Positions 1 through 64,000 of a stretch of DNA of 64,000 bases are shown here, piece by piece; the first letter of the stretch is position 1, and each line of letters begins with the position of its first letter. The notes below the pieces were generated by a model. It ran no database searches. It worked only from the letters and a program-made list of their open reading frames with translations, and was not told the DNA's origin. A program made the position numbers and the translations under genes. The stretch is taken from NCBI RefSeq assembly GCF_024710485.1, contig NZ_JANJUQ010000019.1, positions 1 through 64,000 of the forward strand, given 5' to 3'. This DNA comes from Flavobacterium sp. (GTDB taxonomy: Bacteria > Bacteroidota > Bacteroidia > Flavobacteriales > Flavobacteriaceae).

Positions 1-2
1 AA

Positions 3-249
3 GGTATTATTGAATTGTATCAAAAGGCCATAAATAAAATGGAAACTATTGGAAAACAATACAATAACACTGATATAGAAGGTAAAAGATTATTACTTGG
101 TTCGATATTTCCAAATAAAATCCACTTTGAAAATAAAAAAGTTCGAACCGCTGATGTAAATCCTATTTTGAATGAAATTGCAAGTATTAATAAGGCTTAC
201 CGAGGGATAAAAAAATGGGACAAATCTAAAAAATTAGACTTGTCCCACA
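3..249 (+). CDS. Serine recombinase, C-terminal end (partial)
   Basis: The reading frame enters from the left edge. It carries the C-terminal pattern of Bacteroidota large serine recombinases: a GSIFPNKIHF block, then a VRTADVNPIL block, then a short basic tail. Such enzymes integrate and excise genomic islands. No stop codon precedes the tRNA-Arg gene. The frame continues open to 593, antisense to three tRNA genes, which gives tRNA-derived peptide of no likely function, so I end the feature before the tRNA. The catalytic N-terminal half lies outside the window. The identification rests on remembered family pattern and not on a search. Confidence 0.5.
208..246 (-). terminator. Rho-independent terminator of the tRNA operon
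   Basis: On the minus strand, a GGGACAA...TTGTCCC stem with an AT-rich loop (217-246) starts 3 bases after the CCA end of tRNA-Arg and is followed by a T-run. It lies inside the recombinase reading frame. Confidence 0.75.
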
Positions 250-326
250 TGGTGATCTCAGAAGGATTCGAACCTTCGACCTACTGCTTAGAAGGCAGTT
301 GCTCTATCCAGCTGAGCTATGAGACC
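250..326 (-). tRNA. tRNA-Arg (TCT)
   Basis: The minus strand folds into a complete cloverleaf. The acceptor stem GGTCTCA pairs with TGAGATC, the anticodon loop is CTTCTAA (anticodon TCT), a GGTTCGAATCC T-arm is present, and the 3' CCA is encoded. It is the last tRNA of a three-gene operon. A recombinase end sits directly beyond its 3' end, as expected if the tRNA is an integration target. Confidence 0.95.
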
Positions 327-361
327 CTGCAAAGAAAATGTCTTGAAAATTGTCGGGGTTG

Positions 362-381
362 GTCTCGTCTTCAGACGAGAC
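362..381. repeat. Perfect 9-bp inverted repeat in the tRNA operon spacer
   Basis: GTCTCGTCT and AGACGAGAC face each other across two bases between tRNA-Pro and tRNA-Arg. In the transcript this forms a strong hairpin that could be a processing site. A related CTCGTC/GACGAG hairpin occurs at 22932-22948, so it may also be a dispersed repeat word. Confidence 0.5.
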
Positions 382-393
382 GACCTCCGAAAG

Positions 394-468
394 TCGGGGT
401 GGCAGGATTCGAACCTGCGACCTCCTGGTCCCAAACCAGGCGCGATAACCGGGCTACGCTACACCCCG
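394..468 (-). tRNA. tRNA-Pro (TGG)
   Basis: The minus strand folds as a cloverleaf. The acceptor CGGGGTG pairs with CACCCCG, the anticodon loop is TTTGGGA (anticodon TGG), and the T-arm is GGTTCGAATCC. CCA is not encoded, unlike tRNA-Arg next door. It is the middle gene of the operon. Confidence 0.95.
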
Positions 469-472
469 AGAG

Positions 473-556
473 CGGAGAGACAGGGACTCGAACCCTGGCG
501 ACGGTTACCCGTCGACAGATTAGCAATCTGCTCCGTTACCACTCCGGCACCTCTCC
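473..556 (-). tRNA. tRNA-Ser (GCT)
   Basis: Minus-strand class II tRNA with a long variable arm. The acceptor GGAGAGG pairs with TCTCTCC (one G-U), the anticodon loop is TTGCTAA (anticodon GCT), and the T-arm is GGTTCGAGTCC. CCA is not encoded. It is the first gene of the operon, only 4 bases from tRNA-Pro. Confidence 0.95.
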
Positions 557-600
557 TATAATTTTCAATCTTGTAAAAGAACATTTTCTTTAAGCGGTTG

Positions 601-631
601 CAAATGTAATTTATCATTCTATAATTTACAA
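601..631 (-). promoter_or_regulatory. Promoter of the tRNA operon
   Basis: On the minus strand a TTG -33 element (631-629) and a TACATTTG -7 box (608-601) are separated by 20 bases, matching the Bacteroidota sigma-ABfr consensus. Transcription would start near 594, about 40 bases before tRNA-Ser. I see nothing further in 632-770. Confidence 0.65.
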
Positions 632-775
632 CTATTTCATTTCTTTTTTTAGCATTTAAACCAAATTATTCGTAAATAAGTTCACTATCAATATACTACA
701 AGCACAAGATTTTTAGCAATAGCCATACAATAAAGATTTATTGGGCTTTCAATTCATTATTTTACAATAAAAGTT

Positions 776-783
776 TAGCTTTG
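776..783 (+). promoter_or_regulatory. Promoter -7 box for thiolase
   Basis: TAGCTTTG fits TAnnTTTG. A start near 790 would place the hairpin element at 790-830 at the very 5' end of a roughly 90-base leader. The -33 element is not clear. Confidence 0.45.
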
Positions 784-789
784 CAAGGC

Positions 790-830
790 ATTTGATATTA
801 AGAGGAGAATGTCCGGTGGACATTCGGCAA
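790..830 (+). other. Structured hairpin element, copy 1
   Basis: A conserved 18-base lead (ATTTGATATTAAGAGGAG) is followed by an 8-bp stem, GAATGTCC and GGACATTC, closed by a GGT loop. Then comes GGCAAAATAA. The same arrangement recurs at 22759 with the stem sequence replaced by compensating changes. It sits in the thiolase leader and could be a structured RNA, a DNA palindrome bound by protein, or a mobile REP-like unit. Confidence 0.55.
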
Positions 831-878
831 AATAAACTTAATACTCAATGTTAATACATTAACAAACAACTAAACATC

Positions 879-2057
879 ATGAGTAAAAAAGTAGTTATTG
901 TATCAGCTGTGAGAACACCCATCGGAAGTTTTATGGGAAGTTTATCTACTGTTACTGCAACGCAATTAGGTGCCGCTGCCATCAAAGGCGCTTTAAATAA
1001 AATCAATTTAGACCCGAATTTAGTAGACGAAGTATTAATGGGTAACGTAGTACAAGCCGGTGTTGGTCAAGCTCCTGCCACTCAAGCCGCTATCTTTGCC
1101 GGTTTACCTAATACAGTGCCCACTACTACTGTGAACAAAGTATGTGCTTCCGGTATGAAAGCCGTAATGCAAGGTGCGCAAACCATCATGACCGGTGATG
1201 CGGAAATCGTAGTGGCCGGTGGTATGGAAAACATGAGTTTGATTCCACATTATGTACATTTAAGAAACGGCGTAAAATTCGGTCCAACCACCATGGTTGA
1301 CGGTATGCAAAAAGACGGATTAACCGATGCTTACGACAACAATGCCATGGGTGTTTGTGCCGATTTGTGTGCTTCAGAATATGGGATTACCCGAGAAGAG
1401 CAAGACGCTTTTGCTATCCAATCTTACGAGCGTTCTGCCAAAGCTTGGGCGGAAGGTAAATTTGACAATGAAGTGGTTCCGGTAGAAATTCCGCAACGTC
1501 GAGGCGAGCCGATTTTATTTGCTAAAGACGAAGAATTCACCAACGTGAAATTAGATAAAATTCCGGCCTTAAACCCTGTATTTACTAAAGACGGAACGGT
1601 AACCGCTGCCAATGCTTCTACCATTAATGACGGAGCGGCTGCTTTAGTTTTAATGAGCGAAGAAAAAGCACAAGCATTAGGACTAAAACCATTGGCTTAT
1701 ATCAAATCCTACGCCGATGCGGCTCAAGAGCCGAAATGGTTTACCACTGCTCCGGCCAAAGCCTTACCAAAAGCCTTAGACAAAGCCGGAATCTCGTTAG
1801 CCGATGTAGATTATTTCGAATTCAACGAAGCCTTTGCTGTCGTTGGTTTAGCCAATGCCAAAATCTTAGGTTTAGACAACAATAAAGTCAATGTAAACGG
1901 TGGTGCTGTTTCTTTAGGACATCCGCTAGGCTGTTCAGGAGCCAGAATCATTGTAACATTGATTAATGTATTAGAGCAAAATAATGCTAAAATTGGTGCA
2001 GCAGCTATCTGTAATGGTGGCGGAGGCGCTTCAGCTATTGTTATCGAAAGAGCTTAA
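879..2057 (+). CDS. Acetyl-CoA C-acyltransferase (thiolase II)
   Basis: At 392 residues this is the usual length of thiolase family enzymes, which condense or cleave acetyl- or acyl-CoA in fatty-acid and ketone metabolism in the cytosol. The nucleophile is Cys89 in NKVCASG, the catalytic His348 lies in SLGHPLGCSGAR, and the second Cys378 lies in CNGGGGASA. The N-terminal VIVSAVRTPIG motif supports the ATG start. It stands alone, preceded by a long leader with a structured element and followed by a palindromic repeat. The chain-length preference (acetoacetyl-CoA or longer 3-ketoacyl-CoA) cannot be told from sequence. Confidence 0.93.
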   Translation: MSKKVVIVSAVRTPIGSFMGSLSTVTATQLGAAAIKGALNKINLDPNLVDEVLMGNVVQAGVGQAPATQAAIFAGLPNTVPTTTVNKVCASGMKAVMQGAQTIMTGDAEIVVAGGMENMSLIPHYVHLRNGVKFGPTTMVDGMQKDGLTDAYDNNAMGVCADLCASEYGITREEQDAFAIQSYERSAKAWAEGKFDNEVVPVEIPQRRGEPILFAKDEEFTNVKLDKIPALNPVFTKDGTVTAANASTINDGAAALVLMSEEKAQALGLKPLAYIKSYADAAQEPKWFTTAPAKALPKALDKAGISLADVDYFEFNEAFAVVGLANAKILGLDNNKVNVNGGAVSLGHPLGCSGARIIVTLINVLEQNNAKIGAAAICNGGGGASAIVIERA

Positions 2058-2067
2058 AAGATTACGA

Positions 2068-2108
2068 ATTACGAATTATGAATTACCAAACAATTCATAA
2101 TTCGTAAT
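2068..2108. repeat. 17-bp perfect palindromic repeat downstream of thiolase
   Basis: Two 17-base arms built of the word ATTACGAATTATGAATT face each other across a 7-base loop. It may work as a terminator-like hairpin after thiolase but has no T-run. The word resembles AT-rich intergenic filler common in Flavobacterium genomes. Confidence 0.6.
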
Positions 2109-2130
2109 TTATAATTCCTAATTGATTAAG

Positions 2131-2892
2131 ATGTTTGCCATTTGTAACCTTGCCATAATTCCTCTACGAGCCGAGCCTAGTGATCGAAGCGAAATCGTTT
2201 CGCAAGTGTTGTTTGGTGAGCATTTTGAAATCTTGGAAAAACAAAACCAATGGGCCAAAATCAAGTTGCAGTACGACGATTATGAAGGTTGGGTTGATTC
2301 CAAACAATACCAAATTATTTCAGAGAAGAATTTTAACGACTTATCCAAAGAAGCCATCATTTTAAATGCTGATTTGGTGGAATACGTAACCAATGCCAAA
2401 AACATGCTCTTGCCTATTCCACTCGGTGCTTCGTTATCATTTTTAAACCATAGCGAAATCAATACAGAAGGTTTTCAATTTGAGGGATTAAAAACCAGCG
2501 GTATCAAACCCAAATCCGATTTAATTGCAACGGCTTACCAATACTTAAATGCCCCTTATCTTTGGGGTGGTAAAACACCTTTCGGAATAGATTGTTCCGG
2601 TTTTACGCAAATGGTATACAAACTCAATGGTTATCATTTGCTACGCGATGCTTCTCAACAAGCCGGTCAAGGCGATGCCCTGAGTTTTATCGAAGAAAGT
2701 GAACCCGGAGATTTGGCTTTCTTCGACAATGATGAAGGCAAAATCATCCACGTAGGCATCATGATGGAGAACAATTACATCATTCACGCCAGCGGTAAAG
2801 TCAGAATTGACCGCTTAGACCATTTAGGAATTTATAACGCTGAACAAAACAGGCATACACACCGACTCAGAGTCATCAAGAAAATAATATAA
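2131..2892 (+). CDS. SH3b and NlpC/P60 domain cell-wall hydrolase
   Basis: NlpC/P60 peptidases cut peptide bonds in peptidoglycan stems. An SH3b-like N-terminal region (about residues 5-65, ending in WAKIKL...GWVD) precedes the catalytic domain (about 130-253). The catalytic Cys155 lies in GIDCSGF, His207 in HVGIM and His219 in IIHASG, forming the usual triad. I chose the ATG at 2131; a TTG three codons upstream is also possible. No clear signal peptide is visible, which is odd for a wall enzyme but common among flavobacterial members. A terminator follows directly. Confidence 0.9.
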   Translation: MFAICNLAIIPLRAEPSDRSEIVSQVLFGEHFEILEKQNQWAKIKLQYDDYEGWVDSKQYQIISEKNFNDLSKEAIILNADLVEYVTNAKNMLLPIPLGASLSFLNHSEINTEGFQFEGLKTSGIKPKSDLIATAYQYLNAPYLWGGKTPFGIDCSGFTQMVYKLNGYHLLRDASQQAGQGDALSFIEESEPGDLAFFDNDEGKIIHVGIMMENNYIIHASGKVRIDRLDHLGIYNAEQNRHTHRLRVIKKII

Positions 2893-2924
2893 ACCGTCAG
2901 GTAAAACTTGACGGTTTTCTTTTT
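2891..2924 (+). terminator. Rho-independent terminator after the NlpC/P60 gene
   Basis: AACCGTCA and TGACGGTT form a stem followed by a T-rich run. The stem starts within the stop codon. Confidence 0.8.
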
Positions 2925-2958
2925 ACTGACTTTTTATTCAATTATAACGGTTATTCCC

Positions 2959-2966
2959 TATATTTG
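2959..2966 (+). promoter_or_regulatory. Promoter -7 box of the mla operon
   Basis: TATATTTG exactly fits TAnnTTTG. The predicted start is about 20 bases before the mlaE ATG. A TTTT-rich -33 region lies about 23 bases upstream. Confidence 0.5.
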
Positions 2967-2993
2967 AGAAGGATATTTACTTAATCTCAATCT

Positions 2994-3773
2994 ATGGAAA
3001 CCGATTCCAAAGTGGTAACCTCGTTTAAAAACTTTTTAATTGAAACAGGAGAACTCTCCTATTTCACGGGTCGTTTCTTCAAAGAGTTGTTCAATCCGCC
3101 TTTCGAACTCAAAGAATTTTGGCGCCAATGTTACAACATGGGCAATCGCTCTTTGTTGCTGGTAAGCGTCACAGGATTTATCATCGGATTGGTTTTTACA
3201 CTGCAATCCCGACCAACTTTAGAAGAATTTGGCGCTGTTTCCTGGATGCCTTCAATGGTAAGCATTTCTATAATTAGAGAAATCGGACCGATTATCACTG
3301 CCTTAATTTGTGCCGGAAGAATTGGTTCGGGTATTGGCGCCGAATTAGGTTCGATGCGCGTTACCGAACAAATTGACGCCATGGAAGTTTCCGGTACTAA
3401 TCCGTATAAATATTTAGTGGTGACTCGAATTTTAGCCACTACCGTCATGTTGCCCATATTAGTTTTCTTTGGCGATGCTATTGCCATTCTCGGTTCTGCA
3501 TTAGTAGAAAATATTAAAGGTAACGTCTCATTCCTACTCTATTTCAATAACGTATTCGATAGTTTACAATTCAGCGATGTCATTCCAACCACTTTCAAAA
3601 CCTTCTTTTTTGGCTTTGCCATCGGATTGGTTGGCTGTTACAAAGGATACAACTGTAAGAAAGGAACTGCCGGTGTGGGTTTGGCCGCCAACTCTGCAGT
3701 AGTGTACACTTCAATGCTGCTGTTCATCATAGACTTTATAGCCGTATTTGTAACCAATATTTTTTATGATTAA
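2994..3773 (+). CDS. mlaE: MlaE-family ABC transporter permease
   Basis: This inner-membrane permease belongs to the MlaE/YrbE family (259 residues, family about 260) that moves phospholipids between inner and outer membrane. The family core is clear: SISIIREIGPIITALICAGR followed by GSGIGAELGSMRVTEQIDA, then several hydrophobic segments to the C-terminus. An N-terminal cytoplasmic helix precedes the first membrane segment near residue 50. It is the first gene of a three-gene operon with the ATPase (3 bases downstream) and the MCE-domain protein, the classic MlaE-F-D set. MlaB and MlaC are not encoded next to it. Confidence 0.92.
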   Translation: METDSKVVTSFKNFLIETGELSYFTGRFFKELFNPPFELKEFWRQCYNMGNRSLLLVSVTGFIIGLVFTLQSRPTLEEFGAVSWMPSMVSISIIREIGPIITALICAGRIGSGIGAELGSMRVTEQIDAMEVSGTNPYKYLVVTRILATTVMLPILVFFGDAIAILGSALVENIKGNVSFLLYFNNVFDSLQFSDVIPTTFKTFFFGFAIGLVGCYKGYNCKKGTAGVGLAANSAVVYTSMLLFIIDFIAVFVTNIFYD

Positions 3774-3776
3774 CTC

Positions 3777-4514
3777 ATGCAGCAAAAACCCATCATAGAA
3801 ATTAAAGAACTGCGAAAAAGCTTTGGCGATAATATCGTCCTAAATGGCTTCAACATGAATTTATACGAAGGCGAAAACCTCGTAATCATGGGAAAATCGG
3901 GTTCGGGAAAATCGGTAATGATTAAATGTCTGATTGGTTTGGAAGAACCCGACAGCGGTTCGATAACCGTAATGGGAAAAAACATCAACCAATTAGAGCA
4001 AGGTGAACTCGATGAACTTCGTACCGAAATCGGGTTCTTGTTCCAAGGCAGTGCTTTATACGATTCCATGTCGGTTCGAGAAAATTTAGAATTTCCGCTT
4101 CGCCGTCACACCAAAAAATTCGGCATCATTGAAGACACCACACCCATGGTTATGGAAGCTCTGGAGAATGTAGGCTTAGCACACGCCATCGATTTAATGC
4201 CGAGTGAGCTATCGGGCGGGATGAAACGTCGTATTGCCTTAGCACGGACCTTAATCTTACAGCCGAAAATCATTTTGTATGATGAACCTACAACCGGGTT
4301 AGACCCGATAACCTCCAAAGAAATTATTTTATTAATGATGTCGATTCAAAAAAAATACAACACCTCTTCCATCATCATTACCCATGATGTTGATTGTGCG
4401 CGGGTGATAGCCAACCGAATGATCCTATTGATAGACAGTATCAATTACGCCGAAGGAACTTTCGAAACACTATCAACCTCAGAAGATCCTAAAATCAAAG
4501 CCTTTTTTAAGTAA
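3777..4514 (+). CDS. mlaF: MlaF-family ABC transporter ATPase
   Basis: The cytosolic ATPase partner of MlaE. Walker A is GKSGSGKS (residues 39-46), the signature is LSGGMKRRIALAR, and Walker B is IILYDEPTTGLDP. A switch histidine follows in ITHDVD. Its 245 residues match the family length. The LSGGM form of the signature is typical of MlaF. It lies 3 bases after mlaE and 9 bases before mlaD, so the three are almost certainly co-transcribed. Confidence 0.93.
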   Translation: MQQKPIIEIKELRKSFGDNIVLNGFNMNLYEGENLVIMGKSGSGKSVMIKCLIGLEEPDSGSITVMGKNINQLEQGELDELRTEIGFLFQGSALYDSMSVRENLEFPLRRHTKKFGIIEDTTPMVMEALENVGLAHAIDLMPSELSGGMKRRIALARTLILQPKIILYDEPTTGLDPITSKEIILLMMSIQKKYNTSSIIITHDVDCARVIANRMILLIDSINYAEGTFETLSTSEDPKIKAFFK

Positions 4515-4523
4515 CTTAGTCCT

Positions 4524-5507
4524 ATGGAAAAAACAGCCTCTCAAAAAATACGACTCGGTTTGTTCGTTATTATTGGTCTAATCTTGTTTGTCTTGACCAT
4601 TTATTTTATTGGCAGCAAGCAACAAATGTTTGGCAAAACAGAACAACTCACTGCCGTTTTCAATAACGTGGCCGGATTACAATTGGGCAATAATGTACGC
4701 TATTCAGGCATCAACGTCGGCACAGTTCGCGGTATTGAAATTGTGAACGATTCAACTATTAATGTTGAAATGCAAATTGACAAGACTGTTTTTCCACACA
4801 TCAAAAAAAATGCAGTGGCTACCATTGGTTCCGATGGATTAGTAGGTAGCGTAATCATTAATATCATACCGGGCAAAGGCGATGCGCTTCCGGTACAACC
4901 CGGCGATTTTATCAAATCCAATAACCGAGTACGCACCGATGACATGTTGAGCACTTTAAATGTTACTAACGAAAATGCCGCTCAACTAACAGCCGACTTA
5001 CTAAAAATCACCAACGATATTCACAACGGAAACGGGACAATTGGCGTTTTGCTTCGCGACTCAGCTATGGCTAACGATTTAAAAGCTACCATTCACAACC
5101 TGAAAATTACCAGCGAAAAAACCAGTCAAACCATGGATAATCTGAACCGACAAATAGCGAGTTTAGACCACAAAGACAATGTCATTGGTGTTTTAAAAGA
5201 TACTATGGTTGGCAATAAAATCAGACACATTGTAACCAACTTAGATTCGTCCAGCCAAGAAATCACTAAGGTGGTAGCCAATTTGAATGCCACGATTTCC
5301 AACGTAAAAGACGGAAAAGGCGCAATTAACTATTTGTCCAATAACCCTAAATTGGTGAAACAAATCGACTCCACTATGACCAACATCAACCAAGCGAGCC
5401 AAAAACTAAATGAAAATTTAGAAGCTTTAAAAAGTAATTTTTTGTTTCGCGGCTATTTCAATAAGCAAGCCAAAGCTAAAAAGAAAGCGACTTCCGGAAA
5501 ATCATAA
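4524..5507 (+). CDS. mlaD: MCE/MlaD-domain lipid-binding protein
   Basis: A membrane-anchored periplasmic substrate-binding subunit of the Mla-type transporter. One membrane helix (about residues 10-30) is followed by an MCE domain (about 38-118) with the characteristic AGLQLGNNVRYSGINVGTV stretch. A long helical, low-hydrophobicity C-terminal region (about 140-310) resembles the helical tail that lengthens MCE proteins. The lysine-rich C-terminus (KAKKKATSGK) is cytosol-like in composition but is probably a flexible end. It is the last gene of the operon, followed by a strong terminator. Confidence 0.9.
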   Translation: MEKTASQKIRLGLFVIIGLILFVLTIYFIGSKQQMFGKTEQLTAVFNNVAGLQLGNNVRYSGINVGTVRGIEIVNDSTINVEMQIDKTVFPHIKKNAVATIGSDGLVGSVIINIIPGKGDALPVQPGDFIKSNNRVRTDDMLSTLNVTNENAAQLTADLLKITNDIHNGNGTIGVLLRDSAMANDLKATIHNLKITSEKTSQTMDNLNRQIASLDHKDNVIGVLKDTMVGNKIRHIVTNLDSSSQEITKVVANLNATISNVKDGKGAINYLSNNPKLVKQIDSTMTNINQASQKLNENLEALKSNFLFRGYFNKQAKAKKKATSGKS

Positions 5508-5510
5508 ACA

Positions 5511-5540
5511 AAAAAATCTGCCCTCGAGCAGATTTTTTTA
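5511..5540. terminator. Bidirectional terminator between mlaD and the barrel gene
   Basis: AAAAATCTGC and GCAGATTTTT arms around CCTCGA with A- and T-runs on both sides. It can serve both convergent genes. Confidence 0.8.
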
Positions 5541-5559
5541 TTTTACAATGTAATACCGG

Positions 5560-6177
5560 CTACTGCATCAAAAAGTTAATTCCAATATTAAAACTCGAGC
5601 GACTATTGGTAACTCTGGAAAACTCATTCACTTTAAAAATATCACTCACACCGCTTTGTCCTTCATACTCAAAAAACAGTTTAAGCTTATCGGATACCGG
5701 AATTTTCACACCAATCCCTAAAGCCAAACCAAAATCAGTTGTATTAAAAGAATCCGTTACATCAGTGCCAAAACGAACATCTTCAGCATTCATCAAAAAA
5801 CCCATATACGGACCAAACTCTAAAAACCAATTTCGCTTGCTTCCGAAGTGCCAATTCGCCATTACCGGAACCGTCAAATAATTAATATTAAAGTCGGTTA
5901 TGTAATCAAACCCATTACTGTCTTCAATAAAACCGTTGTCCCAACCTTTTTGGTCGTAAACCAACTTAAGCTTCATGCTCCAACGATTTGAAAAATAATA
6001 ATCCATAGAACCGCCAACATTAAATCCGAATGCGGTATCGGCTGAAATATCTGAATTAGAAATAGTAGAATTGTTAAAGCCAACGTTCAAACCAAACTCA
6101 ACGTCACCTTTTTTTTGAGAGAAAGTGGAAACCGTTAAACCTAAAGTCAAACCCACAGCTAAAAGTAATCTTTTCAT
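5560..6177 (-). CDS. Outer-membrane beta-barrel protein (PorT-like family)
   Basis: A signal peptide (about residues 1-20, ending TVSTFSQ) precedes alternating hydrophobic strands such as VEFGLNVGFNNS and KLKLFFEYEGQ. The last strand, SFNIGINFLM, ends in an outer-membrane type hydrophobic C-terminus. The length (205 residues) and pattern match the outer-membrane beta-barrel domain proteins abundant in Bacteroidota. No substrate or partner can be inferred. The gene stands alone, convergent with mlaD. Confidence 0.82.
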   Translation of the reverse strand: MKRLLLAVGLTLGLTVSTFSQKKGDVEFGLNVGFNNSTISNSDISADTAFGFNVGGSMDYYFSNRWSMKLKLVYDQKGWDNGFIEDSNGFDYITDFNINYLTVPVMANWHFGSKRNWFLEFGPYMGFLMNAEDVRFGTDVTDSFNTTDFGLALGIGVKIPVSDKLKLFFEYEGQSGVSDIFKVNEFSRVTNSRSSFNIGINFLMQ

Positions 6178-6218
6178 ATCCCTAAAGTTTTGATAACCAA
6201 AGGTAATAAAAAATGAGC

Positions 6219-7340
6219 TTACACTTCTTGTAGCACTTGTATTAAATAATCGATATCAGCTTTGGTATTGTAATGACTGAAAGAAATTCGCAAACTCGGC
6301 TTAGTCAAATCAGCTTCAGAAAGCATTTCCGCCAACACATGCGAAGGTTTTATACTTCCGCTTTGACAGGCGCTACCTCGAGAAACGGCAATGCCTTTCA
6401 TGTCTAAGTTAAATAAAATCATAGCCGTTTTTTCGGGTGAAAATGGCATGGCTACGTTCAAAATATTATAAAATGTGTTGGATCCGTTAACCTTCACTTC
6501 GGGAAAAGCGGCTTGCAATTGGTTCAGACAATAGGCTTTCAAATCAGCAATATAGTTGGTTTCGACTTCCAAATGTTCATAAGCCAATTCCATTGCTTTA
6601 GCCATGCCGGCTATTTGATGTACGGCTTCGGTACCGGCTCGCCAACCTTTTTCTTGCTCGCCGCCAAAAAGTAATGGCTGCAAGACCAAATTCTTTCTCA
6701 CAAAGGCAAAGCCAATCCCTTTCGGTCCGTGGAATTTGTGCGCACTCGACACCAAAAAGTCAATCGGAATTTGTTGCAAATCAATCACTGCTTTTCCCAC
6801 AGATTGCACGGTATCACAATGAAACAAAGCGTGATGCTGTTGGCAAAGCGATGCAATTCGAACTATATCATGTATCACACCGGTTTCGTTATTCACATGC
6901 AAGAGAGAAACCAATGTTTTAACTTCGTCTTGCAACAATGCTTGTAATTGAGCATAATCTAAACTACCATCGGGATTAATTTTCACATAAGCAACAGCTA
7001 TCCCAAACTCTTCCTGCAAAGCTTTGACCGTGTACAATGTGGCGTGATGTTCTACTTTAGATGTAATGATTCTTTTCACTCCGAAATCTTTCACAGCGCT
7101 TCTTAAAATCCAATTCGTGGCTTCGGTTGCACTAGAAGTGAATACAATTTCCGTAGCGACACAATGCAACAACTTAGCAATGGTTTTACGCGAAGTTTCA
7201 ATCACAGCTTTAGCACTTCGTCCTGAACTATGGGTTGAGGAAGGATTACCAAATTCAGTTTGCATAACACGGACCATCTCAGCTATAACTTCCTGGCGAA
7301 TGGCTGTGGTTGCGGCGTTATCAAGATATACTTTTTGCAT
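6219..7340 (-). CDS. Cysteine desulfurase (NifS/IscS family)
   Basis: A PLP enzyme that takes sulfur from cysteine for Fe-S clusters or thio-modified cofactors. The N-terminal YLDNAATT motif, the PLP lysine (Lys202 in SAHKFHG) and the sulfur-carrying cysteine (Cys325 in SRGSACQSG) are all present. The short RGSACQSG loop indicates the NifS/IscS class and not SufS. At 373 residues it is family length. It is monocistronic, without scaffold or SUF genes alongside, so whether it serves Fe-S assembly or tRNA thiolation is open. Confidence 0.92.
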   Translation of the reverse strand: MQKVYLDNAATTAIRQEVIAEMVRVMQTEFGNPSSTHSSGRSAKAVIETSRKTIAKLLHCVATEIVFTSSATEATNWILRSAVKDFGVKRIITSKVEHHATLYTVKALQEEFGIAVAYVKINPDGSLDYAQLQALLQDEVKTLVSLLHVNNETGVIHDIVRIASLCQQHHALFHCDTVQSVGKAVIDLQQIPIDFLVSSAHKFHGPKGIGFAFVRKNLVLQPLLFGGEQEKGWRAGTEAVHQIAGMAKAMELAYEHLEVETNYIADLKAYCLNQLQAAFPEVKVNGSNTFYNILNVAMPFSPEKTAMILFNLDMKGIAVSRGSACQSGSIKPSHVLAEMLSEADLTKPSLRISFSHYNTKADIDYLIQVLQEV

Positions 7341-7405
7341 GGTGCAAATATAAAACGACTATCCTAATTAAATGATAAAAGATACATTTTATAGGGTAAA
7401 AAAGT

Positions 7406-7413
7406 TATTTTTG
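7406..7413 (+). promoter_or_regulatory. Promoter -7 box for the lipoprotein gene
   Basis: TATTTTTG fits TAnnTTTG, 17 bases before the ATG. The -33 element is not clear. Confidence 0.4.
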
Positions 7414-7430
7414 CTAAAATTTTTCTTTCC

Positions 7431-8381
7431 ATGAAACGACTATTAGGGATATTTACAGCCTTACTTTTAACCACAGCTTGTGACGATGGTGACTTAACTG
7501 TAGACACTATCGATTTTAGTGAAGTTAACGCGCAAAAATGCACTAGCAGAGACGTTATCTACAAAGTAAAAGACTCTGAGATGCTCATTCTAGCTATACC
7601 GGCTAGTACTTTTACCAACGATGAAACTACTGAAGGCAATCCTATTGAAGTTAGTATTGGTTCGAATATAGAAGTCATTTATCGTCAATATAGCGGTGGA
7701 GCAAGTTCTGATAATATTTGTCCAACGATACCATCTGCCACGCCCAATTTATTGGAAGAATGGAATGCGACGGCCGGAACAGTTCAAATTACTACTACAG
7801 CTGTAAAAACCGTAAACCCTACTACCGGAATTACTCAAATTACAGGTTACAAACATTTTATTGTATTCAAAAACATCACGTTCCAAAAGCCAAACGGAAC
7901 ACAAGTTTACGAAACGTACACTTTTGGAAATTACACTACCAATGTTTCACCGTTGGCTTTTGGTTTTGACCAAGAAGCCGAAAAAAGTACTTGCGACAAT
8001 CGCATTTTCAATTTCAGTGGTAGTGAATCTTTTGTATTAGACTTAGCCGATTACAGCACTTTGTTTCAAAATGAAGTTACCACCACGCCAAGAACGGCTT
8101 TAATTAGCGCTTCAAATAAAGTGACTTATCGCCTATTCAACGGTACGGTTAACGATGCTTATTTCTGCGCAACTACTACACCTGTCACTCCTTTACTTTC
8201 TCAAGAATGGACTGCTAACGATGGTGTTGCCAATGTTAGTGGCATTATCGAAGTAAGCACAACCACCTTCGGAACCGGTTTTCAACATACTATCCGTTTA
8301 AAAAAGGTTACCATGACTAAGGGTAATACGAATTTTTATTTGGGTGATGACTACTTGTACGGTGCTCTAATCACTCCTTAA
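7431..8381 (+). CDS. Lipoprotein with an internal duplication
   Basis: I do not recognise a named family. The first residues form a signal peptide ending in a lipobox (LLTTAC, Cys17), so the protein is probably lipid-anchored. The mature part consists of two similar halves of about 140 residues. Each has an early Cys (AQKCTSRD, KSTCDNR), a VTYR/IEVIYR strand with a later Cys, a LLEEW or LLSQEW motif, and a closing HFIVFKNITF or HTIRLKKVTM strand. The paired cysteines may form disulfides. It is probably a surface-exposed beta-rich protein of unknown role, between a cysteine desulfurase and bshC. Confidence 0.75.
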   Translation: MKRLLGIFTALLLTTACDDGDLTVDTIDFSEVNAQKCTSRDVIYKVKDSEMLILAIPASTFTNDETTEGNPIEVSIGSNIEVIYRQYSGGASSDNICPTIPSATPNLLEEWNATAGTVQITTTAVKTVNPTTGITQITGYKHFIVFKNITFQKPNGTQVYETYTFGNYTTNVSPLAFGFDQEAEKSTCDNRIFNFSGSESFVLDLADYSTLFQNEVTTTPRTALISASNKVTYRLFNGTVNDAYFCATTTPVTPLLSQEWTANDGVANVSGIIEVSTTTFGTGFQHTIRLKKVTMTKGNTNFYLGDDYLYGALITP

Positions 8382-8441
8382 TTGTACGTTAAACCTTTTT
8401 TTTCCATTTCGGATTTCCCTATTTTTACGAAAAATTAGATC

Positions 8442-10034
8442 ATGCCAAGCGACTGTATCAGCTATCAAAATTCAGGATATTTCTCTAAACTCATTGTTGA
8501 TTATTTAGAGCAAAAGCCCGAATTGAAAGCGTTGTACAACAGATTTCCTACCATAGAAAACTTTCGATTGCAGTTAGCCGAAAAGAAACAAGAATTTAAT
8601 AGCAATGGCAATAGAAACACTTTAGTAGCCGCTTTAGAAAAACAATACCAAGGCTTTACAATTTCGGAAGCAACAAAGTCTAATATTACTCTTTTATCCA
8701 ATACTAACACGTTTACCGTTACTACCGGACATCAACTCAATTTGTTTACCGGACCTTTGTACTTTTTGTATAAAATTGTATCCACCATCAACCTTTGTAC
8801 AGAACTAAAACAGGCTTATCCGGACTATAATTTTGTGCCGATATACTGGATGGCTACAGAAGACCACGATTTTGAAGAAATTAATTACTTCCATTTCAAA
8901 CACGCCAAAATCCAATGGAATCGCAAAAGTAATGGACCGGTCGGACGCTTATCCACTGCCGGTTTAGAAGAAGTTTATGAAGTGTTTGCCAAAGAATTAG
9001 GCTTAGGTGACAATGCCGCTTATTTAAAATCATTGTTTGACAACAGTTATTTAAAGCATTCTAATTTGGCCGAGGCAACCCGATACTTAGCCAATGAACT
9101 GTTTGGCAACAAAGGGTTGGTGATTTTAGACGGTGATGACATTGCCTTAAAACACTTGTTCATACCTTATGCAAAGCAAGAATTGTTGCACCAAAAGGCT
9201 TTTGAGAAAGTCAGTCAAACCAACCAAATTTTACAAGAATACACTATACAAGTTAATCCTCGCGAGATTAATTTATTTTATATAGAAGACAATATCCGAG
9301 AGCGCATAATATTAGAGAACAAAGTTTACAAAGTAAACCATACTGATTTGGTTTTTACCGAGACCGAAATCTTATCACTTTTAGCGTCTCATCCGGAAAA
9401 GTTCAGTCCGAATGTTATTTTGCGACCATTGTACCAAGAAGTTATTTTACCCAATCTTTGTTACATCGGCGGCGGCGGTGAAATTGCCTACTGGTTACAG
9501 TTGAAATCTAATTTTGAAACTAACAATGTAACTTTCCCTATACTCCTGGTGCGCAATTCGGCTTTAATGGTTAGTCAAAAACAATGGCAAAAAGCCGAGA
9601 AACTCAATTTGAGTTGGGCCGATTTATTTAGTAACCAACAAGCCCTATTTAATAGAAAAACAGAAGAGTTATCAAATCTTAACTTAGACTTTACCGAGAC
9701 AAAAGAACACCTTAAAAAACAGTTTGCCAAGTTACAAGAAATGGCAATGCACACTGATACATCCTTTGGCAGAGCAGTAAAAGCACAAGAAGCCAAACAG
9801 CTTAAAGGATTGGAAAACCTGGAAAAGCGCTTGCTCAAAGCAGAGAAACGCCAACACGCCGATGAATTGGAACGCATCATTCAACTGCAAAACGAACTCT
9901 TTCCTAACCAATCTTTACAAGAAAGACGCAATAACTTCTCAGAGTTTTATTTGGAATTTGGTATTGACTGTATTCAAAAACTGTATACCGATTTGAAACC
10001 GTTACAGCCAAACTTTACAATTTTAGTTTTATAA
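8442..10034 (+). CDS. bshC: Bacillithiol biosynthesis cysteine-adding enzyme BshC
   Basis: BshC is proposed to add cysteine to glucosaminyl-malate, the last step of bacillithiol synthesis. The 530 residues match the family. Family blocks are seen: [20 protein letters not shown] near residue 90, [17 protein letters not shown] near 135, and [15 protein letters not shown] near 345. The C-terminal part (about 385-500) is a long coiled coil rich in Glu, Lys and Leu, known from BshC structures. No bshA or bshB gene is in the window. The thiol product would fit the thiol-dependent arsenic and peroxide defence genes further along. Confidence 0.93.
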
Positions 10035-10040
10035 AATTGC

Positions 10041-10070
10041 TTGCAAATAGCTTAAAAAAACTTACTTTTG
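10041..10070 (+). promoter_or_regulatory. Promoter of ndk
   Basis: TTGC (10041) and TACTTTTG (10063-10070) with 18 bases between fit the -33/-7 consensus. The predicted start is about 20 bases before the ndk ATG. It begins just after the bshC stop codon. Confidence 0.6.
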
Positions 10071-10099
10071 CACCCGAATTTAAAATCATTCCTATCAAA

Positions 10100-10519
10100 A
10101 TGGCAACAAACAGAACTTTTACCATGATTAAACCCGATGCTGTAGAAAACGGTCACATCGGTGGTATCTTAAATATGATTACTGAAGCCGGTTTCAGAAT
10201 TGTAGCTATGAAATTAACACAATTAACTGTAGCAGATGCTCAGAAATTTTACGCGGTACACTCGGCTCGTCCGTTTTTTGGCGAACTAGTTGAGTTCATG
10301 ACTCGCGGTCCGATTGTAGCAGCGATCCTTGAAAAAGAAAACGCTGTTGAAGATTTCAGAACCTTAATTGGTGCTACGAATCCTGCTGAAGCTGCAGAAG
10401 GAACAATCCGCAAAAAATATGCTACCTCTATTGGAGAAAACGCCGTTCACGGTTCAGACTCTGACGAAAACGCAGCTATCGAAGGTGCTTTCCACTTTGC
10501 AGGAAGAGAGCAATTTTAG
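10100..10519 (+). CDS. ndk: Nucleoside diphosphate kinase
   Basis: Transfers the gamma phosphate from ATP to other NDPs through a phospho-histidine. The start at ATG 10100 gives [15 protein letters not shown], the usual N-terminus, and 139 residues. An in-frame upstream extension is excluded because it would contain the promoter. The catalytic His117 lies in ENAVHGSDS, and [15 protein letters not shown] and GATNPAEA are typical. The gene is followed by its own terminator. Confidence 0.96.
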
Positions 10520-10546
10520 TAGATAGTAATCCTGCCAAAATATAAA

Positions 10547-10577
10547 GTCCCGTTTCTTAGGAAGCGGGATTTTTTTA
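10547..10577 (+). terminator. Rho-independent terminator after ndk
   Basis: TCCCGTTTC and GAAGCGGGA (one G-U pair) around TTAG, followed by seven Ts. Confidence 0.85.
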
Positions 10578-10710
10578 TTGCGTTGATGAAGGACAACCAA
10601 CAATGTACAAATAACAAACTTCGACTTACTCATAATAGGTGCGATTTTTTTGATATTTGACCTCCAAATAAAAAACTATTAATTATCTTTACTGCCCTGA
10701 ATCAAAAAAA

Positions 10711-11802
10711 ATGACTGATTATCAAGCCTTGACCGATAATTATCGCACTGACGTATTTTTTGATATCTCTGCAGATTTATTTTTTATAGCCGGATATGAC
10801 GGCTATTTTAAAAAAGTAAATCCTGCTGTGTGTAAATTGCTAGAGTATAGTGAAAGTGAATTATTAGCAAAACCCATTAATAGTTTTGTGCATCCCGATG
10901 ATCTTGAAAGAACCATTAATAGTCGGGAATTGGTCAAAAACGGAGAGCCCTTATTAAACTTTGAAAACCGCTATCTTACCAAAAATGGTAACGTTGTTTG
11001 GCTGTCTTGGACTTCTATGCCTCATTTTGAAAACGGCTTAGTGTATGCTATTGCTAAAGAAGTAACTTATAGAAAAAAACTTGAGGAAGAGCGAAACAAT
11101 CTACTTACCACTATCAAGAAAATTAATCAGGATTTAAAGAAAATCACTTACACTGCTTCGCACGATTTGCGTTCTCCGGTCAATAACTTGTTATCGGTTT
11201 TTGAACTCCTCGATGTTAGTAAAATTGAAGACCCAGAAACGATTGAACTTATTGAAATACTAAAGTTTACCACCACCAATTTAAAAGAAACATTAAATAG
11301 TTATGTTGATAATATAAGCCATCAGGAACATTTGAATATCATGATGGAAGAACTCTCGATTACTGAGGTAGTTGAAAAAGTAATTCAATCCATTCAAACG
11401 CAAATTAAGGAAGCAAAGGTCCGTATAGAAATGGATTTTAGCGCCTTTGACAGCATAACATTCAATAAAGTTTACTTAGAAAGTATCTTCATTAATTTAA
11501 TCACCAACGCCATCAAATACACCCAACCCGGAGTTTTACCTATCATTATGCTAAAAACTCAGATACAAAATGGTTTATATCAATTAATTATAGCTGATAA
11601 CGGTTGCGGATTTGACACCGAAAAAGTAAAAAATAAAATATTCGGTCTCAACCAAAAATTTCACGAACACAAAGACAGTCATGGTATAGGTTTATATTTA
11701 GTTTACACTCATGTAACGGATATGGGAGGGCAAATAGAGGTAAGTAGCCGAGTCGGAGAAGGCACTACTTTTACAATAACTTTTAAGAATTATAAAATCT
11801 AA
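10711..11802 (+). CDS. Soluble PAS-domain histidine kinase
   Basis: A cytosolic two-component sensor kinase of 363 residues with no membrane segment. One PAS domain (about 15-128) is followed by a HisKA dimerisation domain with phospho-acceptor His151 in ASHDLRSPVNN and a HATPase domain. The ATPase domain shows the N-box NLITNAIKYT, the G1 box DNGCGFD and the G2 box SHGIGLYLV. The PAS domain resembles the fourth PAS of the giant kinase at 45531, including the NRYLTKNGNVVWLSW stretch. No response regulator is adjacent, so its partner is unknown. Confidence 0.9.
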   Translation: MTDYQALTDNYRTDVFFDISADLFFIAGYDGYFKKVNPAVCKLLEYSESELLAKPINSFVHPDDLERTINSRELVKNGEPLLNFENRYLTKNGNVVWLSWTSMPHFENGLVYAIAKEVTYRKKLEEERNNLLTTIKKINQDLKKITYTASHDLRSPVNNLLSVFELLDVSKIEDPETIELIEILKFTTTNLKETLNSYVDNISHQEHLNIMMEELSITEVVEKVIQSIQTQIKEAKVRIEMDFSAFDSITFNKVYLESIFINLITNAIKYTQPGVLPIIMLKTQIQNGLYQLIIADNGCGFDTEKVKNKIFGLNQKFHEHKDSHGIGLYLVYTHVTDMGGQIEVSSRVGEGTTFTITFKNYKI

Positions 11803-11920
11803 AAAGCAAAGTAAAACTGAGCTAAGAGCCAAGGAAAAACGTTTTTGTTTGAATCTCAAAAAACAACACTCTTTGTCATATTAAAAAATGACTATATTCG
11901 TTATCCATAATTAGTTCTTT

Positions 11921-12577
11921 ATGACATTTTCCTTAGCTATTTCATCTTACCGAACCAAATTCAAACAAAACCCTTGGTTATGGCTTTTCCTAATGGGATT
12001 TCTGACCGTTTGGATAAGTACCTTTCTAGGTACTAACGATATCAACAATTGGTTGCTGGAAAATACTTTAACAATATTGTTCTTTCTGTTTTTAATGTTG
12101 AGTTACAAAAAATACCAATTTAGCGACCTCTCCTATCTGCTGATTACCGTTTATTTATGTTTACATGTATATGGTTCTAAATATACTTATGCTGAAAATC
12201 CTTTTGGCTATTGGTTAAAAGACTATATGAGTTGGGAACGCAATCATTATGACAGAATAGTACACTTTAGTTTTGGATTTTTACTGGCTTACCCTATGCG
12301 GGAATTGTTCTTAAAATGGTTCAAATACCCTACCATGGTGGCTTGGATTTTACCCATCGAAATTACATTGTCTGTTAGTGCATTTTATGAGTTGATCGAA
12401 TGGGCTGTGGCCGATTTGTTTTTCCCGGCACAAGGCGACGCTTATTTAGGAACTCAAGGCGATATTTGGGATGCACAGAAAGATATTTTCTTAGCATTTT
12501 TAGGAGCCATCTTAGCAACCACTACAGTGTCATTGGTCAAAAAAGCTTTTAAAGTGCATGAAGGGAAAACGCTGTAA
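11921..12577 (+). CDS. DUF2238 (YjdF-like) membrane protein
   Basis: A 218-residue inner-membrane protein with about six hydrophobic segments (starting near residues 18, 45, 70, 112, 140 and 190). The family pattern is recognisable: YDRIVHFSFGFLLAYPMREL, then FYELIEWAVADLFFP and LGTQGDIWDAQKD. The conserved Asp, His and Glu residues in the membrane region are typical, but the function of DUF2238 proteins is unknown to me. It stands alone between the PAS kinase and the catabolic cluster. Confidence 0.85.
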   Translation: MTFSLAISSYRTKFKQNPWLWLFLMGFLTVWISTFLGTNDINNWLLENTLTILFFLFLMLSYKKYQFSDLSYLLITVYLCLHVYGSKYTYAENPFGYWLKDYMSWERNHYDRIVHFSFGFLLAYPMRELFLKWFKYPTMVAWILPIEITLSVSAFYELIEWAVADLFFPAQGDAYLGTQGDIWDAQKDIFLAFLGAILATTTVSLVKKAFKVHEGKTL

Positions 12578-12697
12578 AAACCAACAAAACTTCCACCTGT
12601 CATACTGCAACTCAAATCGAGACAATTTAACCTCTTTACAGTAGTTTAGGGATAAACGTAAAACATTACCATATTTTCATTCCTAAAAATGTAAATC

Positions 12698-12712
12698 TGA
12701 TAAAAATTATCA
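12698..12712. promoter_or_regulatory. Candidate operator before the catabolic cluster
   Basis: TGATAA and TTATCA form a perfect inverted repeat with 3 bases between, about 35-50 bases before the first gene of the cluster. A TAATTTG sequence just downstream could be a weak -7 box. The cluster has no regulator gene of its own. AT-rich palindromes are frequent by chance in this genome, so confidence is low. Confidence 0.3.
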
Positions 12713-12748
12713 AAAAATAGCTTTAATTTGTAGTAAACAAACAACTCT

Positions 12749-13354
12749 ATGCTATTTGATCCTAACCTGCTTGAGTCATCGACAGTCTACAAATTAATGA
12801 CTGGTGCCATCATTCCCAGACCTATCGGATGGATTGCCACCGTAAGCGAAGACGGAATTAACAACCTCGCTCCGTTTTCCTATTTCAATGCTGCCGGGGA
12901 AGATCCGCCGCACATCATGTTTTCCGTAAACAGAGCCAACCACACCAATAAAGATACTTTAAACAACATACTGGCGAACGGTCAGTTTGTGGTAAACATG
13001 GTGACCGAAAACACGGTGGAACAAATGAATTCTACAGCGCAATCGGTTCCGGCTGAAGTAGACGAATTTGTCTTAGCCGGTGTTACGCCTATTCCCTCCG
13101 TAAAAATAAAACCCATGCGCGTAGCGGAAAGTCCGGTACAATTGGAATGTGAACTGGTCCATCATTACTTTCTCGAAGATCATAAAAACGGCGGATCGTG
13201 TATCATTATAGGCCGAATCGTGATGATGCATTTTGACGACGCAGTGCTATTAGACAATTACAAAATCAATTTAGAAACCTATAAGCCGATTTCGCGATTA
13301 GCAGGCTCCAATTACGCCAAATTGGGAGAACTTTTCTCCATCAAACGAGGCTAA
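12749..13354 (+). CDS. Flavin reductase-like FMN-binding protein
   Basis: Belongs to the flavin reductase/FMN-binding split-barrel family. The N-terminal TGAIIPRPIGWIATVS and the following NLAPFSYFNAAGEDPPHIMFSV are diagnostic. The C-terminal SRLAGSNYAKLGELF block is common in members found in aromatic catabolic clusters. At 201 residues it is full length and cytosolic. As first gene of the cluster it may supply reduced flavin to the flavoenzymes downstream, or act as a reductase on a pathway intermediate. The downstream monooxygenase binds its own FAD, so a reduced-flavin supply role is not required. Confidence 0.85.
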   Translation: MLFDPNLLESSTVYKLMTGAIIPRPIGWIATVSEDGINNLAPFSYFNAAGEDPPHIMFSVNRANHTNKDTLNNILANGQFVVNMVTENTVEQMNSTAQSVPAEVDEFVLAGVTPIPSVKIKPMRVAESPVQLECELVHHYFLEDHKNGGSCIIIGRIVMMHFDDAVLLDNYKINLETYKPISRLAGSNYAKLGELFSIKRG

Positions 13355-13360
13355 ACTAAA

Positions 13361-13396
13361 AGACTCAGCAACTCAGTTACTCAGTCACTCAGAAAC
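13361..13396 (+). repeat. CTCAG microrepeat in the cluster spacer
   Basis: Four imperfect tandem copies of an ACTCAG(N)AA-type word fill the gap between two catabolic genes. Related CTCAG/CTTAG words recur at 15726-15755 and 21784-21818. Confidence 0.6.
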
Positions 13397-13404
13397 TTTA
13401 AAAT

Positions 13405-15723
13405 ATGAAAATAGCAGTTATAGGCGGTGGTCCGGGCGGACTCTACTTCTCCATCCTAACCAAAAAAGCAATGCCGCATTGCCAAATTGACGTGTACGAA
13501 CGCAACAAACCCGACGACAGTTTTGGTTTTGGGGTAGTATTCTCCGATGAAACTTTAGGCGAATTCCTTAAACGCGATATGCAATCGTATGAATTAATTC
13601 GAAGTCAATTTGCCTATTGGGACGATATCATTGTAGCACGAGATGGTCAGGAAGTCAGCATCGCCGGAAATGGATTCTGCGGTTGCTCCCGAAAAACATT
13701 GCTTAAATTATTACACCAACGTTGTCGCGAAGAAGGCGTTATCTTGCATTTCGAACAAAATATAGATGATATCAGTCAGTACCAAGACGCCGATATCATT
13801 TTGGCTTCCGACGGAATTAGCAGTGGCATCCGAACGCAATATGAAAAGGAATTCGGCACCAAAATCTCGCTTAAGAAAAATCGCTTTGTATGGCTAGGCT
13901 CGACCAAACCATTGGATGCCTTTACCTACTTCTTCCGAAGTACGCCTCATGGCACTATCGTAGCCCATACGTACCAATACGAAGCCGGCATGAGTACTTG
14001 GATTTTTGAATGCAGTGACGAAACCTGGCAAAAGCACGGTTTTGAAGTCACCAACGAAGCCGATACCATAGCCAAAATAGCCGAAATATTCGCAGCAGAA
14101 CTCGACGGACATTCGCTTATTTCCAACAAATCGCATTGGCGTCAATTCCCGCATGTAACCAACGAAAAATGGTACCATAACAACATCGTTTTGTTAGGCG
14201 ATGCCAAAGCCACAGCCCATTATTCAATCGGCTCGGGAACTAAACTGGCGATGGATTGCGCTATCGGTTTATCCGATGCCGTAATTGCCAATCCGAATAA
14301 CGTACAAGCGGCTTTCGAGCAATACGAAAAAACCCGTCGCAATACGGTAGAAATGATTCAATACGCTGCCTTGGTTTCCCTCGATTGGTTTGAACACATG
14401 GACCGACACATGCAGCATCCGTTTTACCAATTTGCCTTCGGTTGTATGACGCGTTCCAAAAAAGTCACTTTTGAAAATTTAAGGTTACGCGATAAATCGT
14501 TTACAGATAAAGTATTGGCTGAATTTCATCAGAACGCAGTCATCCCGAGTGCAGTCATCCCGAGCGCAGTCGAGGAACCGGCTGCATTCACCAAATTCCG
14601 ACTACGCGATTTAGAACTGCAAAACCGCATCGTCATGTCAGCCATGGGTCAGTACTCGGCCACCGACGGCAAAGTTTCCGATTGGCATTTGGTACACTAC
14701 GGTAGTAGAGCCACCGGTGGTGTCGGACTCATTATTAGCGAAATGACAGCGGTATCCGAAACCGGACGCATCACTTTAGGTTGTGCCGGAATTTACACTC
14801 AAGAACAATTAGTTGACTGGAAAAAGATAACCGATTTTATCCATCAAAACACCCAAGCTAAAATAGGAATTCAACTAGGACATTCCGGTCGAAAAGGCGC
14901 TGTGAAAAAACCGTGGGAAGGTACTAATGAACCTATCGAGCTACCATGGGATTTGCTATCGGCCTCGCCTATCGCTTTCAATGAGAAGATGCCGATTCCC
15001 AAAGAAATGACTTTGGAAGATATGGATTTGATAACCGACCAATTTGTGCTAGCCACTCATAATGCCGACAAAGCCGGTTTCGATCTAATCGAACTCCAAG
15101 CGCATCACGGATTCTTATTGGCTTCGTTCCTGTCGCCTTTAACCAATATCAGAGCCGACGAATTTGGCGGCAGTATCGAAAACCGTTTGAAGTTTCCATT
15201 AAGGGTTTTCACCGAAATGCGAAAAGCATTCCCTCCACACAAACCCATGTCAGTTCGAATTTCCGCTTCCGATTGGGCCGAAAACGGAATCACTGAAGAA
15301 GAAGTTATTATCATAGCAACAGCCTTCAAAAATGCCGGAGCCGATATCATCAACGTTTCAACCGGAAATACCGTAGCGCATCAAAAACCGCAAATCGGCC
15401 GTATGTGGCAAACACCTTTCTCCGATGCCGTTCGAAACACCGTTCACATCCCAACCATCACAGCGGGTTACATCCAAGATATTGATCAAATCAACACCAT
15501 ACTTCTCAACGGTAGAGCCGATTTAGTGGCGCTGGGCCGACCGTTACTAGCCGATGCTAATTTTGTGAGAAATACGCAAGCCTACGAACAATTTGAAGCT
15601 GCAGACATTCCCAATCCCTACAAAGCCGGAAGTTCTCATCTTTATCCGCTAAAAGCCGCCGAAAGAAAACAAACCGAAAGTATGAAAAAAGCATTGAAAC
15701 CAAAGAGTAATAAGAAAGATTAA
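13405..15723 (+). CDS. Fused FAD monooxygenase / Old Yellow Enzyme (aryl-CoA 5-hydroxylase type)
   Basis: A 772-residue fusion. Residues 1-375 are a flavin-dependent aromatic hydroxylase with GGGPGGLY at the N-terminus and the second FAD motif LLGDAKATAHYSIGSGTKLA. Residues 392-765 are an Old-Yellow-Enzyme TIM barrel starting FRLRDLELQNRIVMSAMGQY, with ELQAHHGFLL and GRADLVALGRPLLAD. This layout is that of 2-aminobenzoyl-CoA monooxygenase/reductase and of bifunctional salicylyl-CoA 5-hydroxylases, which hydroxylate C5 of an aryl-CoA. The joint (378-392) is encoded by a tandem 15-base repeat. The CoA ligase next door supports a thioester substrate. Whether the reductase half acts on the product is unknown. 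Confidence 0.88.
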   Translation: MKIAVIGGGPGGLYFSILTKKAMPHCQIDVYERNKPDDSFGFGVVFSDETLGEFLKRDMQSYELIRSQFAYWDDIIVARDGQEVSIAGNGFCGCSRKTLLKLLHQRCREEGVILHFEQNIDDISQYQDADIILASDGISSGIRTQYEKEFGTKISLKKNRFVWLGSTKPLDAFTYFFRSTPHGTIVAHTYQYEAGMSTWIFECSDETWQKHGFEVTNEADTIAKIAEIFAAELDGHSLISNKSHWRQFPHVTNEKWYHNNIVLLGDAKATAHYSIGSGTKLAMDCAIGLSDAVIANPNNVQAAFEQYEKTRRNTVEMIQYAALVSLDWFEHMDRHMQHPFYQFAFGCMTRSKKVTFENLRLRDKSFTDKVLAEFHQNAVIPSAVIPSAVEEPAAFTKFRLRDLELQNRIVMSAMGQYSATDGKVSDWHLVHYGSRATGGVGLIISEMTAVSETGRITLGCAGIYTQEQLVDWKKITDFIHQNTQAKIGIQLGHSGRKGAVKKPWEGTNEPIELPWDLLSASPIAFNEKMPIPKEMTLEDMDLITDQFVLATHNADKAGFDLIELQAHHGFLLASFLSPLTNIRADEFGGSIENRLKFPLRVFTEMRKAFPPHKPMSVRISASDWAENGITEEEVIIIATAFKNAGADIINVSTGNTVAHQKPQIGRMWQTPFSDAVRNTVHIPTITAGYIQDIDQINTILLNGRADLVALGRPLLADANFVRNTQAYEQFEAADIPNPYKAGSSHLYPLKAAERKQTESMKKALKPKSNKKD
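14536..14580 (+). repeat. 15-base tandem repeat encoding the fusion linker
   Basis: Two near-identical 15-base units (GCAGTCATCCCGAGT and GCAGTCATCCCGAGC) and a diverged third unit encode AVIPS-AVIPS-AVEEP between the two enzyme domains. The CATCCCGAGCGCAGTCGAGG word is a common flavobacterial intergenic repeat, and a relative occurs at 18981-19003. Confidence 0.75.
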
Positions 15724-15725
15724 AA

Positions 15726-15755
15726 CCTCAGAACCTTAGATTCTCACGACCTTAG
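15726..15755 (+). repeat. CTCAG/CTTAG microrepeat in the cluster spacer
   Basis: Imperfect copies of ACCTCAG/ACCTTAG words fill the gap before the CoA ligase gene, like those at 13361 and 21784. Confidence 0.5.
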
Positions 15756-15765
15756 TACTTATCTC

Positions 15766-17355
15766 ATGAAACATTACCAAGATAATTTCGCCCACGATAA
15801 TTTACCTAGTCCCGATTTACAACCGGACTATGTTTTCTTGGACTTGCCGCAATTCCGGCAACCGGAAATGCTGAATTGTGTGGAGAAGCTATTAGACAAA
15901 CACATTCATAACGGTCATGGAAACGCACCTTGCCTACGCACTTTTGAATACACTTGGACCTATCAGGAATTGTATGAAAAGGCCAACCAAATTGCCCATG
16001 TTTTGGTGGAAGATTTGGGACTGAAATCGGGTAATCGTGTATTAATTCGTTCAGCCAACAATCCAATGATGGTTGCCGTTTGGTTTGCCGTATTAAAAGC
16101 CGGGGGTATCGTAGTAGCCACTATGCCCTTGTTGCGGGCCAAAGAATTAAGCACGATAATCGACTGTGCCGAAATCTCACACGCCATCTGCGACCATAGT
16201 CTAGCCGATGAAATGCATTTGGTCAAATCCGACCATTTGCAAAAAGTTTGTTTTTACAGCAATTCGAGTTTGGAAGCATTAATGCAACACAAACCTAAGA
16301 CATTCAACAACTACCACAGCAAATCGGACAGCATCGCTTTGATCGGATTTACTTCAGGCACCACGGGTTTGCCTAAAATGACAGCGCACTTCCACAAAGA
16401 TATTGTCAATATCTGTGAAGCGTTTCCGCAGTATTCCTTACAGCCAACTCAAGATGATATCTTTACCGGTAGTCCGCCACTAGGATTTACCTTTGGCTTG
16501 GGTGGATTGGTATTGTTTCCGCTGTATTTTGGTGCTTCCACTTTCTTAATAGAGAAACCAACACCTGATATGCTGTTACAAGCCATACAGGACTACAAAA
16601 TCACGATTTGCTTCACCGCGCCTACGGCTTGGCGCATCATTACCACCAAAGTCAAAGATTTCGACATATCAAGCCTTCGCAAATGCGTGTCAGCCGGAGA
16701 AACGCTGCCGCTGAAAGTTTGGCAAGATTGGTACGACGCCACCGACCTAAAAATCATCGACGGGATTGGTGCTACCGAAATGTTGCATATCTTTATATCT
16801 TCTAATGAAGATAATATGAAACCCGGCGCCACAGGCGTAGCCATTACCGGTTACGAAGCCAAAGTAGTAGATGCTGCAGGAAATGAGGTCGCCGTAAACG
16901 AACCCGGCAAACTCATGGTACGTGGCATCACCGGCTGTAAATATTTGAATCGCGAAGACAAACAACGCGAGTACGTGCAAAACGGTTGGAACTTTACGGG
17001 CGATATTTTCCGCAAGGATGAAGACGGCTATTTTTGGTTTGTGGCGCGCGGCGATGATATGATTATATCGTCCGGCTACAACATTGCGGCCATCGAAGTG
17101 GAAAGCGTATTGTTAACGCACGAAGAAATCCTCGAATGCGCCGTAGTAGGATTGCCAGATGAAGAACGCGGCATGTTAGTTTGTGCGCACATTGTACTAA
17201 AAGATTGCAGTAAAGCTACCGATAACATGAAGAACCATATTCAACACTGGTTCAAAGAAGTAGCTGCTCCGTATAAATATCCGAGAGTGATTTATTTTAC
17301 TGAAACTTTGCCTAAAACAGAGACCGGTAAAATTCAACGGTTTAAATTAAAGTAA
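15766..17355 (+). CDS. Aryl-CoA ligase (benzoate/2-aminobenzoate-CoA ligase family)
   Basis: An ANL-superfamily acid-CoA ligase of 529 residues. The adenylation motif GFTSGTTGLPKMT, the A5-type motif DGIGATEMLHIF, the TGDIFRKDEDGYFWF hinge region, the SSGYNIAAIEVE motif and the catalytic lysine in TETGKIQRFKLK are present. DGIGATEMLHIF closely resembles benzoate-CoA ligases, which activate benzoate-type acids with ATP and CoA. It lies between the aryl-CoA hydroxylase and a gene starting one base after its stop, so co-transcription is very likely. The acid it activates is probably salicylate or 2-aminobenzoate, inferred only from its neighbours. Confidence 0.88.
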   Translation: MKHYQDNFAHDNLPSPDLQPDYVFLDLPQFRQPEMLNCVEKLLDKHIHNGHGNAPCLRTFEYTWTYQELYEKANQIAHVLVEDLGLKSGNRVLIRSANNPMMVAVWFAVLKAGGIVVATMPLLRAKELSTIIDCAEISHAICDHSLADEMHLVKSDHLQKVCFYSNSSLEALMQHKPKTFNNYHSKSDSIALIGFTSGTTGLPKMTAHFHKDIVNICEAFPQYSLQPTQDDIFTGSPPLGFTFGLGGLVLFPLYFGASTFLIEKPTPDMLLQAIQDYKITICFTAPTAWRIITTKVKDFDISSLRKCVSAGETLPLKVWQDWYDATDLKIIDGIGATEMLHIFISSNEDNMKPGATGVAITGYEAKVVDAAGNEVAVNEPGKLMVRGITGCKYLNREDKQREYVQNGWNFTGDIFRKDEDGYFWFVARGDDMIISSGYNIAAIEVESVLLTHEEILECAVVGLPDEERGMLVCAHIVLKDCSKATDNMKNHIQHWFKEVAAPYKYPRVIYFTETLPKTETGKIQRFKLK

Positions 17356-17356
17356 G

Positions 17357-18937
17357 ATGAGAAAAGCATTTTTAGTTTTTGCGATTACGACACTGGCCAT
17401 CATGGGCGTATTAACCTATGTCAACTGGAAGTTTAGTTTCTTGGGGTTAATTTTTATACCGTTAATCCTAATGGGATTTTACGATATGTTCCAATCCAAA
17501 AGAACCATCCGCAGAAACTTTCCTTTGTTGGGAAGAATGCGCTACTTGTTAGAAGCATTGGGTCCCGGCGCCCGACAATATTTTATTGAAAGTGATACCG
17601 ACGGCAAACCGTTCAACCGCCTACAACGCAGTTTAGTATACCAACGTAGCAAAAAAGAAACCGATTCCAATCCGTTCGGTACGCAATTAGACCTTTACGA
17701 AATTGGTTACCAATGGATCAACCACAGCATCAAAGCCATTCCATTTTCACAAGTCAACAGCAATCCGAGAGTAAAAATTGGTTCGTCACAATGCGAAAAA
17801 CCTTATGAAGCCAGTTTATTCAACATCAGTGCAATGAGCTACGGTTCATTAAGTAAGAATGCTGTTTTGGCTTTAAACAACGGTGCCAAACAAGGTGGAT
17901 TTTACCACAATACCGGAGAAGGCGGCTTATCACCTTACCATTTGCAGGGTGGTGATGTAGTTTGGAATATCGGAACTGGCTACTTCAGCTGTCGCGACAA
18001 AAACGGTAATTTCTCTTATGACGAATTTGTCAAAAGAGCGACCTTAGACAACGTAAAAATGATTGAAATCAAATTCTCTCAAGGCGCCAAACCCGGACAT
18101 GGCGGTATTTTACCCAAAGAGAAAGTTACTGATGAAATTGCAGCCATTCGCCTAGTTGACAAAGGACACGACATCATTTCACCGCCAACACATTCAGCTT
18201 TCAAAACACCACTGGAATTAATGGAATTCGTAAAACTATTGCGAAAAGGCTCCGGTGGCAAACCCATCGGGATGAAAATCTGCATTGGCAACAAATCCGA
18301 ATTCATCGCCATCTGTAAAGCCATGGTGCAAACCAAGACAACTTTCGATTTTATCACCGTCGATGGTGGCGAAGGCGGAACCGGTGCTGCTCCGCAGGAA
18401 TACTCAGACCACGTGGGCATGCCGTTGCGAGACGCCTTGGCTTTTGTATACGATTGTCTGGTAGGATTCGATTTGAAAAAAGACATCAAAATCATCTGTA
18501 GCGGTAAAATCATAACAGGATTCGACATCATCAAAACCTTGTCTATTGGTGCCGATTTGTGCAATTCGGCCCGTGGGATGATGTTCGCTTTGGGCTGCAT
18601 TCAGGCGCTCGAATGCCATGCCAATACTTGCCCGACGGGAGTAGCCACGCAAGACCCGCGGCTGACCAAAGGCTTAGTACCCGAAGAAAAAAGCATACGC
18701 GTAGCGCGCTTCCAACACGAAACGGTGAAAAGCGCTATGGAACTCATGGCCTCGGCCGGCATCGATCATCCCGATAAAGTAGACCGAAGCGTCGTGAGTA
18801 TGCGCATTGACCGTACCCAAATCAAGACTTTTGAAGAGACGTATCCCGAACTTAAAGTCGGTTGCCTACTCGATGGCAGCAAAGTCCCTAACGAGATGTT
18901 TCGATTTTGGAAAAATGCAAGTGCCGAACATTTTTAG
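17357..18937 (+). CDS. Membrane-anchored FMN-binding glutamate synthase-domain protein
   Basis: A 526-residue protein with two N-terminal hydrophobic segments (about residues 4-24 and 26-44) and then the FMN/Fe-S domain of glutamate synthase. Typical blocks are SAMSYGSLSKNAVLALNNGA, GEGGLSPYH, SQGAKPGHGGILP, TVDGGEGGTGAAP and CHANTCPTGVATQDP. The glutaminase domain is absent, so it cannot use glutamine as ammonia donor. Stand-alone members are widespread, and their function is not known to me. It begins one base after the ligase stop codon, which ties it to the cluster. Ammonia capture or a redox role are possibilities and neither is shown. Confidence 0.85.
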   Translation: MRKAFLVFAITTLAIMGVLTYVNWKFSFLGLIFIPLILMGFYDMFQSKRTIRRNFPLLGRMRYLLEALGPGARQYFIESDTDGKPFNRLQRSLVYQRSKKETDSNPFGTQLDLYEIGYQWINHSIKAIPFSQVNSNPRVKIGSSQCEKPYEASLFNISAMSYGSLSKNAVLALNNGAKQGGFYHNTGEGGLSPYHLQGGDVVWNIGTGYFSCRDKNGNFSYDEFVKRATLDNVKMIEIKFSQGAKPGHGGILPKEKVTDEIAAIRLVDKGHDIISPPTHSAFKTPLELMEFVKLLRKGSGGKPIGMKICIGNKSEFIAICKAMVQTKTTFDFITVDGGEGGTGAAPQEYSDHVGMPLRDALAFVYDCLVGFDLKKDIKIICSGKIITGFDIIKTLSIGADLCNSARGMMFALGCIQALECHANTCPTGVATQDPRLTKGLVPEEKSIRVARFQHETVKSAMELMASAGIDHPDKVDRSVVSMRIDRTQIKTFEETYPELKVGCLLDGSKVPNEMFRFWKNASAEHF

Positions 18938-19049
18938 GAGCTGTTTCCCGCTATCCGTTGCAATCTTTTATTACTTTGTCACCCTAAGCGCTGTCGAAGG
19001 GATTTTCTGAAAAGTAATAAAAGGATTTCCACTACTATCGGGGCTAAAC
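18937..19049 (-). repeat. Flavobacterial palindromic intergenic repeat (REP-like), copy A
   Basis: On the minus strand it reads GCCCCGATAG, AGTGGAAATCCTTTT, an inner arm, then AAAAGATTGCAACGG and GATAGCGGGAAACAGC. The inner ATTACTTTTC...GTAATAAAAG arms form a long hairpin. A second copy with the same end words lies at 22808-22932. The rest of the gap to 19179 holds AATCTGT-type words and no gene. Confidence 0.7.
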
Positions 19050-19179
19050 ATATCAGCAAGAGTAAATGATTAATTTAAAATTTAGTAAAAGTTGGTGTAA
19101 TTCGTAACAAAAAAATCAGTGCTAATCTGTTTAATCTGTGGCAAAAAATAAAAACTAATCAGTAGCAAAAAAATAAAAC

Positions 19180-19605
19180 ATGAACCAAACCTTTACCAAA
19201 CCAGAAAAAATACGTTTCAAACACGTCGATTACGCCGGTATCGTTTTCTATCCGCGCTTTTTAGAAATGCTCAACGACTTGGTCGAAGATTGGTTTGAAG
19301 AAGCCCTCGACCGACCGTTCTCCAAAATTCACGAAACCAATGGGATTCCAACCGTGGATTTAAAAGTACAATTCAAAAAAGCCGCCCGCATAGGAGAACT
19401 GTTAACCAAAAAACTTTGGGTCATCAAACTCGGCGGTGCTTCCGTAACTTGCGGTTTCCGTTTTGAAGATGAACAAGGCAATACCTGTTTGGAAGGCGAA
19501 GTTATTTTAGTTAACGTAGGTATCAGCAACGGCAGAGACGCCATCAAAGCGGAACCGTTTTCGGAAGAGATGAAAAACAAAATAACAAAGTACCAACTGT
19601 CTTAA
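19180..19605 (+). CDS. Acyl-CoA thioesterase (4-hydroxybenzoyl-CoA type hotdog fold)
   Basis: A 141-residue single-hotdog thioesterase. The FKHVDYAGIVFYPRFLEML block contains the active-site aspartate (Asp17) and matches 4-hydroxybenzoyl-CoA thioesterases and the YbgC family. In this cluster it would hydrolyse the hydroxylated aryl-CoA to the free acid before ring cleavage, a step needed because the downstream dioxygenase family acts on free gentisate-type acids. It follows a repeat-rich 240-base gap, so it may have its own promoter. Confidence 0.87.
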   Translation: MNQTFTKPEKIRFKHVDYAGIVFYPRFLEMLNDLVEDWFEEALDRPFSKIHETNGIPTVDLKVQFKKAARIGELLTKKLWVIKLGGASVTCGFRFEDEQGNTCLEGEVILVNVGISNGRDAIKAEPFSEEMKNKITKYQLS

Positions 19606-19636
19606 TACTTAATACTTTTGTCTTAATACTCAAACT

Positions 19637-20617
19637 ATGGACTTTAAAAAATTCAAAGCCGCTACCGTACAAACAGCACCGGTTTTTCTGAACGTGGAAA
19701 AAACGATAGCCAAAGCGATTGCTTTTGTTAAAGAAGCTGCCGATAACGGAGCGCAACTCATCGCCTTTCCCGAGGTATTCGTGGCCGGTTACCCTTACTG
19801 GAACTGGATCATGACACCGGTACAAGGCAGCAAATGGTACGAGCTATTGTATAAAAACTCAGTAGCTGTTTCGGACGAAAACATGCAACCTTTGTACCAA
19901 GCCGCGAAAGATTTCAATATACACATCGTCATCGGCATCAACGAGCGTGGCGACAGTTATGGCGAAATTTACAACACCAACCTGATTATTGATAACCACG
20001 GAAAAGTCATCGGCAAACACCGCAAATTAGTCCCAACCTGGGCTGAAAAGCTTACTTGGACGTCCGGCGATGGTTCTTCTCTCAAAGTGTATGATACTGA
20101 AGTTGGTCCGATTGGCACTTTAGCTTGTGGTGAAAACACCAATACCTTAGCCCGTTTTACTCTATTGTCGCAAGGCGAATTAGTTCACATCGCCAATTAC
20201 ATTTCACTACCGGTAGCACCACCCGATTACGACATGGCGGAAGCGATTAAAATTCGGGCCGCGGCACATTCCTTCGAAGGCAAATTGTTTACAATTGTTT
20301 CCTGCTCAACCATTTCTCAGGAGATAAAAGATGCCTTACGCGCTGATGTACCTAATGTGGATGAATTATTATCACGCAAAAGCTCTGCCTTTTCCGGATT
20401 TATTGGTCCGAATGGCGCTGTGATTGGCACACCGCTAATTGATGACGAAGGGATTGTTTATGCCGATATCGATTTGGAGAAATGCATCCAACCGAAACAA
20501 ATGCACGACATACTCGGGCATTACAACCGATTTGATATTTTTGATTTAAGAGTCAATACCGCTCCAACCAGAAAGATTACCTTTGTAGATAACCACGATG
20601 AATTCAACCAAAAATAA
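19637..20617 (+). CDS. Nitrilase (carbon-nitrogen hydrolase superfamily)
   Basis: A 326-residue enzyme of the nitrilase branch. The catalytic triad is Glu46 (AFPEVFVAGYP), Lys130 (GKHRKLVPTW) and Cys164 (TLACGENTNTLARF). The RKLVPTWAEKLTWTSGDGS and LLSQGELVHIANY stretches are typical of true nitrilases, which convert nitriles to acids plus ammonia. A role as amidase or deaminase on a ring-cleavage product cannot be excluded, since the superfamily handles several C-N bonds. It sits between the thioesterase and the ring-cleavage gene, one base before the latter. Confidence 0.88.
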   Translation: MDFKKFKAATVQTAPVFLNVEKTIAKAIAFVKEAADNGAQLIAFPEVFVAGYPYWNWIMTPVQGSKWYELLYKNSVAVSDENMQPLYQAAKDFNIHIVIGINERGDSYGEIYNTNLIIDNHGKVIGKHRKLVPTWAEKLTWTSGDGSSLKVYDTEVGPIGTLACGENTNTLARFTLLSQGELVHIANYISLPVAPPDYDMAEAIKIRAAAHSFEGKLFTIVSCSTISQEIKDALRADVPNVDELLSRKSSAFSGFIGPNGAVIGTPLIDDEGIVYADIDLEKCIQPKQMHDILGHYNRFDIFDLRVNTAPTRKITFVDNHDEFNQK

Positions 20618-20618
20618 T

Positions 20619-21731
20619 ATGGAAACCAACAACTTTTCAGACGACGTTATCGGGCGTGCCCGTGTACAAGACACCCCTGAACTCGAAGCCTATTATAAAG
20701 AATTAGAAACCTTAGGAGCCGGAGCACTTTGGACAGTAGCCAACGATATTGAACCTTGGGAACCCCGAGCGAATTCGGTCCCTATGTTGTGGAAATACGA
20801 CGACTTGCGCAGTTTGGTTTTAAAATCTTCCGAACTCGTAACGCCTGAACAAGCCGGAAGACGTGTCGTATATTTGGTAAACGATAAAAGGAAAGACGTT
20901 TCTGCCGCCGTAGGTTGGTTGTACACCGGAATCCAAGTTACCCGTCCGGGCGAAAGTACTTCGGCGCACCGCCATCGTGCTTCTGCCCTACGCTTTATCA
21001 TGGAAGGTTCTAAAGGCTATACCGTAGTTGACGGCAATAAAATCATGTTGGAAGTCAACGACTTTGTCATCACACCCAACTCAGCCTGGCACGAACACGG
21101 TGTAGAAGCCGACGGGCAAACCTGTATTTGGCAAGACGGTTTGGATATTCCGTTAGTGAATGCTTTAGAAGCCAATGATTATGCCGTGTATGATGGCAAA
21201 CAACCGTTGGTAAAACCCATCAACCATTTGCCGTTGAGCTACAGTTGCGCGGGTTTAATTCCGGCTGACAAGACTTGGGACAAACCGTATTCGCCTTTGT
21301 TTAAATATTCGTGGAGTAAAGTCTACCCGGCTTTGTTAAACGCGCAAGTGGTCAACCATCCGGATCCGTTTGACGGTATTTTGATGCAATACTCTAATCC
21401 GCTCACCGGTGGTCATGTGATGCAAACGATGGGAGCCGCCATGCAATTGCTACCAGCCGGTTTCCACGGGAAAGCACACAAACATACGGGGTCATTTGTG
21501 TACCAATGCGCTAAAGGAAGCGGCTACTCCATCATCAACGGGCAACGCTTTGATTGGAAGGAACGCGATATTTTCTGCGTACCAAGTTGGGCGTGGCACG
21601 AACACCACAATGCTTCTGACACCGAAGATGCGTGTTTGTTTAACTTCAACGACTTGCCGGTCATTGAAGGCTTAGGCTTGTTCCAAGGCAGAGAATACAC
21701 CGAAAACAATGGGCGTCAGAAAATACAATGA
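20619..21731 (+). CDS. Gentisate 1,2-dioxygenase family ring-cleavage enzyme
   Basis: A bicupin Fe(II) dioxygenase of 370 residues. The first cupin carries HRHRASALRFIMEG and the metal-binding motif region ending AWHEHG. The second carries GKAHKHTGSFVYQ and AWHEHHN. WQDGLDIPLVNALEANDY is characteristic of gentisate, salicylate and 1-hydroxy-2-naphthoate dioxygenases. It opens the ring between the carboxyl- and hydroxyl-bearing carbons to give maleylpyruvate (or its amino analogue from 5-hydroxyanthranilate). I take the ATG at 20619; one at 20598 overlapping the nitrilase end is also possible. Confidence 0.9.
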   Translation: METNNFSDDVIGRARVQDTPELEAYYKELETLGAGALWTVANDIEPWEPRANSVPMLWKYDDLRSLVLKSSELVTPEQAGRRVVYLVNDKRKDVSAAVGWLYTGIQVTRPGESTSAHRHRASALRFIMEGSKGYTVVDGNKIMLEVNDFVITPNSAWHEHGVEADGQTCIWQDGLDIPLVNALEANDYAVYDGKQPLVKPINHLPLSYSCAGLIPADKTWDKPYSPLFKYSWSKVYPALLNAQVVNHPDPFDGILMQYSNPLTGGHVMQTMGAAMQLLPAGFHGKAHKHTGSFVYQCAKGSGYSIINGQRFDWKERDIFCVPSWAWHEHHNASDTEDACLFNFNDLPVIEGLGLFQGREYTENNGRQKIQ

Positions 21732-21783
21732 CAGTGAGAATGACAAAAATGAATTCTAACTTAGAACATACAACAAACTAAAA

Positions 21784-21818
21784 CCTCAGAACCTTAGCGC
21801 CTCAGCGCCTTAGCACCT
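21784..21818 (+). repeat. CTCAG/CTTAG microrepeat in the cluster spacer
   Basis: Tandem words CCTCAGAACCTTAGCGCCTC and CAGCGCCTTAGCACC, all built on C(C/T)TAGC or CTCAG units, precede the hydrolase gene. Confidence 0.6.
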
Positions 21819-21826
21819 TTTAAAAA

Positions 21827-22741
21827 ATGAAACTACTCACTTACCAGACAAAAGACACCGAACCCCGTTTAGGATTTCTACATAACAATCAAGTCATCGA
21901 TATGGAAGATTTTGGCGAAATTTCAAATTTCCCGTTGCCTTCTGATATGTTGGACTTGATTGACATGGGGATTGAAATCATAGATGAATTGAACGAAATG
22001 GTGGCGGAAACTCCGGAAAATTACTTTAAAGAAATCGCTTATGAATTGGAAGAGGTGACACTTTTGGCTCCGATTCAAAAACCGAGAAAAAATATTATCG
22101 GCATTGGATTAAACTATACCGAACACGTAGCGGAAAGCGCAAGAACCTTAGACACTACAGGCAAATTACCTCAAAAACCGATTATCTTTTCAAAACCGCC
22201 AACAACGGTTACGGGAACCAATACCGAGATCATTAAGAACACCAAACTGACTTCGCAATTGGATTGGGAAGTGGAATTGGCTGTCATAATTGGCAAACAA
22301 GGAAAGTATGTTCCTAAAGCGGAAGCGATGGATTATGTTTTTGGTTATACAGTAATCAATGATATTTCAGCTCGCGATTGTCGTCGAGAAGGCCAATGGA
22401 TAGTTTCCAAAGGACAAGATACTTTTGCGCCTATGGGACCAATATTAGTTACCAAAGACGAAATCGAAAATCCACACAACCTGAATTTATCGTTAAAAGT
22501 AAACGGTATAGAAAAGCAAAACTCAAACACTAAATTCTTATTGTTCAACATTAACGATTTGATAGAAGATTTGAGTATCGTATTTACTTTAGATCCGGGA
22601 GACATTATAGCCACCGGTACTCCGGCAGGTGTCGGAGCCGGACGCGATCCTCAAGAATGGTTGCACGATGGTGATGTGGTGGAAGCGACTGTAGAAGGCA
22701 TTGGTACGATAATAAATACGGTGAAGGAGATTTCAAGATAA
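21827..22741 (+). CDS. Fumarylacetoacetate hydrolase family enzyme (maleyl/fumarylpyruvate hydrolase)
   Basis: A metal-dependent C-C hydrolase of 304 residues. Family blocks are IGIGLNYTEHVAES, the metal-ligand region WEVELAVIIGKQGKYV, YTVINDISARDCRR, SKGQDTFAPMGP and the closing GDIIATGTPAGVGAGRDP. After gentisate-type ring cleavage it would split maleylpyruvate (or fumarylpyruvate) into pyruvate and maleate (or fumarate). No maleylpyruvate isomerase is encoded nearby, but a maleate isomerase is, so direct hydrolysis to maleate is the simplest reading. Confidence 0.88.
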   Translation: MKLLTYQTKDTEPRLGFLHNNQVIDMEDFGEISNFPLPSDMLDLIDMGIEIIDELNEMVAETPENYFKEIAYELEEVTLLAPIQKPRKNIIGIGLNYTEHVAESARTLDTTGKLPQKPIIFSKPPTTVTGTNTEIIKNTKLTSQLDWEVELAVIIGKQGKYVPKAEAMDYVFGYTVINDISARDCRREGQWIVSKGQDTFAPMGPILVTKDEIENPHNLNLSLKVNGIEKQNSNTKFLLFNINDLIEDLSIVFTLDPGDIIATGTPAGVGAGRDPQEWLHDGDVVEATVEGIGTIINTVKEISR

Positions 22742-22758
22742 AAAACAGGTTGCGTTAG

Positions 22759-22800
22759 ATTTGATATTAAGAGGAGGGCAGCCGGTGGCTGTCAGGTAAA
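22759..22800 (+). other. Structured hairpin element, copy 2
   Basis: The same 18-base lead as at 790 is followed by a 7-bp stem, GGCAGCC and GGCTGTC, with the same GGT loop and then AGGTAAAAATAA. Five stem positions differ from copy 1 and all remain paired (one as G-U). TAGATTTG (22756-22763), which overlaps the lead, fits a -7 box. It lies just after the hydrolase gene. Confidence 0.55.
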
Positions 22801-22807
22801 AATAATA

Positions 22808-22932
22808 GCTGCGTTAGGGATTCCTTCGGCAGTCGCTTCGCTCGTGTGAAGTGGAAATCCTTTTTAGGATTGCCCTGAAGCAAAGCGGAAGGGAAATACA
22901 ATCCTAAAAAGATTGCAACGTAAAGCCCGACC
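22808..22932 (+). repeat. Flavobacterial palindromic intergenic repeat (REP-like), copy B
   Basis: Reads GCTGCGTTAGGGATTC, then GAAGTGGAAATCC, TTTTTAGGATTG with its inverted arm CAATCCTAAAAA, then GATTGCAACG and AAAGCCCGACC. It shares GTGGAAATCC and AGATTGCAACG with copy A at 18937 in opposite orientation. A CTCGTC/GACGAG hairpin follows at 22932-22948. It splits the hydrolase and maleate isomerase genes. Confidence 0.7.
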
Positions 22933-23005
22933 TCGTCCATCAGACGAGTTAACGTCCAACAAACAATTAAAAACTCAGTAACATAGCTGATCAGTAACTT
23001 TGATT

Positions 23006-23755
23006 ATGAAAAAATTTAAAATAGGACAAATCGTTCCATCCTCCAACGTGACGATGGAAACCGAAATACCGGCCATTTTCAGGGCCAGAGAAACCATATT
23101 GCCGGAACGTTTTACGTTTCACAGCAGTCGCATGCGAATGAAAAAAGTGACCAAAGAAGAACTCGAAGCCATGGATGCGATGAGTCTGAAATGCGCTCAA
23201 GAATTGTCAGACGCCCATGTGGACGTGATGGGTTACGCATGCTTGGTAGCAATTATGAGTATGGGACGCGGCTATCACTGCGTTTCGGAAGTGAACCTGC
23301 ATCAGGAAACAGTGGCAAATGACTTCCCAACGCCTATCGTAACGTCGGCAGGGGCTTTGATTAACGGTTTGAAAGTGTTGGGTGCCAAACAAATTTCGAT
23401 TATTACGCCGTATATGCGTCCGCTCACCGACAAAGTAGTCGATTATATTGAGCACCAAGGCATCAAAGTAAAAGAAAGCATTGCCCTGGAAATTCCCGAT
23501 AACTTGGAAGTGGCAGCGCAAAATCCGATGAACTTATTGGAAATATACAAGCAATTGGATTTGAACGATGTAGATGTATTGGTAGCTTCGGCTTGTGTGC
23601 AAATGCCTTCGTTGGAAGCTATAGATTTAATTCAGGCGGAATGCGGGATTCCGGTGACTTCGGCAGCCGTGTGTACCACTTACGAAATGATGAAAAAATT
23701 GGGCATTGAGGCCAAATCGACTATAGGGGGCGAATTGCTGAGTGGGAAATATTAG
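23006..23755 (+). CDS. Maleate cis-trans isomerase (Asp/Glu racemase superfamily)
   Basis: A 249-residue member of the Asp/Glu racemase superfamily. The two active-site cysteines are Cys79 (VMGYACLVAIMSMG) and Cys197 (LVASACVQMPS), spaced as in characterised maleate isomerases. These enzymes convert maleate to fumarate without cofactor. In this cluster it would take the maleate released by the hydrolase into the TCA cycle. I chose ATG 23006. Arylmalonate decarboxylases are relatives, but the paired cysteines favour isomerase. Confidence 0.87.
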   Translation: MKKFKIGQIVPSSNVTMETEIPAIFRARETILPERFTFHSSRMRMKKVTKEELEAMDAMSLKCAQELSDAHVDVMGYACLVAIMSMGRGYHCVSEVNLHQETVANDFPTPIVTSAGALINGLKVLGAKQISIITPYMRPLTDKVVDYIEHQGIKVKESIALEIPDNLEVAAQNPMNLLEIYKQLDLNDVDVLVASACVQMPSLEAIDLIQAECGIPVTSAAVCTTYEMMKKLGIEAKSTIGGELLSGKY

Positions 23756-23782
23756 ATTATAATGTTAAAGTTTGATTTTTAA

Positions 23783-23893
23783 CACATTAATAATCAATTA
23801 TTAATTAACTTTGAATATGATTTAGATTTATCAGTTGAAGGTATCAAAGCGATAATTCAATTAGCAACAGTATCAAGAGGTATTGGTTTATGA
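23783..23893 (+). pseudogene. Possible gene relic, 36 codons without a start
   Basis: An open frame between stop codons ends in VEGIKAIIQLATVSRGIGL and has no ATG, GTG or TTG start in a sensible place. Composition looks protein-like but it may be chance. I recognise no family. Confidence 0.15.
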
Positions 23894-23913
23894 TAAATCC
23901 AAATCATACAAAA

Positions 23914-23943
23914 CGGGAGGTCTACAATAGACCTCCTTTTTTA
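23914..23943. terminator. Bidirectional terminator
   Basis: GGAGGTCTA and TAGACCTCC around three bases, with a T-run on the plus strand. It lies between the end of the catabolic cluster and the convergent iron transporter gene. Confidence 0.8.
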
Positions 23944-25041
23944 TCCTACTACAGAAACGCCAATCAGTTTTCCGATACCGAAAGTGATAGCCGCTGCTGC
24001 TAATCCGAACAACACTTGTCGCATACCCGAATACCAAACACTTTTTCCGGTAAATAAAGTAATCGCTGCACCAATCAAAAATAAACCGGCAGCACTCAAC
24101 ACCGTACTGATAATCACGGCTTGCATACCGCTCCAAAAGAAAAACGGAAATACCGGTATGATAGCTCCAATGGCAAACAGGAAGAAGGAAGTCAGCGCAG
24201 CTTCCATAGCCGAACCTTTCAAATCCTCAGAATTGATACCCAATTCTTCTTTGATGAGCATGTCGTGTGCCTGGCTTTTGTTTTGCATCATATCGGCGGC
24301 CATGGTTTTGGCTTGCGCTTCAGGTATGCCTTTAGCCATGTAAATTAAAGTCAATTCTTGTTGCTCGCCCTCGGGGTTGGTTTCTAATTCTTCCAATTCG
24401 AGTTGCATTTGATTTTCGTACAGCTCTTGAGAACTTTTCACCGAAATCCATTCGCCCAAAGCCATAGACAAAGCTCCGGCCAGCAATCCGGCTAATCCGG
24501 CCAACAGAATTTCATCTTGACCACTGGTGGCACCGGCTATTCCCATTACCAAACTAAAATTGGACACCAAACCGTCGTTACCGCCTAAAACTGAGGCACG
24601 CAAAGCATTACCACCAACAGAGCGATGGCGTTTTTCAAATCGGGCCAAATTGGCTCCTGACACTTTGGAATTATTGCTGAGGATATTCTTCAGTATAGTA
24701 ACATGGGCTGTATCCGACAAGGATTCTTGCGTTTGACTTTGTTTGCGAGCTTTCAGTATGGATGAGGATACGCTTTTTTCGGTATCCAATAAAACTCCTA
24801 AGATGTAGTCATAACCAAACCATTTGCCAATTAGATGCAAGGTTTTAGCTCTTCCTGAAGGTGGCGGCAAATGGCTTTCATCTAAATTGTTTTTGGCTAA
24901 GAAAGCCAAGGCGTGACCGTGCTCTATATCACTCATCTGTTTGAAAACCGTCGCAACGTTTTCATCTTCTTCATTTTCAGCTAAAATTTTATAGAGATAA
25001 CAAACATCGACTTCCGTTTGGATACTTTTAAGACTGACCAT
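23941..25041 (-). CDS. Ferritin-like/VIT1 fusion, iron exporter or transporter (MbfA-like)
   Basis: A 366-residue inner-membrane protein. Residues 1-125 form a rubrerythrin/ferritin-like four-helix region with the ExxH-type pair DIEHGHALAF. Residues 150-366 are a VIT1/CCC1 transporter domain with SVLGGNDGLVSNFSLVMG, ALSMALGEWISVKSSQE and about five membrane helices. Fusions of this kind (MbfA) sense iron through the ferritin part and export it. Direction and metal specificity here are inferred from the family. The gene is alone, followed by DUF4242 upstream in the same orientation. Confidence 0.87.
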   Translation of the reverse strand: MVSLKSIQTEVDVCYLYKILAENEEDENVATVFKQMSDIEHGHALAFLAKNNLDESHLPPPSGRAKTLHLIGKWFGYDYILGVLLDTEKSVSSSILKARKQSQTQESLSDTAHVTILKNILSNNSKVSGANLARFEKRHRSVGGNALRASVLGGNDGLVSNFSLVMGIAGATSGQDEILLAGLAGLLAGALSMALGEWISVKSSQELYENQMQLELEELETNPEGEQQELTLIYMAKGIPEAQAKTMAADMMQNKSQAHDMLIKEELGINSEDLKGSAMEAALTSFFLFAIGAIIPVFPFFFWSGMQAVIISTVLSAAGLFLIGAAITLFTGKSVWYSGMRQVLFGLAAAAITFGIGKLIGVSVVG

Positions 25042-25157
25042 GAGATTGTATTTTAAGAACTAAAATTACAAAGAAAGATTCTGTTAATTCAATTTAAATG
25101 AAGTTATAATCGTAAAAAACATTCACTTTAAAACCGATTAAAATTGCTTTTTAATCA

Positions 25158-25430
25158 TTACTCAGCGGTCACAGGACTAATAGTATTGATCACCTTGCAA
25201 ATTTTGTTGGCCGGAAATCCACCTTGTTTAGCGTGTTCTAATATTAAATCTTCATTGGGAGCAATGTACACACAATAGACTTTGTCTCCGGTTACAAAAC
25301 TTTCGACCCATTGAATATCCGGTCCCATTTTGTTCAAAACTGCACAAGAAGTTTGTGATATCCCTTTCAATTGATCGGCAGTCAAGTCGCCTGCTCCGGG
25401 AATATCTCTTTCGATGATGAATTTAGGCAT
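25158..25430 (-). CDS. DUF4242 small protein
   Basis: A 90-residue cytosolic protein matching the DUF4242 pattern: MPKFIIERDIPGAG at the start, VESFVTGDKVYCVYIAPNEDLILEHA in the middle and GGFPANKICKVINTISP at the end. Some homologues are annotated as nickel-binding proteins. The function is unknown. It lies about 115 bases upstream of the iron transporter on the same strand. Confidence 0.8.
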   Translation of the reverse strand: MPKFIIERDIPGAGDLTADQLKGISQTSCAVLNKMGPDIQWVESFVTGDKVYCVYIAPNEDLILEHAKQGGFPANKICKVINTISPVTAE

Positions 25431-25627
25431 AAGTATTGATTTTTAAAATTCCTACTTGTATGGCTTTTCGGTTGTGCCCCGTTGATTATAGTGGTTTCCG
25501 GACTCCACTATATCCTTCTGATTTTAAGCAATTTAATATTTATTTTTGAAAACAACACACATCATAGCTATTAATCCTCTATTTAAAAGATAATCGGTAA
25601 AAAAATCGGACAAGTGAATTTGTTTGG

Positions 25628-25635
25628 TATATTTG
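25628..25635 (+). promoter_or_regulatory. Promoter -7 box for the trypsin-like protein gene
   Basis: TATATTTG fits TAnnTTTG, 23 bases before the ATG at 25659. It decides against a GTG start at 25614, which would lie upstream of the transcript. Confidence 0.45.
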
Positions 25636-25658
25636 ATTTTGGGCAATTGAATCATTTT

Positions 25659-26687
25659 ATGAAAAATCACAAACTACTCAAACAACTGGAGCTGACTCAT
25701 GAACAAACCTCGCCTTTATTCCGCATTATGTTTACCCAAAATATTGAAGATTCGCAACGGCGGCATTTTGAGAATAACATTTGTGCCTTTCACATTGGCC
25801 AAGGCTATTTTTTGACGGTGGCACACAACTTAAAAACCGAAGCCAAAATTTTCAGATCGATTTCGACTGAAGTATTTGAGCGCGACATTCTTCCCTATTT
25901 AAATAATCCGCAGCGACAATTGTTTGAAAACAGTTTTTACCTCAATACTGAGAAACAACGGTATTATTGGAGCAGTAACAATCCGAATGACTACACTGCT
26001 GTGGTAGATACCTTGAAACAAATCCGTTTTGATACCCGTTGGGTTACTTTTTTGGAGAAAAAAATCTGCCAGACGCATTTAATTGTACAATTCAAAGAGC
26101 CGCTTTTCTATCAAAACCAAGAACTGACTACTCATTTTGATGCGACCACTCATTTTGCCGAACCGGCTATTAATCGTCATACTTTTTTGATAGAAGTGGC
26201 ATTAGTTGAGGCATTTTACGGAGATGATATTGCCCTATATCGGATAATAAATACTCCGAGAGAAATTGTAGCCGCTATTCCGGCGGTAAAAATGAATTTC
26301 AATATTTTGCCCGATAATCAAGAAGGTTATTATTGTTTGCAAAGTTCCCCAACCAGTGAAGTCGGCAAACTACTGAACAAAGCCCAAATTGACGGTTTTA
26401 CCGAGCACTTCTCCATTTTCCCGGAACGCATTGGCGGGAATTATGTATTGGAAGGATTGCGGTATTTGATTAAAGGGTATTTCCGATTTGGTTCTTCCGG
26501 TGCTCCGTATTTGGTTTACAATAAGGAGCAGTATGAATTTGAAGTCAATGCCATTCAAAGTGAAGCTTGTCCGATTCAGTTATCTATTGACAATAAACGA
26601 GACGGGAATTTTCAATATGTGAATGCCATAGCCACACCATTGCAAAACATTCAAGAAAAACTAGAAGTTTATTTAAATCAAAACTGA
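25659..26687 (+). CDS. Trypsin-like serine protease domain protein
   Basis: A 342-residue protein without signal peptide. The chymotrypsin-type triad can be placed in order: His56 in YFLTVAHNL, Asp189 or Asp190 in YGDDIALYRI, and Ser280 in FGSSGAPYL. The GxSG context is GSSGAP, as in bacterial trypsin-like proteins. A large insertion separates His and Asp. The lack of a secretion signal suggests an intracellular role, such as regulated cleavage or a conflict-system effector, but nothing nearby confirms this. Its stop codon abuts that of the convergent M28 peptidase gene. Confidence 0.65.
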   Translation: MKNHKLLKQLELTHEQTSPLFRIMFTQNIEDSQRRHFENNICAFHIGQGYFLTVAHNLKTEAKIFRSISTEVFERDILPYLNNPQRQLFENSFYLNTEKQRYYWSSNNPNDYTAVVDTLKQIRFDTRWVTFLEKKICQTHLIVQFKEPLFYQNQELTTHFDATTHFAEPAINRHTFLIEVALVEAFYGDDIALYRIINTPREIVAAIPAVKMNFNILPDNQEGYYCLQSSPTSEVGKLLNKAQIDGFTEHFSIFPERIGGNYVLEGLRYLIKGYFRFGSSGAPYLVYNKEQYEFEVNAIQSEACPIQLSIDNKRDGNFQYVNAIATPLQNIQEKLEVYLNQN

Positions 26688-28037
26688 TTACTTACCTGTA
26701 CTTCGCATTACAGCTGACGGAAAAACCACTACACTCTCCTGTCCGTTTTGGTGGACGCTCGATACACCAAAATAGTAATTATCAATCACAATTCCTTTGA
26801 GTTCAAAGTTATCAGTATTGCCAACAAACCGACTGAATTCCCATTGCGGAGAAGTAGTCAATCGCCAATAAATTTTATAACCTATCACCGCATCATCGGC
26901 GACTTTGTCCCATTTGAGTTTGGTATTGGGTTCTACTACGCCGCCAATGGTGACATTCTTAGGCTCGGGTGACGACCAACCCAAGCTGGCCAATACTATG
27001 GCGTTGACAGCGGTTAGCTTTTTGGCGTATTCAAAATTGACCCCTTCAATCACATCACCGTATTTGATGCCGTTTTCCACTCGGTTGTTTTGGTGTTGAC
27101 GGTTGTAATTTTCATGGGCTTCCATAATACGAACACCCGGATAACCCAAATCGTTAAACGGACGATGGTGACCACCTCGACCAAAACGGTCTAAGCGATA
27201 GACCATCATCGGGTTCATTTCGGGCATGTAAGCAGTCACTGTTTTGTGAATGTATCGCGCCAATTGACGGGAAATACCATCGACTTCGCCACCGTAGAAA
27301 CGACGTTGGTTGCGCTCCTTTTCGGTTTCGGTGACAGGAGTCGGTTCGGAGAAAATACGAAAAGTTCGGTTATCAATTACACCGTCAATACCCTCGATGT
27401 TGCCAATCATATCATTATTGAGAACCCCTATGATTTCCCAATTGTTCATTTTGGCATATTCAGCAAAACCCTTGCCGCCGAACAAGCCTTGCTCTTCGCC
27501 GGAAAGACCGAGATATACAATGCTGTTTTCAAATTGGTACTGAGATAAAACGCGCGCCGCTTCAATAGTGCCCGCCATACCTGAAGCATTATCATTGGCT
27601 CCGGGAGCATCATTGGTATAATCCATAGTGTCGGAATTGCGACTGTCGATATCACCGGTCATGATAATGTAGCGATTCGGATATTTGGTACCTTTTTGAA
27701 CAGCCACTACATTCACAACATAGGCTTCTTTAGGAACGCGATTGCCGTCTTTAGGCGTAACCAAATCTTTTTGGTAAAAAACTTCCAGACAGTTGTTGCA
27801 ATTGTTATCAATCTTATCAAATTCTGCTTTAATCCAACGTCTGGCAGCACCGATGCCTCGGGTTTTGGAAAGGGTATCGCTAAACGTATTCCGGGTGCCG
27901 AAATTGGCTAGAGTGCGAATATCGTTCTCCAATCGTTGGGCCGAAACAGCATCAATAATGGCATACAATCTCGCATCAGTTTGAGCAGTTAAATTTATGG
28001 TTATAAAAAAAATTACAATCGTAAAATGGAGTTTCAT
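26688..28037 (-). CDS. Secreted M28-family zinc peptidase
   Basis: A 449-residue protein with a signal peptide (about 1-18, ending NLTAQ). The M28 metal-binding pattern is visible: Asp in GDIDSRN, Asp in PGANDNASGM, the catalytic Glu pair in LGLSGEEQGLFGG, Asp in VLNNDMIGN and a late histidine region MEAHENYNRQH. The C-terminal 90 residues look like a fibronectin type III domain (TKLKWDKVADDAVIGYKIYW). It is likely an exported aminopeptidase. It ends adjacent to the LRR protein gene upstream (6-base gap), so the two may be co-transcribed. Confidence 0.88.
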   Translation of the reverse strand: MKLHFTIVIFFITINLTAQTDARLYAIIDAVSAQRLENDIRTLANFGTRNTFSDTLSKTRGIGAARRWIKAEFDKIDNNCNNCLEVFYQKDLVTPKDGNRVPKEAYVVNVVAVQKGTKYPNRYIIMTGDIDSRNSDTMDYTNDAPGANDNASGMAGTIEAARVLSQYQFENSIVYLGLSGEEQGLFGGKGFAEYAKMNNWEIIGVLNNDMIGNIEGIDGVIDNRTFRIFSEPTPVTETEKERNQRRFYGGEVDGISRQLARYIHKTVTAYMPEMNPMMVYRLDRFGRGGHHRPFNDLGYPGVRIMEAHENYNRQHQNNRVENGIKYGDVIEGVNFEYAKKLTAVNAIVLASLGWSSPEPKNVTIGGVVEPNTKLKWDKVADDAVIGYKIYWRLTTSPQWEFSRFVGNTDNFELKGIVIDNYYFGVSSVHQNGQESVVVFPSAVMRSTGK

Positions 28038-28042
28038 TGATA

Positions 28043-29215
28043 CTAATTTTTAATAAATCTTTGGGTTGATTTTCCTTTGTCGGTCATAATTGTAATGAAA
28101 TAGGTTCCGGATGAAAGGGAACTAACATCAACTAATTGTCCGCGATTGACTTCCAGTAATGATTGTCCGAGTAAACTGTGAATTCGGATTTCTTTCACTG
28201 TAGCATTGCCGGTATATTGAATAAACAATTGAGAATGAGTCGGATTCGGATATACTGAAAACAGCGGCTTCATTTCGTTTGCTGCGGTGCTCAAACTACA
28301 GGCTGCGGTGCTAACAGTGATATCAGGATTATTTATAAAATAATTTTCAAAAAACTCAAGCTCGGTGATAAATTCTCCATCAATATCATCCACACAAATA
28401 TAACTTAAATTGGGATTATTAGAAATCTCTAAATCGGTATCAAAATCATTTTCTATAAAATTATCCATAAGTTGGTTTTGAAAACTGATTAACTCTAAAT
28501 TAGGATTATTATTAATGAAATAATATTTTATATAAGCCATAGGACAAACCAACTGAGTCAAAAGTGTATTGTTTATATAAATATCATCAAACGGTTCACC
28601 AAAATTTAAATCACTATTTCGGAGTTGTGACATATCCAAACTAACTAACGGATTGTTGGATAAATCCATAACACCATCAACTAAATACGTATAATTAGGA
28701 TTGTTAAAAGAAAGGCTTGTTAAATTATTGTTATTCAAGAAAAGATAAACCAACTGATTGATAGTCGCCAAATTAATCTGAGACAATTGATTGTGTGAAA
28801 AATTGATATGAACGGGATTCGTAAAGTTGGGAAGTATCGTATTGGTAATTAAATTATGACTGGCAAATACGTCTTGGAGGTTGACATTTTGAGTTAAATC
28901 CAATGAAGCTAACTGGTTATAAGAACAATCCAAAAGCGATAAATTGGTAAAATACTGAATCCCCTCTAAAGAAACAATACTCTGATTATCAACATATAAA
29001 TCACTTACAGTAAGCGCTTCAGTAACTTCAATTTCATTATTGCCATTTCCGTCAATTACAATATAATTACCTTGACCATCTCGAGCAATTCCGTTAGTGG
29101 TATTGGCAGCCAACAAAGCATTTTTAAAATTCACATCAGGTATAGCAATAATTTGAGCTTTTAAGGATAAGCCAAATAAGAACATTATAACCAAAAGCAA
29201 GTAATTGTATTTCAT
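28043..29215 (-). CDS. Leucine-rich-repeat protein with T9SS sorting domain
   Basis: A 390-residue secreted protein. A signal peptide ends at LSLKAQ. An N-terminal segment IPDVNFKNALL is followed by irregular leucine-rich repeats (about residues 75-300) with LxxLDCSYNQL-type units rich in Asn. The C-terminal 75 residues are a type IX secretion sorting domain: SVYPNPTHSQLFIQ, then IRIHSLLGQ, SLSSGTYFITI and a final basic RFIKN. It is probably exported and anchored on the cell surface. The ligand is unknown. Confidence 0.87.
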   Translation of the reverse strand: MKYNYLLLVIMFLFGLSLKAQIIAIPDVNFKNALLAANTTNGIARDGQGNYIVIDGNGNNEIEVTEALTVSDLYVDNQSIVSLEGIQYFTNLSLLDCSYNQLASLDLTQNVNLQDVFASHNLITNTILPNFTNPVHINFSHNQLSQINLATINQLVYLFLNNNNLTSLSFNNPNYTYLVDGVMDLSNNPLVSLDMSQLRNSDLNFGEPFDDIYINNTLLTQLVCPMAYIKYYFINNNPNLELISFQNQLMDNFIENDFDTDLEISNNPNLSYICVDDIDGEFITELEFFENYFINNPDITVSTAACSLSTAANEMKPLFSVYPNPTHSQLFIQYTGNATVKEIRIHSLLGQSLLEVNRGQLVDVSSLSSGTYFITIMTDKGKSTQRFIKN

Positions 29216-29276
29216 AAATCATAGGTTTTACGTTTTTTAAAATTACGAAAATAATTACAACAACATATCATCGCAT

Positions 29277-29310
29277 AAAAAAATCCGCTGGTAATGGCGT
29301 ACCAACGGAT
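29277..29310 (-). terminator. Rho-independent terminator of the PLP enzyme gene
   Basis: On the minus strand ATCCGTTGGTA and TACCAGCGGAT (one G-U pair) flank CGCCAT, followed by seven Ts. Confidence 0.8.
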
Positions 29311-29334
29311 CTTTACAACTAAATTATAATAAAA

Positions 29335-30600
29335 TTAGAAAACGTTCAATGCTGCCATGCACTGTTTCATCATTTGATAAGTGCGCTCAATATCATTATC
29401 CAAACCGATAGAGAAACGAATCAGGCCATCGGTTAAGCCCATGGCTTTTTGTTCTTCCAGCGGAATCTCGCTCGAAGTAGAACTGCCGGGCGCACTAAAC
29501 AGCGTTTTGTAAAATCCTAAACTCACGGCCAAATAGCCTAAGTTGCGGTGTTGCATTAATTCCATCAACTCGTTAGCCTTGTCTAAACTGCCGACATCAA
29601 TGGTCATCATACCTCCAAAACCGTATTCAGGATTAATCATTTTAGCATATAGTTCGTGACTTGGGTGACTTGGCAATCCCGGATACACTACTTTTAAACC
29701 ATCGGCTTCGAATTTTTGTGCCAAGTACATCGCATTATGACTGTGCTGTTTCATACGAATATGAAGCGTGCGTAAGTTTTTCAAAATACTGGCCGCTCTC
29801 AAACTGTCCATCGTTGGTCCCAAAAGCATACTGGCACCATCGTTCACATTTTTCAAATCATTGATGAAATCTTGTGAAGCACAAACAACGCCGCCAACGG
29901 TATCGCTGCTGCCATTGACAAACTTGGTCAAACTGTGAATAACGATATCGGCCCCTAATTTAGCCGGAGCTACAGACAAAGGGGAAAAAGTATTATCAAC
30001 AACCAATTTAATATTGTTTTCTTTAGCAATAACGGCCAAAGCTTCAATATCGGCGACTTCCAATAATGGGTTACTGACAGTTTCACAATACAAAACTTTG
30101 GTATCTGGCGAAATAGCTGCAGCCACTTGATCTAACTTAGTAATGTCGACAAAACGGGTTTTGATATTCCATTTCGGCAACATATTTTTCATAAAAGCAT
30201 AGGTTCCGCCATAAATGGTACGACTGGAGACTATCTCGTCTCCGGCAGCACACAATTGGAGCAAAACAGGGGTAATCGCGCCCATACCGGATGCCGCAAC
30301 ATTAGCACTTTCGGTACCTTCCATTGCGGCCAAAGCTTGACCTAAGTATAAATTCATAGGCGAAGAATGACGCGAATACAAATAACAACCTTCGGCATTG
30401 CCTTCAAAGGTGTCAAACATGGTTTTAGCCGAAAGAAAGGTATAAGTTGAACTATCGGATATAGATGGATTCACACCACCAAATTCACCAAAGTATTGCA
30501 GGTCTTGGATTTTATCTGCAGGATGGAAACTCGTTTTAGTTGCAGGTTGCGGGTTGAAGGTTGAAGGTTCTGAGTTGGGATTCATAAAGTTGGGATTCAT
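29335..30600 (-). CDS. Trans-sulfuration family PLP enzyme (methionine gamma-lyase/cystathionine lyase-like)
   Basis: A 421-residue Cys/Met-metabolism PLP enzyme. The PLP lysine is in IHSLTKFVNG, the phosphate-binding SGMGAITPVLLQL block and the substrate-binding YLYSRHSSP block are present. Members release thiols from methionine, cystathionine or acyl-homoserine; which one is open. The first 25 residues (MNPNFMNPNSEP...) are an unusual, proline- and asparagine-rich extension encoded by a CCTTCAACC repeat word. The gene is divergent from an Lrp/AsnC regulator, a common arrangement for amino-acid lyases. Confidence 0.86.
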   Translation of the reverse strand: MNPNFMNPNSEPSTFNPQPATKTSFHPADKIQDLQYFGEFGGVNPSISDSSTYTFLSAKTMFDTFEGNAEGCYLYSRHSSPMNLYLGQALAAMEGTESANVAASGMGAITPVLLQLCAAGDEIVSSRTIYGGTYAFMKNMLPKWNIKTRFVDITKLDQVAAAISPDTKVLYCETVSNPLLEVADIEALAVIAKENNIKLVVDNTFSPLSVAPAKLGADIVIHSLTKFVNGSSDTVGGVVCASQDFINDLKNVNDGASMLLGPTMDSLRAASILKNLRTLHIRMKQHSHNAMYLAQKFEADGLKVVYPGLPSHPSHELYAKMINPEYGFGGMMTIDVGSLDKANELMELMQHRNLGYLAVSLGFYKTLFSAPGSSTSSEIPLEEQKAMGLTDGLIRFSIGLDNDIERTYQMMKQCMAALNVF

Positions 30601-30758
30601 TTAAAGTTCAAATTTCAATTTAAATAGACAATAAATCAATACAAATAAAAATATATAGACTTTTAAACTACAAATAATTAAATTAATAGAATAATTTATT
30701 AAATTCAACCCTTACAAAGAACAATTTCAGTTTTAAAAACTATTCTAACCCGAAACCT

Positions 30759-31211
30759 ATGGACACAACCGACAAAAAACTCCTCGCCCTACTCCAACAA
30801 GACACCAAAAAGACAACTAAAGAGCTTTCTGTAAAACTCAATCTTTCGGTCACAGCAGTATATGAACGCATCAAAAAACTGGAGCGAGAAGGTATAATTG
30901 ATAAGTATGTTGCCTTGTTGAATAGGGCTAAAATCGACAAAAGCTTTGTAGTGTTTTGTCACATCAAACTCATCCAACATACCAAAGAATTCTTAACTAC
31001 ATTCGAACACCAAGTGGTAAAACTAGAAGAAGTGTTAGAGTGTTTCCACGTGAGTGGCGATTACGATTACATTTTGAAAATCTGTATCAAAGACATGGAA
31101 GCCTACCGCGAGTTTATGGTAACTAAACTCACCACACTGCAGCACATCGGCAGTACACACAGTACTTTTATGATAGGCGAAGTCAAAAATACTACCGCGT
31201 TTACCTTATAA
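30759..31211 (+). CDS. Lrp/AsnC family transcriptional regulator
   Basis: A 150-residue regulator. The N-terminal winged helix (DTTDKKLLALLQQDTKKTTK, LSVTAVYERIKKLEREGII) is followed by a RAM/AsnC ligand domain with VLECFHVSGDYDYILKI and a closing STFMIGEVKNTTAF. These proteins sense amino acids as octamers. It is divergent from the trans-sulfuration enzyme across a 158-base AT-rich gap and probably controls it. Confidence 0.9.
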   Translation: MDTTDKKLLALLQQDTKKTTKELSVKLNLSVTAVYERIKKLEREGIIDKYVALLNRAKIDKSFVVFCHIKLIQHTKEFLTTFEHQVVKLEEVLECFHVSGDYDYILKICIKDMEAYREFMVTKLTTLQHIGSTHSTFMIGEVKNTTAFTL

Positions 31212-31265
31212 AATAAGCTATAGCTTTTAAGCAAATTATTTCGCTTTTTAGTAAAATAAAAACTG

Positions 31266-31273
31266 TAATTTTG
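31266..31273 (+). promoter_or_regulatory. Promoter -7 box of lpd
   Basis: TAATTTTG fits TAnnTTTG, 38 bases before the ATG at 31312. This argues against a GTG start at 31273. Confidence 0.5.
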
Positions 31274-31311
31274 TGACACAAAAATTAAAACACACTAATT
31301 TATATACCATC

Positions 31312-32715
31312 ATGAGTTCATTTGACGTTGTCATCATAGGTTCAGGGCCGGGCGGATATGTTTCAGCTATTCGTTGTGCCCAATTGGGTTTCAAAACCGC
31401 TATCATTGAAAAATACAGTACTTTGGGAGGAACTTGCTTAAACGTAGGTTGCATTCCTTCTAAAGCATTGTTGGCTTCTTCTCATCATTATGAAGAATTG
31501 CAACACTTTGCCGACCACGGTATCGAAGTGTCCGGAAAAGTAAAAGTGAACTTGGAAAAAATGATTGCTCGCAAACAAGCGGTAGTTGACCAAACCAGTG
31601 GCGGCGTAAAGTTCTTAATGGACAAAAACAAAGTAACCGTATACGAAGGCTTAGGATCTTTTGAAGATGCCACTCACGTGAAAGTAACCAAAGCCGACGG
31701 TACTGAAGAAGTAATCGAAGGCAAAAATATCATCATTGCTACCGGTTCTAAACCATCGTCTTTGCCTTTTATCAAAATTGACAAAGAACGCATTATTACC
31801 TCTACCGAAGCCTTGAAATTACCTGAAGTTCCTAAGCACTTAATCATCATTGGTGGCGGCGTTATCGGCATCGAATTAGGGCAAGTGTATTTGCGATTGG
31901 GCGCTCAAGTATCGGTAATCGAGTACTTAGACCGAATCATTCCGGGTATGGATGGCGGTTTGTCGAAAGAACTGACCAAAGTCTTGAAAAAACAAGGCAT
32001 GAAATTCTATACTTCTCACAAAGTAAAAGAAGTAACCCGCAAAGGCAAAAATGTAACCGTTTTGGCCGATGACGCCAAAGGCAACACCATCACTTTTGAC
32101 GGCGATTACTGTTTGGTAGCCGTTGGCCGTCGTCCTTACACAGACGGATTAGCAGCTGACAAAGCCGGAGTGAAAGTAACCGAAAGAGGTATGGTGGAAG
32201 TAAATGACCATTTGCAAACTAACGTACCGAACATTTATGCGATTGGCGATGTAGTGCGCGGTGCGATGTTGGCCCACAAAGCCGAAGAAGAAGGTGTCAT
32301 GGTAGCCGAAATTTTAGCGGGTCAAAAACCACATATCGATTACAACTTGATTCCGGGTGTAGTATATACTTGGCCAGAAGTTGCGGCTGTAGGGAAAACC
32401 GAAGAACAATTAAAAGCCGACGGTGTAAACTACAAAGCCGGAAGTTTCCCTTTCAAAGCCTTAGGTAGAGCTCGTGCCGGTGGTGATATCGACGGATTTG
32501 TAAAAATCTTAGCCGATGCCAAAACCGATGAAGTATTGGGTGTTCACATGATAGGTGCCCGTTGTGCCGATTTGATCGCCGAAGCCGTAACCGCGATGGA
32601 ATTCCGTGCTTCTGCTGAAGATATTTCACGTATGTCACATGCGCATCCGACTTTCGCCGAAGCCGTGAAAGAAGCCGCTTTAGCCGCTACGGATAATAGA
32701 GCGTTGCACGTATAA
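31312..32715 (+). CDS. lpdA: Dihydrolipoyl dehydrogenase
   Basis: The E3 flavoenzyme of 2-oxoacid dehydrogenase complexes, 467 residues. The FAD motif VVIIGSGPGGYVSA, the redox pair Cys42-Cys47 in GGTCLNVGCIPSK, the NAD motif IIGGGVIGIELG, the YAIGDVVRGAMLAHKAEEEG block and the C-terminal His-Glu pair in HAHPTFAE are present. It stands alone with no E1 or E2 genes nearby, as is usual in Flavobacteria, and ends before a bidirectional terminator. Confidence 0.96.
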   Translation: MSSFDVVIIGSGPGGYVSAIRCAQLGFKTAIIEKYSTLGGTCLNVGCIPSKALLASSHHYEELQHFADHGIEVSGKVKVNLEKMIARKQAVVDQTSGGVKFLMDKNKVTVYEGLGSFEDATHVKVTKADGTEEVIEGKNIIIATGSKPSSLPFIKIDKERIITSTEALKLPEVPKHLIIIGGGVIGIELGQVYLRLGAQVSVIEYLDRIIPGMDGGLSKELTKVLKKQGMKFYTSHKVKEVTRKGKNVTVLADDAKGNTITFDGDYCLVAVGRRPYTDGLAADKAGVKVTERGMVEVNDHLQTNVPNIYAIGDVVRGAMLAHKAEEEGVMVAEILAGQKPHIDYNLIPGVVYTWPEVAAVGKTEEQLKADGVNYKAGSFPFKALGRARAGGDIDGFVKILADAKTDEVLGVHMIGARCADLIAEAVTAMEFRASAEDISRMSHAHPTFAEAVKEAALAATDNRALHV

Positions 32716-32749
32716 TCAGATTGTTAGACCGTTAGATTATTAGACAATA

Positions 32750-32778
32750 AAAACGTCCCGATGATATCGGGACGTTTT
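32750..32778. terminator. Bidirectional terminator between lpdA and arsC
   Basis: AAAACGTCCCGAT and ATCGGGACGTTTT arms around GAT. A- and T-runs on both sides let it serve both convergent genes. Confidence 0.85.
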
Positions 32779-33200
32779 TAGTTTAGTTTGTGGCTTTCTA
32801 CAAAATCTTTGCAATAGTCTTTAATCATTTGCCTTACCCTTCGGAATTCTTCAATAACCTCTGTAGTAGAAGCTTTTACTTTAGAAGGATCGGGGAAATT
32901 GTGATGGAACTTAACGGCTTGCGTTGGGAAAAACGGACATCGTTCCTTGGCATTGTCACAAACCGTAATCACATAATCAAACGGAATGTCAAAATACTCG
33001 TCTACGTTGTTGGAAGTATGCTTCGAAATATCGACACCGTCTTCTTTCATGATGGCAACCGCTAAAGCATTTACTCCATGGGTTTCCACACCGGCCGAAT
33101 AGACCTTTACTTTATCAGGATTAGCAAAATGAGTCAAGTAACCATGGGCCATTTGGCTGCGGCAACTGTTGCCTGTGCAAAGTACTAATATGTTTTTCAT
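32778..33200 (-). CDS. arsC: Arsenate reductase (thioredoxin-coupled, low-MW phosphatase fold)
   Basis: A 140-residue ArsC that reduces arsenate to arsenite. The phosphatase loop CTGNSCRSQ holds Cys8 and Cys13. The redox pair Cys81 and Cys88 in VCDNAKERCPFF matches the thioredoxin-dependent class and not the glutaredoxin class. It is the last gene of the minus-strand arsenic operon, 3 bases after the methyltransferase. Its product, arsenite, is the substrate of the Acr3 exporter upstream. Confidence 0.93.
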   Translation of the reverse strand: MKNILVLCTGNSCRSQMAHGYLTHFANPDKVKVYSAGVETHGVNALAVAIMKEDGVDISKHTSNNVDEYFDIPFDYVITVCDNAKERCPFFPTQAVKFHHNFPDPSKVKASTTEVIEEFRRVRQMIKDYCKDFVESHKLN

Positions 33201-33203
33201 CTT

Positions 33204-33815
33204 TTATTTTCTGTTAAATCCGCAAAAAAGGAAATTTTGGGTAGTGTCAAAAGGCGTTGGGTGTTCTTCTGTGAAACAGCCGCTTAATTCGAAATCCCTT
33301 TCAAAAACCAAACGCAAACTTTCCATATTATATTGGGTAATTTCCAAACCACTGCATTTTTTCGGACCTTCATCTGAAAAGGTCCCTATAAAAAGTTTGC
33401 CGTCATAGGCTAAAGCCTGACTAACAATCTTAGAATAGTTTGCAATATCATCAGATTGGGTCAAAAAGTGAAAACAAGCCCTGTCATGCCAAAAATCATA
33501 ACGCTCAGAAGGCTCAAAATCTAAAATATCCGAAACGATAAAAGTTACTTTTGAAGCCTTATCGCCTAACCTATTCTTGATTCGTTCAATAGCTTTCGCA
33601 GAGATATCAAGCAAGGTCAAATTAGTGTAACCCAATTCCAATAAAGCATCCATCAAATAACTATCGCCGCCGCCAATGTCAATGATTTTTGCATCCAAAG
33701 GCAATTGTAAAGCCGTGATAAAATTGACGGAGGTTTTGGGGTATTCTTGGTACCAACTCACCTCTTTTTCGGTTTTGGTCGAAAATACGTTTTCCCAGTG
33801 TGCTTTTATATCCAT
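33204..33815 (-). CDS. SAM-dependent methyltransferase in the arsenic operon
   Basis: A 203-residue class I methyltransferase. Motif I is IIDIGGGDSYLMD, followed by LTLLDISAKAIE and a YDFWHDRACFHFL block. The N-terminus MDIKAHWENVF...VSWYQ is typical of a small family found in several operons. It lacks the conserved cysteine set of ArsM arsenite methyltransferases, so I do not call it ArsM. Its place between acr3 and arsC, with 3-5 base gaps, suggests a metal-stress role, target unknown. Confidence 0.8.
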   Translation of the reverse strand: MDIKAHWENVFSTKTEKEVSWYQEYPKTSVNFITALQLPLDAKIIDIGGGDSYLMDALLELGYTNLTLLDISAKAIERIKNRLGDKASKVTFIVSDILDFEPSERYDFWHDRACFHFLTQSDDIANYSKIVSQALAYDGKLFIGTFSDEGPKKCSGLEITQYNMESLRLVFERDFELSGCFTEEHPTPFDTTQNFLFCGFNRK

Positions 33816-33820
33816 AAAAT

Positions 33821-34861
33821 TTAAACGTTTTTACTAAAATATTTTTTTCTGAGCCAAAAGGCTACATTCACTAACAAAATTAAAGCCGGTACTTCTACCA
33901 GCGGACCAATGACGCCCGCAAAAGCTTGTCCACTATTGATACCGAATACGCCAATGGAAACCGCAATCGCCAACTCAAAATTGTTCCCCGAAGCCGTAAA
34001 GGACAAAGCCGTTGCATCTCGATAATTCGCTCCTATTTTCTTCGAAACAAAAAACATTAAAAAGAACATAATCGCAAAAAACAAAACCAATGGTATTGCA
34101 ATTCGGACAACATCCAGCGGTAAATCAACTATCATTTCCCCTTTGAGACTGAACATTATTACTATGGTAAACAATAAAGCGACCAGCGTAATCGGTGAAA
34201 TAAACGGAACAAACTGCTGATGAAAGAATGGTTTTCCCAAAAACTTCATGATAGCATACCTGCTCACCAACGCCAATACAAACGGAATTCCCAAATAAAT
34301 CCCAACGGTTTGGGCGATTTCCGCAATGGTAACATTCAATGCCAAACCCTTGATACCGAACAAAGGCAGCATAATCTCTAAATAAAAATACGCATATAAA
34401 CTAAAAAAGAACACTTGTAACAAACTGTTGATACCAATCAAACCGGCGGTTAATTCGCGGTTGCCTTCGGCCAATTCATTCCATACAATCACCATAGCAA
34501 TACAAGGTGCAATGCCGATAATGATCAGTCCCGTCATGTACTCGGGATAATCTTTCAGAAAAAAGGTCGCCAATAAAAACATCAAAAACGGCCCGACTAT
34601 CCAAGTAATCAAAAAAGAAGCCGTTAGTAATTTAGGCTGTTTGAACATCTGCGGCACTTTCGAAAAATCGATTTTCGTCAGCGGCGGATACATCATCAAA
34701 ATTAAGCCAATCGCCAAAGGCACATTGGTCGTTCCCGAAGAAAAGGAGTTGATAAAATCGGCTGTATTCGGAATAGAGTAACCGATACCAACGCCCAATA
34801 ACATGGCCAAAAATATCCATAAAGTTAAAAATCGGTCTAAAAAACGGAGTCTTTTTTTCAT
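33821..34861 (-). CDS. acr3: Arsenite exporter Acr3
   Basis: A 346-residue membrane protein with ten hydrophobic segments, the ACR3 topology. The family block IIGIAPCIAMVIVWNELAEGN contains the essential cysteine of Acr3 proteins, and SFTASGNNFELAIAVSIGVFG with GVIGPLVEVPALILLV is also typical. It exports arsenite made by ArsC. It is in the middle of the operon, 27 bases after chrA and 5 bases before the methyltransferase. Confidence 0.93.
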   Translation of the reverse strand: MKKRLRFLDRFLTLWIFLAMLLGVGIGYSIPNTADFINSFSSGTTNVPLAIGLILMMYPPLTKIDFSKVPQMFKQPKLLTASFLITWIVGPFLMFLLATFFLKDYPEYMTGLIIIGIAPCIAMVIVWNELAEGNRELTAGLIGINSLLQVFFFSLYAYFYLEIMLPLFGIKGLALNVTIAEIAQTVGIYLGIPFVLALVSRYAIMKFLGKPFFHQQFVPFISPITLVALLFTIVIMFSLKGEMIVDLPLDVVRIAIPLVLFFAIMFFLMFFVSKKIGANYRDATALSFTASGNNFELAIAVSIGVFGINSGQAFAGVIGPLVEVPALILLVNVAFWLRKKYFSKNV

Positions 34862-34888
34862 AAAACAGTCTGAATTTTAAAGTCTTGA

Positions 34889-36016
34889 TTAAGGAATTAA
34901 ATACAACAAATAGCCTGATAGAGCACCGCCCACAACTACAAAAGCACTATTCATTTTTTGAAATCTGAAGACCATTACCATACCCAACAAGGCAATGAGA
35001 ATAGTACGCCAATCGGTTATGGTTTCTTTTCCCATTTCGCAACAAACAGCAATAATTACCGAAACTGAAGCCACATTCACAGCGTCCAGAAAAACAGCGA
35101 ATGGTTTATTGTTGCGCATTTTCATGACTAAGGGATTCAGCAAAGCGACAAAAACAAAGGAAGGTAAAAATATAGCGATGGTCGAAACCACGGCTCCGGT
35201 TAATCCGTTGATTTGATAGCCTATAAAAGTCACCGCCGAAAAAACCGGTCCCGGCGTAAACTGCCCAACCGCAATGGCATCAACAAGTGATTGACGCGAC
35301 AATAATCCGGTGGCTACTAATTCGGTGTCGAGGAAAGCAAATAAGACATAACCGCTACCATACAAAACGGCACCTATTTTTAAGAAAATCCAAAACAGAT
35401 TAGCATTGGTTGCTGTAAGCAAAGGCGACTGTGTTATTTGTAAAAAAGGCAAAGGAAATAAAAAAGTGAGATTGTTTTTGTTTCGGAAAGCACGCCAAAA
35501 CAAAGCCAAAAAACCGGCACCGAATAGCAAGTAGATCTCATTAAAATCAAGCAATGACAACAGCAAAACCAAAACCCCGATAATAACTAACTCCGTCGAT
35601 TGTAACGCCTTTTTAGCCATGGGGAAAATGGCTCCCAAAATAATGGCAATGATGGCCGGTTTAATCCCGTAAACAAAAGGTTGCACTTCGGGTAATTGGC
35701 CGTATTGCTTATAAAGCCAAGCCAAAGCACCGGTAATAAAAACCGCCGGAAGTATAAAACAAATTCCGGCTACTATCAAGCCTTTCCAGCCGGCTTTTTC
35801 GTGACCGATATGTATGGCCATTTCGGTACTGTTTGGTCCCGGAATCAAATGAGTGGCACCTAATAAATCCAAAAAGTGTTGTTCCGATAACCATTGGCGC
35901 TTTACTACAAACTCTTGCTGCATCATAGCAATATGCGCAGCCGGACCGCCAAAGCCAATAAAGCCCAGCTTAAGAAAAAGTTTCGCGATATCTTTTAAAG
36001 CTACCTTAGTTTCCAT
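34889..36016 (-). CDS. chrA: Chromate transporter ChrA (two-domain form)
   Basis: A 375-residue long-chain chromate ion transporter. Two homologous halves are seen: the first with GFIGFGGPAAHIAMMQQE and LIPGPNSTEMAIHIG, the second with IGAVLYGSGYVLFAFL and VGQFTPGPVFSAVTFIGY. About ten to twelve membrane segments are present. Its place inside an arsenic operon, between DUF6428 and acr3 with 27-base gaps, suggests joint induction of two oxyanion defences by ArsR. Confidence 0.9.
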   Translation of the reverse strand: METKVALKDIAKLFLKLGFIGFGGPAAHIAMMQQEFVVKRQWLSEQHFLDLLGATHLIPGPNSTEMAIHIGHEKAGWKGLIVAGICFILPAVFITGALAWLYKQYGQLPEVQPFVYGIKPAIIAIILGAIFPMAKKALQSTELVIIGVLVLLLSLLDFNEIYLLFGAGFLALFWRAFRNKNNLTFLFPLPFLQITQSPLLTATNANLFWIFLKIGAVLYGSGYVLFAFLDTELVATGLLSRQSLVDAIAVGQFTPGPVFSAVTFIGYQINGLTGAVVSTIAIFLPSFVFVALLNPLVMKMRNNKPFAVFLDAVNVASVSVIIAVCCEMGKETITDWRTILIALLGMVMVFRFQKMNSAFVVVGGALSGYLLYLIP

Positions 36017-36043
36017 GACTTATTTTTAACTCCGAAAAATGGA

Positions 36044-36520
36044 TTAGCAACAACCGGAATCAGGCGTACAACATGATGTAGCTTTAGGTTTCCACTCGCC
36101 TATTTTGGTTTTTAGTTTTTCTGCTGGTATACCGCAATTATCTTTCGCTAAACAATCGGTTTGCTTAGAGGTCAGCAGAAAATGAGTGCCGTCAAAATCC
36201 AAATTGAATTTACCGATAGTGTCATTCATTTGGTATTCGACTTCAATTTCGGCATCAGGCAATCCCAAAACTTTTTCGGAAAGCTCTATAATATGTACTA
36301 ACTTTTCGGGATGCAATCGATGATCGTAATCGTTGGCTTCCCACAATTGAAAGTTCACTACTTCTTCCTGACGTACTGTGCCACCGCAATCGATAAAATG
36401 TTTGGTTACTTTACCCACTTCAGTCACGTGAAAATGACTCGGCACCAAATCGCCGTTCGGCAATTGGAAAGCTATGGTGGTTAACTTTTGTAATTCGTTT
36501 TTAATTTCGGATAATTTCAT
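36044..36520 (-). CDS. DUF6428 family protein of arsenic operons
   Basis: A 158-residue soluble protein recognised as the DUF6428 type often found beside arsenic genes. It has an N-terminal helix (LSEIKNELQKLTTIAFQLPN), a FHVTEVGKVTKHFIDCGG block and a HRLHPEKLVHIIELSEKVLG block. The end is cysteine-rich (SCCTPDSGCC), a plausible site for trivalent arsenic. A direct binding role is inference. It is the second gene after arsR. Confidence 0.75.
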   Translation of the reverse strand: MKLSEIKNELQKLTTIAFQLPNGDLVPSHFHVTEVGKVTKHFIDCGGTVRQEEVVNFQLWEANDYDHRLHPEKLVHIIELSEKVLGLPDAEIEVEYQMNDTIGKFNLDFDGTHFLLTSKQTDCLAKDNCGIPAEKLKTKIGEWKPKATSCCTPDSGCC

Positions 36521-36594
36521 GATAGATTTTAGATTTTTTGATTGTTAGACTACTTAGATTGTTAGAAACGCAACTTTTCCCTTTTCTCTGAAAA

Positions 36595-36918
36595 TCAACA
36601 ACATTTATTCTTTAGCTTTTGCCGAATCATCCCAAAATGACTCTCTATTTTCGCCATAGTATCAGGATTGATACAATAGCAAATGGCTGTACCTTCAATG
36701 GTACCTTGGATAATGTTAGCGTTTTTCAGCTCCTTCAGATGTTGAGAGATGGTGGGTTGCGCCAATGGCAATTCGTTCACTATATCACCGCAAATGCAAC
36801 TGTCTACCTTTAAAAGGTAATCCACAATAGCAATTCGCGCCGGATGTGACAAAGCTTTGAATAAAGAGGCTAACTCGTTTTGCTCGTCTGAAAAAGATTC
36901 GGTTTTAGATGCTCCCAT
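36595..36918 (-). CDS. arsR: ArsR-family arsenite-responsive repressor
   Basis: A 107-residue SmtB/ArsR winged-helix repressor. The recognition region is LPLAQPTISQHLKELKNANII (split here as helix 3 and 4), preceded by Cys41 and Cys43 in SCICGD, the usual arsenite-binding cysteines. The C-terminus ends in CC. I chose ATG 36918; a TTG eight codons upstream overlaps the operator region. The first gene of the operon, it should repress its own promoter. Confidence 0.9.
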   Translation of the reverse strand: MGASKTESFSDEQNELASLFKALSHPARIAIVDYLLKVDSCICGDIVNELPLAQPTISQHLKELKNANIIQGTIEGTAICYCINPDTMAKIESHFGMIRQKLKNKCC

Positions 36919-36933
36919 AGTTTTATAATTATT

Positions 36934-36963
36934 ATATTGCAATATTACGATATAACAATATTA
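36934..36963 (-). promoter_or_regulatory. Candidate ArsR operator and promoter
   Basis: Overlapping dyads TATTGCAATA (36935-36944) and the AATATTG/CAATATT words up to 36963 lie 17-45 bases before the arsR start. ATATTG half-sites are typical for ArsR operators. TAATATTG on the minus strand nearly fits the -7 box. Confidence 0.5.
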
Positions 36964-37055
36964 CAAACCAAATATTTTTAATTTTATTTTACATTCATTC
37001 ATCATTCACAATTTACAATTCATCATTTGTCATTCAAAATTCACAATATTTTCAC

Positions 37056-37063
37056 TACTTTTG
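37056..37063 (+). promoter_or_regulatory. Promoter -7 box of tpx
   Basis: TACTTTTG fits TAnnTTTG, 21 bases before the tpx ATG. The region before it (36990-37050) is filled with ATTCACAATTCATCATT words. Confidence 0.5.
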
Positions 37064-37084
37064 GCAATCAAATAATTATAAAAA

Positions 37085-37582
37085 ATGGCTACAATAACTT
37101 TAGGAGGAAATCCGATTCACACCAACGGTGACTTACCGAAAAACGGCACCAAAGCACCCGATTTTCAATTACTTAAAACTGATTTAAGCACCGCTTCTCT
37201 GGCTGATTTTGCCGGAAGTAAAGTGGTTTTAAACATCTTCCCTAGTATAGATACCGGTACTTGTGCAGCTTCAGTAAGAGCTTTCAATGCCAAAGCCAGC
37301 ACTTTAGAAAACACCAAAGTATTGTGTATTTCCAGAGATTTACCTTTCGCCCAAAAACGTTTTTGCGGAGCTGAAGGCTTAGACAATGTGATTAATTTAT
37401 CCGATTTTAACACAGGTGCTTTCGGGAAAAACTACGGTTTGGAAATTACCGACGGCCCTCTAGCCGGCTTACACTCACGTGTGGTAATTGTTTTGGATGA
37501 AAACGGTACTGTTGTTCATACCGAACAAGTGGCGGAAATTGCAGATGAACCTAACTACGATGCTGCCCTAGCGGCTTTGTAA
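37085..37582 (+). CDS. tpx: Thiol peroxidase (Tpx, atypical 2-Cys peroxiredoxin)
   Basis: A 165-residue peroxiredoxin. Peroxidatic Cys60 in [11 protein letters not shown] and resolving Cys94 in RFCGAEG give the Tpx 2-Cys pattern. The N-terminal [12 protein letters not shown] and [12 protein letters not shown] are diagnostic. It removes hydroperoxides with thioredoxin. The dgkA gene starts one base after its stop, so the two are likely co-transcribed. Confidence 0.95.
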
Positions 37583-37583
37583 T

Positions 37584-37958
37584 ATGGGATTCGAAAAAGA
37601 CAATTCTTTTTTCAGCGGCCGACTCAAAAGTGTCGGCTTTGCTGTTAAAGGTGCCCTCAAACTCATCACTACCGAACACAGTGTCATGGTTCAATCATCT
37701 TTGGCAGTATTGATGATTATTGCCGGATTTTATTTCAAAATCGACCGTTACGAGTGGATGATGCAAATCTTGGCATTCGGTCTGGTGTTGGGCGTTGAAA
37801 GTTTGAATACTGCTGTTGAAAAAATAGCTGATTTTATCCATCCGGAATACCATGAAAGAATTGGTTTCATAAAAGACATTGCGGCTGGTGCGGTTATGCT
37901 TGCTGCCCTGGCAGCCATAGCTGTAGGCTTGCTTATTTATGTTCCGAAATTTTGCTAA
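37584..37958 (+). CDS. dgkA: Diacylglycerol kinase (DgkA family)
   Basis: A 124-residue integral membrane kinase with three hydrophobic segments. The family core VLGVESLNTAVEKIADFI (catalytic Glu and Asn) and an N-terminal amphipathic FSGRLKSVGFAVKGALKLI are present. Family members phosphorylate diacylglycerol or undecaprenol; which applies is not visible. It starts one base after tpx. Confidence 0.92.
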   Translation: MGFEKDNSFFSGRLKSVGFAVKGALKLITTEHSVMVQSSLAVLMIIAGFYFKIDRYEWMMQILAFGLVLGVESLNTAVEKIADFIHPEYHERIGFIKDIAAGAVMLAALAAIAVGLLIYVPKFC

Positions 37959-38001
37959 ACCTCCGATTAAATTTCTATTTTTATAGCTTCATACTATATT
38001 C

Positions 38002-40488
38002 ATGGCAAAAACAGTAAAAAAAGAGACCAAAGAAAAAGATCCCAATCTGGAATTGAAAATACTGAAAACTAAAAAACAATACCGAATGCTATTCGGTTTT
38101 GTATTGGTACTCACATCTATAGCCTTTTTAGTTTCTTTTATTTCTTTCTTTTTACACGGAAAGGTAGACCAAAGCACTGTTGAAGCTTTGACTGACCGTA
38201 GTGAAAGTGCCCAAAATTGGCTGGGTAAATTTGGCGCTTACATAGCTGATTTGTTCATTTACCGCGGTTTCGGTGTAGCGGCTTTTTTGCTGGTAAAATT
38301 ATTGTTTTTGAGTGGAGCCTTTCTCATTTTGGACTTGCCGATGCGCAAGTTAAAAAGCACTTGGTTTTGGGATTTATTTGCTTTGATTATTTTATCAATA
38401 CTGTTTGGTTTCTTCGCCGATAACTTACCGGAATTAGGCGGAACGGTTGGCTATGAAATGAATTTGTTCCTGCAAGATTACATCGGAAAAACAGGAACAG
38501 CATTGGTTTTAGTGTTTTCTATCATAGTATATATGATTTTTAAAATTAAGGTTTCTCCTGAGGCCATTAAGTCGTTCTTCGAGAAAAAGCACAAAGAAAT
38601 CAAAGAAGACATCAGCAGCATTATCCCTGAAAATAAAAGTACCGATTATAATTTAGAAGAATACGCCGTAACCGATACTAACGAGCGCGAAGTAATGCCC
38701 ATCGAAGAAGAACCGATACCGGAACCGGTGTTAAAAACCTCTTCGTTTGAAATTAACAAAGAAGCGCTAAAACCTACTATCGAACACGCTTCGGAAATCA
38801 ACTTAGAACCTACCATCAAACCGGTTACACCTACCCTACAAACTGACCCTATCGTTTCGGAACCGATAAAAGAAATCATCGAAACCAACGATGAGGCATT
38901 TGTGATTGAAAAAGCAGCAGATGAAGACGTAATCGAGGAAAATCTGGCAGCCAAACTGGTAGCCGATTTTGGATTGTTTGACCCAACTTTAGAATTATCC
39001 AATTACAAATTCCCAACGATTGATTTGCTGAAAGAATATGCTTCGGTAGGCATTACCATCAATCAGGAGGAATTGGAAGAAAATAAAAACCGTATTGTAG
39101 AAACCCTGCGCAACTACAAAATCGACATCGCCCAAATCAAAGCGACTGTCGGACCATCGGTGACTCTATACGAAATTGTACCCGAAGCCGGGATTCGTAT
39201 CTCTAAAATTAAAAGCTTGGAAGACGATATTGCGCTATCTCTTTCTGCTCTCGGTATTCGTATCATCGCTCCTATTCCGGGCAAAGGAACCATCGGTATC
39301 GAGGTACCAAACAAGAACCCGACTATGGTACCAATGAAAACGGTAATTGCTTCAGCCAAATTCCAAGAAGCCGAAATGGAATTGCCGATTGCCTTAGGAA
39401 AAACCATCTCCAACGAAACCTTTGTAGTTGATTTGGCTAAAATGCCGCACTTGCTGATGGCCGGAGCTACTGGACAAGGAAAATCGGTAGGATTGAATGC
39501 GGTGCTAACGTCTTTATTATACAAAAAACACCCGGCAGAAGTAAAATTTGTGTTGGTCGACCCGAAAAAAGTAGAGCTGACTTTGTTCAATAAAATCGAA
39601 CGTCACTACTTGGCCAAATTGCCTGATGTAGAAGATGCCATCATTACCGATAACACCAAAGTAATCAACACCTTGAACTCGCTTTGTGTGGAAATGGACA
39701 ACCGTTATTCTTTGTTAAAAGACGCTATGGTGCGCAACATCAAAGAATACAACGAAAAATTCAAATCGCGTAAATTAAATCCGGAAAACGGCCACCGTTT
39801 CTTACCGTATATTGTTTTGGTGGTAGACGAGTTTGCCGATTTAATCATGACAGCCGGTAAAGAAGTGGAAACGCCTATCGCTCGTTTGGCGCAGTTGGCC
39901 CGTGCTATCGGTATTCACTTGATTATTGCTACGCAACGTCCGTCGGTAAACGTAATTACGGGGATTATCAAAGCGAATTTCCCGGCGCGTATTGCCTTCA
40001 GAGTAACGTCGAAAATCGACTCAAGAACCATCTTGGATTCGCAAGGTGCCGACCAGTTGATTGGACGCGGAGACTTGCTATATTCTAACGGAAACGACTT
40101 GGTGCGTGTGCAATGTGCCTTTGTCGATACACCCGAAGTAGAAAAAATTGTGGATTATATCGGCTCGCAAAAAGCCTATGCCAGTGCCTATCTCCTACCC
40201 GAATACGTGGGCGAAGAAGGCAGCAGCGTGAATTTGGAATTTGACATTTCAGAACGCGACAGCATGTTTAGAGAAGCCGCAGAAATTATTGTAACAGCAC
40301 AACAAGGTTCGGCATCATTATTGCAAAGAAAGCTGAAACTGGGTTACAACCGCGCCGGAAGATTGATTGACCAATTGGAAGCTGCCGGAATTGTAGGTCC
40401 GTTTGAAGGAAGCAAAGCACGTAGTGTAAACATTCCCGACTTGGCTTCGCTGGAACAATTTTTTATCAATGAACAAAACAATTCTTAA
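38002..40488 (+). CDS. ftsK: DNA translocase FtsK/SpoIIIE
   Basis: An 828-residue septal DNA pump. Four membrane segments (about residues 30-55, 80-105, 115-135, 155-175) precede an acidic, proline-rich linker (about 210-310) that is short for FtsK. The motor domain follows with Walker A GATGQGKSVGLNA, Walker B IVLVVDEFADLIM and the LARAIGIHLIIATQRPS block. The C-terminal gamma domain (about 755-815, GSASLLQRKLKLGYNRAG) reads orientation sequences. It clears DNA at division and supports XerCD. The lolA-like gene follows after one base. Confidence 0.95.
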   Translation: MAKTVKKETKEKDPNLELKILKTKKQYRMLFGFVLVLTSIAFLVSFISFFLHGKVDQSTVEALTDRSESAQNWLGKFGAYIADLFIYRGFGVAAFLLVKLLFLSGAFLILDLPMRKLKSTWFWDLFALIILSILFGFFADNLPELGGTVGYEMNLFLQDYIGKTGTALVLVFSIIVYMIFKIKVSPEAIKSFFEKKHKEIKEDISSIIPENKSTDYNLEEYAVTDTNEREVMPIEEEPIPEPVLKTSSFEINKEALKPTIEHASEINLEPTIKPVTPTLQTDPIVSEPIKEIIETNDEAFVIEKAADEDVIEENLAAKLVADFGLFDPTLELSNYKFPTIDLLKEYASVGITINQEELEENKNRIVETLRNYKIDIAQIKATVGPSVTLYEIVPEAGIRISKIKSLEDDIALSLSALGIRIIAPIPGKGTIGIEVPNKNPTMVPMKTVIASAKFQEAEMELPIALGKTISNETFVVDLAKMPHLLMAGATGQGKSVGLNAVLTSLLYKKHPAEVKFVLVDPKKVELTLFNKIERHYLAKLPDVEDAIITDNTKVINTLNSLCVEMDNRYSLLKDAMVRNIKEYNEKFKSRKLNPENGHRFLPYIVLVVDEFADLIMTAGKEVETPIARLAQLARAIGIHLIIATQRPSVNVITGIIKANFPARIAFRVTSKIDSRTILDSQGADQLIGRGDLLYSNGNDLVRVQCAFVDTPEVEKIVDYIGSQKAYASAYLLPEYVGEEGSSVNLEFDISERDSMFREAAEIIVTAQQGSASLLQRKLKLGYNRAGRLIDQLEAAGIVGPFEGSKARSVNIPDLASLEQFFINEQNNS

Positions 40489-40489
40489 A

Positions 40490-41131
40490 ATGAACAAGCT
40501 ACTATCTATTGCATTGTTACTTATAACCACTCTAACAGCTAATGCACAAGATAAAAAAGCCAAAGACTTGCTGGACCAAGTAACGGCTAAGGTTAAAACG
40601 TACCAAAACATCACTATCGATTTTAAATATACGCTGACCAATACCAAAGAAAACATCAACAAAGAAAGTAAAGGCAATTTGTTATTGGAAGGCAATAAAT
40701 ATGTGTTGAACTTTTTGGGCGTAACCAAAATATACGACGGTAAAAAAAGCTATACCATAGTTCCGGAAGACGAAGAAATTACCATTTCAAGTGTGAATGA
40801 AAAAGACGAAAACACGGTAACTCCGGCCAAAATGTTGACCTTTTTTAACAGCGGTTATAAATACTACTGGGACATCCCCCAGGATTTAAAAGGCCGAAAA
40901 ATCCAATACATTAAATTGGTACCGACTAACCCTAAAGATCCTCGTAAAGAAGTGTTTTTAGGAATTGATTCGCAAACTAAAAACATCTACAACGTTATTG
41001 AAATTGGGAAAAACGGTTCGAAAACTACTTTGACTGTTAATTCTTTTAAAACCAATCAGCCTTTATCAAAAAATCAGTTTACCTTTGTGGCGAGTAAATA
41101 TCCAAATTACTACATCAATAAATTAGATTAA
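40490..41131 (+). CDS. LolA-like outer-membrane lipoprotein carrier
   Basis: A 213-residue periplasmic protein. A signal peptide (MNKLLSIALLLITTLTANAQ) precedes a LolA fold with VKTYQNITIDFKYTL, GNLLLEGNKYVLNFLGVTKIYDGKKSY and the later IGKNGSKTTLTVNSF strand. LolA ferries lipoproteins across the periplasm. I prefer ATG 40490 to the one at 40469 that overlaps ftsK, since it places the signal peptide directly at the start. It lies 6 bases before the LptF/LptG-like gene, an envelope-biogenesis pairing. Confidence 0.87.
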   Translation: MNKLLSIALLLITTLTANAQDKKAKDLLDQVTAKVKTYQNITIDFKYTLTNTKENINKESKGNLLLEGNKYVLNFLGVTKIYDGKKSYTIVPEDEEITISSVNEKDENTVTPAKMLTFFNSGYKYYWDIPQDLKGRKIQYIKLVPTNPKDPRKEVFLGIDSQTKNIYNVIEIGKNGSKTTLTVNSFKTNQPLSKNQFTFVASKYPNYYINKLD

Positions 41132-41137
41132 GCTCGG

Positions 41138-42994
41138 GTGAAAATACTTGACCGCTACTTACTAAAATCTTTCCTGATTACATTTACCACGGTATTTGTA
41201 ATCTTATTTTTTATATTCATTTTACAAGTAGTTTGGTTGTTCATTTCGGAATTGGCAGGTAAGGACTTGGACTTCATTATGATTGTCAAGTTCCTGATGT
41301 ACAAAATGCCAAGTATTATCCCATTGGTTTTGCCGCTTTCAGTATTACTGGCTTCCATCATGACCTTCGGTAGCTTAGCTGAAAACTACGAGTTTGCGGC
41401 TATGAAATCTTCCGGCATTTCGTTGCAAAGAGCCATGCACAGTCTTACCATTTTTATTTTATTGCTAAGCATCGTAGCCTTCTTTTTTGCCAACAACGTA
41501 ATTCCTTTTGCCGAATACAAGTTTATCAACTTCCGAAGAAATATTGCCCAAGTAAAACCCGCCATGGCTATAGCCGAAGGACAATTTAGTGAAGTTGGTG
41601 TGTACAGTATTAAAGTTGAAAAAAAATCGGGTGAAAACGGAAAATACCTTAGCGGAGTCACCATTCACAAAAAAGCCGCCGTTGGTTCTGGCAGTAACAC
41701 TGTAATCAAAGCCAAAAAAGGCGAACTTGTCAGCAGTGAAGATTCGAATACTTTACAATTGGTTTTGAAAGACGGCAACTACTATGAAGACCTCATCCCA
41801 AAAAAATTTGAAGACCGCAAGAAAATGCCGTTTGCCAAAAGCGAATTTCAGCGCTATGTGATTAACATCGATCTTTCTAAACTCAACAATACTAATATAA
41901 ATGAGGAAAGCATTACCAACACCAACACCATGCTCAACGTTAGTGAGCTTTCATTTACCTTAGATTCGCTACAAAGAAATTTCGATAAAGAAGTTAAATC
42001 TTATGCCGACAACATCAACCAACGTGTAGTGTTACAAACCCTGGGCCCAAATTTTAATTCGACTTTAACACTCAACAAAAAAAATATTCTTGACAATTTT
42101 GATCCATCGGACAAAGCTAATATACTTAGAGTAGCTTCCGGAACTGTAGATGGTATCAACTTTACTTTGGAGACTTCGACTTACGAGATTAAAAGTCGAA
42201 TGAAAAACATCAACCAACACTGGATTGCTTTATATGACAAATTTGTCATTGCTTACGCTTGTTTACTGATGTTCTTTATCGGAGCTCCGCTAGGTGCTAT
42301 TATTCGAAAAGGCGGCTTAGGATTACCGATAGTGTTTGCAGTAATGATTTTTATTATCTTCCACTTCATCAATACTTTCGGAAAAAAAGTAGCCCAACAA
42401 GGCGAACTTTCTCCGTTCTTGGGTTGCTGGATGTCTTCATTTATACTTACACCATTCGCCATTTTACTTACCAAAAGAGCCACCGACGATAAAGGCTTGA
42501 GCTTCAATTTTGATTGGCTGACGAATTTCTTCAATAAAATTTTCCCGGACAAAACAAAAGTGGAACCGGCATTAACTTCGGTTACTCCGGATTTGGCTAT
42601 TGCCGCAGATGAAGTACATGAGTATTTAAATACGTTATCCGATAATCCAAAAACAACGGCTTCACCACCGGATGGAAAGGCGATAGAAACCATTGTGTTT
42701 TCGGCTTCAACATACCAACTTTACAGTTTAATTGCTTTGGCTTCCAATATCATTTTACTTGTAATTTTCTTTTTTGGAAAACCCGATACGCCGGTTCTAA
42801 TTGGTGTTGCTTCAGCCCTAGGCATACTGCTTTTATTTGGCATTCACAAAACACATCAAAGCTTATCAAGACTCGGAAAAAATACACAAAACTACTACGA
42901 CATACCTCTATTCATTTTACTATTGGCAGGGTTTCCGTTCTACTTTTTGTTTTACGGTTATAACAGCCTTTGGATAAAATCAAAAAACAACTAA
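41138..42994 (+). CDS. LptF/LptG-family lipopolysaccharide export permease with C-terminal extension
   Basis: A 618-residue permease of the YjgP/YjgQ family. LDRYLLKSFLITF at the start, SLAENYEFAAMKSSGISLQRAM near residue 85 and a periplasmic domain (about 130-350) are typical. The return to the membrane follows with LMFFIGAPLGAIIRKGGLGLP. LptF and LptG are usually 350-480 residues. Here about 160 more residues follow, with a soluble stretch and about three further membrane helices. The start is GTG 41138. It would extract LPS from the inner membrane with LptB. Confidence 0.88.
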   Translation: MKILDRYLLKSFLITFTTVFVILFFIFILQVVWLFISELAGKDLDFIMIVKFLMYKMPSIIPLVLPLSVLLASIMTFGSLAENYEFAAMKSSGISLQRAMHSLTIFILLLSIVAFFFANNVIPFAEYKFINFRRNIAQVKPAMAIAEGQFSEVGVYSIKVEKKSGENGKYLSGVTIHKKAAVGSGSNTVIKAKKGELVSSEDSNTLQLVLKDGNYYEDLIPKKFEDRKKMPFAKSEFQRYVINIDLSKLNNTNINEESITNTNTMLNVSELSFTLDSLQRNFDKEVKSYADNINQRVVLQTLGPNFNSTLTLNKKNILDNFDPSDKANILRVASGTVDGINFTLETSTYEIKSRMKNINQHWIALYDKFVIAYACLLMFFIGAPLGAIIRKGGLGLPIVFAVMIFIIFHFINTFGKKVAQQGELSPFLGCWMSSFILTPFAILLTKRATDDKGLSFNFDWLTNFFNKIFPDKTKVEPALTSVTPDLAIAADEVHEYLNTLSDNPKTTASPPDGKAIETIVFSASTYQLYSLIALASNIILLVIFFFGKPDTPVLIGVASALGILLLFGIHKTHQSLSRLGKNTQNYYDIPLFILLLAGFPFYFLFYGYNSLWIKSKNN

Positions 42995-43001
42995 CATTAC
43001 A

Positions 43002-44138
43002 ATGGACCACAACACTAAAATACAACTCAACACTATAGAAGAAGCCATAGAAGACATCCGACAAGGGAAAGTCATAATTGTGGTAGATGATGAAGACAGA
43101 GAAAATGAAGGCGACTTTTTGGCTGCTGCCGAAAAGGTAACGCCCGAGATGATTAATTTTATGGCCATGCACGGTCGTGGTTTAATTTGTGCTCCGCTGA
43201 CCGAAAAACGTTGTAACGAACTGGAATTGCATTCCATGGTAAAAAACAACACCGACCATATGGAAACAGCTTTTACAGTTTCTGTGGATTTAAAAGGTCA
43301 TGGTGTTACCACTGGAATTTCGGCTTCCGACAGAGCTAAAACCATACTAGCCTTGGTAAACGACGAAACCAAACCGCACGAATTGGCGCGTCCCGGACAT
43401 ATTTTCCCGCTTACCGCTAAACAAGGTGGCGTTTTAAGAAGAACAGGTCATACTGAAGCTGCAATAGATTTTGCTCGCTTAGCCGGATTCAAACCGGCCG
43501 GAGTAATTGTGGAAATCATGAACGAAGACGGAACCATGGCTCGCCTACCGCAATTGGTAGAAGTGGCTAAAAAGTTCGACTTAAAATTGGTTTCAATAGA
43601 AGATTTGGTGGCTTACCGCATGCAACATGACAGTCTGATTGTTAAGAAAGAAGACTTTGAGATGAAAACTCGTTTTGGTTCGTTCCGATTGCGAGCTTAC
43701 TTTCAAAACACCAACAAGCAAGTACATTTGGCTTTAACCAAAGGCAGTTGGAGCTCGGGAGAAGCTATCTTAACCCGCGTTATCTCTACCCAATCCAATA
43801 ACGATATCCTGAACTCGTTAACAGACAGTATGGATAAAAAATTGGACGATGTATTTCAACTTATTAATAAAGAAGAAAAAGGCGCTGTAATTTTTATCAA
43901 TAGTGAACGAGATTCAAGCGATTTACTCAACCGTTTATCAGAACTGAAATTAATGCAAGCCGAAGGCATCATGAAAACACCACAAATAAAAATGGATGCT
44001 AAAGATTTCGGCATTGGCGCACAAATTTTGCATGATATTGATATTTCCAAAATCCGCTTAATCTCCAATACCATGCAAACCAAACGTGTAGGGATGATTG
44101 GTTATGGTCTGGAAATCACAGAATATGTGGCTTATTGA
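43002..44138 (+). CDS. ribB: RibBA-type protein: active DHBP synthase, degenerate GTP cyclohydrolase II
   Basis: A 378-residue riboflavin enzyme. Residues 1-215 are 3,4-dihydroxy-2-butanone-4-phosphate synthase with VVDDEDRENEGDFL, TGISASDRAKTI, HIFPLTAKQGGVLRRTGHTEA and NEDGTMARLP intact. Residues 220-378 align with GTP cyclohydrolase II. However, the zinc-binding cysteines expected in ECLTGD...RCDCG-type sequence are replaced (KGSWSSGEAILTRVISTQSN), so this half is almost certainly not a cyclohydrolase. A separate RibA must exist elsewhere. It overlaps the convergent GNAT gene by 23 bases. Confidence 0.88.
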   Translation: MDHNTKIQLNTIEEAIEDIRQGKVIIVVDDEDRENEGDFLAAAEKVTPEMINFMAMHGRGLICAPLTEKRCNELELHSMVKNNTDHMETAFTVSVDLKGHGVTTGISASDRAKTILALVNDETKPHELARPGHIFPLTAKQGGVLRRTGHTEAAIDFARLAGFKPAGVIVEIMNEDGTMARLPQLVEVAKKFDLKLVSIEDLVAYRMQHDSLIVKKEDFEMKTRFGSFRLRAYFQNTNKQVHLALTKGSWSSGEAILTRVISTQSNNDILNSLTDSMDKKLDDVFQLINKEEKGAVIFINSERDSSDLLNRLSELKLMQAEGIMKTPQIKMDAKDFGIGAQILHDIDISKIRLISNTMQTKRVGMIGYGLEITEYVAY

Positions 44139-44976
44139 TAGGCAACTCCATTTCAAAAAGATTCACAAAATTAGGAATACCTATTGATTTTATAAAAGCA
44201 ATAGTATCATGCTTAGCGTTGTCTATGTTTGTTACTACTATAGGTGTTTCTTTATGCTGAATTGCTTTACTAAGTAAGGTTGAGGCTATTTTTTGTCTTC
44301 TGTGTAGCTTGGAAACAGCCAATTGGAGTATTCTGTTAGTGTTAGGATTATAAATGATGTAACCCAACAACCGGTTTTCGCTGAAAATCCCCAAGCTGTT
44401 TAAGTACATTTGACTCAACTCAACCGCCTCAAAATCGTTTTGCCAAGTAGGCTTAACATCCCAAAACGACTGTAGTAATGCCCAGTCATAGGATAGTAGC
44501 GGTTTTACTTCGTAGGCCTCGTTAGTCACAACATCAGACAATAGCCCTTTATAACTCTCTAAATGTCTTTTGGTTATAAAACCACTAGCTTCATAAGAAA
44601 TTATGGCCGGAAAATTATCCTCAATAACTTCTAAAATTAGTTTATCGGCGGTACTTCCTTTGAGTTTTGGCAAAATGAAATCATACATCTTTCTGGTAAT
44701 TTGATGCCCCCGATGCGAAGGTATCACAGCAGTACCACCATTATAAATCAAATGCTCGCTTGCGGTTCTCTTTTCACCGTGCATAATCACTCCAACCAAA
44801 ACATCACCGTCAAAAGCCCCGACGGATAATTTCCATTCAATGTTTTCCGCCAGTAGCTTTTGCTCCCAATGCTCCGGACTAAATTGCAATGGTATACTGT
44901 AATCAGAAAACCCCAAATTAATGGCTTGTCTGATAATTTCACTATTAGTATTCTCGAGGGTTTTGAATGTAATCAT
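44116..44976 (-). CDS. GNAT-family N-acetyltransferase (tandem domains)
   Basis: A 286-residue protein with two GNAT-like halves. The first (1-145) has GTAVIPSHRGHQITRKMYDF, an acetyl-CoA loop, and YEASGFITKRHLESYKG. The second (about 150-280) has ILQLAVSKLHRRQKIASTLL and a SIGIPNF element. The substrate is unknown. The 3' end overlaps the ribB 3' end by 23 bases on the opposite strand. Confidence 0.8.
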   Translation of the reverse strand: MITFKTLENTNSEIIRQAINLGFSDYSIPLQFSPEHWEQKLLAENIEWKLSVGAFDGDVLVGVIMHGEKRTASEHLIYNGGTAVIPSHRGHQITRKMYDFILPKLKGSTADKLILEVIEDNFPAIISYEASGFITKRHLESYKGLLSDVVTNEAYEVKPLLSYDWALLQSFWDVKPTWQNDFEAVELSQMYLNSLGIFSENRLLGYIIYNPNTNRILQLAVSKLHRRQKIASTLLSKAIQHKETPIVVTNIDNAKHDTIAFIKSIGIPNFVNLFEMELPINKPHIL

Positions 44977-45530
44977 GTCAATTTTCTTTAGCCTATAGTA
45001 GACTTCAAATTTAAAAAAACACTTTATCCTAAATGTTGTTTAAACAGTATATTTAGAACTTAATTAAGCTTTTGCTCCAACTTACTTTTAACTGTACGCA
45101 AATGTATTGTGTAAGATTAAAAAAACAGCCTTAAAATAAAGTAGACTTTTTAATAATCAGCACTGATTAAGATTCCGGAAGTGGGTCATTACCAACAATC
45201 AATTAATTGCTCTACCGTTATCTTACAATTTTAAATGAGTCTTAATTGAATAGAAATCGAATTTTTTACTTACAAATTAATTTTTGTTTGCTATCTTTGA
45301 GATTAGAGGTTTTTTGTTTAAAAGTTAATAGATTTACCTATAGATTGTCACAATTTTAACAATCCTGTATTCAATATTTTAATCATAACAATTTTGATGT
45401 ATGATTCATTTGATAATCAAAAACAACATATTAAGCATACTTAAAATAAGCTTGATAAACAATTTCAATTAAGTAAGCTTTTGATTTTAAATCATTTAAT
45501 AAGCTGACTTTTAATTTTAAATGGTTAAGT
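44977..45530 (+). promoter_or_regulatory. AT-rich upstream region of the multi-PAS kinase
   Basis: No gene is seen in these 554 bases. TATCTTTG at 45292-45299 fits a -7 box and would give a leader of about 230 bases. A TAAGCTT(T/G)..TTTTAAAT(C/G) unit of about 26 bases occurs twice in tandem at 45474-45527, immediately before the kinase start. Confidence 0.4.
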
Positions 45531-48500
45531 ATGAATCTAAATAACAACAAAGTGCCAACAGAAGCGGATTTTAGCACCCTTTTTCTATACAATCCCATTC
45601 CTAATTGGGTATATGACATGGAGAATTACAAAATACTCGATGTCAATCAATCTGCCATAACACTTTACGGATACAGCAAAGAGGAATTTTTAGCCTTAAC
45701 CATACTCGATTTAAGAGAAAAAAGTGAAATTTCAAAAGTGATTAAAGCACATGAAAAAATTGAAGATCTCGAGGGAAATATCAATTTTGGTCTTTTTAAA
45801 CACAAGAAAAAAAACGGAGATCTTATCCTGGTGGATATCTTTGGTCATAAAGTCAATTTCAAAGGTCATAATGCTATAATGGTTTCAGCCATCAATGTGA
45901 CTGAAAGAGAACAACAGCTGATAGAGTTAAAAGCTTCCGAAGCCAAATTAAAAACAGCTGCTTCCATTGCCAATTTAGGGTATTGGCGACTTGAAACAGA
46001 CGGTAAAACCCTGACATGGTCTGATGAAGTGTATAAAATTTGGGGAATAGACCGTAATACATTTAACCTCACCTACGAGAGTTTTATTGAAACCGTTCAT
46101 CCTGAAGACAAAAAAGAATTCCAACAAGAGCAAAATCAATCCTTTTTAGGAGAAAAAACACATAATATTATCCATCGAATTATCTTACCTGACGGCCAAA
46201 TCAAATGGGTTCACGAACGTGGTAGATTGGTGCTTAATAAAAATGGTGAACCGGAAGCTTTTGAAGGAACCGTACAAGATATTACTTCACAAAAAGAAGA
46301 AGAACAACGTCTTAAATTATTGGAAAGCGTAGTTACCAATACCAATGATGCCATCATGATAACCGAGGCGGAACCTTTCAATGAGCCCGGTCCGCGCATA
46401 CTGTATGTTAACGATGCTTTTACAAAAATGACGGGCTATGAGGCGGAAGAAGTGATAGGAAAATCACCACGAATTTTACAAGGTCCAAAATCCGATAAAG
46501 AAGAGTTGGCCCGCTTAGGCAAAGCCTTGCGAGAATGGCAACCATGTGAAATAACCACTATTAACTACCGGAAAAACGGAGAGCCTTTTTGGATCAACTT
46601 TTCGGTTTCTCCCGTAGCCGATGACAAAGGGAGGTATACCCATTGGGTTGCCGTTGAACGAGAAGTTACAACCGTCAAAGTGGAACAAATTCAAAAAGAA
46701 CTTCTGGCAAAAATCAGCAATGTATTCAACGAAGGTGTCGATTTAAAAACGTCATTACACCATTTATGTAAACTTATTGTTGATTACGGTAACTTCAGTT
46801 TATGTGAAATTTGGTTACCGTCAACACATCAAAATACCATTCGTTTATTTTCTAAATACTTCGGTAGTCCTGAAGCACAAAATTTTTATGACATAGAAGG
46901 GAATTTAGTTGAAATGCCCATTAACGAAGGGCTACCGGGTAAAGTATGGCAAGAAAAGAAATCAATGGCCTGGGGAGATATTGAAGCAAACTCTTCTTTT
47001 CTGCGAAAAAAAGGAGCTGAAGCCTCCGGAATAAAATCGGTACTGGGCATACCTTTAAAACATCAAAATAATGTTGTGGGGGTTTTAGTAGTTGGCACTA
47101 TCGAAAACATAACATCCATAAAACAGCATCATCCTATTCTTTCTAAGTTAGAAACCTTTATCGGTTCGGAAATTAACCGAAAACGATTGGAAGGAGAACT
47201 TTCCCATCTGTTTGAAGCCCTACCCGACTTAATTTGTTTGACCGATTTTGAAGGTCGATTCATCAAGGTAAATAAAGCGGGCTGTGACCTTTTGGGATAC
47301 ACTGAAGCCGAATTAATTGGCACCCCTTTTTATAATCTTTTACATCCGGCAGACAAGCATATTACAAGCGACCAAATGTTAAACCTTCAAAAGGGAAAAA
47401 CTGTTTTTAAATTCGAAAATAGGTACATCTCCAAGACCGGCGACATTATTTGGCTCAGCTGGCACAGCAATTCTTTAGTTGATGAAGGTATTGTTTATGC
47501 TACCGCCAAAAACATAACCAACGAAAGAAAGCTCAAAGAACTTTTAAATGATGCCACTAACTTAGCCAATATCGGAGGTTGGGAAATAGATTTGATTAAC
47601 GGAAAGTTGATTTGGTCTGACGAGGTCCATAAAATTCACGATACCAATCCTGATGAGTATATTCCGGAACTGGAATCCGGAATAAATTTTTACAAGGAAG
47701 ATTACAGAAAAATGGTAAAAAAAATCGTTGAATCTTCTATGGAAACCGGAGAATCCTTTGATTTTGATGCCCCATTAATTAGTGCTGAAGGAAAAGAAAA
47801 ATGGGTTAGAACCATTGGACAATCAGAAATGCATAACGGTAAATGTGTCCGTCTTTTTGGAAGTTTTCAAGACATCTCCAGCTTGAAAAAAACAGAACAC
47901 CGATTACAATCCATCACCGATGATCTCCCGGGTGTGGCATTCCAGTATTATCTATATCCTGATGGAAAAGATCAAATCTTTACCGTGTCTAAAGCCTCTC
48001 ACAAAATTTGGAATTTGTCCCCGCAAGAATGCGAAGAAAATATCAACCTCATTTGGGATCAAGTCAAACGCGGAGGGGATTACGATGATGTAGTGCAAAG
48101 TATTCAATATGCTAAAGAGCATCTCAGTCAATGGCATACACAATGGCGAAACATTCTGCCAGACGGCGAAGTGAGATGGCACGAAGGATTTGGAACACCT
48201 TATCGACTAGCCGATAATACCATCGTATTCAATTCCATGGTGTTTGACATTACCGAAGAAAGACGAGCAATTAATTTGTATAGAGAAGTCTCCAAGATGG
48301 CTCGAATTGGTAGTTGGGAAATAGACCTAATCAAGCAACCCGATGGCGATACAATGTATTGGTCCACCATCTTAAGAGAAATACTTGAGGTAAAAGAAGA
48401 CTACAATCCCTCATTAACCGGTGGTTATGAGTTTTACAAAGACGAAAATAAAACTATCATTCAAAATGCCGACGAAAAGTTAATGCAAGACGGCACGGAA

Positions 48501-50783
48501 TACGACTTAGAATTACTCGTTGTGACCCAAACCGGTAAAGAAAAATGGGTGCGGTGTATTGGCAAAAGTGAGAGATTTGAGGGTATTTGTACCAAAATCT
48601 ACGGCAGTATTCAAGACATCCATTCCATGAAAACCAACACGCTATTAATTCAAGAAATCATCAGCAGTATCTCGGATGCCTTTTATGCAGTGGACAAAAA
48701 TTGGAATTTTACGTTCTTCAACAAAGAAGCCGAAAAACTTTTGGAGAAAAAAAGCGACGACGTGCTCGGGAAAAATATCTGGCAGGAATTCGAAGCGGCC
48801 AGAAATACCGAATTGGAAAAAATTTACAAACGTGTTGCCAAATCAGGTGTATCGGAAAGTTTTGAATACTGGTATCCTGCCAATAATTCATGGTATGAAA
48901 TTAATACGTATCCATCCAACGGAGGGGTTTCCTCTTATTTTAAAAACATAGACGAACGCAAAAAGGCAGCTGAAGATTTAAAAATCGCCTTCGAGGAAAA
49001 AATCAATATCATTGAAAGTATCGGTGATGCCTTTTTCACCATGACCAACGATTTCATCGTAACCTATTGGAACAATACCGCTGAAAAACTTTTGGGAATA
49101 AAAAGAGAGAACTTGGTAGGCAAAAACTTATGGACTGTTTTTCCGGAAGCGGTTGATTTACCTTCTTATGTAAATTACCACAAAGTACTGGAGACCAAAG
49201 AGCCCATAACCTTTGAAGATTTTTACGGCGTATGGCTAGAGGTAAATGCTTACCCATCTAGAGAGGGAATCACCGTCTTTTTCAGAGATATTACCCTGAG
49301 AAAAGAGGCTGACTATCGATTACAAAAAGCTTACGAGGAAAAAAACAAAATTTTGGAGAGTATCGGAGACGCCTTTTTTGCTGTTGATAACAATTGGATA
49401 GTAACCTATTGGAACAAAGAAGCTGAACACATAACAGGGAGAAGAAAAGAGGAAATGCTTAACAAAAATCTATGGGAAGTATACTCCGACGCCGTTGATA
49501 CCAATTTTTATCACAATCAACAAAAAGCTGCTATTACGGGTGAAAGTGTAACTTTTGAAGAGTTTTATACTACATTGAATAAATGGTTTGAAGTTACAAC
49601 CTATCCCAGCGCAGAGGGATTATCGGTGTATTTCAAAGATATAACCTTGAGAAAACAAACCGATATCAAAATTCTGGAAGCCAACGAGCGCTTCGAAAAA
49701 ATATCGGAAGCTACCAACGACGCAATCTGGGATTGGAACATCTCCGAAAACACTTTGTATTGGGGAGAAGGTTTTAAAAAATTGTTTGGTTATGATATGG
49801 ATAATTTGGTACCTACTATCGATTTGTGGGAATCACTAGTACACCCTGAGGATTATGAGGCTGTTATTGACTCCATAAACCAATCAGTGACGGATAAAAA
49901 CATCCAAAAATGGGGTATGGAATACCAGCTGAAAAAAGCCAATGGTGATTACGCATATGTTATCGACAAAGGATTAATTATCAGAGATGGACAAGGCAAC
50001 GCCATTCGAATGATTGGTGCCTTAACTGATATTACTTATCGCAAACGCTATGAATTAGAACTCTTTGAACTGAATATTTCGTTAAAAAAATATGCTCAGG
50101 AACTGGAAATAGCCAACGAAGAATTGGATCAATTTGCTTTTACGGCCTCTCACGACTTACAGGAACCGCTGAGAATGATTTCCAGTTTTATGGATTTACT
50201 CAAACGAAAATACGGAGACCAACTCGATGAAAAAGCACATCAGTACATCTATTTTGCTACAGACGGTGCCAAGAGAATGAAAAAAATAATCATTGATTTA
50301 CTGGAATATTCAAGAGCCGGACGCTATGCGGAAGTTTCAGAGTCCGTCGATTTGAACGAAGTATTTCAAGAATATTTAAGATTAAGACGCAAAGTCATTC
50401 AAGAATCCAAAGCCATATTCAAATTTGGAGACTTACCGGTAGTAATGGCCGAAAAAACGCCTTTAATCCAAACCATTCATTCCCTTTTAGACAATGCAAT
50501 TAAGTATGCCAAACAGGAAACTACACCTGAAATCAACTTCGCAGTACATGAAAACGAAGCCGAATGGATTTTTGAAGTCAAAGATAACGGTATCGGAATT
50601 GACGAAAGGTTTTTTGAAAAAATTTTTATTATATTTCAAAGACTCCACAACAGAAACCAATACGACGGTACGGGCATCGGATTGGCCATAGCGAAAAAAC
50701 ACGTTGAAATGTGGGGTGGTAAAATTTGGGTAGAATCTCAATTAGACCAAGGCAGTACATTTTACTTTACCTTAAAAAAATAA
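45531..50783 (+). CDS. Giant soluble multi-PAS/GAF sensor histidine kinase
   Basis: A 1750-residue cytosolic kinase with no membrane segment. I count about eleven PAS-type domains and one GAF domain (about residues 395-555). The kinase core has phospho-acceptor His1541 in TASHDLQEPLRM, the N-box LLDNAIKYA, G1 DNGIGID and G2 YDGTGIGLAIAKKH. The third PAS (about 262-390) looks LOV-like (GYEAEEVIGKSPRILQGP) but lacks the flavin-reactive cysteine. Three PAS domains between about 1035 and 1385 are near copies. The HATPase style matches phytochrome-type kinases, and an Rcp1-like regulator follows 5 bases later. Confidence 0.92.
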   Translation: MNLNNNKVPTEADFSTLFLYNPIPNWVYDMENYKILDVNQSAITLYGYSKEEFLALTILDLREKSEISKVIKAHEKIEDLEGNINFGLFKHKKKNGDLILVDIFGHKVNFKGHNAIMVSAINVTEREQQLIELKASEAKLKTAASIANLGYWRLETDGKTLTWSDEVYKIWGIDRNTFNLTYESFIETVHPEDKKEFQQEQNQSFLGEKTHNIIHRIILPDGQIKWVHERGRLVLNKNGEPEAFEGTVQDITSQKEEEQRLKLLESVVTNTNDAIMITEAEPFNEPGPRILYVNDAFTKMTGYEAEEVIGKSPRILQGPKSDKEELARLGKALREWQPCEITTINYRKNGEPFWINFSVSPVADDKGRYTHWVAVEREVTTVKVEQIQKELLAKISNVFNEGVDLKTSLHHLCKLIVDYGNFSLCEIWLPSTHQNTIRLFSKYFGSPEAQNFYDIEGNLVEMPINEGLPGKVWQEKKSMAWGDIEANSSFLRKKGAEASGIKSVLGIPLKHQNNVVGVLVVGTIENITSIKQHHPILSKLETFIGSEINRKRLEGELSHLFEALPDLICLTDFEGRFIKVNKAGCDLLGYTEAELIGTPFYNLLHPADKHITSDQMLNLQKGKTVFKFENRYISKTGDIIWLSWHSNSLVDEGIVYATAKNITNERKLKELLNDATNLANIGGWEIDLINGKLIWSDEVHKIHDTNPDEYIPELESGINFYKEDYRKMVKKIVESSMETGESFDFDAPLISAEGKEKWVRTIGQSEMHNGKCVRLFGSFQDISSLKKTEHRLQSITDDLPGVAFQYYLYPDGKDQIFTVSKASHKIWNLSPQECEENINLIWDQVKRGGDYDDVVQSIQYAKEHLSQWHTQWRNILPDGEVRWHEGFGTPYRLADNTIVFNSMVFDITEERRAINLYREVSKMARIGSWEIDLIKQPDGDTMYWSTILREILEVKEDYNPSLTGGYEFYKDENKTIIQNADEKLMQDGTEYDLELLVVTQTGKEKWVRCIGKSERFEGICTKIYGSIQDIHSMKTNTLLIQEIISSISDAFYAVDKNWNFTFFNKEAEKLLEKKSDDVLGKNIWQEFEAARNTELEKIYKRVAKSGVSESFEYWYPANNSWYEINTYPSNGGVSSYFKNIDERKKAAEDLKIAFEEKINIIESIGDAFFTMTNDFIVTYWNNTAEKLLGIKRENLVGKNLWTVFPEAVDLPSYVNYHKVLETKEPITFEDFYGVWLEVNAYPSREGITVFFRDITLRKEADYRLQKAYEEKNKILESIGDAFFAVDNNWIVTYWNKEAEHITGRRKEEMLNKNLWEVYSDAVDTNFYHNQQKAAITGESVTFEEFYTTLNKWFEVTTYPSAEGLSVYFKDITLRKQTDIKILEANERFEKISEATNDAIWDWNISENTLYWGEGFKKLFGYDMDNLVPTIDLWESLVHPEDYEAVIDSINQSVTDKNIQKWGMEYQLKKANGDYAYVIDKGLIIRDGQGNAIRMIGALTDITYRKRYELELFELNISLKKYAQELEIANEELDQFAFTASHDLQEPLRMISSFMDLLKRKYGDQLDEKAHQYIYFATDGAKRMKKIIIDLLEYSRAGRYAEVSESVDLNEVFQEYLRLRRKVIQESKAIFKFGDLPVVMAEKTPLIQTIHSLLDNAIKYAKQETTPEINFAVHENEAEWIFEVKDNGIGIDERFFEKIFIIFQRLHNRNQYDGTGIGLAIAKKHVEMWGGKIWVESQLDQGSTFYFTLKK

Positions 50784-50788
50784 CTAAT

Positions 50789-51226
50789 ATGAAAGCAGTT
50801 CACATACTATTGGTAGAAGACAATGAAGGGGATATTATCTTAACCTTGGAGGCTTTTGAAGAAAGCAAGGTAAAAACAAATATCAGTGTAGTCAAAAACG
50901 GTCAAGACGCTTTAGATTTCCTATTCAAAAGAGCCGCATTTAATGCCGCGGAAACACCGGACCTGATATTGATGGACATAAACATCCCAATTTTCAGCGG
51001 CCATGATGTCTTAAAAATAATTAAGAGCGATGACATTTTGAAAACCATACCTGTGATCATGCTCACCACTTCAAGCAACCAAAAAGATATTGATAAAGCT
51101 TATCAAAACTACACTAACAGTTATGTTACAAAACCAATAGAAATGGATGATTTTTTAAAAACCATATTGAAAATTGAGGAGTTTTGGCTTCAGTTATGCA
51201 AACTACCCAATAACAATGTTAAATAA
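50789..51226 (+). CDS. Rcp1-like single-domain response regulator
   Basis: A 145-residue receiver domain. The acidic pair is in LLVEDNEGD, the phospho-acceptor Asp in LILMDINIP, the conserved Thr in IMLTTSS and the Lys in YVTKPIE. The DALDFLF and EEFWLQLCKLP features resemble Rcp1, the partner of cyanobacterial phytochrome kinases. It has no output domain. Start ATG 50789, 5 bases after the kinase, so it is the likely cognate partner. Confidence 0.9.
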   Translation: MKAVHILLVEDNEGDIILTLEAFEESKVKTNISVVKNGQDALDFLFKRAAFNAAETPDLILMDINIPIFSGHDVLKIIKSDDILKTIPVIMLTTSSNQKDIDKAYQNYTNSYVTKPIEMDDFLKTILKIEEFWLQLCKLPNNNVK

Positions 51227-51285
51227 ATATTACCGGAAGTGTGAAATACATCCGGTTACGCTGAACTTTATCCTGTCATACCCTT

Positions 51286-52290
51286 ATGGAAAACTTAAAA
51301 ATACATATTCTTGTTGTTGAAGATAATCCCGGAGATTACTTATTAATTGAAGAAAATCTGCACGAAAAATTTGAAAATGCTACCATTGATCATTGTACCG
51401 ATTATCAGTCGGTTCTGGATAAGTTCAAATCCAATGCCGCTTATTCCATCATACTACTCGATTTTAACTTGCCCGACTTAGAGGGAATTCATTTGGTAGA
51501 TAACGTACAAAACTTAGCGCAAGATGCGCCCATCATCATATTAACCGGTTACAGTGATATCAAAATGGCCAGAGAAAGTTTGGCCAAAGGGGTTTCTGAT
51601 TTTCTGATCAAGGACGAAATTAATGCCGAAATTTTATACAAATCAATTGTTTATGCTTTGGAAAGAAAAAAATTCGTGTACGAACAAACCAAATCCAAAG
51701 AAATCTACCAACATCTATTCAATTTTACGCCGCAGCCACTCTGGCTGTATGATGCCGAATGTCTGACATTTTTGGATGTAAACGAAGCAGCAGTGCGCAA
51801 ATACGGCTACAGCCGTGAGGAGTTTTTAAAAATGACCATCAAAGACATCAGACCCCAAATCGAGATTGATACCCTAAACCAACAACTAGCAAAGCCTGTA
51901 GCGGAAAAAGAGCAAGCGTTTGCCGGTATCTATACACACCAACTCAAATCTGGAGATACCATAAAGGTAGAAATATACAGTGGTGATATGGAGTACAATG
52001 GTCGAAAAGCACGAATTGTATTGTCTAACGACATCACCGACAAACTCAATCACTTGCAAACCATCGAAGGGCAAAACATGAAACTCAAAAAAATTGCTTG
52101 GACACAATCGCATATCGTAAGAGCACCCATATCCAGAATATTGGGTATTTTAAACCTCATTGAAATGCTCTCTTATGATTCGAAAGAAATGCCATTCTTG
52201 CTCCATCAGCTTCGCGTTTCAACCGATGAAATGGACACCATAGTTCGCGAAATTGTGAACGAAAGTCAGCTAATCAATTTTAAGGAATGA
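51286..52290 (+). CDS. REC-PAS protein with a histidine-kinase dimerisation helix but no ATPase domain
   Basis: A 334-residue protein. A receiver domain (1-125) has VVEDNPGD, phospho-acceptor Asp in ILLDFNLPD and Lys in FLIKDE. A PAS domain (about 142-255) resembles PAS1 of the giant kinase (NEAAVRKYGYSREEFL). The last 75 residues look like a HisKA helical hairpin with His in TQSHIVRAPISRILGIL, but the protein ends before any HATPase domain. It may be a phosphotransfer module or dimeriser for the kinase upstream. Confidence 0.82.
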   Translation: MENLKIHILVVEDNPGDYLLIEENLHEKFENATIDHCTDYQSVLDKFKSNAAYSIILLDFNLPDLEGIHLVDNVQNLAQDAPIIILTGYSDIKMARESLAKGVSDFLIKDEINAEILYKSIVYALERKKFVYEQTKSKEIYQHLFNFTPQPLWLYDAECLTFLDVNEAAVRKYGYSREEFLKMTIKDIRPQIEIDTLNQQLAKPVAEKEQAFAGIYTHQLKSGDTIKVEIYSGDMEYNGRKARIVLSNDITDKLNHLQTIEGQNMKLKKIAWTQSHIVRAPISRILGILNLIEMLSYDSKEMPFLLHQLRVSTDEMDTIVREIVNESQLINFKE

Positions 52291-52294
52291 CAAA

Positions 52295-52684
52295 ATGACT
52301 ACCAAAGTATTAATCATAGATGACGATACTATTTATCAAGTAATAACCAGTAAAACCTTAAAAAAACTGGATAACAAACTTGAGGTTTTTCCTTGTTTGA
52401 ATGGCAAAATCGGTCTTGAAACTTTGTTGCAAAAATATACTGAGCAGGAACGTTTTGTGCTTCTCTTAGATTTGAATATGCCCGTCCTTGACGGCTGGGA
52501 ATTCATTCATGAGTTTGAAAAACTTAACTTCCACCACAATAGCAACATCGACATTTACATCATTTCCTCATCTACAGATCAAATTGATATCACTAAAGCT
52601 CAAAACATACTGTTTATCAAAGAATTTTTATCTAAACCGGTAGCCGTTAGTAAATTTGACAAAATCTTAAACGGAAATTCATAA
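52295..52684 (+). CDS. Single-domain response regulator
   Basis: A 129-residue receiver domain. The acidic pair is in LIIDDDTIYQ, the phospho-acceptor Asp in LLLDLNMPVLDG, the Ser in ISSSTD and the Lys in FLSKPV. No output domain. It starts 4 bases after the preceding stop and ends the four-gene signalling operon. Confidence 0.88.
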   Translation: MTTKVLIIDDDTIYQVITSKTLKKLDNKLEVFPCLNGKIGLETLLQKYTEQERFVLLLDLNMPVLDGWEFIHEFEKLNFHHNSNIDIYIISSSTDQIDITKAQNILFIKEFLSKPVAVSKFDKILNGNS

Positions 52685-52736
52685 CACTATGCACAAAAAG
52701 AAATGGCGACCTCTTACAATAGCTGTTTCTTATACA

Positions 52737-53144
52737 CTAATTTCCCCGATAAGTGGCATAGCCGTAAGCAGACAATGTTATGGGAACATGGTAGTGACTA
52801 TCATCTGAAATTTCAAAAACAACTTCGATAAAGGGATAAAAACTTTGAGTCTTATTCTTTTCGAAATAGGCTTTGGTAAAATACCTCAGTTTGTAAACAC
52901 CTAAGTTCGATGTTGAGTGTTTCAAAAAATCCGTTATTCTCCCATTTTGGTCGGTTACTTTCTGATCTACTTGGTGCCATAACTTTGTTTTTTCATCCAT
53001 TTTCTCCAAAGTAATGGTAACACCGCTAGCCGGCATCCCTTTACTCACATCAAGAATGTGACTGGACAATTGATATTCGCCTTTTTGAGCAACTACATTT
53101 TTTGACATTAAGGCCAAAAGAAGAAATAATAGCATCTTTTTCAT
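52737..53144 (-). CDS. Secreted hydroxyisourate hydrolase (transthyretin-like)
   Basis: A 135-residue protein with a signal peptide (ending KNVVAQ) and the transthyretin/HIUase fold. SSHILDVSKGMPASGVTITLE carries the N-terminal histidine motif, and HYHVPITLSAYGYATYRGN carries the second histidine and the C-terminal YRG motif (here YRGN, usually YRGS). HIUase opens 5-hydroxyisourate in purine breakdown. A periplasmic form without uricase or OHCU decarboxylase genes nearby is unusual, so another substrate is possible. It follows the HbpS-like gene by 15 bases. Confidence 0.85.
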   Translation of the reverse strand: MKKMLLFLLLALMSKNVVAQKGEYQLSSHILDVSKGMPASGVTITLEKMDEKTKLWHQVDQKVTDQNGRITDFLKHSTSNLGVYKLRYFTKAYFEKNKTQSFYPFIEVVFEISDDSHYHVPITLSAYGYATYRGN

Positions 53145-53159
53145 AACAACATATTTATT

Positions 53160-53672
53160 TTAATTATTTAATACTGAAAGGGTTTGTTTGGCTAATAAAT
53201 CATCCTGTTCCGGACCGCCGCCACCGGCTATACCAATACTCCCCACTAAATTATTATTGATTACAATGGGTACTCCTCCTCCCAATAAAAGCAGTTCTGA
53301 TACAGTACTCAAATAAGATGTATCCGGATTAGTAGCCACATTGCGAGACAATTGCAGCGTAGCAGTTTTAGTGGATAAAGCTGTAAAAGCTTTTCTTTGA
53401 GCCGCTTTTACATTGTGCGGCCCTACTCCATCACCGGATGTTAGTAGTATAACATTCCCTGCCGAATCCAGAACAGCCACAGCTATTTTTTTATCGGATT
53501 CCTCGGCTAACGTATTAGCTCTCAATAATAAGGCCAGCGCACCTTTCTGATTCAAACTACTACTGGGAGTTAAGTAACTGGGAGTTGCCGATTTGGATTG
53601 ACTCCCCTGATGCCCGATTTGTGCCATCAATAAAGTAGTACCGCTTAAAAATAAGAAGAGTATCTTTTTCAT
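53160..53672 (-). CDS. Secreted HbpS/GlcG-like (DUF336) heme-binding protein
   Basis: A 170-residue exported protein with a signal peptide (ending TLLMAQ). The GlcG/HbpS fold is clear: IAVAVLDSAGNVILLTSGDG, AQRKAFTALSTKTAT, LGGGVPIVINNNLVGSIGIAGGGGPEQDD. Family members bind heme or sit in redox-sensing and cofactor-handling systems. It is the first gene of a two-gene operon with HIUase and starts downstream of a perfect FNR-type box. Confidence 0.85.
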   Translation of the reverse strand: MKKILFLFLSGTTLLMAQIGHQGSQSKSATPSYLTPSSSLNQKGALALLLRANTLAEESDKKIAVAVLDSAGNVILLTSGDGVGPHNVKAAQRKAFTALSTKTATLQLSRNVATNPDTSYLSTVSELLLLGGGVPIVINNNLVGSIGIAGGGGPEQDDLLAKQTLSVLNN

Positions 53673-53685
53673 CTGTTTTTTGAAG

Positions 53686-53693
53686 CAAAGATA
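53686..53693 (-). promoter_or_regulatory. Promoter -7 box of the HbpS-HIUase operon
   Basis: TATCTTTG on the minus strand fits TAnnTTTG, with TTGT (53712-53709) as a possible -33 element about 16 bases away. Transcription would start near 53680, 8 bases before the ATG. Confidence 0.5.
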
Positions 53694-53713
53694 TTGCCTC
53701 GAGAGAAAACAAG

Positions 53714-53731
53714 CGTTGATCTATATCAACG
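53714..53731. promoter_or_regulatory. Perfect FNR/CRP-type box
   Basis: CGTTGAT-CTAT-ATCAACG is a perfect 7-bp dyad containing TTGAT-N4-ATCAA, the FNR consensus. Its centre is about 42 bases before the predicted start, the classic class II activator position. A Crp/Fnr family gene ends 4 bases away. Confidence 0.65.
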
Positions 53732-53734
53732 TTT

Positions 53735-54304
53735 TCACAGTTTTGCCTTTATCCTACTCAGGGTGGAAGGTGACATACCCAGGTATGAAGCGGCAATTTT
53801 ATTGGAAACTCTAAGTAATAATTTAGGCTGGTTTTTAATTACCCAGCGCACTTTGCTTAGCGCGTCATACCCTTGAAAGCCGTATATACGCTCCTGAGCG
53901 ACTATAAATCCTAATTCTAAGATTTCAGTGTATATGCGACTAAATGCAGGTTCTGTTTGAACCAAATGGTAGAAATCTTCCCTTTTTATGCAAAGCAGTT
54001 CGGAGGGCTCAAGGGTTTGCAAGTATTCCTTTGCCGGTTGCTGATCTATAAAACTCGGCAAGGCAGTAACAAAAGTGTTTTCAAAGGCAAAATAACGAGA
54101 CAACTCCTGCCCATCCGGAGTAATGGTAAATAACCTAACCGCGCCTTTGTTTACAAAATAGTAATAGGCAGCCACATCATCATATTGAATCAGGATTTGA
54201 TTGCGTTTGGTTTGGATTTTAGTAAAGCGAGACACTATAGCTTCTAATCTTACAGAATCTATTGGTGCTTTGCTTAAAATAAATTGCCATAAGACTTTAT
54301 ACAT
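53735..54304 (-). CDS. Crp/Fnr-family transcriptional regulator
   Basis: A 189-residue regulator. A cyclic-nucleotide-binding-like beta barrel (about 20-115, IQYDDVAAYYYFVNKGAVRLF) is followed by a dimer helix and a C-terminal HTH ending NKIAASYLGMSPSTLSRIKAKL. The recognition helix has TLSR, as in FNR-type readers of TTGAT, but with Ser where FNR has Glu. No N-terminal cysteine cluster for an Fe-S sensor is seen. The FNR-type box next to it is its likely target. Confidence 0.85.
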   Translation of the reverse strand: MYKVLWQFILSKAPIDSVRLEAIVSRFTKIQTKRNQILIQYDDVAAYYYFVNKGAVRLFTITPDGQELSRYFAFENTFVTALPSFIDQQPAKEYLQTLEPSELLCIKREDFYHLVQTEPAFSRIYTEILELGFIVAQERIYGFQGYDALSKVRWVIKNQPKLLLRVSNKIAASYLGMSPSTLSRIKAKL

Positions 54305-54408
54305 CAGTTATGAATTACTTGAAAAACAAAAGTAAAAAACCATATTCACTTTTTGGGCATAAAAAGAACATCACTAGAATTTTAAAATTTTGTTATTGAC
54401 ATAGTATC

Positions 54409-55527
54409 TTAATAATACTCAATCTCATAAACCACTTCTCTCTGTTTCGATTTTCCTGAATAGGTTGTAATGGTCTTGATCAAATGGTCATACTCATTAT
54501 AAATGTATTCCGTTTGCAAATTCCCTTTCTCATCTGTTGTTTCTGTTTTTGCCAACGAATCATTTTCCGAATGAAAATAGTAGGTAAAACTAAAATTACC
54601 CTGTTGCCTACTCAAGCCCTCTTGGATCTCAGAATATTTTAAGAGATTGTTTTCATATTTTTTAGTGCGTTTGGTTTGAGAGGTTACCATACCATCGGAA
54701 TTGTTCTTTTTAATTTCAATGAAAGTAATTAAATTTTTGTCTTTATCGTAGGCATAACTCCTTTCAATGGTTTCATTATTGTCTTTTAAAACCTTTTTTA
54801 TCAACAGTCTGTTTTTATACTCTAGCTCAACCCATTTATATGATTTTTTCTCTTTCAACACATTGTTTTCAAAGATGCTTTTAGTAGATTCTGAAAAAAC
54901 AATTTGGTTATCCTTGTTGTACTTATAAATCCTCTCAATAACTACTTTTGTCTTTGTATCTGCTTGACTAATTTGTTCATTTCGAACTAAATTCTCACCG
55001 GAATAGTAAAAATGGTTGACGTAAGCTCCGGTAACATCTGTAGTAGAAACCAATCTGTTTTTTTTGTCATAATACTGATTTCCGGTTACCCTTAAGGTGC
55101 TGTCTTTTTCTAATTTATAGGAGATTCCTTTTAAGATGTTTCCCTTACTGTCAAGAGTCAATTTGGTAGATGTTATTTCATCGGGTAGCTTGGTATTTCC
55201 GCTCTGAGTATGCTTATACGTTTTTTTTCTGGTAAACTCAACTATCTTATCTCCTTTGTATTTAGTAATCGTACTTATGGTAAAATCATTCCAATAAACA
55301 GTTCTCTCAATGTGTCTCCCTATCGAATCAAATTTATCAACGGTCGGATTGCCATCACCGCGTTTGGTGATTTGTTTGAAAGGCTTTTTCGAAAAAAACC
55401 ATCTATCTCCCGGATTTTCAGTATTTTGAAAGGAATTTTCTAAATCAAAATTAGGCGTAGGGTCATTAATTTGTCCCGAACAGAAAGTTGAGATTAATAA
55501 AACGGCCTGATACAATAGTTTTTTCAT
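54409..55527 (-). CDS. Secreted protein with YD-repeat-like strands
   Basis: I recognise no named family. A signal peptide (about 1-19, ending TFCSGQ) precedes 350 residues of repeated short beta-hairpin units such as DSKGNILKGISYKLE, YDKKNRLVSTTD, YNKDNQIVFSE, YDKDKNLITFIE and YNEYDHLIKTITT. These resemble YD/RHS-type repeats and are spaced about 20-35 residues apart. It is probably a periplasmic or outer-membrane associated structural protein. It starts 4 bases after the end of the next secreted-protein gene, so they form a pair. Confidence 0.7.
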   Translation of the reverse strand: MKKLLYQAVLLISTFCSGQINDPTPNFDLENSFQNTENPGDRWFFSKKPFKQITKRGDGNPTVDKFDSIGRHIERTVYWNDFTISTITKYKGDKIVEFTRKKTYKHTQSGNTKLPDEITSTKLTLDSKGNILKGISYKLEKDSTLRVTGNQYYDKKNRLVSTTDVTGAYVNHFYYSGENLVRNEQISQADTKTKVVIERIYKYNKDNQIVFSESTKSIFENNVLKEKKSYKWVELEYKNRLLIKKVLKDNNETIERSYAYDKDKNLITFIEIKKNNSDGMVTSQTKRTKKYENNLLKYSEIQEGLSRQQGNFSFTYYFHSENDSLAKTETTDEKGNLQTEYIYNEYDHLIKTITTYSGKSKQREVVYEIEYY

Positions 55528-55531
55528 TCGG

Positions 55532-56683
55532 TTACTTTATTTTTTCAACCAGTTTCATGAATTGGTGATAGTATTGCATTACTCCGGAAAAACTCCAATT
55601 TTGAACCGTTGGCTTCATCACCGCACCGCTCATGTTTTTCCAATCAAAAACATAATAAGAAAAGTGCTCTCCCGTTGGAGGTTCAATTTTAATGATGTTG
55701 GGCTGATTATCTTTGAAATAAAAAGTTTCTTTGAAGTATTTGTTTTCGCGATTGTAGATGTTGTAAATGATTTTTTGAATTTGGTCCTTTTTCTTGTAAA
55801 CGATAAGGGTGTTTTTAGACAATGGATTTCTCCAGTAATCGTAATCATCTTTGATGGTTGTGGGCTTCAGTAATTTGTCTTGGTCAATTTTGAGAACCAA
55901 GCTGTCTGCATTTTCAAAAAAATCATCGTCTAACAAGGCGACTCTAATCCCATACCGTATTTCACCTTCGTATAAAACGTAGCGGAATTTATTTTCAATT
56001 TTCAGTAAAATCAAATTAGTCCTTTGAAAACTCCTGTCATACAAAACTTCATAATCCTCGATTTGGTTCTGAGCCATACAAAACGCTGCAATCTCACTGG
56101 CTTCTGTAAACTGTTTTGTAGTAGACCATTTAAGAAATGATTGCAGGTTAAAGCAAGTCGAAAATTCATTGTACTTTGCGGTCAGCATGTCGATGTACTG
56201 AAGATTTTTTTGGTCTTGTTGTGGGTCGCCGTTGCTTCTTTGAAGTACTATTTTGCTTTCTTCCTGATAAATCCGATACAATCCTAAATCTATATTCGGT
56301 GTTGAATTCCCGGAGCAATTGCCACTTTGAGTCACTTTCTCCAAGTAGAAACAAATGTAATTTTTGTCAATCATTTTATATTTCCCCGTAGAACTGGTAA
56401 AACAATCATTTCCACAGGGAGCGGAATAAGCACTTCTAAAGGTTCCGTCTGGGTTTATGGAGATGTTATTGCCATAATTAAAACGATTTTCACCGATGTT
56501 TTGAGGATAAAGAATGTACTCGTCTATCTTATCATTTACGATTAGTTGGTTTATTTTCCAACTGCCTTGGAAATCGGTAATCTCATGGTTGTTTGTGGCC
56601 GAGTTAAATCCGGGATAATGAACCTGTTTTTGCCCAAAACAGCTATACGAGAGTAATAGAAATAGTAGCAATATTTTTTTCAT
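55532..56683 (-). CDS. Secreted hypothetical protein
   Basis: I recognise no family. ATG 56683 gives a signal peptide (MKKILLLFLLLSYSCFGQ) at the start, which decides against a codon 18 bases upstream. The first half resembles a lipocalin-type start (FQGSWKINQLIVNDKIDEYI), with NPDGTFRS and four cysteines near residues 85-130 that could form disulfides. The second half is rich in charged beta strands. It pairs with the YD-repeat-like gene downstream (4-base gap). Confidence 0.65.
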   Translation of the reverse strand: MKKILLLFLLLSYSCFGQKQVHYPGFNSATNNHEITDFQGSWKINQLIVNDKIDEYILYPQNIGENRFNYGNNISINPDGTFRSAYSAPCGNDCFTSSTGKYKMIDKNYICFYLEKVTQSGNCSGNSTPNIDLGLYRIYQEESKIVLQRSNGDPQQDQKNLQYIDMLTAKYNEFSTCFNLQSFLKWSTTKQFTEASEIAAFCMAQNQIEDYEVLYDRSFQRTNLILLKIENKFRYVLYEGEIRYGIRVALLDDDFFENADSLVLKIDQDKLLKPTTIKDDYDYWRNPLSKNTLIVYKKKDQIQKIIYNIYNRENKYFKETFYFKDNQPNIIKIEPPTGEHFSYYVFDWKNMSGAVMKPTVQNWSFSGVMQYYHQFMKLVEKIK

Positions 56684-56803
56684 AACAATTTCTTTATACA
56701 ATTAAGAGTCATTTTTTTTGGGAAAAGGTTGGAATTCTTACTGATTTTACCTCACTTAACTGATTTAAAACAATCATAAAAGCGCAATAACGCTCGCTTA
56801 GTA

Positions 56804-57448
56804 TCATTTGTTTTCTTCAATTACATGATTAGTATCTTGTCTATTCATTGCTGATTTTTCAAGCATCAAATTCAACTTGCCAAAATCGACCTCAACTTTC
56901 TTATCGGCTTTTGCTATTTCTTGTAAAATCATAAAAGGATTAAATTGTTTTTGTGTAGAATTATAAATATTTACTCTCACAACTAAACCGGCTGAAATCG
57001 CTTTTCCATTTTCATTACCAACCAGACTATTGATGTAATCCGTGTTGTTGATTCTCCCTTTTTTAGTGATATAAACCTCAAACTTTCGTCCATTCGAATC
57101 AATATGATATTTTGAACATTTGAAGCCCTCAATTACCGCCATTTTATCTGCTTTGGTAATTTCAATTTTCGTTCTTGATTTGCCTTTATCATCACGAAAC
57201 TCGAGATTCTGATATTCAATTACCGCCTTGTTTGACTCGATATTGGCTATTTTACCCTTGTAGTAAAGAAAATTCCTTTTCATTTGGATGTTATCAACAA
57301 ATATAATTTCGGGATACTTTGTTGAAATACTCCACAACGTTGTTTTTTTATCTACCAAATACTTGGCTTCATAATCAAAAACTACAGAAGCATACTTGCT
57401 GAAGGTCAAAAAAATAATACTTAGTAACAGCGGTTTAATGCCAGTCAT
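56804..57448 (-). CDS. Secreted hypothetical protein (GLPGLI-like)
   Basis: A 214-residue protein with a hydrophobic N-terminus (about 1-22). The order of elements recalls GLPGLI-family proteins of Bacteroidota: an early VVFDYEAKYLVD strand, a central KMAVIEGFKCSKYHIDSNGRKFEVYIT, and a later helical tail. The GLPGLI motif itself is not seen, so the family is uncertain. The function is unknown. A -7-like TATCTTAG with upstream TTTGACG lies at about 57510-57535 on the minus strand. Confidence 0.6.
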   Translation of the reverse strand: MTGIKPLLLSIIFLTFSKYASVVFDYEAKYLVDKKTTLWSISTKYPEIIFVDNIQMKRNFLYYKGKIANIESNKAVIEYQNLEFRDDKGKSRTKIEITKADKMAVIEGFKCSKYHIDSNGRKFEVYITKKGRINNTDYINSLVGNENGKAISAGLVVRVNIYNSTQKQFNPFMILQEIAKADKKVEVDFGKLNLMLEKSAMNRQDTNHVIEENK

Positions 57449-57591
57449 ATTTTAGGTGTTGGTGCTCACGCCTCTTCGAAAACCTATGATAACGAATGCA
57501 GCGAATTGAGTATTTAGGCTAAGATAATAGTTTTTCGTCAAATGGATTGAGGTAAGAATATCAGACTGTAACAGTTCAGAACTTACAACAG

Positions 57592-58221
57592 TTATCTTTT
57601 TATAACTATTTTCTGGTTTAAGTTTCCGGTTGCTGTTTGAATTCTTACAAAATAAATCCCTTCATTTAATGCCTCTAAATTCAAGGTATTTGTGGCTACT
57701 TCTTTGATGTGATTAACTAACCTACCGGTTTGGTCAAAAATATCTATTTGATCTATTGGTAAAGGACTTCCGTTGTATTCAAGTATTCCTTTGGTTGGAT
57801 TTGGATACAAAAAGTAATCCCCTTTGTTATTTTCAAAATTTTGGTTTGTCAAATAGGATACGGTAGTGGTTTTGTTATCTGTTGTTGCAAAATAATCACA
57901 CGCTGTTTGCGACGTGGAGAGCATTATGGTAACATTCACAGTATACTCGCCTGCTGTTGTTAGTGGAATTAGAAAATTGTTGTCAAAATTCAGAATTGGC
58001 AACGTATTGTCGAACCAATAACAAACAGTCAAATCGATTACATTTCCTGTCACAGTATAAGTGTTACTTAAATAACCCGAACCTGTTCCTGATATAGCTT
58101 TAACATTTACATTAACGCCTCCAACCACAGCAGTAGCGTTTAATTGCGTAATCAAAATGTTCTGGCTGTATGAAAATAAAATCGAACCAAAAGTGACTAT
58201 AATGATTAATAGTTTTTTCAT
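57592..58221 (-). CDS. Secreted protein with T9SS sorting domain
   Basis: A 209-residue protein. A signal peptide (ending LFSYSQ) is followed by about 110 residues of beta-rich sequence with two cysteines (VCYWF, TACDYF). Then comes a type A T9SS sorting domain: YFLYPNPTKGILEYNG, IDIFDQTGRLV, LNEGIYFVRIQT and a basic KIVIKR end. It is likely exported to the surface. The cargo part is unrecognised. Confidence 0.8.
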   Translation of the reverse strand: MKKLLIIIVTFGSILFSYSQNILITQLNATAVVGGVNVNVKAISGTGSGYLSNTYTVTGNVIDLTVCYWFDNTLPILNFDNNFLIPLTTAGEYTVNVTIMLSTSQTACDYFATTDNKTTTVSYLTNQNFENNKGDYFLYPNPTKGILEYNGSPLPIDQIDIFDQTGRLVNHIKEVATNTLNLEALNEGIYFVRIQTATGNLNQKIVIKR

Positions 58222-58288
58222 GATATTTTAAAATTAACAAATGTCACTTTCCGTTTTGTTTTTTTGAAGATAACAGGCGTATAGCATC

Positions 58289-58873
58289 TTACTGCTCTTT
58301 CGGACTCTTTTTGCCGCTGATAATTTTTGAGATGAGTCCTTGTTGAGACGTGAATTCAGCATAAAAGACACCGGCTAAGTGAATAAGAATAAATGGAATG
58401 AGGTAATAAAGCGACAACTCATGTATTTCCTCCATGAAATCCTTCATGTCTTTCGGACCAAATTTAATGATCAAACCGGTAATTAAAGATATGGCAAAAC
58501 AAAAATAAAAAACCAAATAAACCCAATATTGAAACTTAACCTTGGTTGACAATTGGTTGTTGAAAGGATTAGAAAACTTCATCGATCCAAAAAATGGAAG
58601 CATCAGCCTTAAGAAAAACAATCCGGTTAAAACATAACCAAGATAGATATGCCAATCCCACATGGGCTTTCTGATTTGTTTGGCTAGAACAATAAGCTCA
58701 TCTCGTGATAAGGTTTGGTCTTTTGTGGCCAAGTAGTTTTGAATGATGTCAGCTACATTGTCCTTATTCATCCAAGTCAATCTTAAAAAGATGGTAACGA
58801 GCAATAGCAACATGTTGATGGCAATCGCCCAATGCATGATTCGGTAAATTCCGGAGTAGCTTTTATGTTCCAT
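58289..58873 (-). CDS. Cytochrome b561 family membrane protein
   Basis: A 194-residue di-heme b-type cytochrome. Four membrane helices are seen (about 10-30, 72-95, 112-135, 152-175). Histidines suited to axial heme ligation are in RIMHWAIAINM, WDWHIYLGYVL, EEIHELSLYY and ILIHLAGVFY. Family members pass electrons from quinol or low-potential donors to periplasmic partners. A promoter-bearing repeat lies about 100 bases upstream. Confidence 0.87.
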   Translation of the reverse strand: MEHKSYSGIYRIMHWAIAINMLLLLVTIFLRLTWMNKDNVADIIQNYLATKDQTLSRDELIVLAKQIRKPMWDWHIYLGYVLTGLFFLRLMLPFFGSMKFSNPFNNQLSTKVKFQYWVYLVFYFCFAISLITGLIIKFGPKDMKDFMEEIHELSLYYLIPFILIHLAGVFYAEFTSQQGLISKIISGKKSPKEQ

Positions 58874-58972
58874 AATTCAGTCTATTATATTTTTACTATC
58901 AATGACAATACAAAGTTTAACGTTTCGCTGCTTACCGAATATCGGATACCGGCGAACTGCTTACATAACGCT

Positions 58973-59006
58973 AAGGTAAAGTTTTTACGCGAAAAATAGA
59001 GTTGAA
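58973..59006 (-). repeat. Promoter-bearing intergenic repeat, copy 1
   Basis: 34 bases agree at 30 positions with 59766-59799. Read on the minus strand they contain TATTTTTC and TACCTTAG, close to a -33/-7 pair. Both copies lie about 100 bases before a minus-strand gene start and are followed by imperfect hairpin sequence ending in an AAACGTTA word. The rest of 58874-59123 holds no gene. Confidence 0.5.
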
Positions 59007-59123
59007 TTTAAGAAAATCAAGCTGTAGCCGATAACCAATCTTAGTATTTGTCATTTTATTGATATCGGTTCCCGGCAAACCAGACATAGCCTTCAATTTG
59101 CTTATATTCTGTTGGTACCGAAT

Positions 59124-59669
59124 TTAAAATTTTAGCATATTTTCTTTATACATAGTAAAACTTTCTTTCAGAATTTTAATGGCAGTTTCCCTATCTAAAA
59201 AATCTTCAACAACAACTGTTTTTTTCTCCAGTTTTTTATAATCTTCAAAAAAACTTCTCATCTCCGAAATAAAATGAGAGGGAAGTTCTGAAATGTCATT
59301 GATGTGACTCACACTCGGGTCACCTGCAGCCACAGCAATTATTTTGTCGTCTGCTTCTCCGTTGTCAAGCATTCGCATTACCCCTATTACTTTAGCGGGA
59401 ACAATACACATCGGAACTACGTCAATTTGCGATAAAATAAGAATGTCCAGCGGATCTTTGTCATCACAATAAGTCTGCGGAATAAATCCATAGTTAGCCG
59501 GATAGTAAACAGAAGAGTAAAGTACTCTGTCAAGAAGTAAAAGGCCGCTCTCTTTGTCAAGTTCATATTTTGCTCTTGTTCCTTTCGGGATTTCAATTAT
59601 GCCATTAACAATTTCAGGTAAATTGTCTCCTGGTGAAACGTCATGCCATGGATTAAATTTATTTTTCAT
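59124..59669 (-). CDS. ppa: Inorganic pyrophosphatase (family I)
   Basis: A soluble pyrophosphatase of 181 residues from ATG 59669 ([15 protein letters not shown], the usual family start). An upstream in-frame extension would have an unlikely N-terminus. Catalytic blocks are [39 protein letters not shown] with the metal-binding aspartates, and [14 protein letters not shown]. It drives biosynthesis by removing pyrophosphate. The promoter-bearing repeat copy 2 lies about 97 bases upstream. Confidence 0.93.
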
Positions 59670-59765
59670 ACTATTTTGTATTGAATCTTTTTTCAGATAA
59701 GGTTGTTCTAACGTTTTTACAGCTATCAAGCTATAGCCAAGCTGTCCAACAGCTAACAGTCGACA

Positions 59766-59799
59766 AAGGTAAAGTTTTTAAGTGAAAAATAGTCTTGAA
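59766..59799 (-). repeat. Promoter-bearing intergenic repeat, copy 2
   Basis: Second copy of the 34-base block at 58973. Here the minus strand has an exact TACCTTTG -7 box. The predicted start near 59757 leaves a leader of about 88 bases with AGCT-rich imperfect hairpins before ppa. Confidence 0.55.
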
Positions 59800-59846
59800 A
59801 CCCCGAAATTCCGACTAAAGCGGTTACGGCTGTTTATCAGCAGTTT

Positions 59847-60157
59847 TTATTTATATCCTATGGGATTACTTGAACTTGAAGATTGTTCCCTCTTAGTAAT
59901 TTCTTCTAAAAAATTCGCTAGCCTATTTTTTATATATTCTTCTAATTTTCTCAGGTGAAGTCTCTTCAATATGAAAAATTTCCATTTCCGATACCCCACT
60001 CTTCAATGTAGTAAATTCGATAAAAACAATTATATTACCATTATAAGATTGCGAGAAAAACAATCGGGCACCATACTTTAAATAATCTTCAGAAGCATTA
60101 TTGGATTTATATTTTAATTCTTACTATTTCACTAACAATCAAATAAACCTTTTTCAA
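59847..60157 (-). pseudogene. Frameshifted small protein gene
   Basis: Read on the minus strand, three frames join into one plausible protein of about 104 residues. It starts KKVYLIVSEIVRIK, shifts frame near 60115 to KYKSNNASEDYLKYGARLFF and SQSYNGNIIVFIEFTTLKSG, shifts again near 59945 to LEEYIKNRLANFLEEITK, and ends in a serine run and GYK. The start codon is TTG. Two indels explain the breaks. I recognise no family. It fills most of the 59730-60240 gap. Confidence 0.5.
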
Positions 60158-60212
60158 CAATTAAACTACAGCCGGAACATGATTCCAATTAAACCGGTTC
60201 AAAAATTATGAC

Positions 60213-60220
60213 TACATTTG
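60213..60220 (+). promoter_or_regulatory. Promoter -7 box of the P-type ATPase gene
   Basis: TACATTTG fits TAnnTTTG. The predicted start near 60227 leaves a leader of about 55 bases to ATG 60282. Confidence 0.5.
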
Positions 60221-60281
60221 AATCAACCGGCATAACACCGATAATTTGAAAACGCCTTTCCATTATAGTCTTTCCTTACCT

Positions 60282-62756
60282 ATGAAAAACGGATTAACCA
60301 GTGCCAAAGCGGCGGAGCAATTAAAAACTTTCGGTTACAACGAATTACCCTCTGCAAAACCCAAAAGCGTTTGGCAAATTGCTTTGGAAGTCATCAAAGA
60401 ACCTATGTTCATCTTACTCTTGGGTTGTGGTTTAGTCTATTTGGTTTTGGGCGATTATACCGAAGGAATCATTTTATTGTGTTGGGTATTCGTCATCATC
60501 TTCATTACGTTCTATCAGCACAGAAAAACGGAGAAATCTTTGGAAGCTTTAAGACAACTTTCCGCTCCGAGAGCATTGGTTATTCGTGACGGCATAGAAA
60601 CCCGAATCTCAGGAAGAGAAGTCGTGCCCGAGGATGTAATTATTTTAAACGAAGGCGACCGGGTACCGGCAGATGTAGCTATTTTTGAAAGCAATCATCT
60701 TACCATCGATGAATCATTACTTACCGGTGAGTCAGTTCCGGTGCTGAAAAATGAAAATACCGAAAACAAAGCCTACAGCGGCACCTTAGTAGTGCAAGGA
60801 AAAGGATTAGCCAAAGTGTTGCATACCGGAATAAAAACGCAATTTGGCAAAATCGGTACATCCCTACAAGCCATCGAAGAGGACAGCACTCGCCTGCAAC
60901 GCGAAATGAAAAAACTCATTCGCAATCTGTTCATCGGAGGCGCCATCATCAGTTCCGGAGTTGTAGCGGCTTTCTATTTCACCAGAGGTGATATTTTAAA
61001 AGCATTATTAAACGGATTAGCCACAGCAATGGCACTTTTGCCCGAAGAATTTCCGGTAGTACTCACCATTTTCTTAGCCTTAGGCGCTTGGCGTTTGTCT
61101 AAAAACAAAGTGTTGACCCGCAAGACTTCTGCCATTGAAACACTAGGCTCTGCCACCGTGTTGTGTAGCGACAAAACCGGAACCATCACGCAAAATAAAA
61201 TGGAAGTGACAGCCCTATTTGTGAACAATACGACTTATTTCCGAAGCGAATTCGACACCAACAATAAGGATACCAACGAATTGCTAAAAGCCTTGCACTT
61301 TGCCTCGGCTAATAATTCCATTGACCCGATGGAAAAGGCAATTGCTACCGAATACGAAAAAGGAAACGCAACCCAAACCCATTTAAAACCGGTTAAGGAA
61401 TATCCGTTGAGCAAAGAGTTATTCGCCATGACCCGTGTATTCCAATCAGGAGTTGACAATTCCCTAACCGCATATTGCAAAGGCGCACCTGAAGCCATTT
61501 ATCAGTTGTGTAAATTGTCTGAAGCCGAAATCAAAACTCACACTAAAACAGTATTGGAATTGGCCGAAAAAGGGTTTAGAGTCTTGGCTGCAGCTACTAG
61601 TAACCCTAACCATTCACTTCCGGAACAACAAAGCGGTTTCAACTTTACTTTCGCCGGTTTTGTGGCTTTTGAAGATCCTATCAGACCCGAAGTTCCTCAA
61701 GCTTTAAAAGAATGTTACGAGGCCGGAATCAACGTAATTATGATTACCGGAGATTATCCCGCGACGGCTAAAAGTATTGCGAATCAAATCGGGTTAAAGC
61801 ATGACGAAAATGTCCTAACCGGAACCGATTTGCAAAACATGAGTGAGGACGAATTGAAACAAAAAATCAAGCACACCAACATTTTTGCCCGCATAGTTCC
61901 GGAACAAAAATTACAAATCGTCAAAGCACTCAAAGCCAATGGTGAAATTGTAGCCATGACCGGTGACGGAGTCAACGACGCTCCGGCCTTGAAAGCTGCT
62001 GACATTGGGGTAGCCATGGGCTTAAAGGGAACCGATGTAGCGCGCGAAGCCTCAGCTTTGGTTTTGTTAGATGATAATTTTACGTCCATCATTCATGCCA
62101 TCCGTTCGGGCCGAAGAATATTCGACAATTTGCAAAAAGCGATGTCCTACATCATTGCCATCCACATTCCTATTATCGGCTTGGTTTTAATGCCGGCCTT
62201 TTTCTCGTGGTTGCCGATATTACTTATGCCGCTTCATATTGTTTTTCTGGAATTGATTATCGATCCGGTTTGTGCCGTGGCTTTTGAATCAGAACAAGAG
62301 GAAAAGAAAATCATGAACCGACCGCCACGAAAGTCAGATGAACTCTTCTTTGGTTGGTCGAAAATATTGTTCAGCTTGTTTAAAGGAGTATTGTTATTGG
62401 TCATGGTGATAGACGTTTACGCCATTTCCATTCAGGAAGGCCACACCGATGGCGAAATTAGAGCGATTGCTTTTTCTTCTTTAATCATTGGCAATGTGTT
62501 TTTAATCCTCTCCTCGCTATCAGATACCCGAAATTTTGTTTCAGTGTTATTGGAAAAAAACATAGCGGTAATCGTCATTTCAACAATCGCTTTTGTCATA
62601 TTACTGTTAACCATCACCATTCCGTTTTTTAAAGACATTTTTGCCTTTGAGTTTCCGGGGTTCGCACACTTTATTCCTTCAGTAGTAGGAGCCGTAATTA
62701 TGTTGCTGTTATTGGAATTGGCAAAATACTTTAGGCAAGTTGTAAAAAATAAATAG
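60282..62756 (+). CDS. P-type cation-transporting ATPase (P2, calcium-type)
   Basis: An 824-residue inner-membrane ATPase. The actuator motif LTGESVPV, the PEEFP ion-site motif (ALLPEEFPVVLTIFLA), the phosphorylation Asp297 in CSDKTGTITQNK, and TGDGVNDAPALKAADIGVAMG are present. About ten membrane helices with the C-terminal cation-ATPase region follow. I take ATG 60282 (MKNGLTSAKAAEQL); a TTG at 60246 would add 12 residues. The PEEFP form and overall shape place it among P2-type ATPases for Ca2+ or a similar cation; the ion is not certain. The gene is alone. Confidence 0.9.
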   Translation: MKNGLTSAKAAEQLKTFGYNELPSAKPKSVWQIALEVIKEPMFILLLGCGLVYLVLGDYTEGIILLCWVFVIIFITFYQHRKTEKSLEALRQLSAPRALVIRDGIETRISGREVVPEDVIILNEGDRVPADVAIFESNHLTIDESLLTGESVPVLKNENTENKAYSGTLVVQGKGLAKVLHTGIKTQFGKIGTSLQAIEEDSTRLQREMKKLIRNLFIGGAIISSGVVAAFYFTRGDILKALLNGLATAMALLPEEFPVVLTIFLALGAWRLSKNKVLTRKTSAIETLGSATVLCSDKTGTITQNKMEVTALFVNNTTYFRSEFDTNNKDTNELLKALHFASANNSIDPMEKAIATEYEKGNATQTHLKPVKEYPLSKELFAMTRVFQSGVDNSLTAYCKGAPEAIYQLCKLSEAEIKTHTKTVLELAEKGFRVLAAATSNPNHSLPEQQSGFNFTFAGFVAFEDPIRPEVPQALKECYEAGINVIMITGDYPATAKSIANQIGLKHDENVLTGTDLQNMSEDELKQKIKHTNIFARIVPEQKLQIVKALKANGEIVAMTGDGVNDAPALKAADIGVAMGLKGTDVAREASALVLLDDNFTSIIHAIRSGRRIFDNLQKAMSYIIAIHIPIIGLVLMPAFFSWLPILLMPLHIVFLELIIDPVCAVAFESEQEEKKIMNRPPRKSDELFFGWSKILFSLFKGVLLLVMVIDVYAISIQEGHTDGEIRAIAFSSLIIGNVFLILSSLSDTRNFVSVLLEKNIAVIVISTIAFVILLLTITIPFFKDIFAFEFPGFAHFIPSVVGAVIMLLLLELAKYFRQVVKNK

Positions 62757-62853
62757 GAATTTAATTGGTAAAGCATTTGAGAGATTTTTTAGTAATCCTC
62801 AAAGTAATAGGATAAAAAACACCCATAAAAGACAACATAAGTTGTGATAGGCT

Positions 62854-63045
62854 CTAATTCTTTGTTATTTTCTTAAAATAAAACCCTGTCAGATAAAACA
62901 ATAATCCCAACATCATCATTGCTTTGGATAAACTGTTGAATTTTGACAGGAATTCATTTTCTATTGCGTTTGTAACAAGAAATAAGACCGTGCTTGTAAC
63001 TCCAATTATTACGCCACTAGTTTGTAGTATACTTGAAAATTTCAT
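62854..63045 (-). CDS. Small two-helix membrane protein
   Basis: A 63-residue protein with two hydrophobic segments (about 9-27 and 41-56) separated by NEFLSKFNSLSKA and ending in KKITKN. A TTTG and AAATATTG pair upstream on the minus strand could be a promoter. I recognise no family. The short length makes it uncertain, but membrane-protein composition favours a real gene. Confidence 0.55.
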   Translation of the reverse strand: MKFSSILQTSGVIIGVTSTVLFLVTNAIENEFLSKFNSLSKAMMMLGLLFYLTGFYFKKITKN

Positions 63046-63228
63046 TTCTTTTTATTTAATTTCACTTTTCATCCTCATTGCAATATTTATCACAAAGTTT
63101 GGCCACTACACGCTTTTTTAAGTCAATTTACTGGAAAAATCAAAGCAAAAGAGAATTTTAACGGACTGAGTATTTTCTAAAGAACATAAAACCCTGCAAT
63201 GCTTGTTGCCTCAATTGACTGTAGTACT

Positions 63229-63846
63229 TTAGTAGGGAACGTGTGGCTTCCAACCTATTTCATTCATTATATATTCGAAAGAGTAATTTCCAATTTTTAA
63301 AATTTCGCCTTTGTCATTGATGTAGCCGTAGCGCTCACAAACAATTGAGAAATGTTGACAATCACCTTCATTTGCGTGAGCATTCCAAGGAACTTTTCTG
63401 CATTTCTCCCCAATAATTGCTTTCCCATTATGAAACGATGTAACAATTTCAAACTGCGGTTTGATGACTACTTCGCCTTTTTCATTCGCGAAACCAATTT
63501 TTGCATTGGCATCAATTATCCGGATTTTGTTTTCAATTAAATAATCAGGACTTGGTTCACCGTGACTGGTATTGTACACTTCGAAAAGTATATTTTCATT
63601 GGCATCAATCGCAACCCATCCGGAAAATCCTTTCTTTCCAAAAACAGCAAAATAACCATAATGATCAATGGTAAAAGACATTGTGTATTTGGACGAATCC
63701 AATACCCGAAGCTGTTTCCCTTTTTCATCGATTAGAGAATAAATACTTCTCCATGTTTCAGTTTCATCCTGTCTAACCTTGAATTTGGTTTGCGCATACA
63801 AGCAGTTAAAAAAAAGTATAGATACAATTAAATATAAAAGTCTCAT
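63229..63846 (-). CDS. Secreted WG-repeat protein
   Basis: A 205-residue protein with a signal peptide (ending NCLYAQ). WG-type beta repeats are seen: YSLIDEKGKQLRVLD, YFAVFGKKGFSGWVAIDANE, KIGFANEKGEVVIKPQFE and RYGYINDKGEILKIG. WG repeats form beta propeller-like folds of unknown role in Bacteroidota. The start is the ATG at 63846. Confidence 0.8.
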   Translation of the reverse strand: MRLLYLIVSILFFNCLYAQTKFKVRQDETETWRSIYSLIDEKGKQLRVLDSSKYTMSFTIDHYGYFAVFGKKGFSGWVAIDANENILFEVYNTSHGEPSPDYLIENKIRIIDANAKIGFANEKGEVVIKPQFEIVTSFHNGKAIIGEKCRKVPWNAHANEGDCQHFSIVCERYGYINDKGEILKIGNYSFEYIMNEIGWKPHVPY

Positions 63847-64000
63847 CTCTCAAGTTTTTGGTATTACAACAAACGTTTCGGGCTAGTGCTTTATGCGAAA
63901 CCGTCAAACCGCTTATTACCGATAAGATAAAATATTTTCTTAAAACAAATTGAAAACCTAAAAATAAAAGCGCGTCGATTAACGTTTTGCAGCCAGCTGA
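63847..64000. other. Intergenic end of the window
   Basis: No gene is seen. AACGTTT (about 63873) and AACGTTTTGCAGCC (about 63979) match the AACGTT(T) word that ends the hairpin region of the promoter-bearing repeats at 58973 and 59766, suggesting another member of that repeat family. Confidence 0.35.

What the first reader, a model, noticed from the sequence alone, without database searches (positions are those of the whole stretch)
12749..23755. Nine-gene aryl-CoA/gentisate-type catabolic cluster in a Flavobacterium-like genome
Seen: flavin reductase-like, fused aryl-CoA hydroxylase/OYE, aryl-CoA ligase, glutamate-synthase-domain protein, thioesterase, nitrilase, gentisate-family dioxygenase, FAH hydrolase and maleate isomerase in one direction. 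Known: 2-aminobenzoyl-CoA monooxygenase/reductase and salicylyl-CoA 5-hydroxylase act on CoA thioesters, and gentisate dioxygenase acts on free acids. Inferred: acid to CoA ester, 5-hydroxylation, thioesterase release, ring cleavage, hydrolysis to maleate plus pyruvate, isomerisation to fumarate. I know no described pathway with exactly this gene set.
Basis: partly seen in the sequence, partly recalled or inferred. Interest (0 to 1): 0.85.

Follow-up and report, generated by a model that had tools for sequence, protein, structure and literature searches.

The report
Anthranilate-degrading gene cluster in Flavobacterium
A conserved group of genes in many Flavobacterium species most likely breaks down anthranilate, a tryptophan waste product, by a route not found in our searches, in which the ring's nitrogen leaves through an amide that a nitrilase-like enzyme would cut.

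Summary
The nine genes are real. Eight form a conserved core: 59 of 80 related Flavobacterium loci carry all eight in one order, the other 21 are prefixes of it; the glutamate-synthase-like gene is optional (29 of 80). The ligase is 46-51% identical to nine of nine ligases beside 2-aminobenzoyl-CoA monooxygenase/reductase-type genes, one of them assayed. The nitrilase-dioxygenase-FAH-maleate isomerase module recurs on proteobacterial plasmids, in Caballeronia beside an isatin hydrolase and an indolepyruvate oxidoreductase-like pair. Cleaving 5-hydroxyanthranilate should yield an amide, which would explain the nitrilase-family enzyme; nicotinate-type clusters with the same isomerase have an isochorismatase-family gene instead. 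In the fused flavoenzyme an OYE active-site His is Gln in 85 of 85 rows treated as dioxygenase-linked and His in 10 of 10 others; the Gln rows are not one clade (AU p 0.001). Nothing was assayed: substrate and amidase activity are inferred. Kynureninase co-occurrence did not discriminate. New variant of a known kind.

The parts
12749..13354 (+). flavin reductase-like protein (PF01613); role unknown, first gene of the conserved core
   Evidence: best solved match 3bpk 141 bits, also 2-nitrobenzoate nitroreductase 4z85 103 bits; present in 80 of 80 loci
13405..15723 (+). fused FAD monooxygenase / OYE protein, predicted anthraniloyl-CoA 5-hydroxylase; Gln565 (15097-15099) where OYEs and the reductase-type relatives have His
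15766..17355 (+). AMP-forming ligase, predicted anthranilate-CoA ligase
   Evidence: best solved match anthranilate-CoA ligase 4wv3, 271 bits; 46.3% to the Rue61a ligase; 46-51% to nine ligases of such clusters
17357..18937 (+). glutamate-synthase-domain (FMN) protein, optional member
   Evidence: PF01645 295 bits; in 29 of 80 loci
19180..19605 (+). 4HBT-family thioesterase, predicted to release 5-hydroxyanthranilate
   Evidence: PF13279; in 72 of 80 loci, the rest cut short
19637..20617 (+). nitrilase-superfamily enzyme with CGENTNTLAR motif, predicted maleamate (or maleamylpyruvate) amidase
   Evidence: PF00795 139 bits; motif in 71 of 71 relatives and 9 of 9 plasmid loci with the isomerase; co-occurs with the dioxygenase
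20598..21731 (+). gentisate-type bicupin ring-cleavage dioxygenase, predicted to act on 5-hydroxyanthranilate; start may be 20619
   Evidence: best solved match 3bu7, 512 bits; TIGR02272 below cut-off
21827..22741 (+). FAH-family hydrolase, predicted to split maleamylpyruvate to maleamate and pyruvate
   Evidence: PF01557 232 bits; best solved match 8sky 220 bits, maleylpyruvate hydrolase 6jvv 98 bits
23000..23755 (+). maleate cis-trans isomerase; start probably 23006
   Evidence: 4fq7 E 4.3e-95; both cysteine motifs in 59 of 59 relatives

Best explanation
The cluster encodes aerobic anthranilate (2-aminobenzoate) degradation through 5-hydroxyanthranilate and maleamate. (1) The ligase makes anthraniloyl-CoA. 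(2) The monooxygenase half of the fusion hydroxylates C5; because the OYE half has lost the first His of its HxxH pair, the product is not reduced but returns to the aromatic form, 5-hydroxyanthraniloyl-CoA. (3) The thioesterase releases 5-hydroxyanthranilate. (4) The gentisate-type dioxygenase cleaves C1-C2, turning the amino-bearing C2 into a carboxamide (maleamylpyruvate). (5) The FAH hydrolase splits off pyruvate, leaving maleamate. (6) The nitrilase-superfamily enzyme acts as an amidase, giving maleate and ammonia. (7) Maleate isomerase gives fumarate. Steps 5 and 6 could be in the other order. Shown by sequence: the gene set, its conservation, family membership, the company it keeps, the Gln/His difference. 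Inferred: every reaction. Some Proteobacteria appear to feed the same module from isatin/isatinate through an indolepyruvate oxidoreductase-like enzyme instead of a ligase.
For: Ligase: best solved match an anthranilate-CoA ligase, 271 bits against 221 for benzoate-CoA ligases; 46.3% identical to the Rue61a ligase whose E. coli extracts had anthranilate-CoA ligase activity; 496-531 bits to nine of nine ligases of such clusters against 101-130 bits to three other ligases near dioxygenases of this clade. Module: nitrilase of this kind and isomerase beside dioxygenase and FAH in 9 of 15 plasmid loci opened (motif 9 of 9); indolepyruvate oxidoreductase-like pair near it in 5 of 15, isatin-hydrolase-like gene in 3 of 15, the Caballeronia one 461 bits to a solved isatin hydrolase. 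Isomerase relatives lie in nicotinate-type clusters with an isochorismatase-family gene (2 opened of 199 records). Nitrilase and dioxygenase: both in 55, one only in 2, neither in 74 of 131 Flavobacterium genomes. Gln/His switch 85 of 85 against 10 of 10, needing three changes on the tree, one clade rejected with AU p 0.00104. PMC3534580 (passages) reports that the Azoarcus enzyme forms 5-hydroxyanthraniloyl-CoA when NADH is limiting.
Against: No step is assayed. Nitrilases of this branch are known for nitriles, and no sequence feature found here proves amidase activity. In 4 of 15 plasmid loci a different nitrilase (CWEN motif) occurs with no isomerase, and in 2 of 15 there is neither, so the module is not fixed. 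Kynureninase is in 127 of 131 Flavobacterium genomes, so its presence with the cluster (56 of 56) does not discriminate (Fisher p 0.135). The dioxygenase, fusion and nitrilase miss NCBI's curated cut-offs. 3bu7, in the same clade, was published as a gentisate dioxygenase (titles and citing passages only). The Arg that helps deprotonate a phenol in salicylate dioxygenase seems kept (by eye; the motif's place is recalled), which does not favour an amine. The thioesterase also occurs in beta-oxidation-type clusters. Rue61a does not grow on 5-hydroxyanthranilate, but lacks this dioxygenase in the stretch opened. The Gln/His grouping was noticed in part of the data before the rest was fetched; only three independent contrasts exist.
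Confidence: 0.6

Rival explanations
1. One reading: salicylate to salicylyl-CoA, gentisyl-CoA, gentisate, maleylpyruvate, maleate, fumarate, with the nitrilase feeding in an aromatic nitrile such as 2-hydroxybenzonitrile.
For: The fusion is annotated as salicylyl-CoA 5-hydroxylase, the dioxygenase is gentisate-type, and 3bu7 was published as a gentisate dioxygenase.
Against: The ligase groups with anthranilate-CoA ligases; the module elsewhere sits with isatin hydrolase and an indolepyruvate oxidoreductase-like pair; the nitrilase stays with dioxygenase, FAH and isomerase in clusters of different upstream genes, unlike an entry enzyme.
Confidence: 0.12
2. Anthranilate is the substrate, but nitrogen leaves elsewhere: 5-hydroxyanthranilate is first deaminated to gentisate, as proposed for Nocardia opaca, or the amide hydrolyses by another enzyme, and the nitrilase acts on a nitrile such as indole-3-acetonitrile.
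For: Nocardia opaca route 5-hydroxyanthranilate to gentisate (PMC4539516, passages, citing Cain 1968); nitrilase family membership; nitrilases near indole-type genes in Proteobacteria.
Against: No deaminase candidate recurs in the 80 loci; no indole-acetate oxygenase was seen in the Flavobacterium clusters, yet nitrilase and dioxygenase co-occur almost perfectly there.
Confidence: 0.2
3. The fusion works like the Azoarcus 2-aminobenzoyl-CoA monooxygenase/reductase, reducing the ring for beta-oxidation, and the dioxygenase, FAH and isomerase serve another compound.
For: 43.9% identity over the full length to the Rue61a enzyme; in one genome the dioxygenase-FAH-isomerase block lies on another contig (L066).
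Against: No SDR, enoyl-CoA hydratase or acyl-CoA dehydrogenase in the window cluster, against all three in 6 of 7 beta-oxidation-type loci (Mesorhizobium, shows only later genes); the OYE His is lost in 80 of 80 relatives.
Confidence: 0.05

Closest known systems
2-Aminobenzoyl-CoA pathway of Azoarcus evansii / Arthrobacter Rue61a (PMC4539516, PMC3534580; passages)
   Same: Anthranilate-CoA ligase of the same family and a full-length two-domain monooxygenase/OYE fusion
   Different: There the ring is reduced and degraded by beta-oxidation enzymes; here Gln replaces the OYE His and a thioesterase, gentisate-type dioxygenase, FAH, nitrilase and maleate isomerase follow
Salicylyl-CoA / gentisate route (Streptomyces sdg genes; recalled)
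   Same: Works alike: CoA activation, 5-hydroxylation, thioesterase, gentisate-type cleavage
   Different: Amino instead of hydroxyl at C2, so an amide and a nitrilase-family step; maleate isomerase instead of the usual maleylpyruvate steps
Nocardia opaca anthranilate route via 5-hydroxyanthranilate and gentisate (Cain 1968, as cited in PMC4539516)
   Same: 5-hydroxyanthranilate as intermediate
   Different: There deamination to gentisate is proposed before ring cleavage; genes not given in the passages read
Nicotinate / nicotine lower pathway (maleamate to maleate to fumarate; recalled)
   Same: Same isomerase family (4fq7) and, on this reading, the same maleamate-maleate-fumarate tail
   Different: There the amidase is isochorismatase-family (neighbours); here nitrilase-superfamily
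iad indole-3-acetate pathway (PMC9613470, PMC12633357, PMC11630574; passages)
   Same: Indolepyruvate oxidoreductase-like and MarR genes; ends in anthranilate
   Different: The passages found describe nothing below anthranilate; the present module would be a lower pathway

Membership tests
2-Aminobenzoyl-CoA monooxygenase/reductase (NCBIfam PRK08255) | Full-length monooxygenase + OYE fusion | tested here: met
   Residues 1-757 align to model 1-763 of 768; full-length identity to Rue61a enzyme 43.9%
2-Aminobenzoyl-CoA monooxygenase/reductase (NCBIfam PRK08255) | Curated equivalog cut-off | tested here: not met
   994.6 bits against 1078
2-Aminobenzoyl-CoA monooxygenase/reductase (NCBIfam PRK08255) | OYE HxxH pair for ring reduction | tested here: not met
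   Gln at 565 in window and 80 of 80 relatives; His in 10 of 10 others; aligned on the His of solved OYEs
2-Aminobenzoyl-CoA beta-oxidation pathway | SDR, enoyl-CoA hydratase, acyl-CoA dehydrogenase alongside | tested here: not met
   Absent from the window cluster; present in 6 of 7 reference loci (not 99)
Anthranilate-CoA ligases | Closer to assayed anthranilate-CoA ligases than to benzoate-CoA ligases | tested here: met
Anthranilate-CoA ligases | Activity on anthranilate | not testable with these tools
   needs purified enzyme
Gentisate 1,2-dioxygenase (TIGR02272) | Curated cut-off | tested here: not met
   297.8 against 442.1 bits; 5-aminosalicylate dioxygenase model 259.6 against 650
Gentisate 1,2-dioxygenase family, 3bu7 clade | Bicupin with histidine motifs as in 3bu7 | tested here: met
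   HRH...HEH motifs of both cupin halves aligned; exact-letter motif searches found them in most, not all, relatives (58 of 63 for the second, 36 of 63 for the first)
Nitrilase superfamily | CN_hydrolase domain with Glu, Lys, Cys catalytic residues | tested here: met
   PF00795 139 bits, cut-off 23.2; FPEV, HRKL, CGEN motifs; catalytic roles recalled
Nitrilase superfamily | Amide rather than nitrile as substrate | not testable with these tools
   inferred from gene company only
Maleate cis-trans isomerase | Strong match to the solved enzyme and two cysteine motifs | tested here: met
   4fq7 E 4.3e-95; both motifs in 59 of 59 relatives
Salicylyl-CoA / gentisate route | Salicylate as substrate | not testable with these tools
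   sequence evidence points to anthranilate

The most novel reading that the evidence does not exclude
There is an unrecognised amide branch of aromatic catabolism: gentisate-type dioxygenases that open an amino-substituted ring to a carboxamide, with a nitrilase-superfamily amidase dedicated to maleamate. The solved 'gentisate dioxygenase' 3bu7 of Ruegeria pomeroyi lies in this module, so its natural substrate would be 5-hydroxyanthranilate. Repeated His/Gln changes in the fused OYE domain switch the upstream enzyme between ring reduction and plain hydroxylation. The module is the lower pathway for anthranilate in Flavobacterium and for isatin or indole-3-acetate in some Proteobacteria.
Probability: 0.5. 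Interest if true: 0.75.

Novelty: new variant of a known kind. Interest (0 to 1): 0.66.

Why it matters
If true it gives a complete gene set for a further aerobic anthranilate route beside the four in a 2015 review (PMC4539516, passages), found in Flavobacterium, in Proteobacteria and (module only) in an actinobacterium (L098). It would re-assign a structurally solved dioxygenase and a clade of 'nitrilases', offer a lower pathway for isatin and indole-3-acetate breakdown, and give a one-residue marker (His or Gln) for which product a widespread flavoenzyme makes. All of it can be tested with purified enzymes.

Tried and rejected
Kynureninase / 3-HAO co-occurrence as a test of anthranilate supply: uninformative, both are near-universal in the genus (127 and 116 of 131). 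Tryptophan 2,3-dioxygenase in 199 family genomes: 162 match, nearly all listed ones a weakly scoring form, not diagnostic. Two Bacteroidota genomes outside the genus with a fusion-like gene (G526; G354 with the monooxygenase half only) show none of the module genes in the 19.5 kb around it. A flavobacterial promoter pattern (recalled) gave 2 matches in the window, fewer than chance, none upstream of the cluster. (CBS domain) served only to learn the genome handle. Genes inserted in relatives' clusters (methyltransferase-, OsmC-, protease-, SRPBCC-, hydrolase-like, named by eye) differ from locus to locus and were set aside, though the SRPBCC-like one recurs in 25 of 80. Structure prediction and fold search were not run: solved relatives exist. 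Maleate isomerase was not found in the 6 plasmid records that lack it beside the dioxygenase; chromosomes were not searched and the tool warns that an empty answer shows nothing. The 3bu7 paper (Chen 2008) is not held, so its tested substrates were not seen.
Full report
Observation. Gaps between genes are 1-95 bp or an overlap, except 242 bp before the thioesterase and 258 bp before the isomerase. The genome is a 2.70 Mb draft in 46 contigs. A scan of genome contigs with the fused protein gave 231 relatives, the best 80 kept; by title nearly all are Flavobacterium, Flavobacteriaceae or Bacteroidetes. In these 80 loci, 59 carry the flavin-reductase-like, fusion, ligase, thioesterase, nitrilase, dioxygenase, FAH and isomerase genes in that order and strand; the other 21 are prefixes of it (15 run off the held DNA, 6 are interrupted); the glutamate-synthase-domain gene is in 29 of 80. 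In the 6 interrupted genomes dioxygenase and isomerase are present, 6 of 6 each; of four opened, three have them on the same contig (with the nitrilase, behind an insert, in the two where it fell in the stretch) and one has dioxygenase-FAH-isomerase on another contig. Elsewhere in the phylum the fusion is rare: 8 of 395 genomes match at E 1e-90, 6 of them of the window's genus; the other two show no module genes nearby.

Which acid. The ligase's best solved match is an anthranilate-CoA ligase (4wv3, 271 bits), ahead of benzoate-CoA ligases (221 bits). It is 46-51% identical to the nine ligases beside PRK08255-type fusions that I fetched, and 22-26% to three other ligases near dioxygenases of this clade. 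One of the nine is from Rue61a, for which E. coli extracts with the cloned gene had anthranilate-CoA ligase activity (PMC3534580, passages; I match gene to record by its place next to the monooxygenase gene). Another lies with kynU and kynA, that is, tryptophan to anthranilate. The window's genome has kynureninase, 3-HAO and a weakly scoring tryptophan-dioxygenase-like gene, but nearly all Flavobacterium genomes have the first two, so this is compatible, not diagnostic: all 56 genomes with the dioxygenase have kynureninase, and so have 71 of the other 75 (Fisher p 0.135).

The module elsewhere. tblastn of plasmids with the dioxygenase matched 104 records; of the 40 listed, 17 are at 51% identity or more (the next near 40%), and I opened 15 of these 17 (two Novosphingobium humi records left out). 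FAH lies beside the dioxygenase in 15 of 15. A nitrilase of the window's kind (58-64% identity, CGENTNTLAR in 9 of 9) with a maleate isomerase: 9 of 15. A different nitrilase (30-32%, CWEN) with a flavin-reductase-like gene and no isomerase: 4 of 15. Neither: 2 of 15, one of them beside transposase genes. Five of 15 have indolepyruvate oxidoreductase-like alpha and beta genes nearby; 3 have a cyclase-family gene. The Caballeronia one matches solved isatin hydrolase 5nmp at 461 bits; the other two are 55 and 60% identical to it. Caballeronia has the oxidoreductase pair, thioesterase, fusion, dioxygenase, FAH, nitrilase, isomerase, MarR and isatin hydrolase in one stretch. I read this as isatin to isatinate to anthraniloyl-CoA, entering the same lower pathway (inference).

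The nitrilase. Gentisate-type 1,2-cleavage puts an oxygen on C2; with an amino group there the product is an amide (inference from the known chemistry of gentisate cleavage). That makes a nitrilase-superfamily amidase useful and maleate isomerase the natural last step. The isomerase matches a solved maleate cis-trans isomerase. Two of its relatives on Agrobacterium and Rhizobium plasmids (2 opened of 199 records) lie in nicotinate-type clusters with an isochorismatase-family gene, the family of known maleamate amidase (cluster type and family function recalled). Nitrilase and dioxygenase co-occur: both in 55 of 131 Flavobacterium genomes, one only in 2 (drafts 85% and 68% complete), neither in 74 (Fisher p 9e-35, not corrected for kinship). 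All 71 Flavobacterium nitrilases read carry CGENTNTLAR. Two further relatives of this nitrilase, in Polaromonas (53%) and a haloarchaeon (47%), stand apart from dioxygenase genes, so the clade is not tied to the module everywhere. None of this proves amidase activity.

The fused flavoenzyme. Eight further fusions were fetched. Seven lie with beta-oxidation-type genes (six with SDR, enoyl-CoA hydratase and acyl-CoA dehydrogenase; Mesorhizobium with hydroxyacyl-CoA dehydrogenase and thiolase); one Rhodococcus copy lies beside a quinolone dioxygenase gene, a small cupin, FAH and RidA. In the OYE domain the first His of HxxH is Gln in the window, in 80 of 80 Flavobacterium loci and in the four proteobacterial fusions next to a dioxygenase of this clade (85 of 85), and His in 10 of 10 others. 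Of the 80 loci the dioxygenase is in the held DNA of 63 and further on or elsewhere in 5 more; 12 end too early to tell. Alignment to solved OYEs puts this residue on their conserved His (its catalytic role recalled). On a 24-row tree the label needs three changes and 0 of 200 bootstrap trees has one; with 23 rows, holding the Gln rows together is rejected (AU p 0.00104). The Gln groups are Flavobacterium, Caballeronia with Cupriavidus, and Novosphingobium. Only three independent contrasts exist, and the pattern was first seen in part of the data, so the p-value is a guide. PMC3534580 reports that the Azoarcus enzyme makes 5-hydroxyanthraniloyl-CoA when NADH is limiting; a reductase-impaired enzyme should make it always (inference).

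A consequence. The Ruegeria dioxygenase in a nitrilase-dioxygenase-FAH-isomerase run is identical over 374 residues to 3bu7, the solved 'gentisate 1,2-dioxygenase'. The window protein scores 512 bits to it and 239 to 2d40, the next. Which substrates were tested on 3bu7 I could not see. The Arg thought to deprotonate a phenolic substrate in salicylate dioxygenase appears kept here, which is neutral or slightly against an amine.

Literature. A review (PMC4539516, passages) lists four aerobic anthranilate routes; none is this one, the nearest being the Nocardia route via 5-hydroxyanthranilate and gentisate. Searches listed no paper that appears to describe it; 'maleamylpyruvate' has no occurrence in the 40 papers listed of 64. 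The library holds open-licence papers only. The iad papers, by the passages found, end at anthranilate.

Verdict. A real, conserved catabolic cluster, best read as an anthranilate / 5-hydroxyanthranilate / maleamate pathway: a new variant built from known enzyme families. Steps by enzyme are inference; the order of FAH and amidase, and the role of the flavin-reductase-like and glutamate-synthase-domain proteins, are open.

Noticed in passing
L085:9974-11098 (Ruegeria pomeroyi megaplasmid): The structurally solved 'gentisate 1,2-dioxygenase' 3bu7 is this gene, in a nitrilase-dioxygenase-FAH-maleate isomerase run; its natural substrate may be 5-hydroxyanthranilate.
   Followed up: partly
L092, L094, L095, L096: Dioxygenase-FAH pairs of the same clade with a different (CWEN) nitrilase next to a flavin-reductase-like gene and no maleate isomerase: perhaps a sister pathway.
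   Followed up: partly
L110, L119: Actinobacterial anthranilate/quinolone clusters with a small monocupin, FAH, TesB-type thioesterase and RidA beside ligase and fusion: a possible further ring-cleavage variant.
   Followed up: no
47 of 80 related loci, upstream of the cluster: An acetyl-CoA-synthetase-like gene (by eye; with response regulator, symporter-kinase, transporter and porin genes in many) lies on the opposite strand upstream of the cluster in relatives.
   Followed up: no
L082:5915-8396 (own genome, contig C22): The kynureninase gene is followed by an Arginase-family gene; in this place it might be an unrecognised kynurenine formamidase.
   Followed up: no
L083:7255-8190 (own genome, contig C17): A short tryptophan-dioxygenase-like protein (96 bits to PF03301) near HPD- and homogentisate-dioxygenase-like genes (by eye); the form is spread through the family, function unclear.
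   Followed up: no
window 12749-23755: The cluster has 44.0% G+C against 38.9% for the window.
   Followed up: no
L018, L048, L057, L068: Contigs titled Rhizobium, Bifidobacterium breve, Limnohabitans and Chryseobacterium gleum carry Flavobacterium-like clusters (78-83% identity of the fusion): probably mislabelled or contaminated bins.
   Followed up: no
L109 / L121 (G354): A stand-alone monooxygenase half (380 aa) without the OYE domain, in a Bacteroidota genome, with no module genes nearby.
   Followed up: partly
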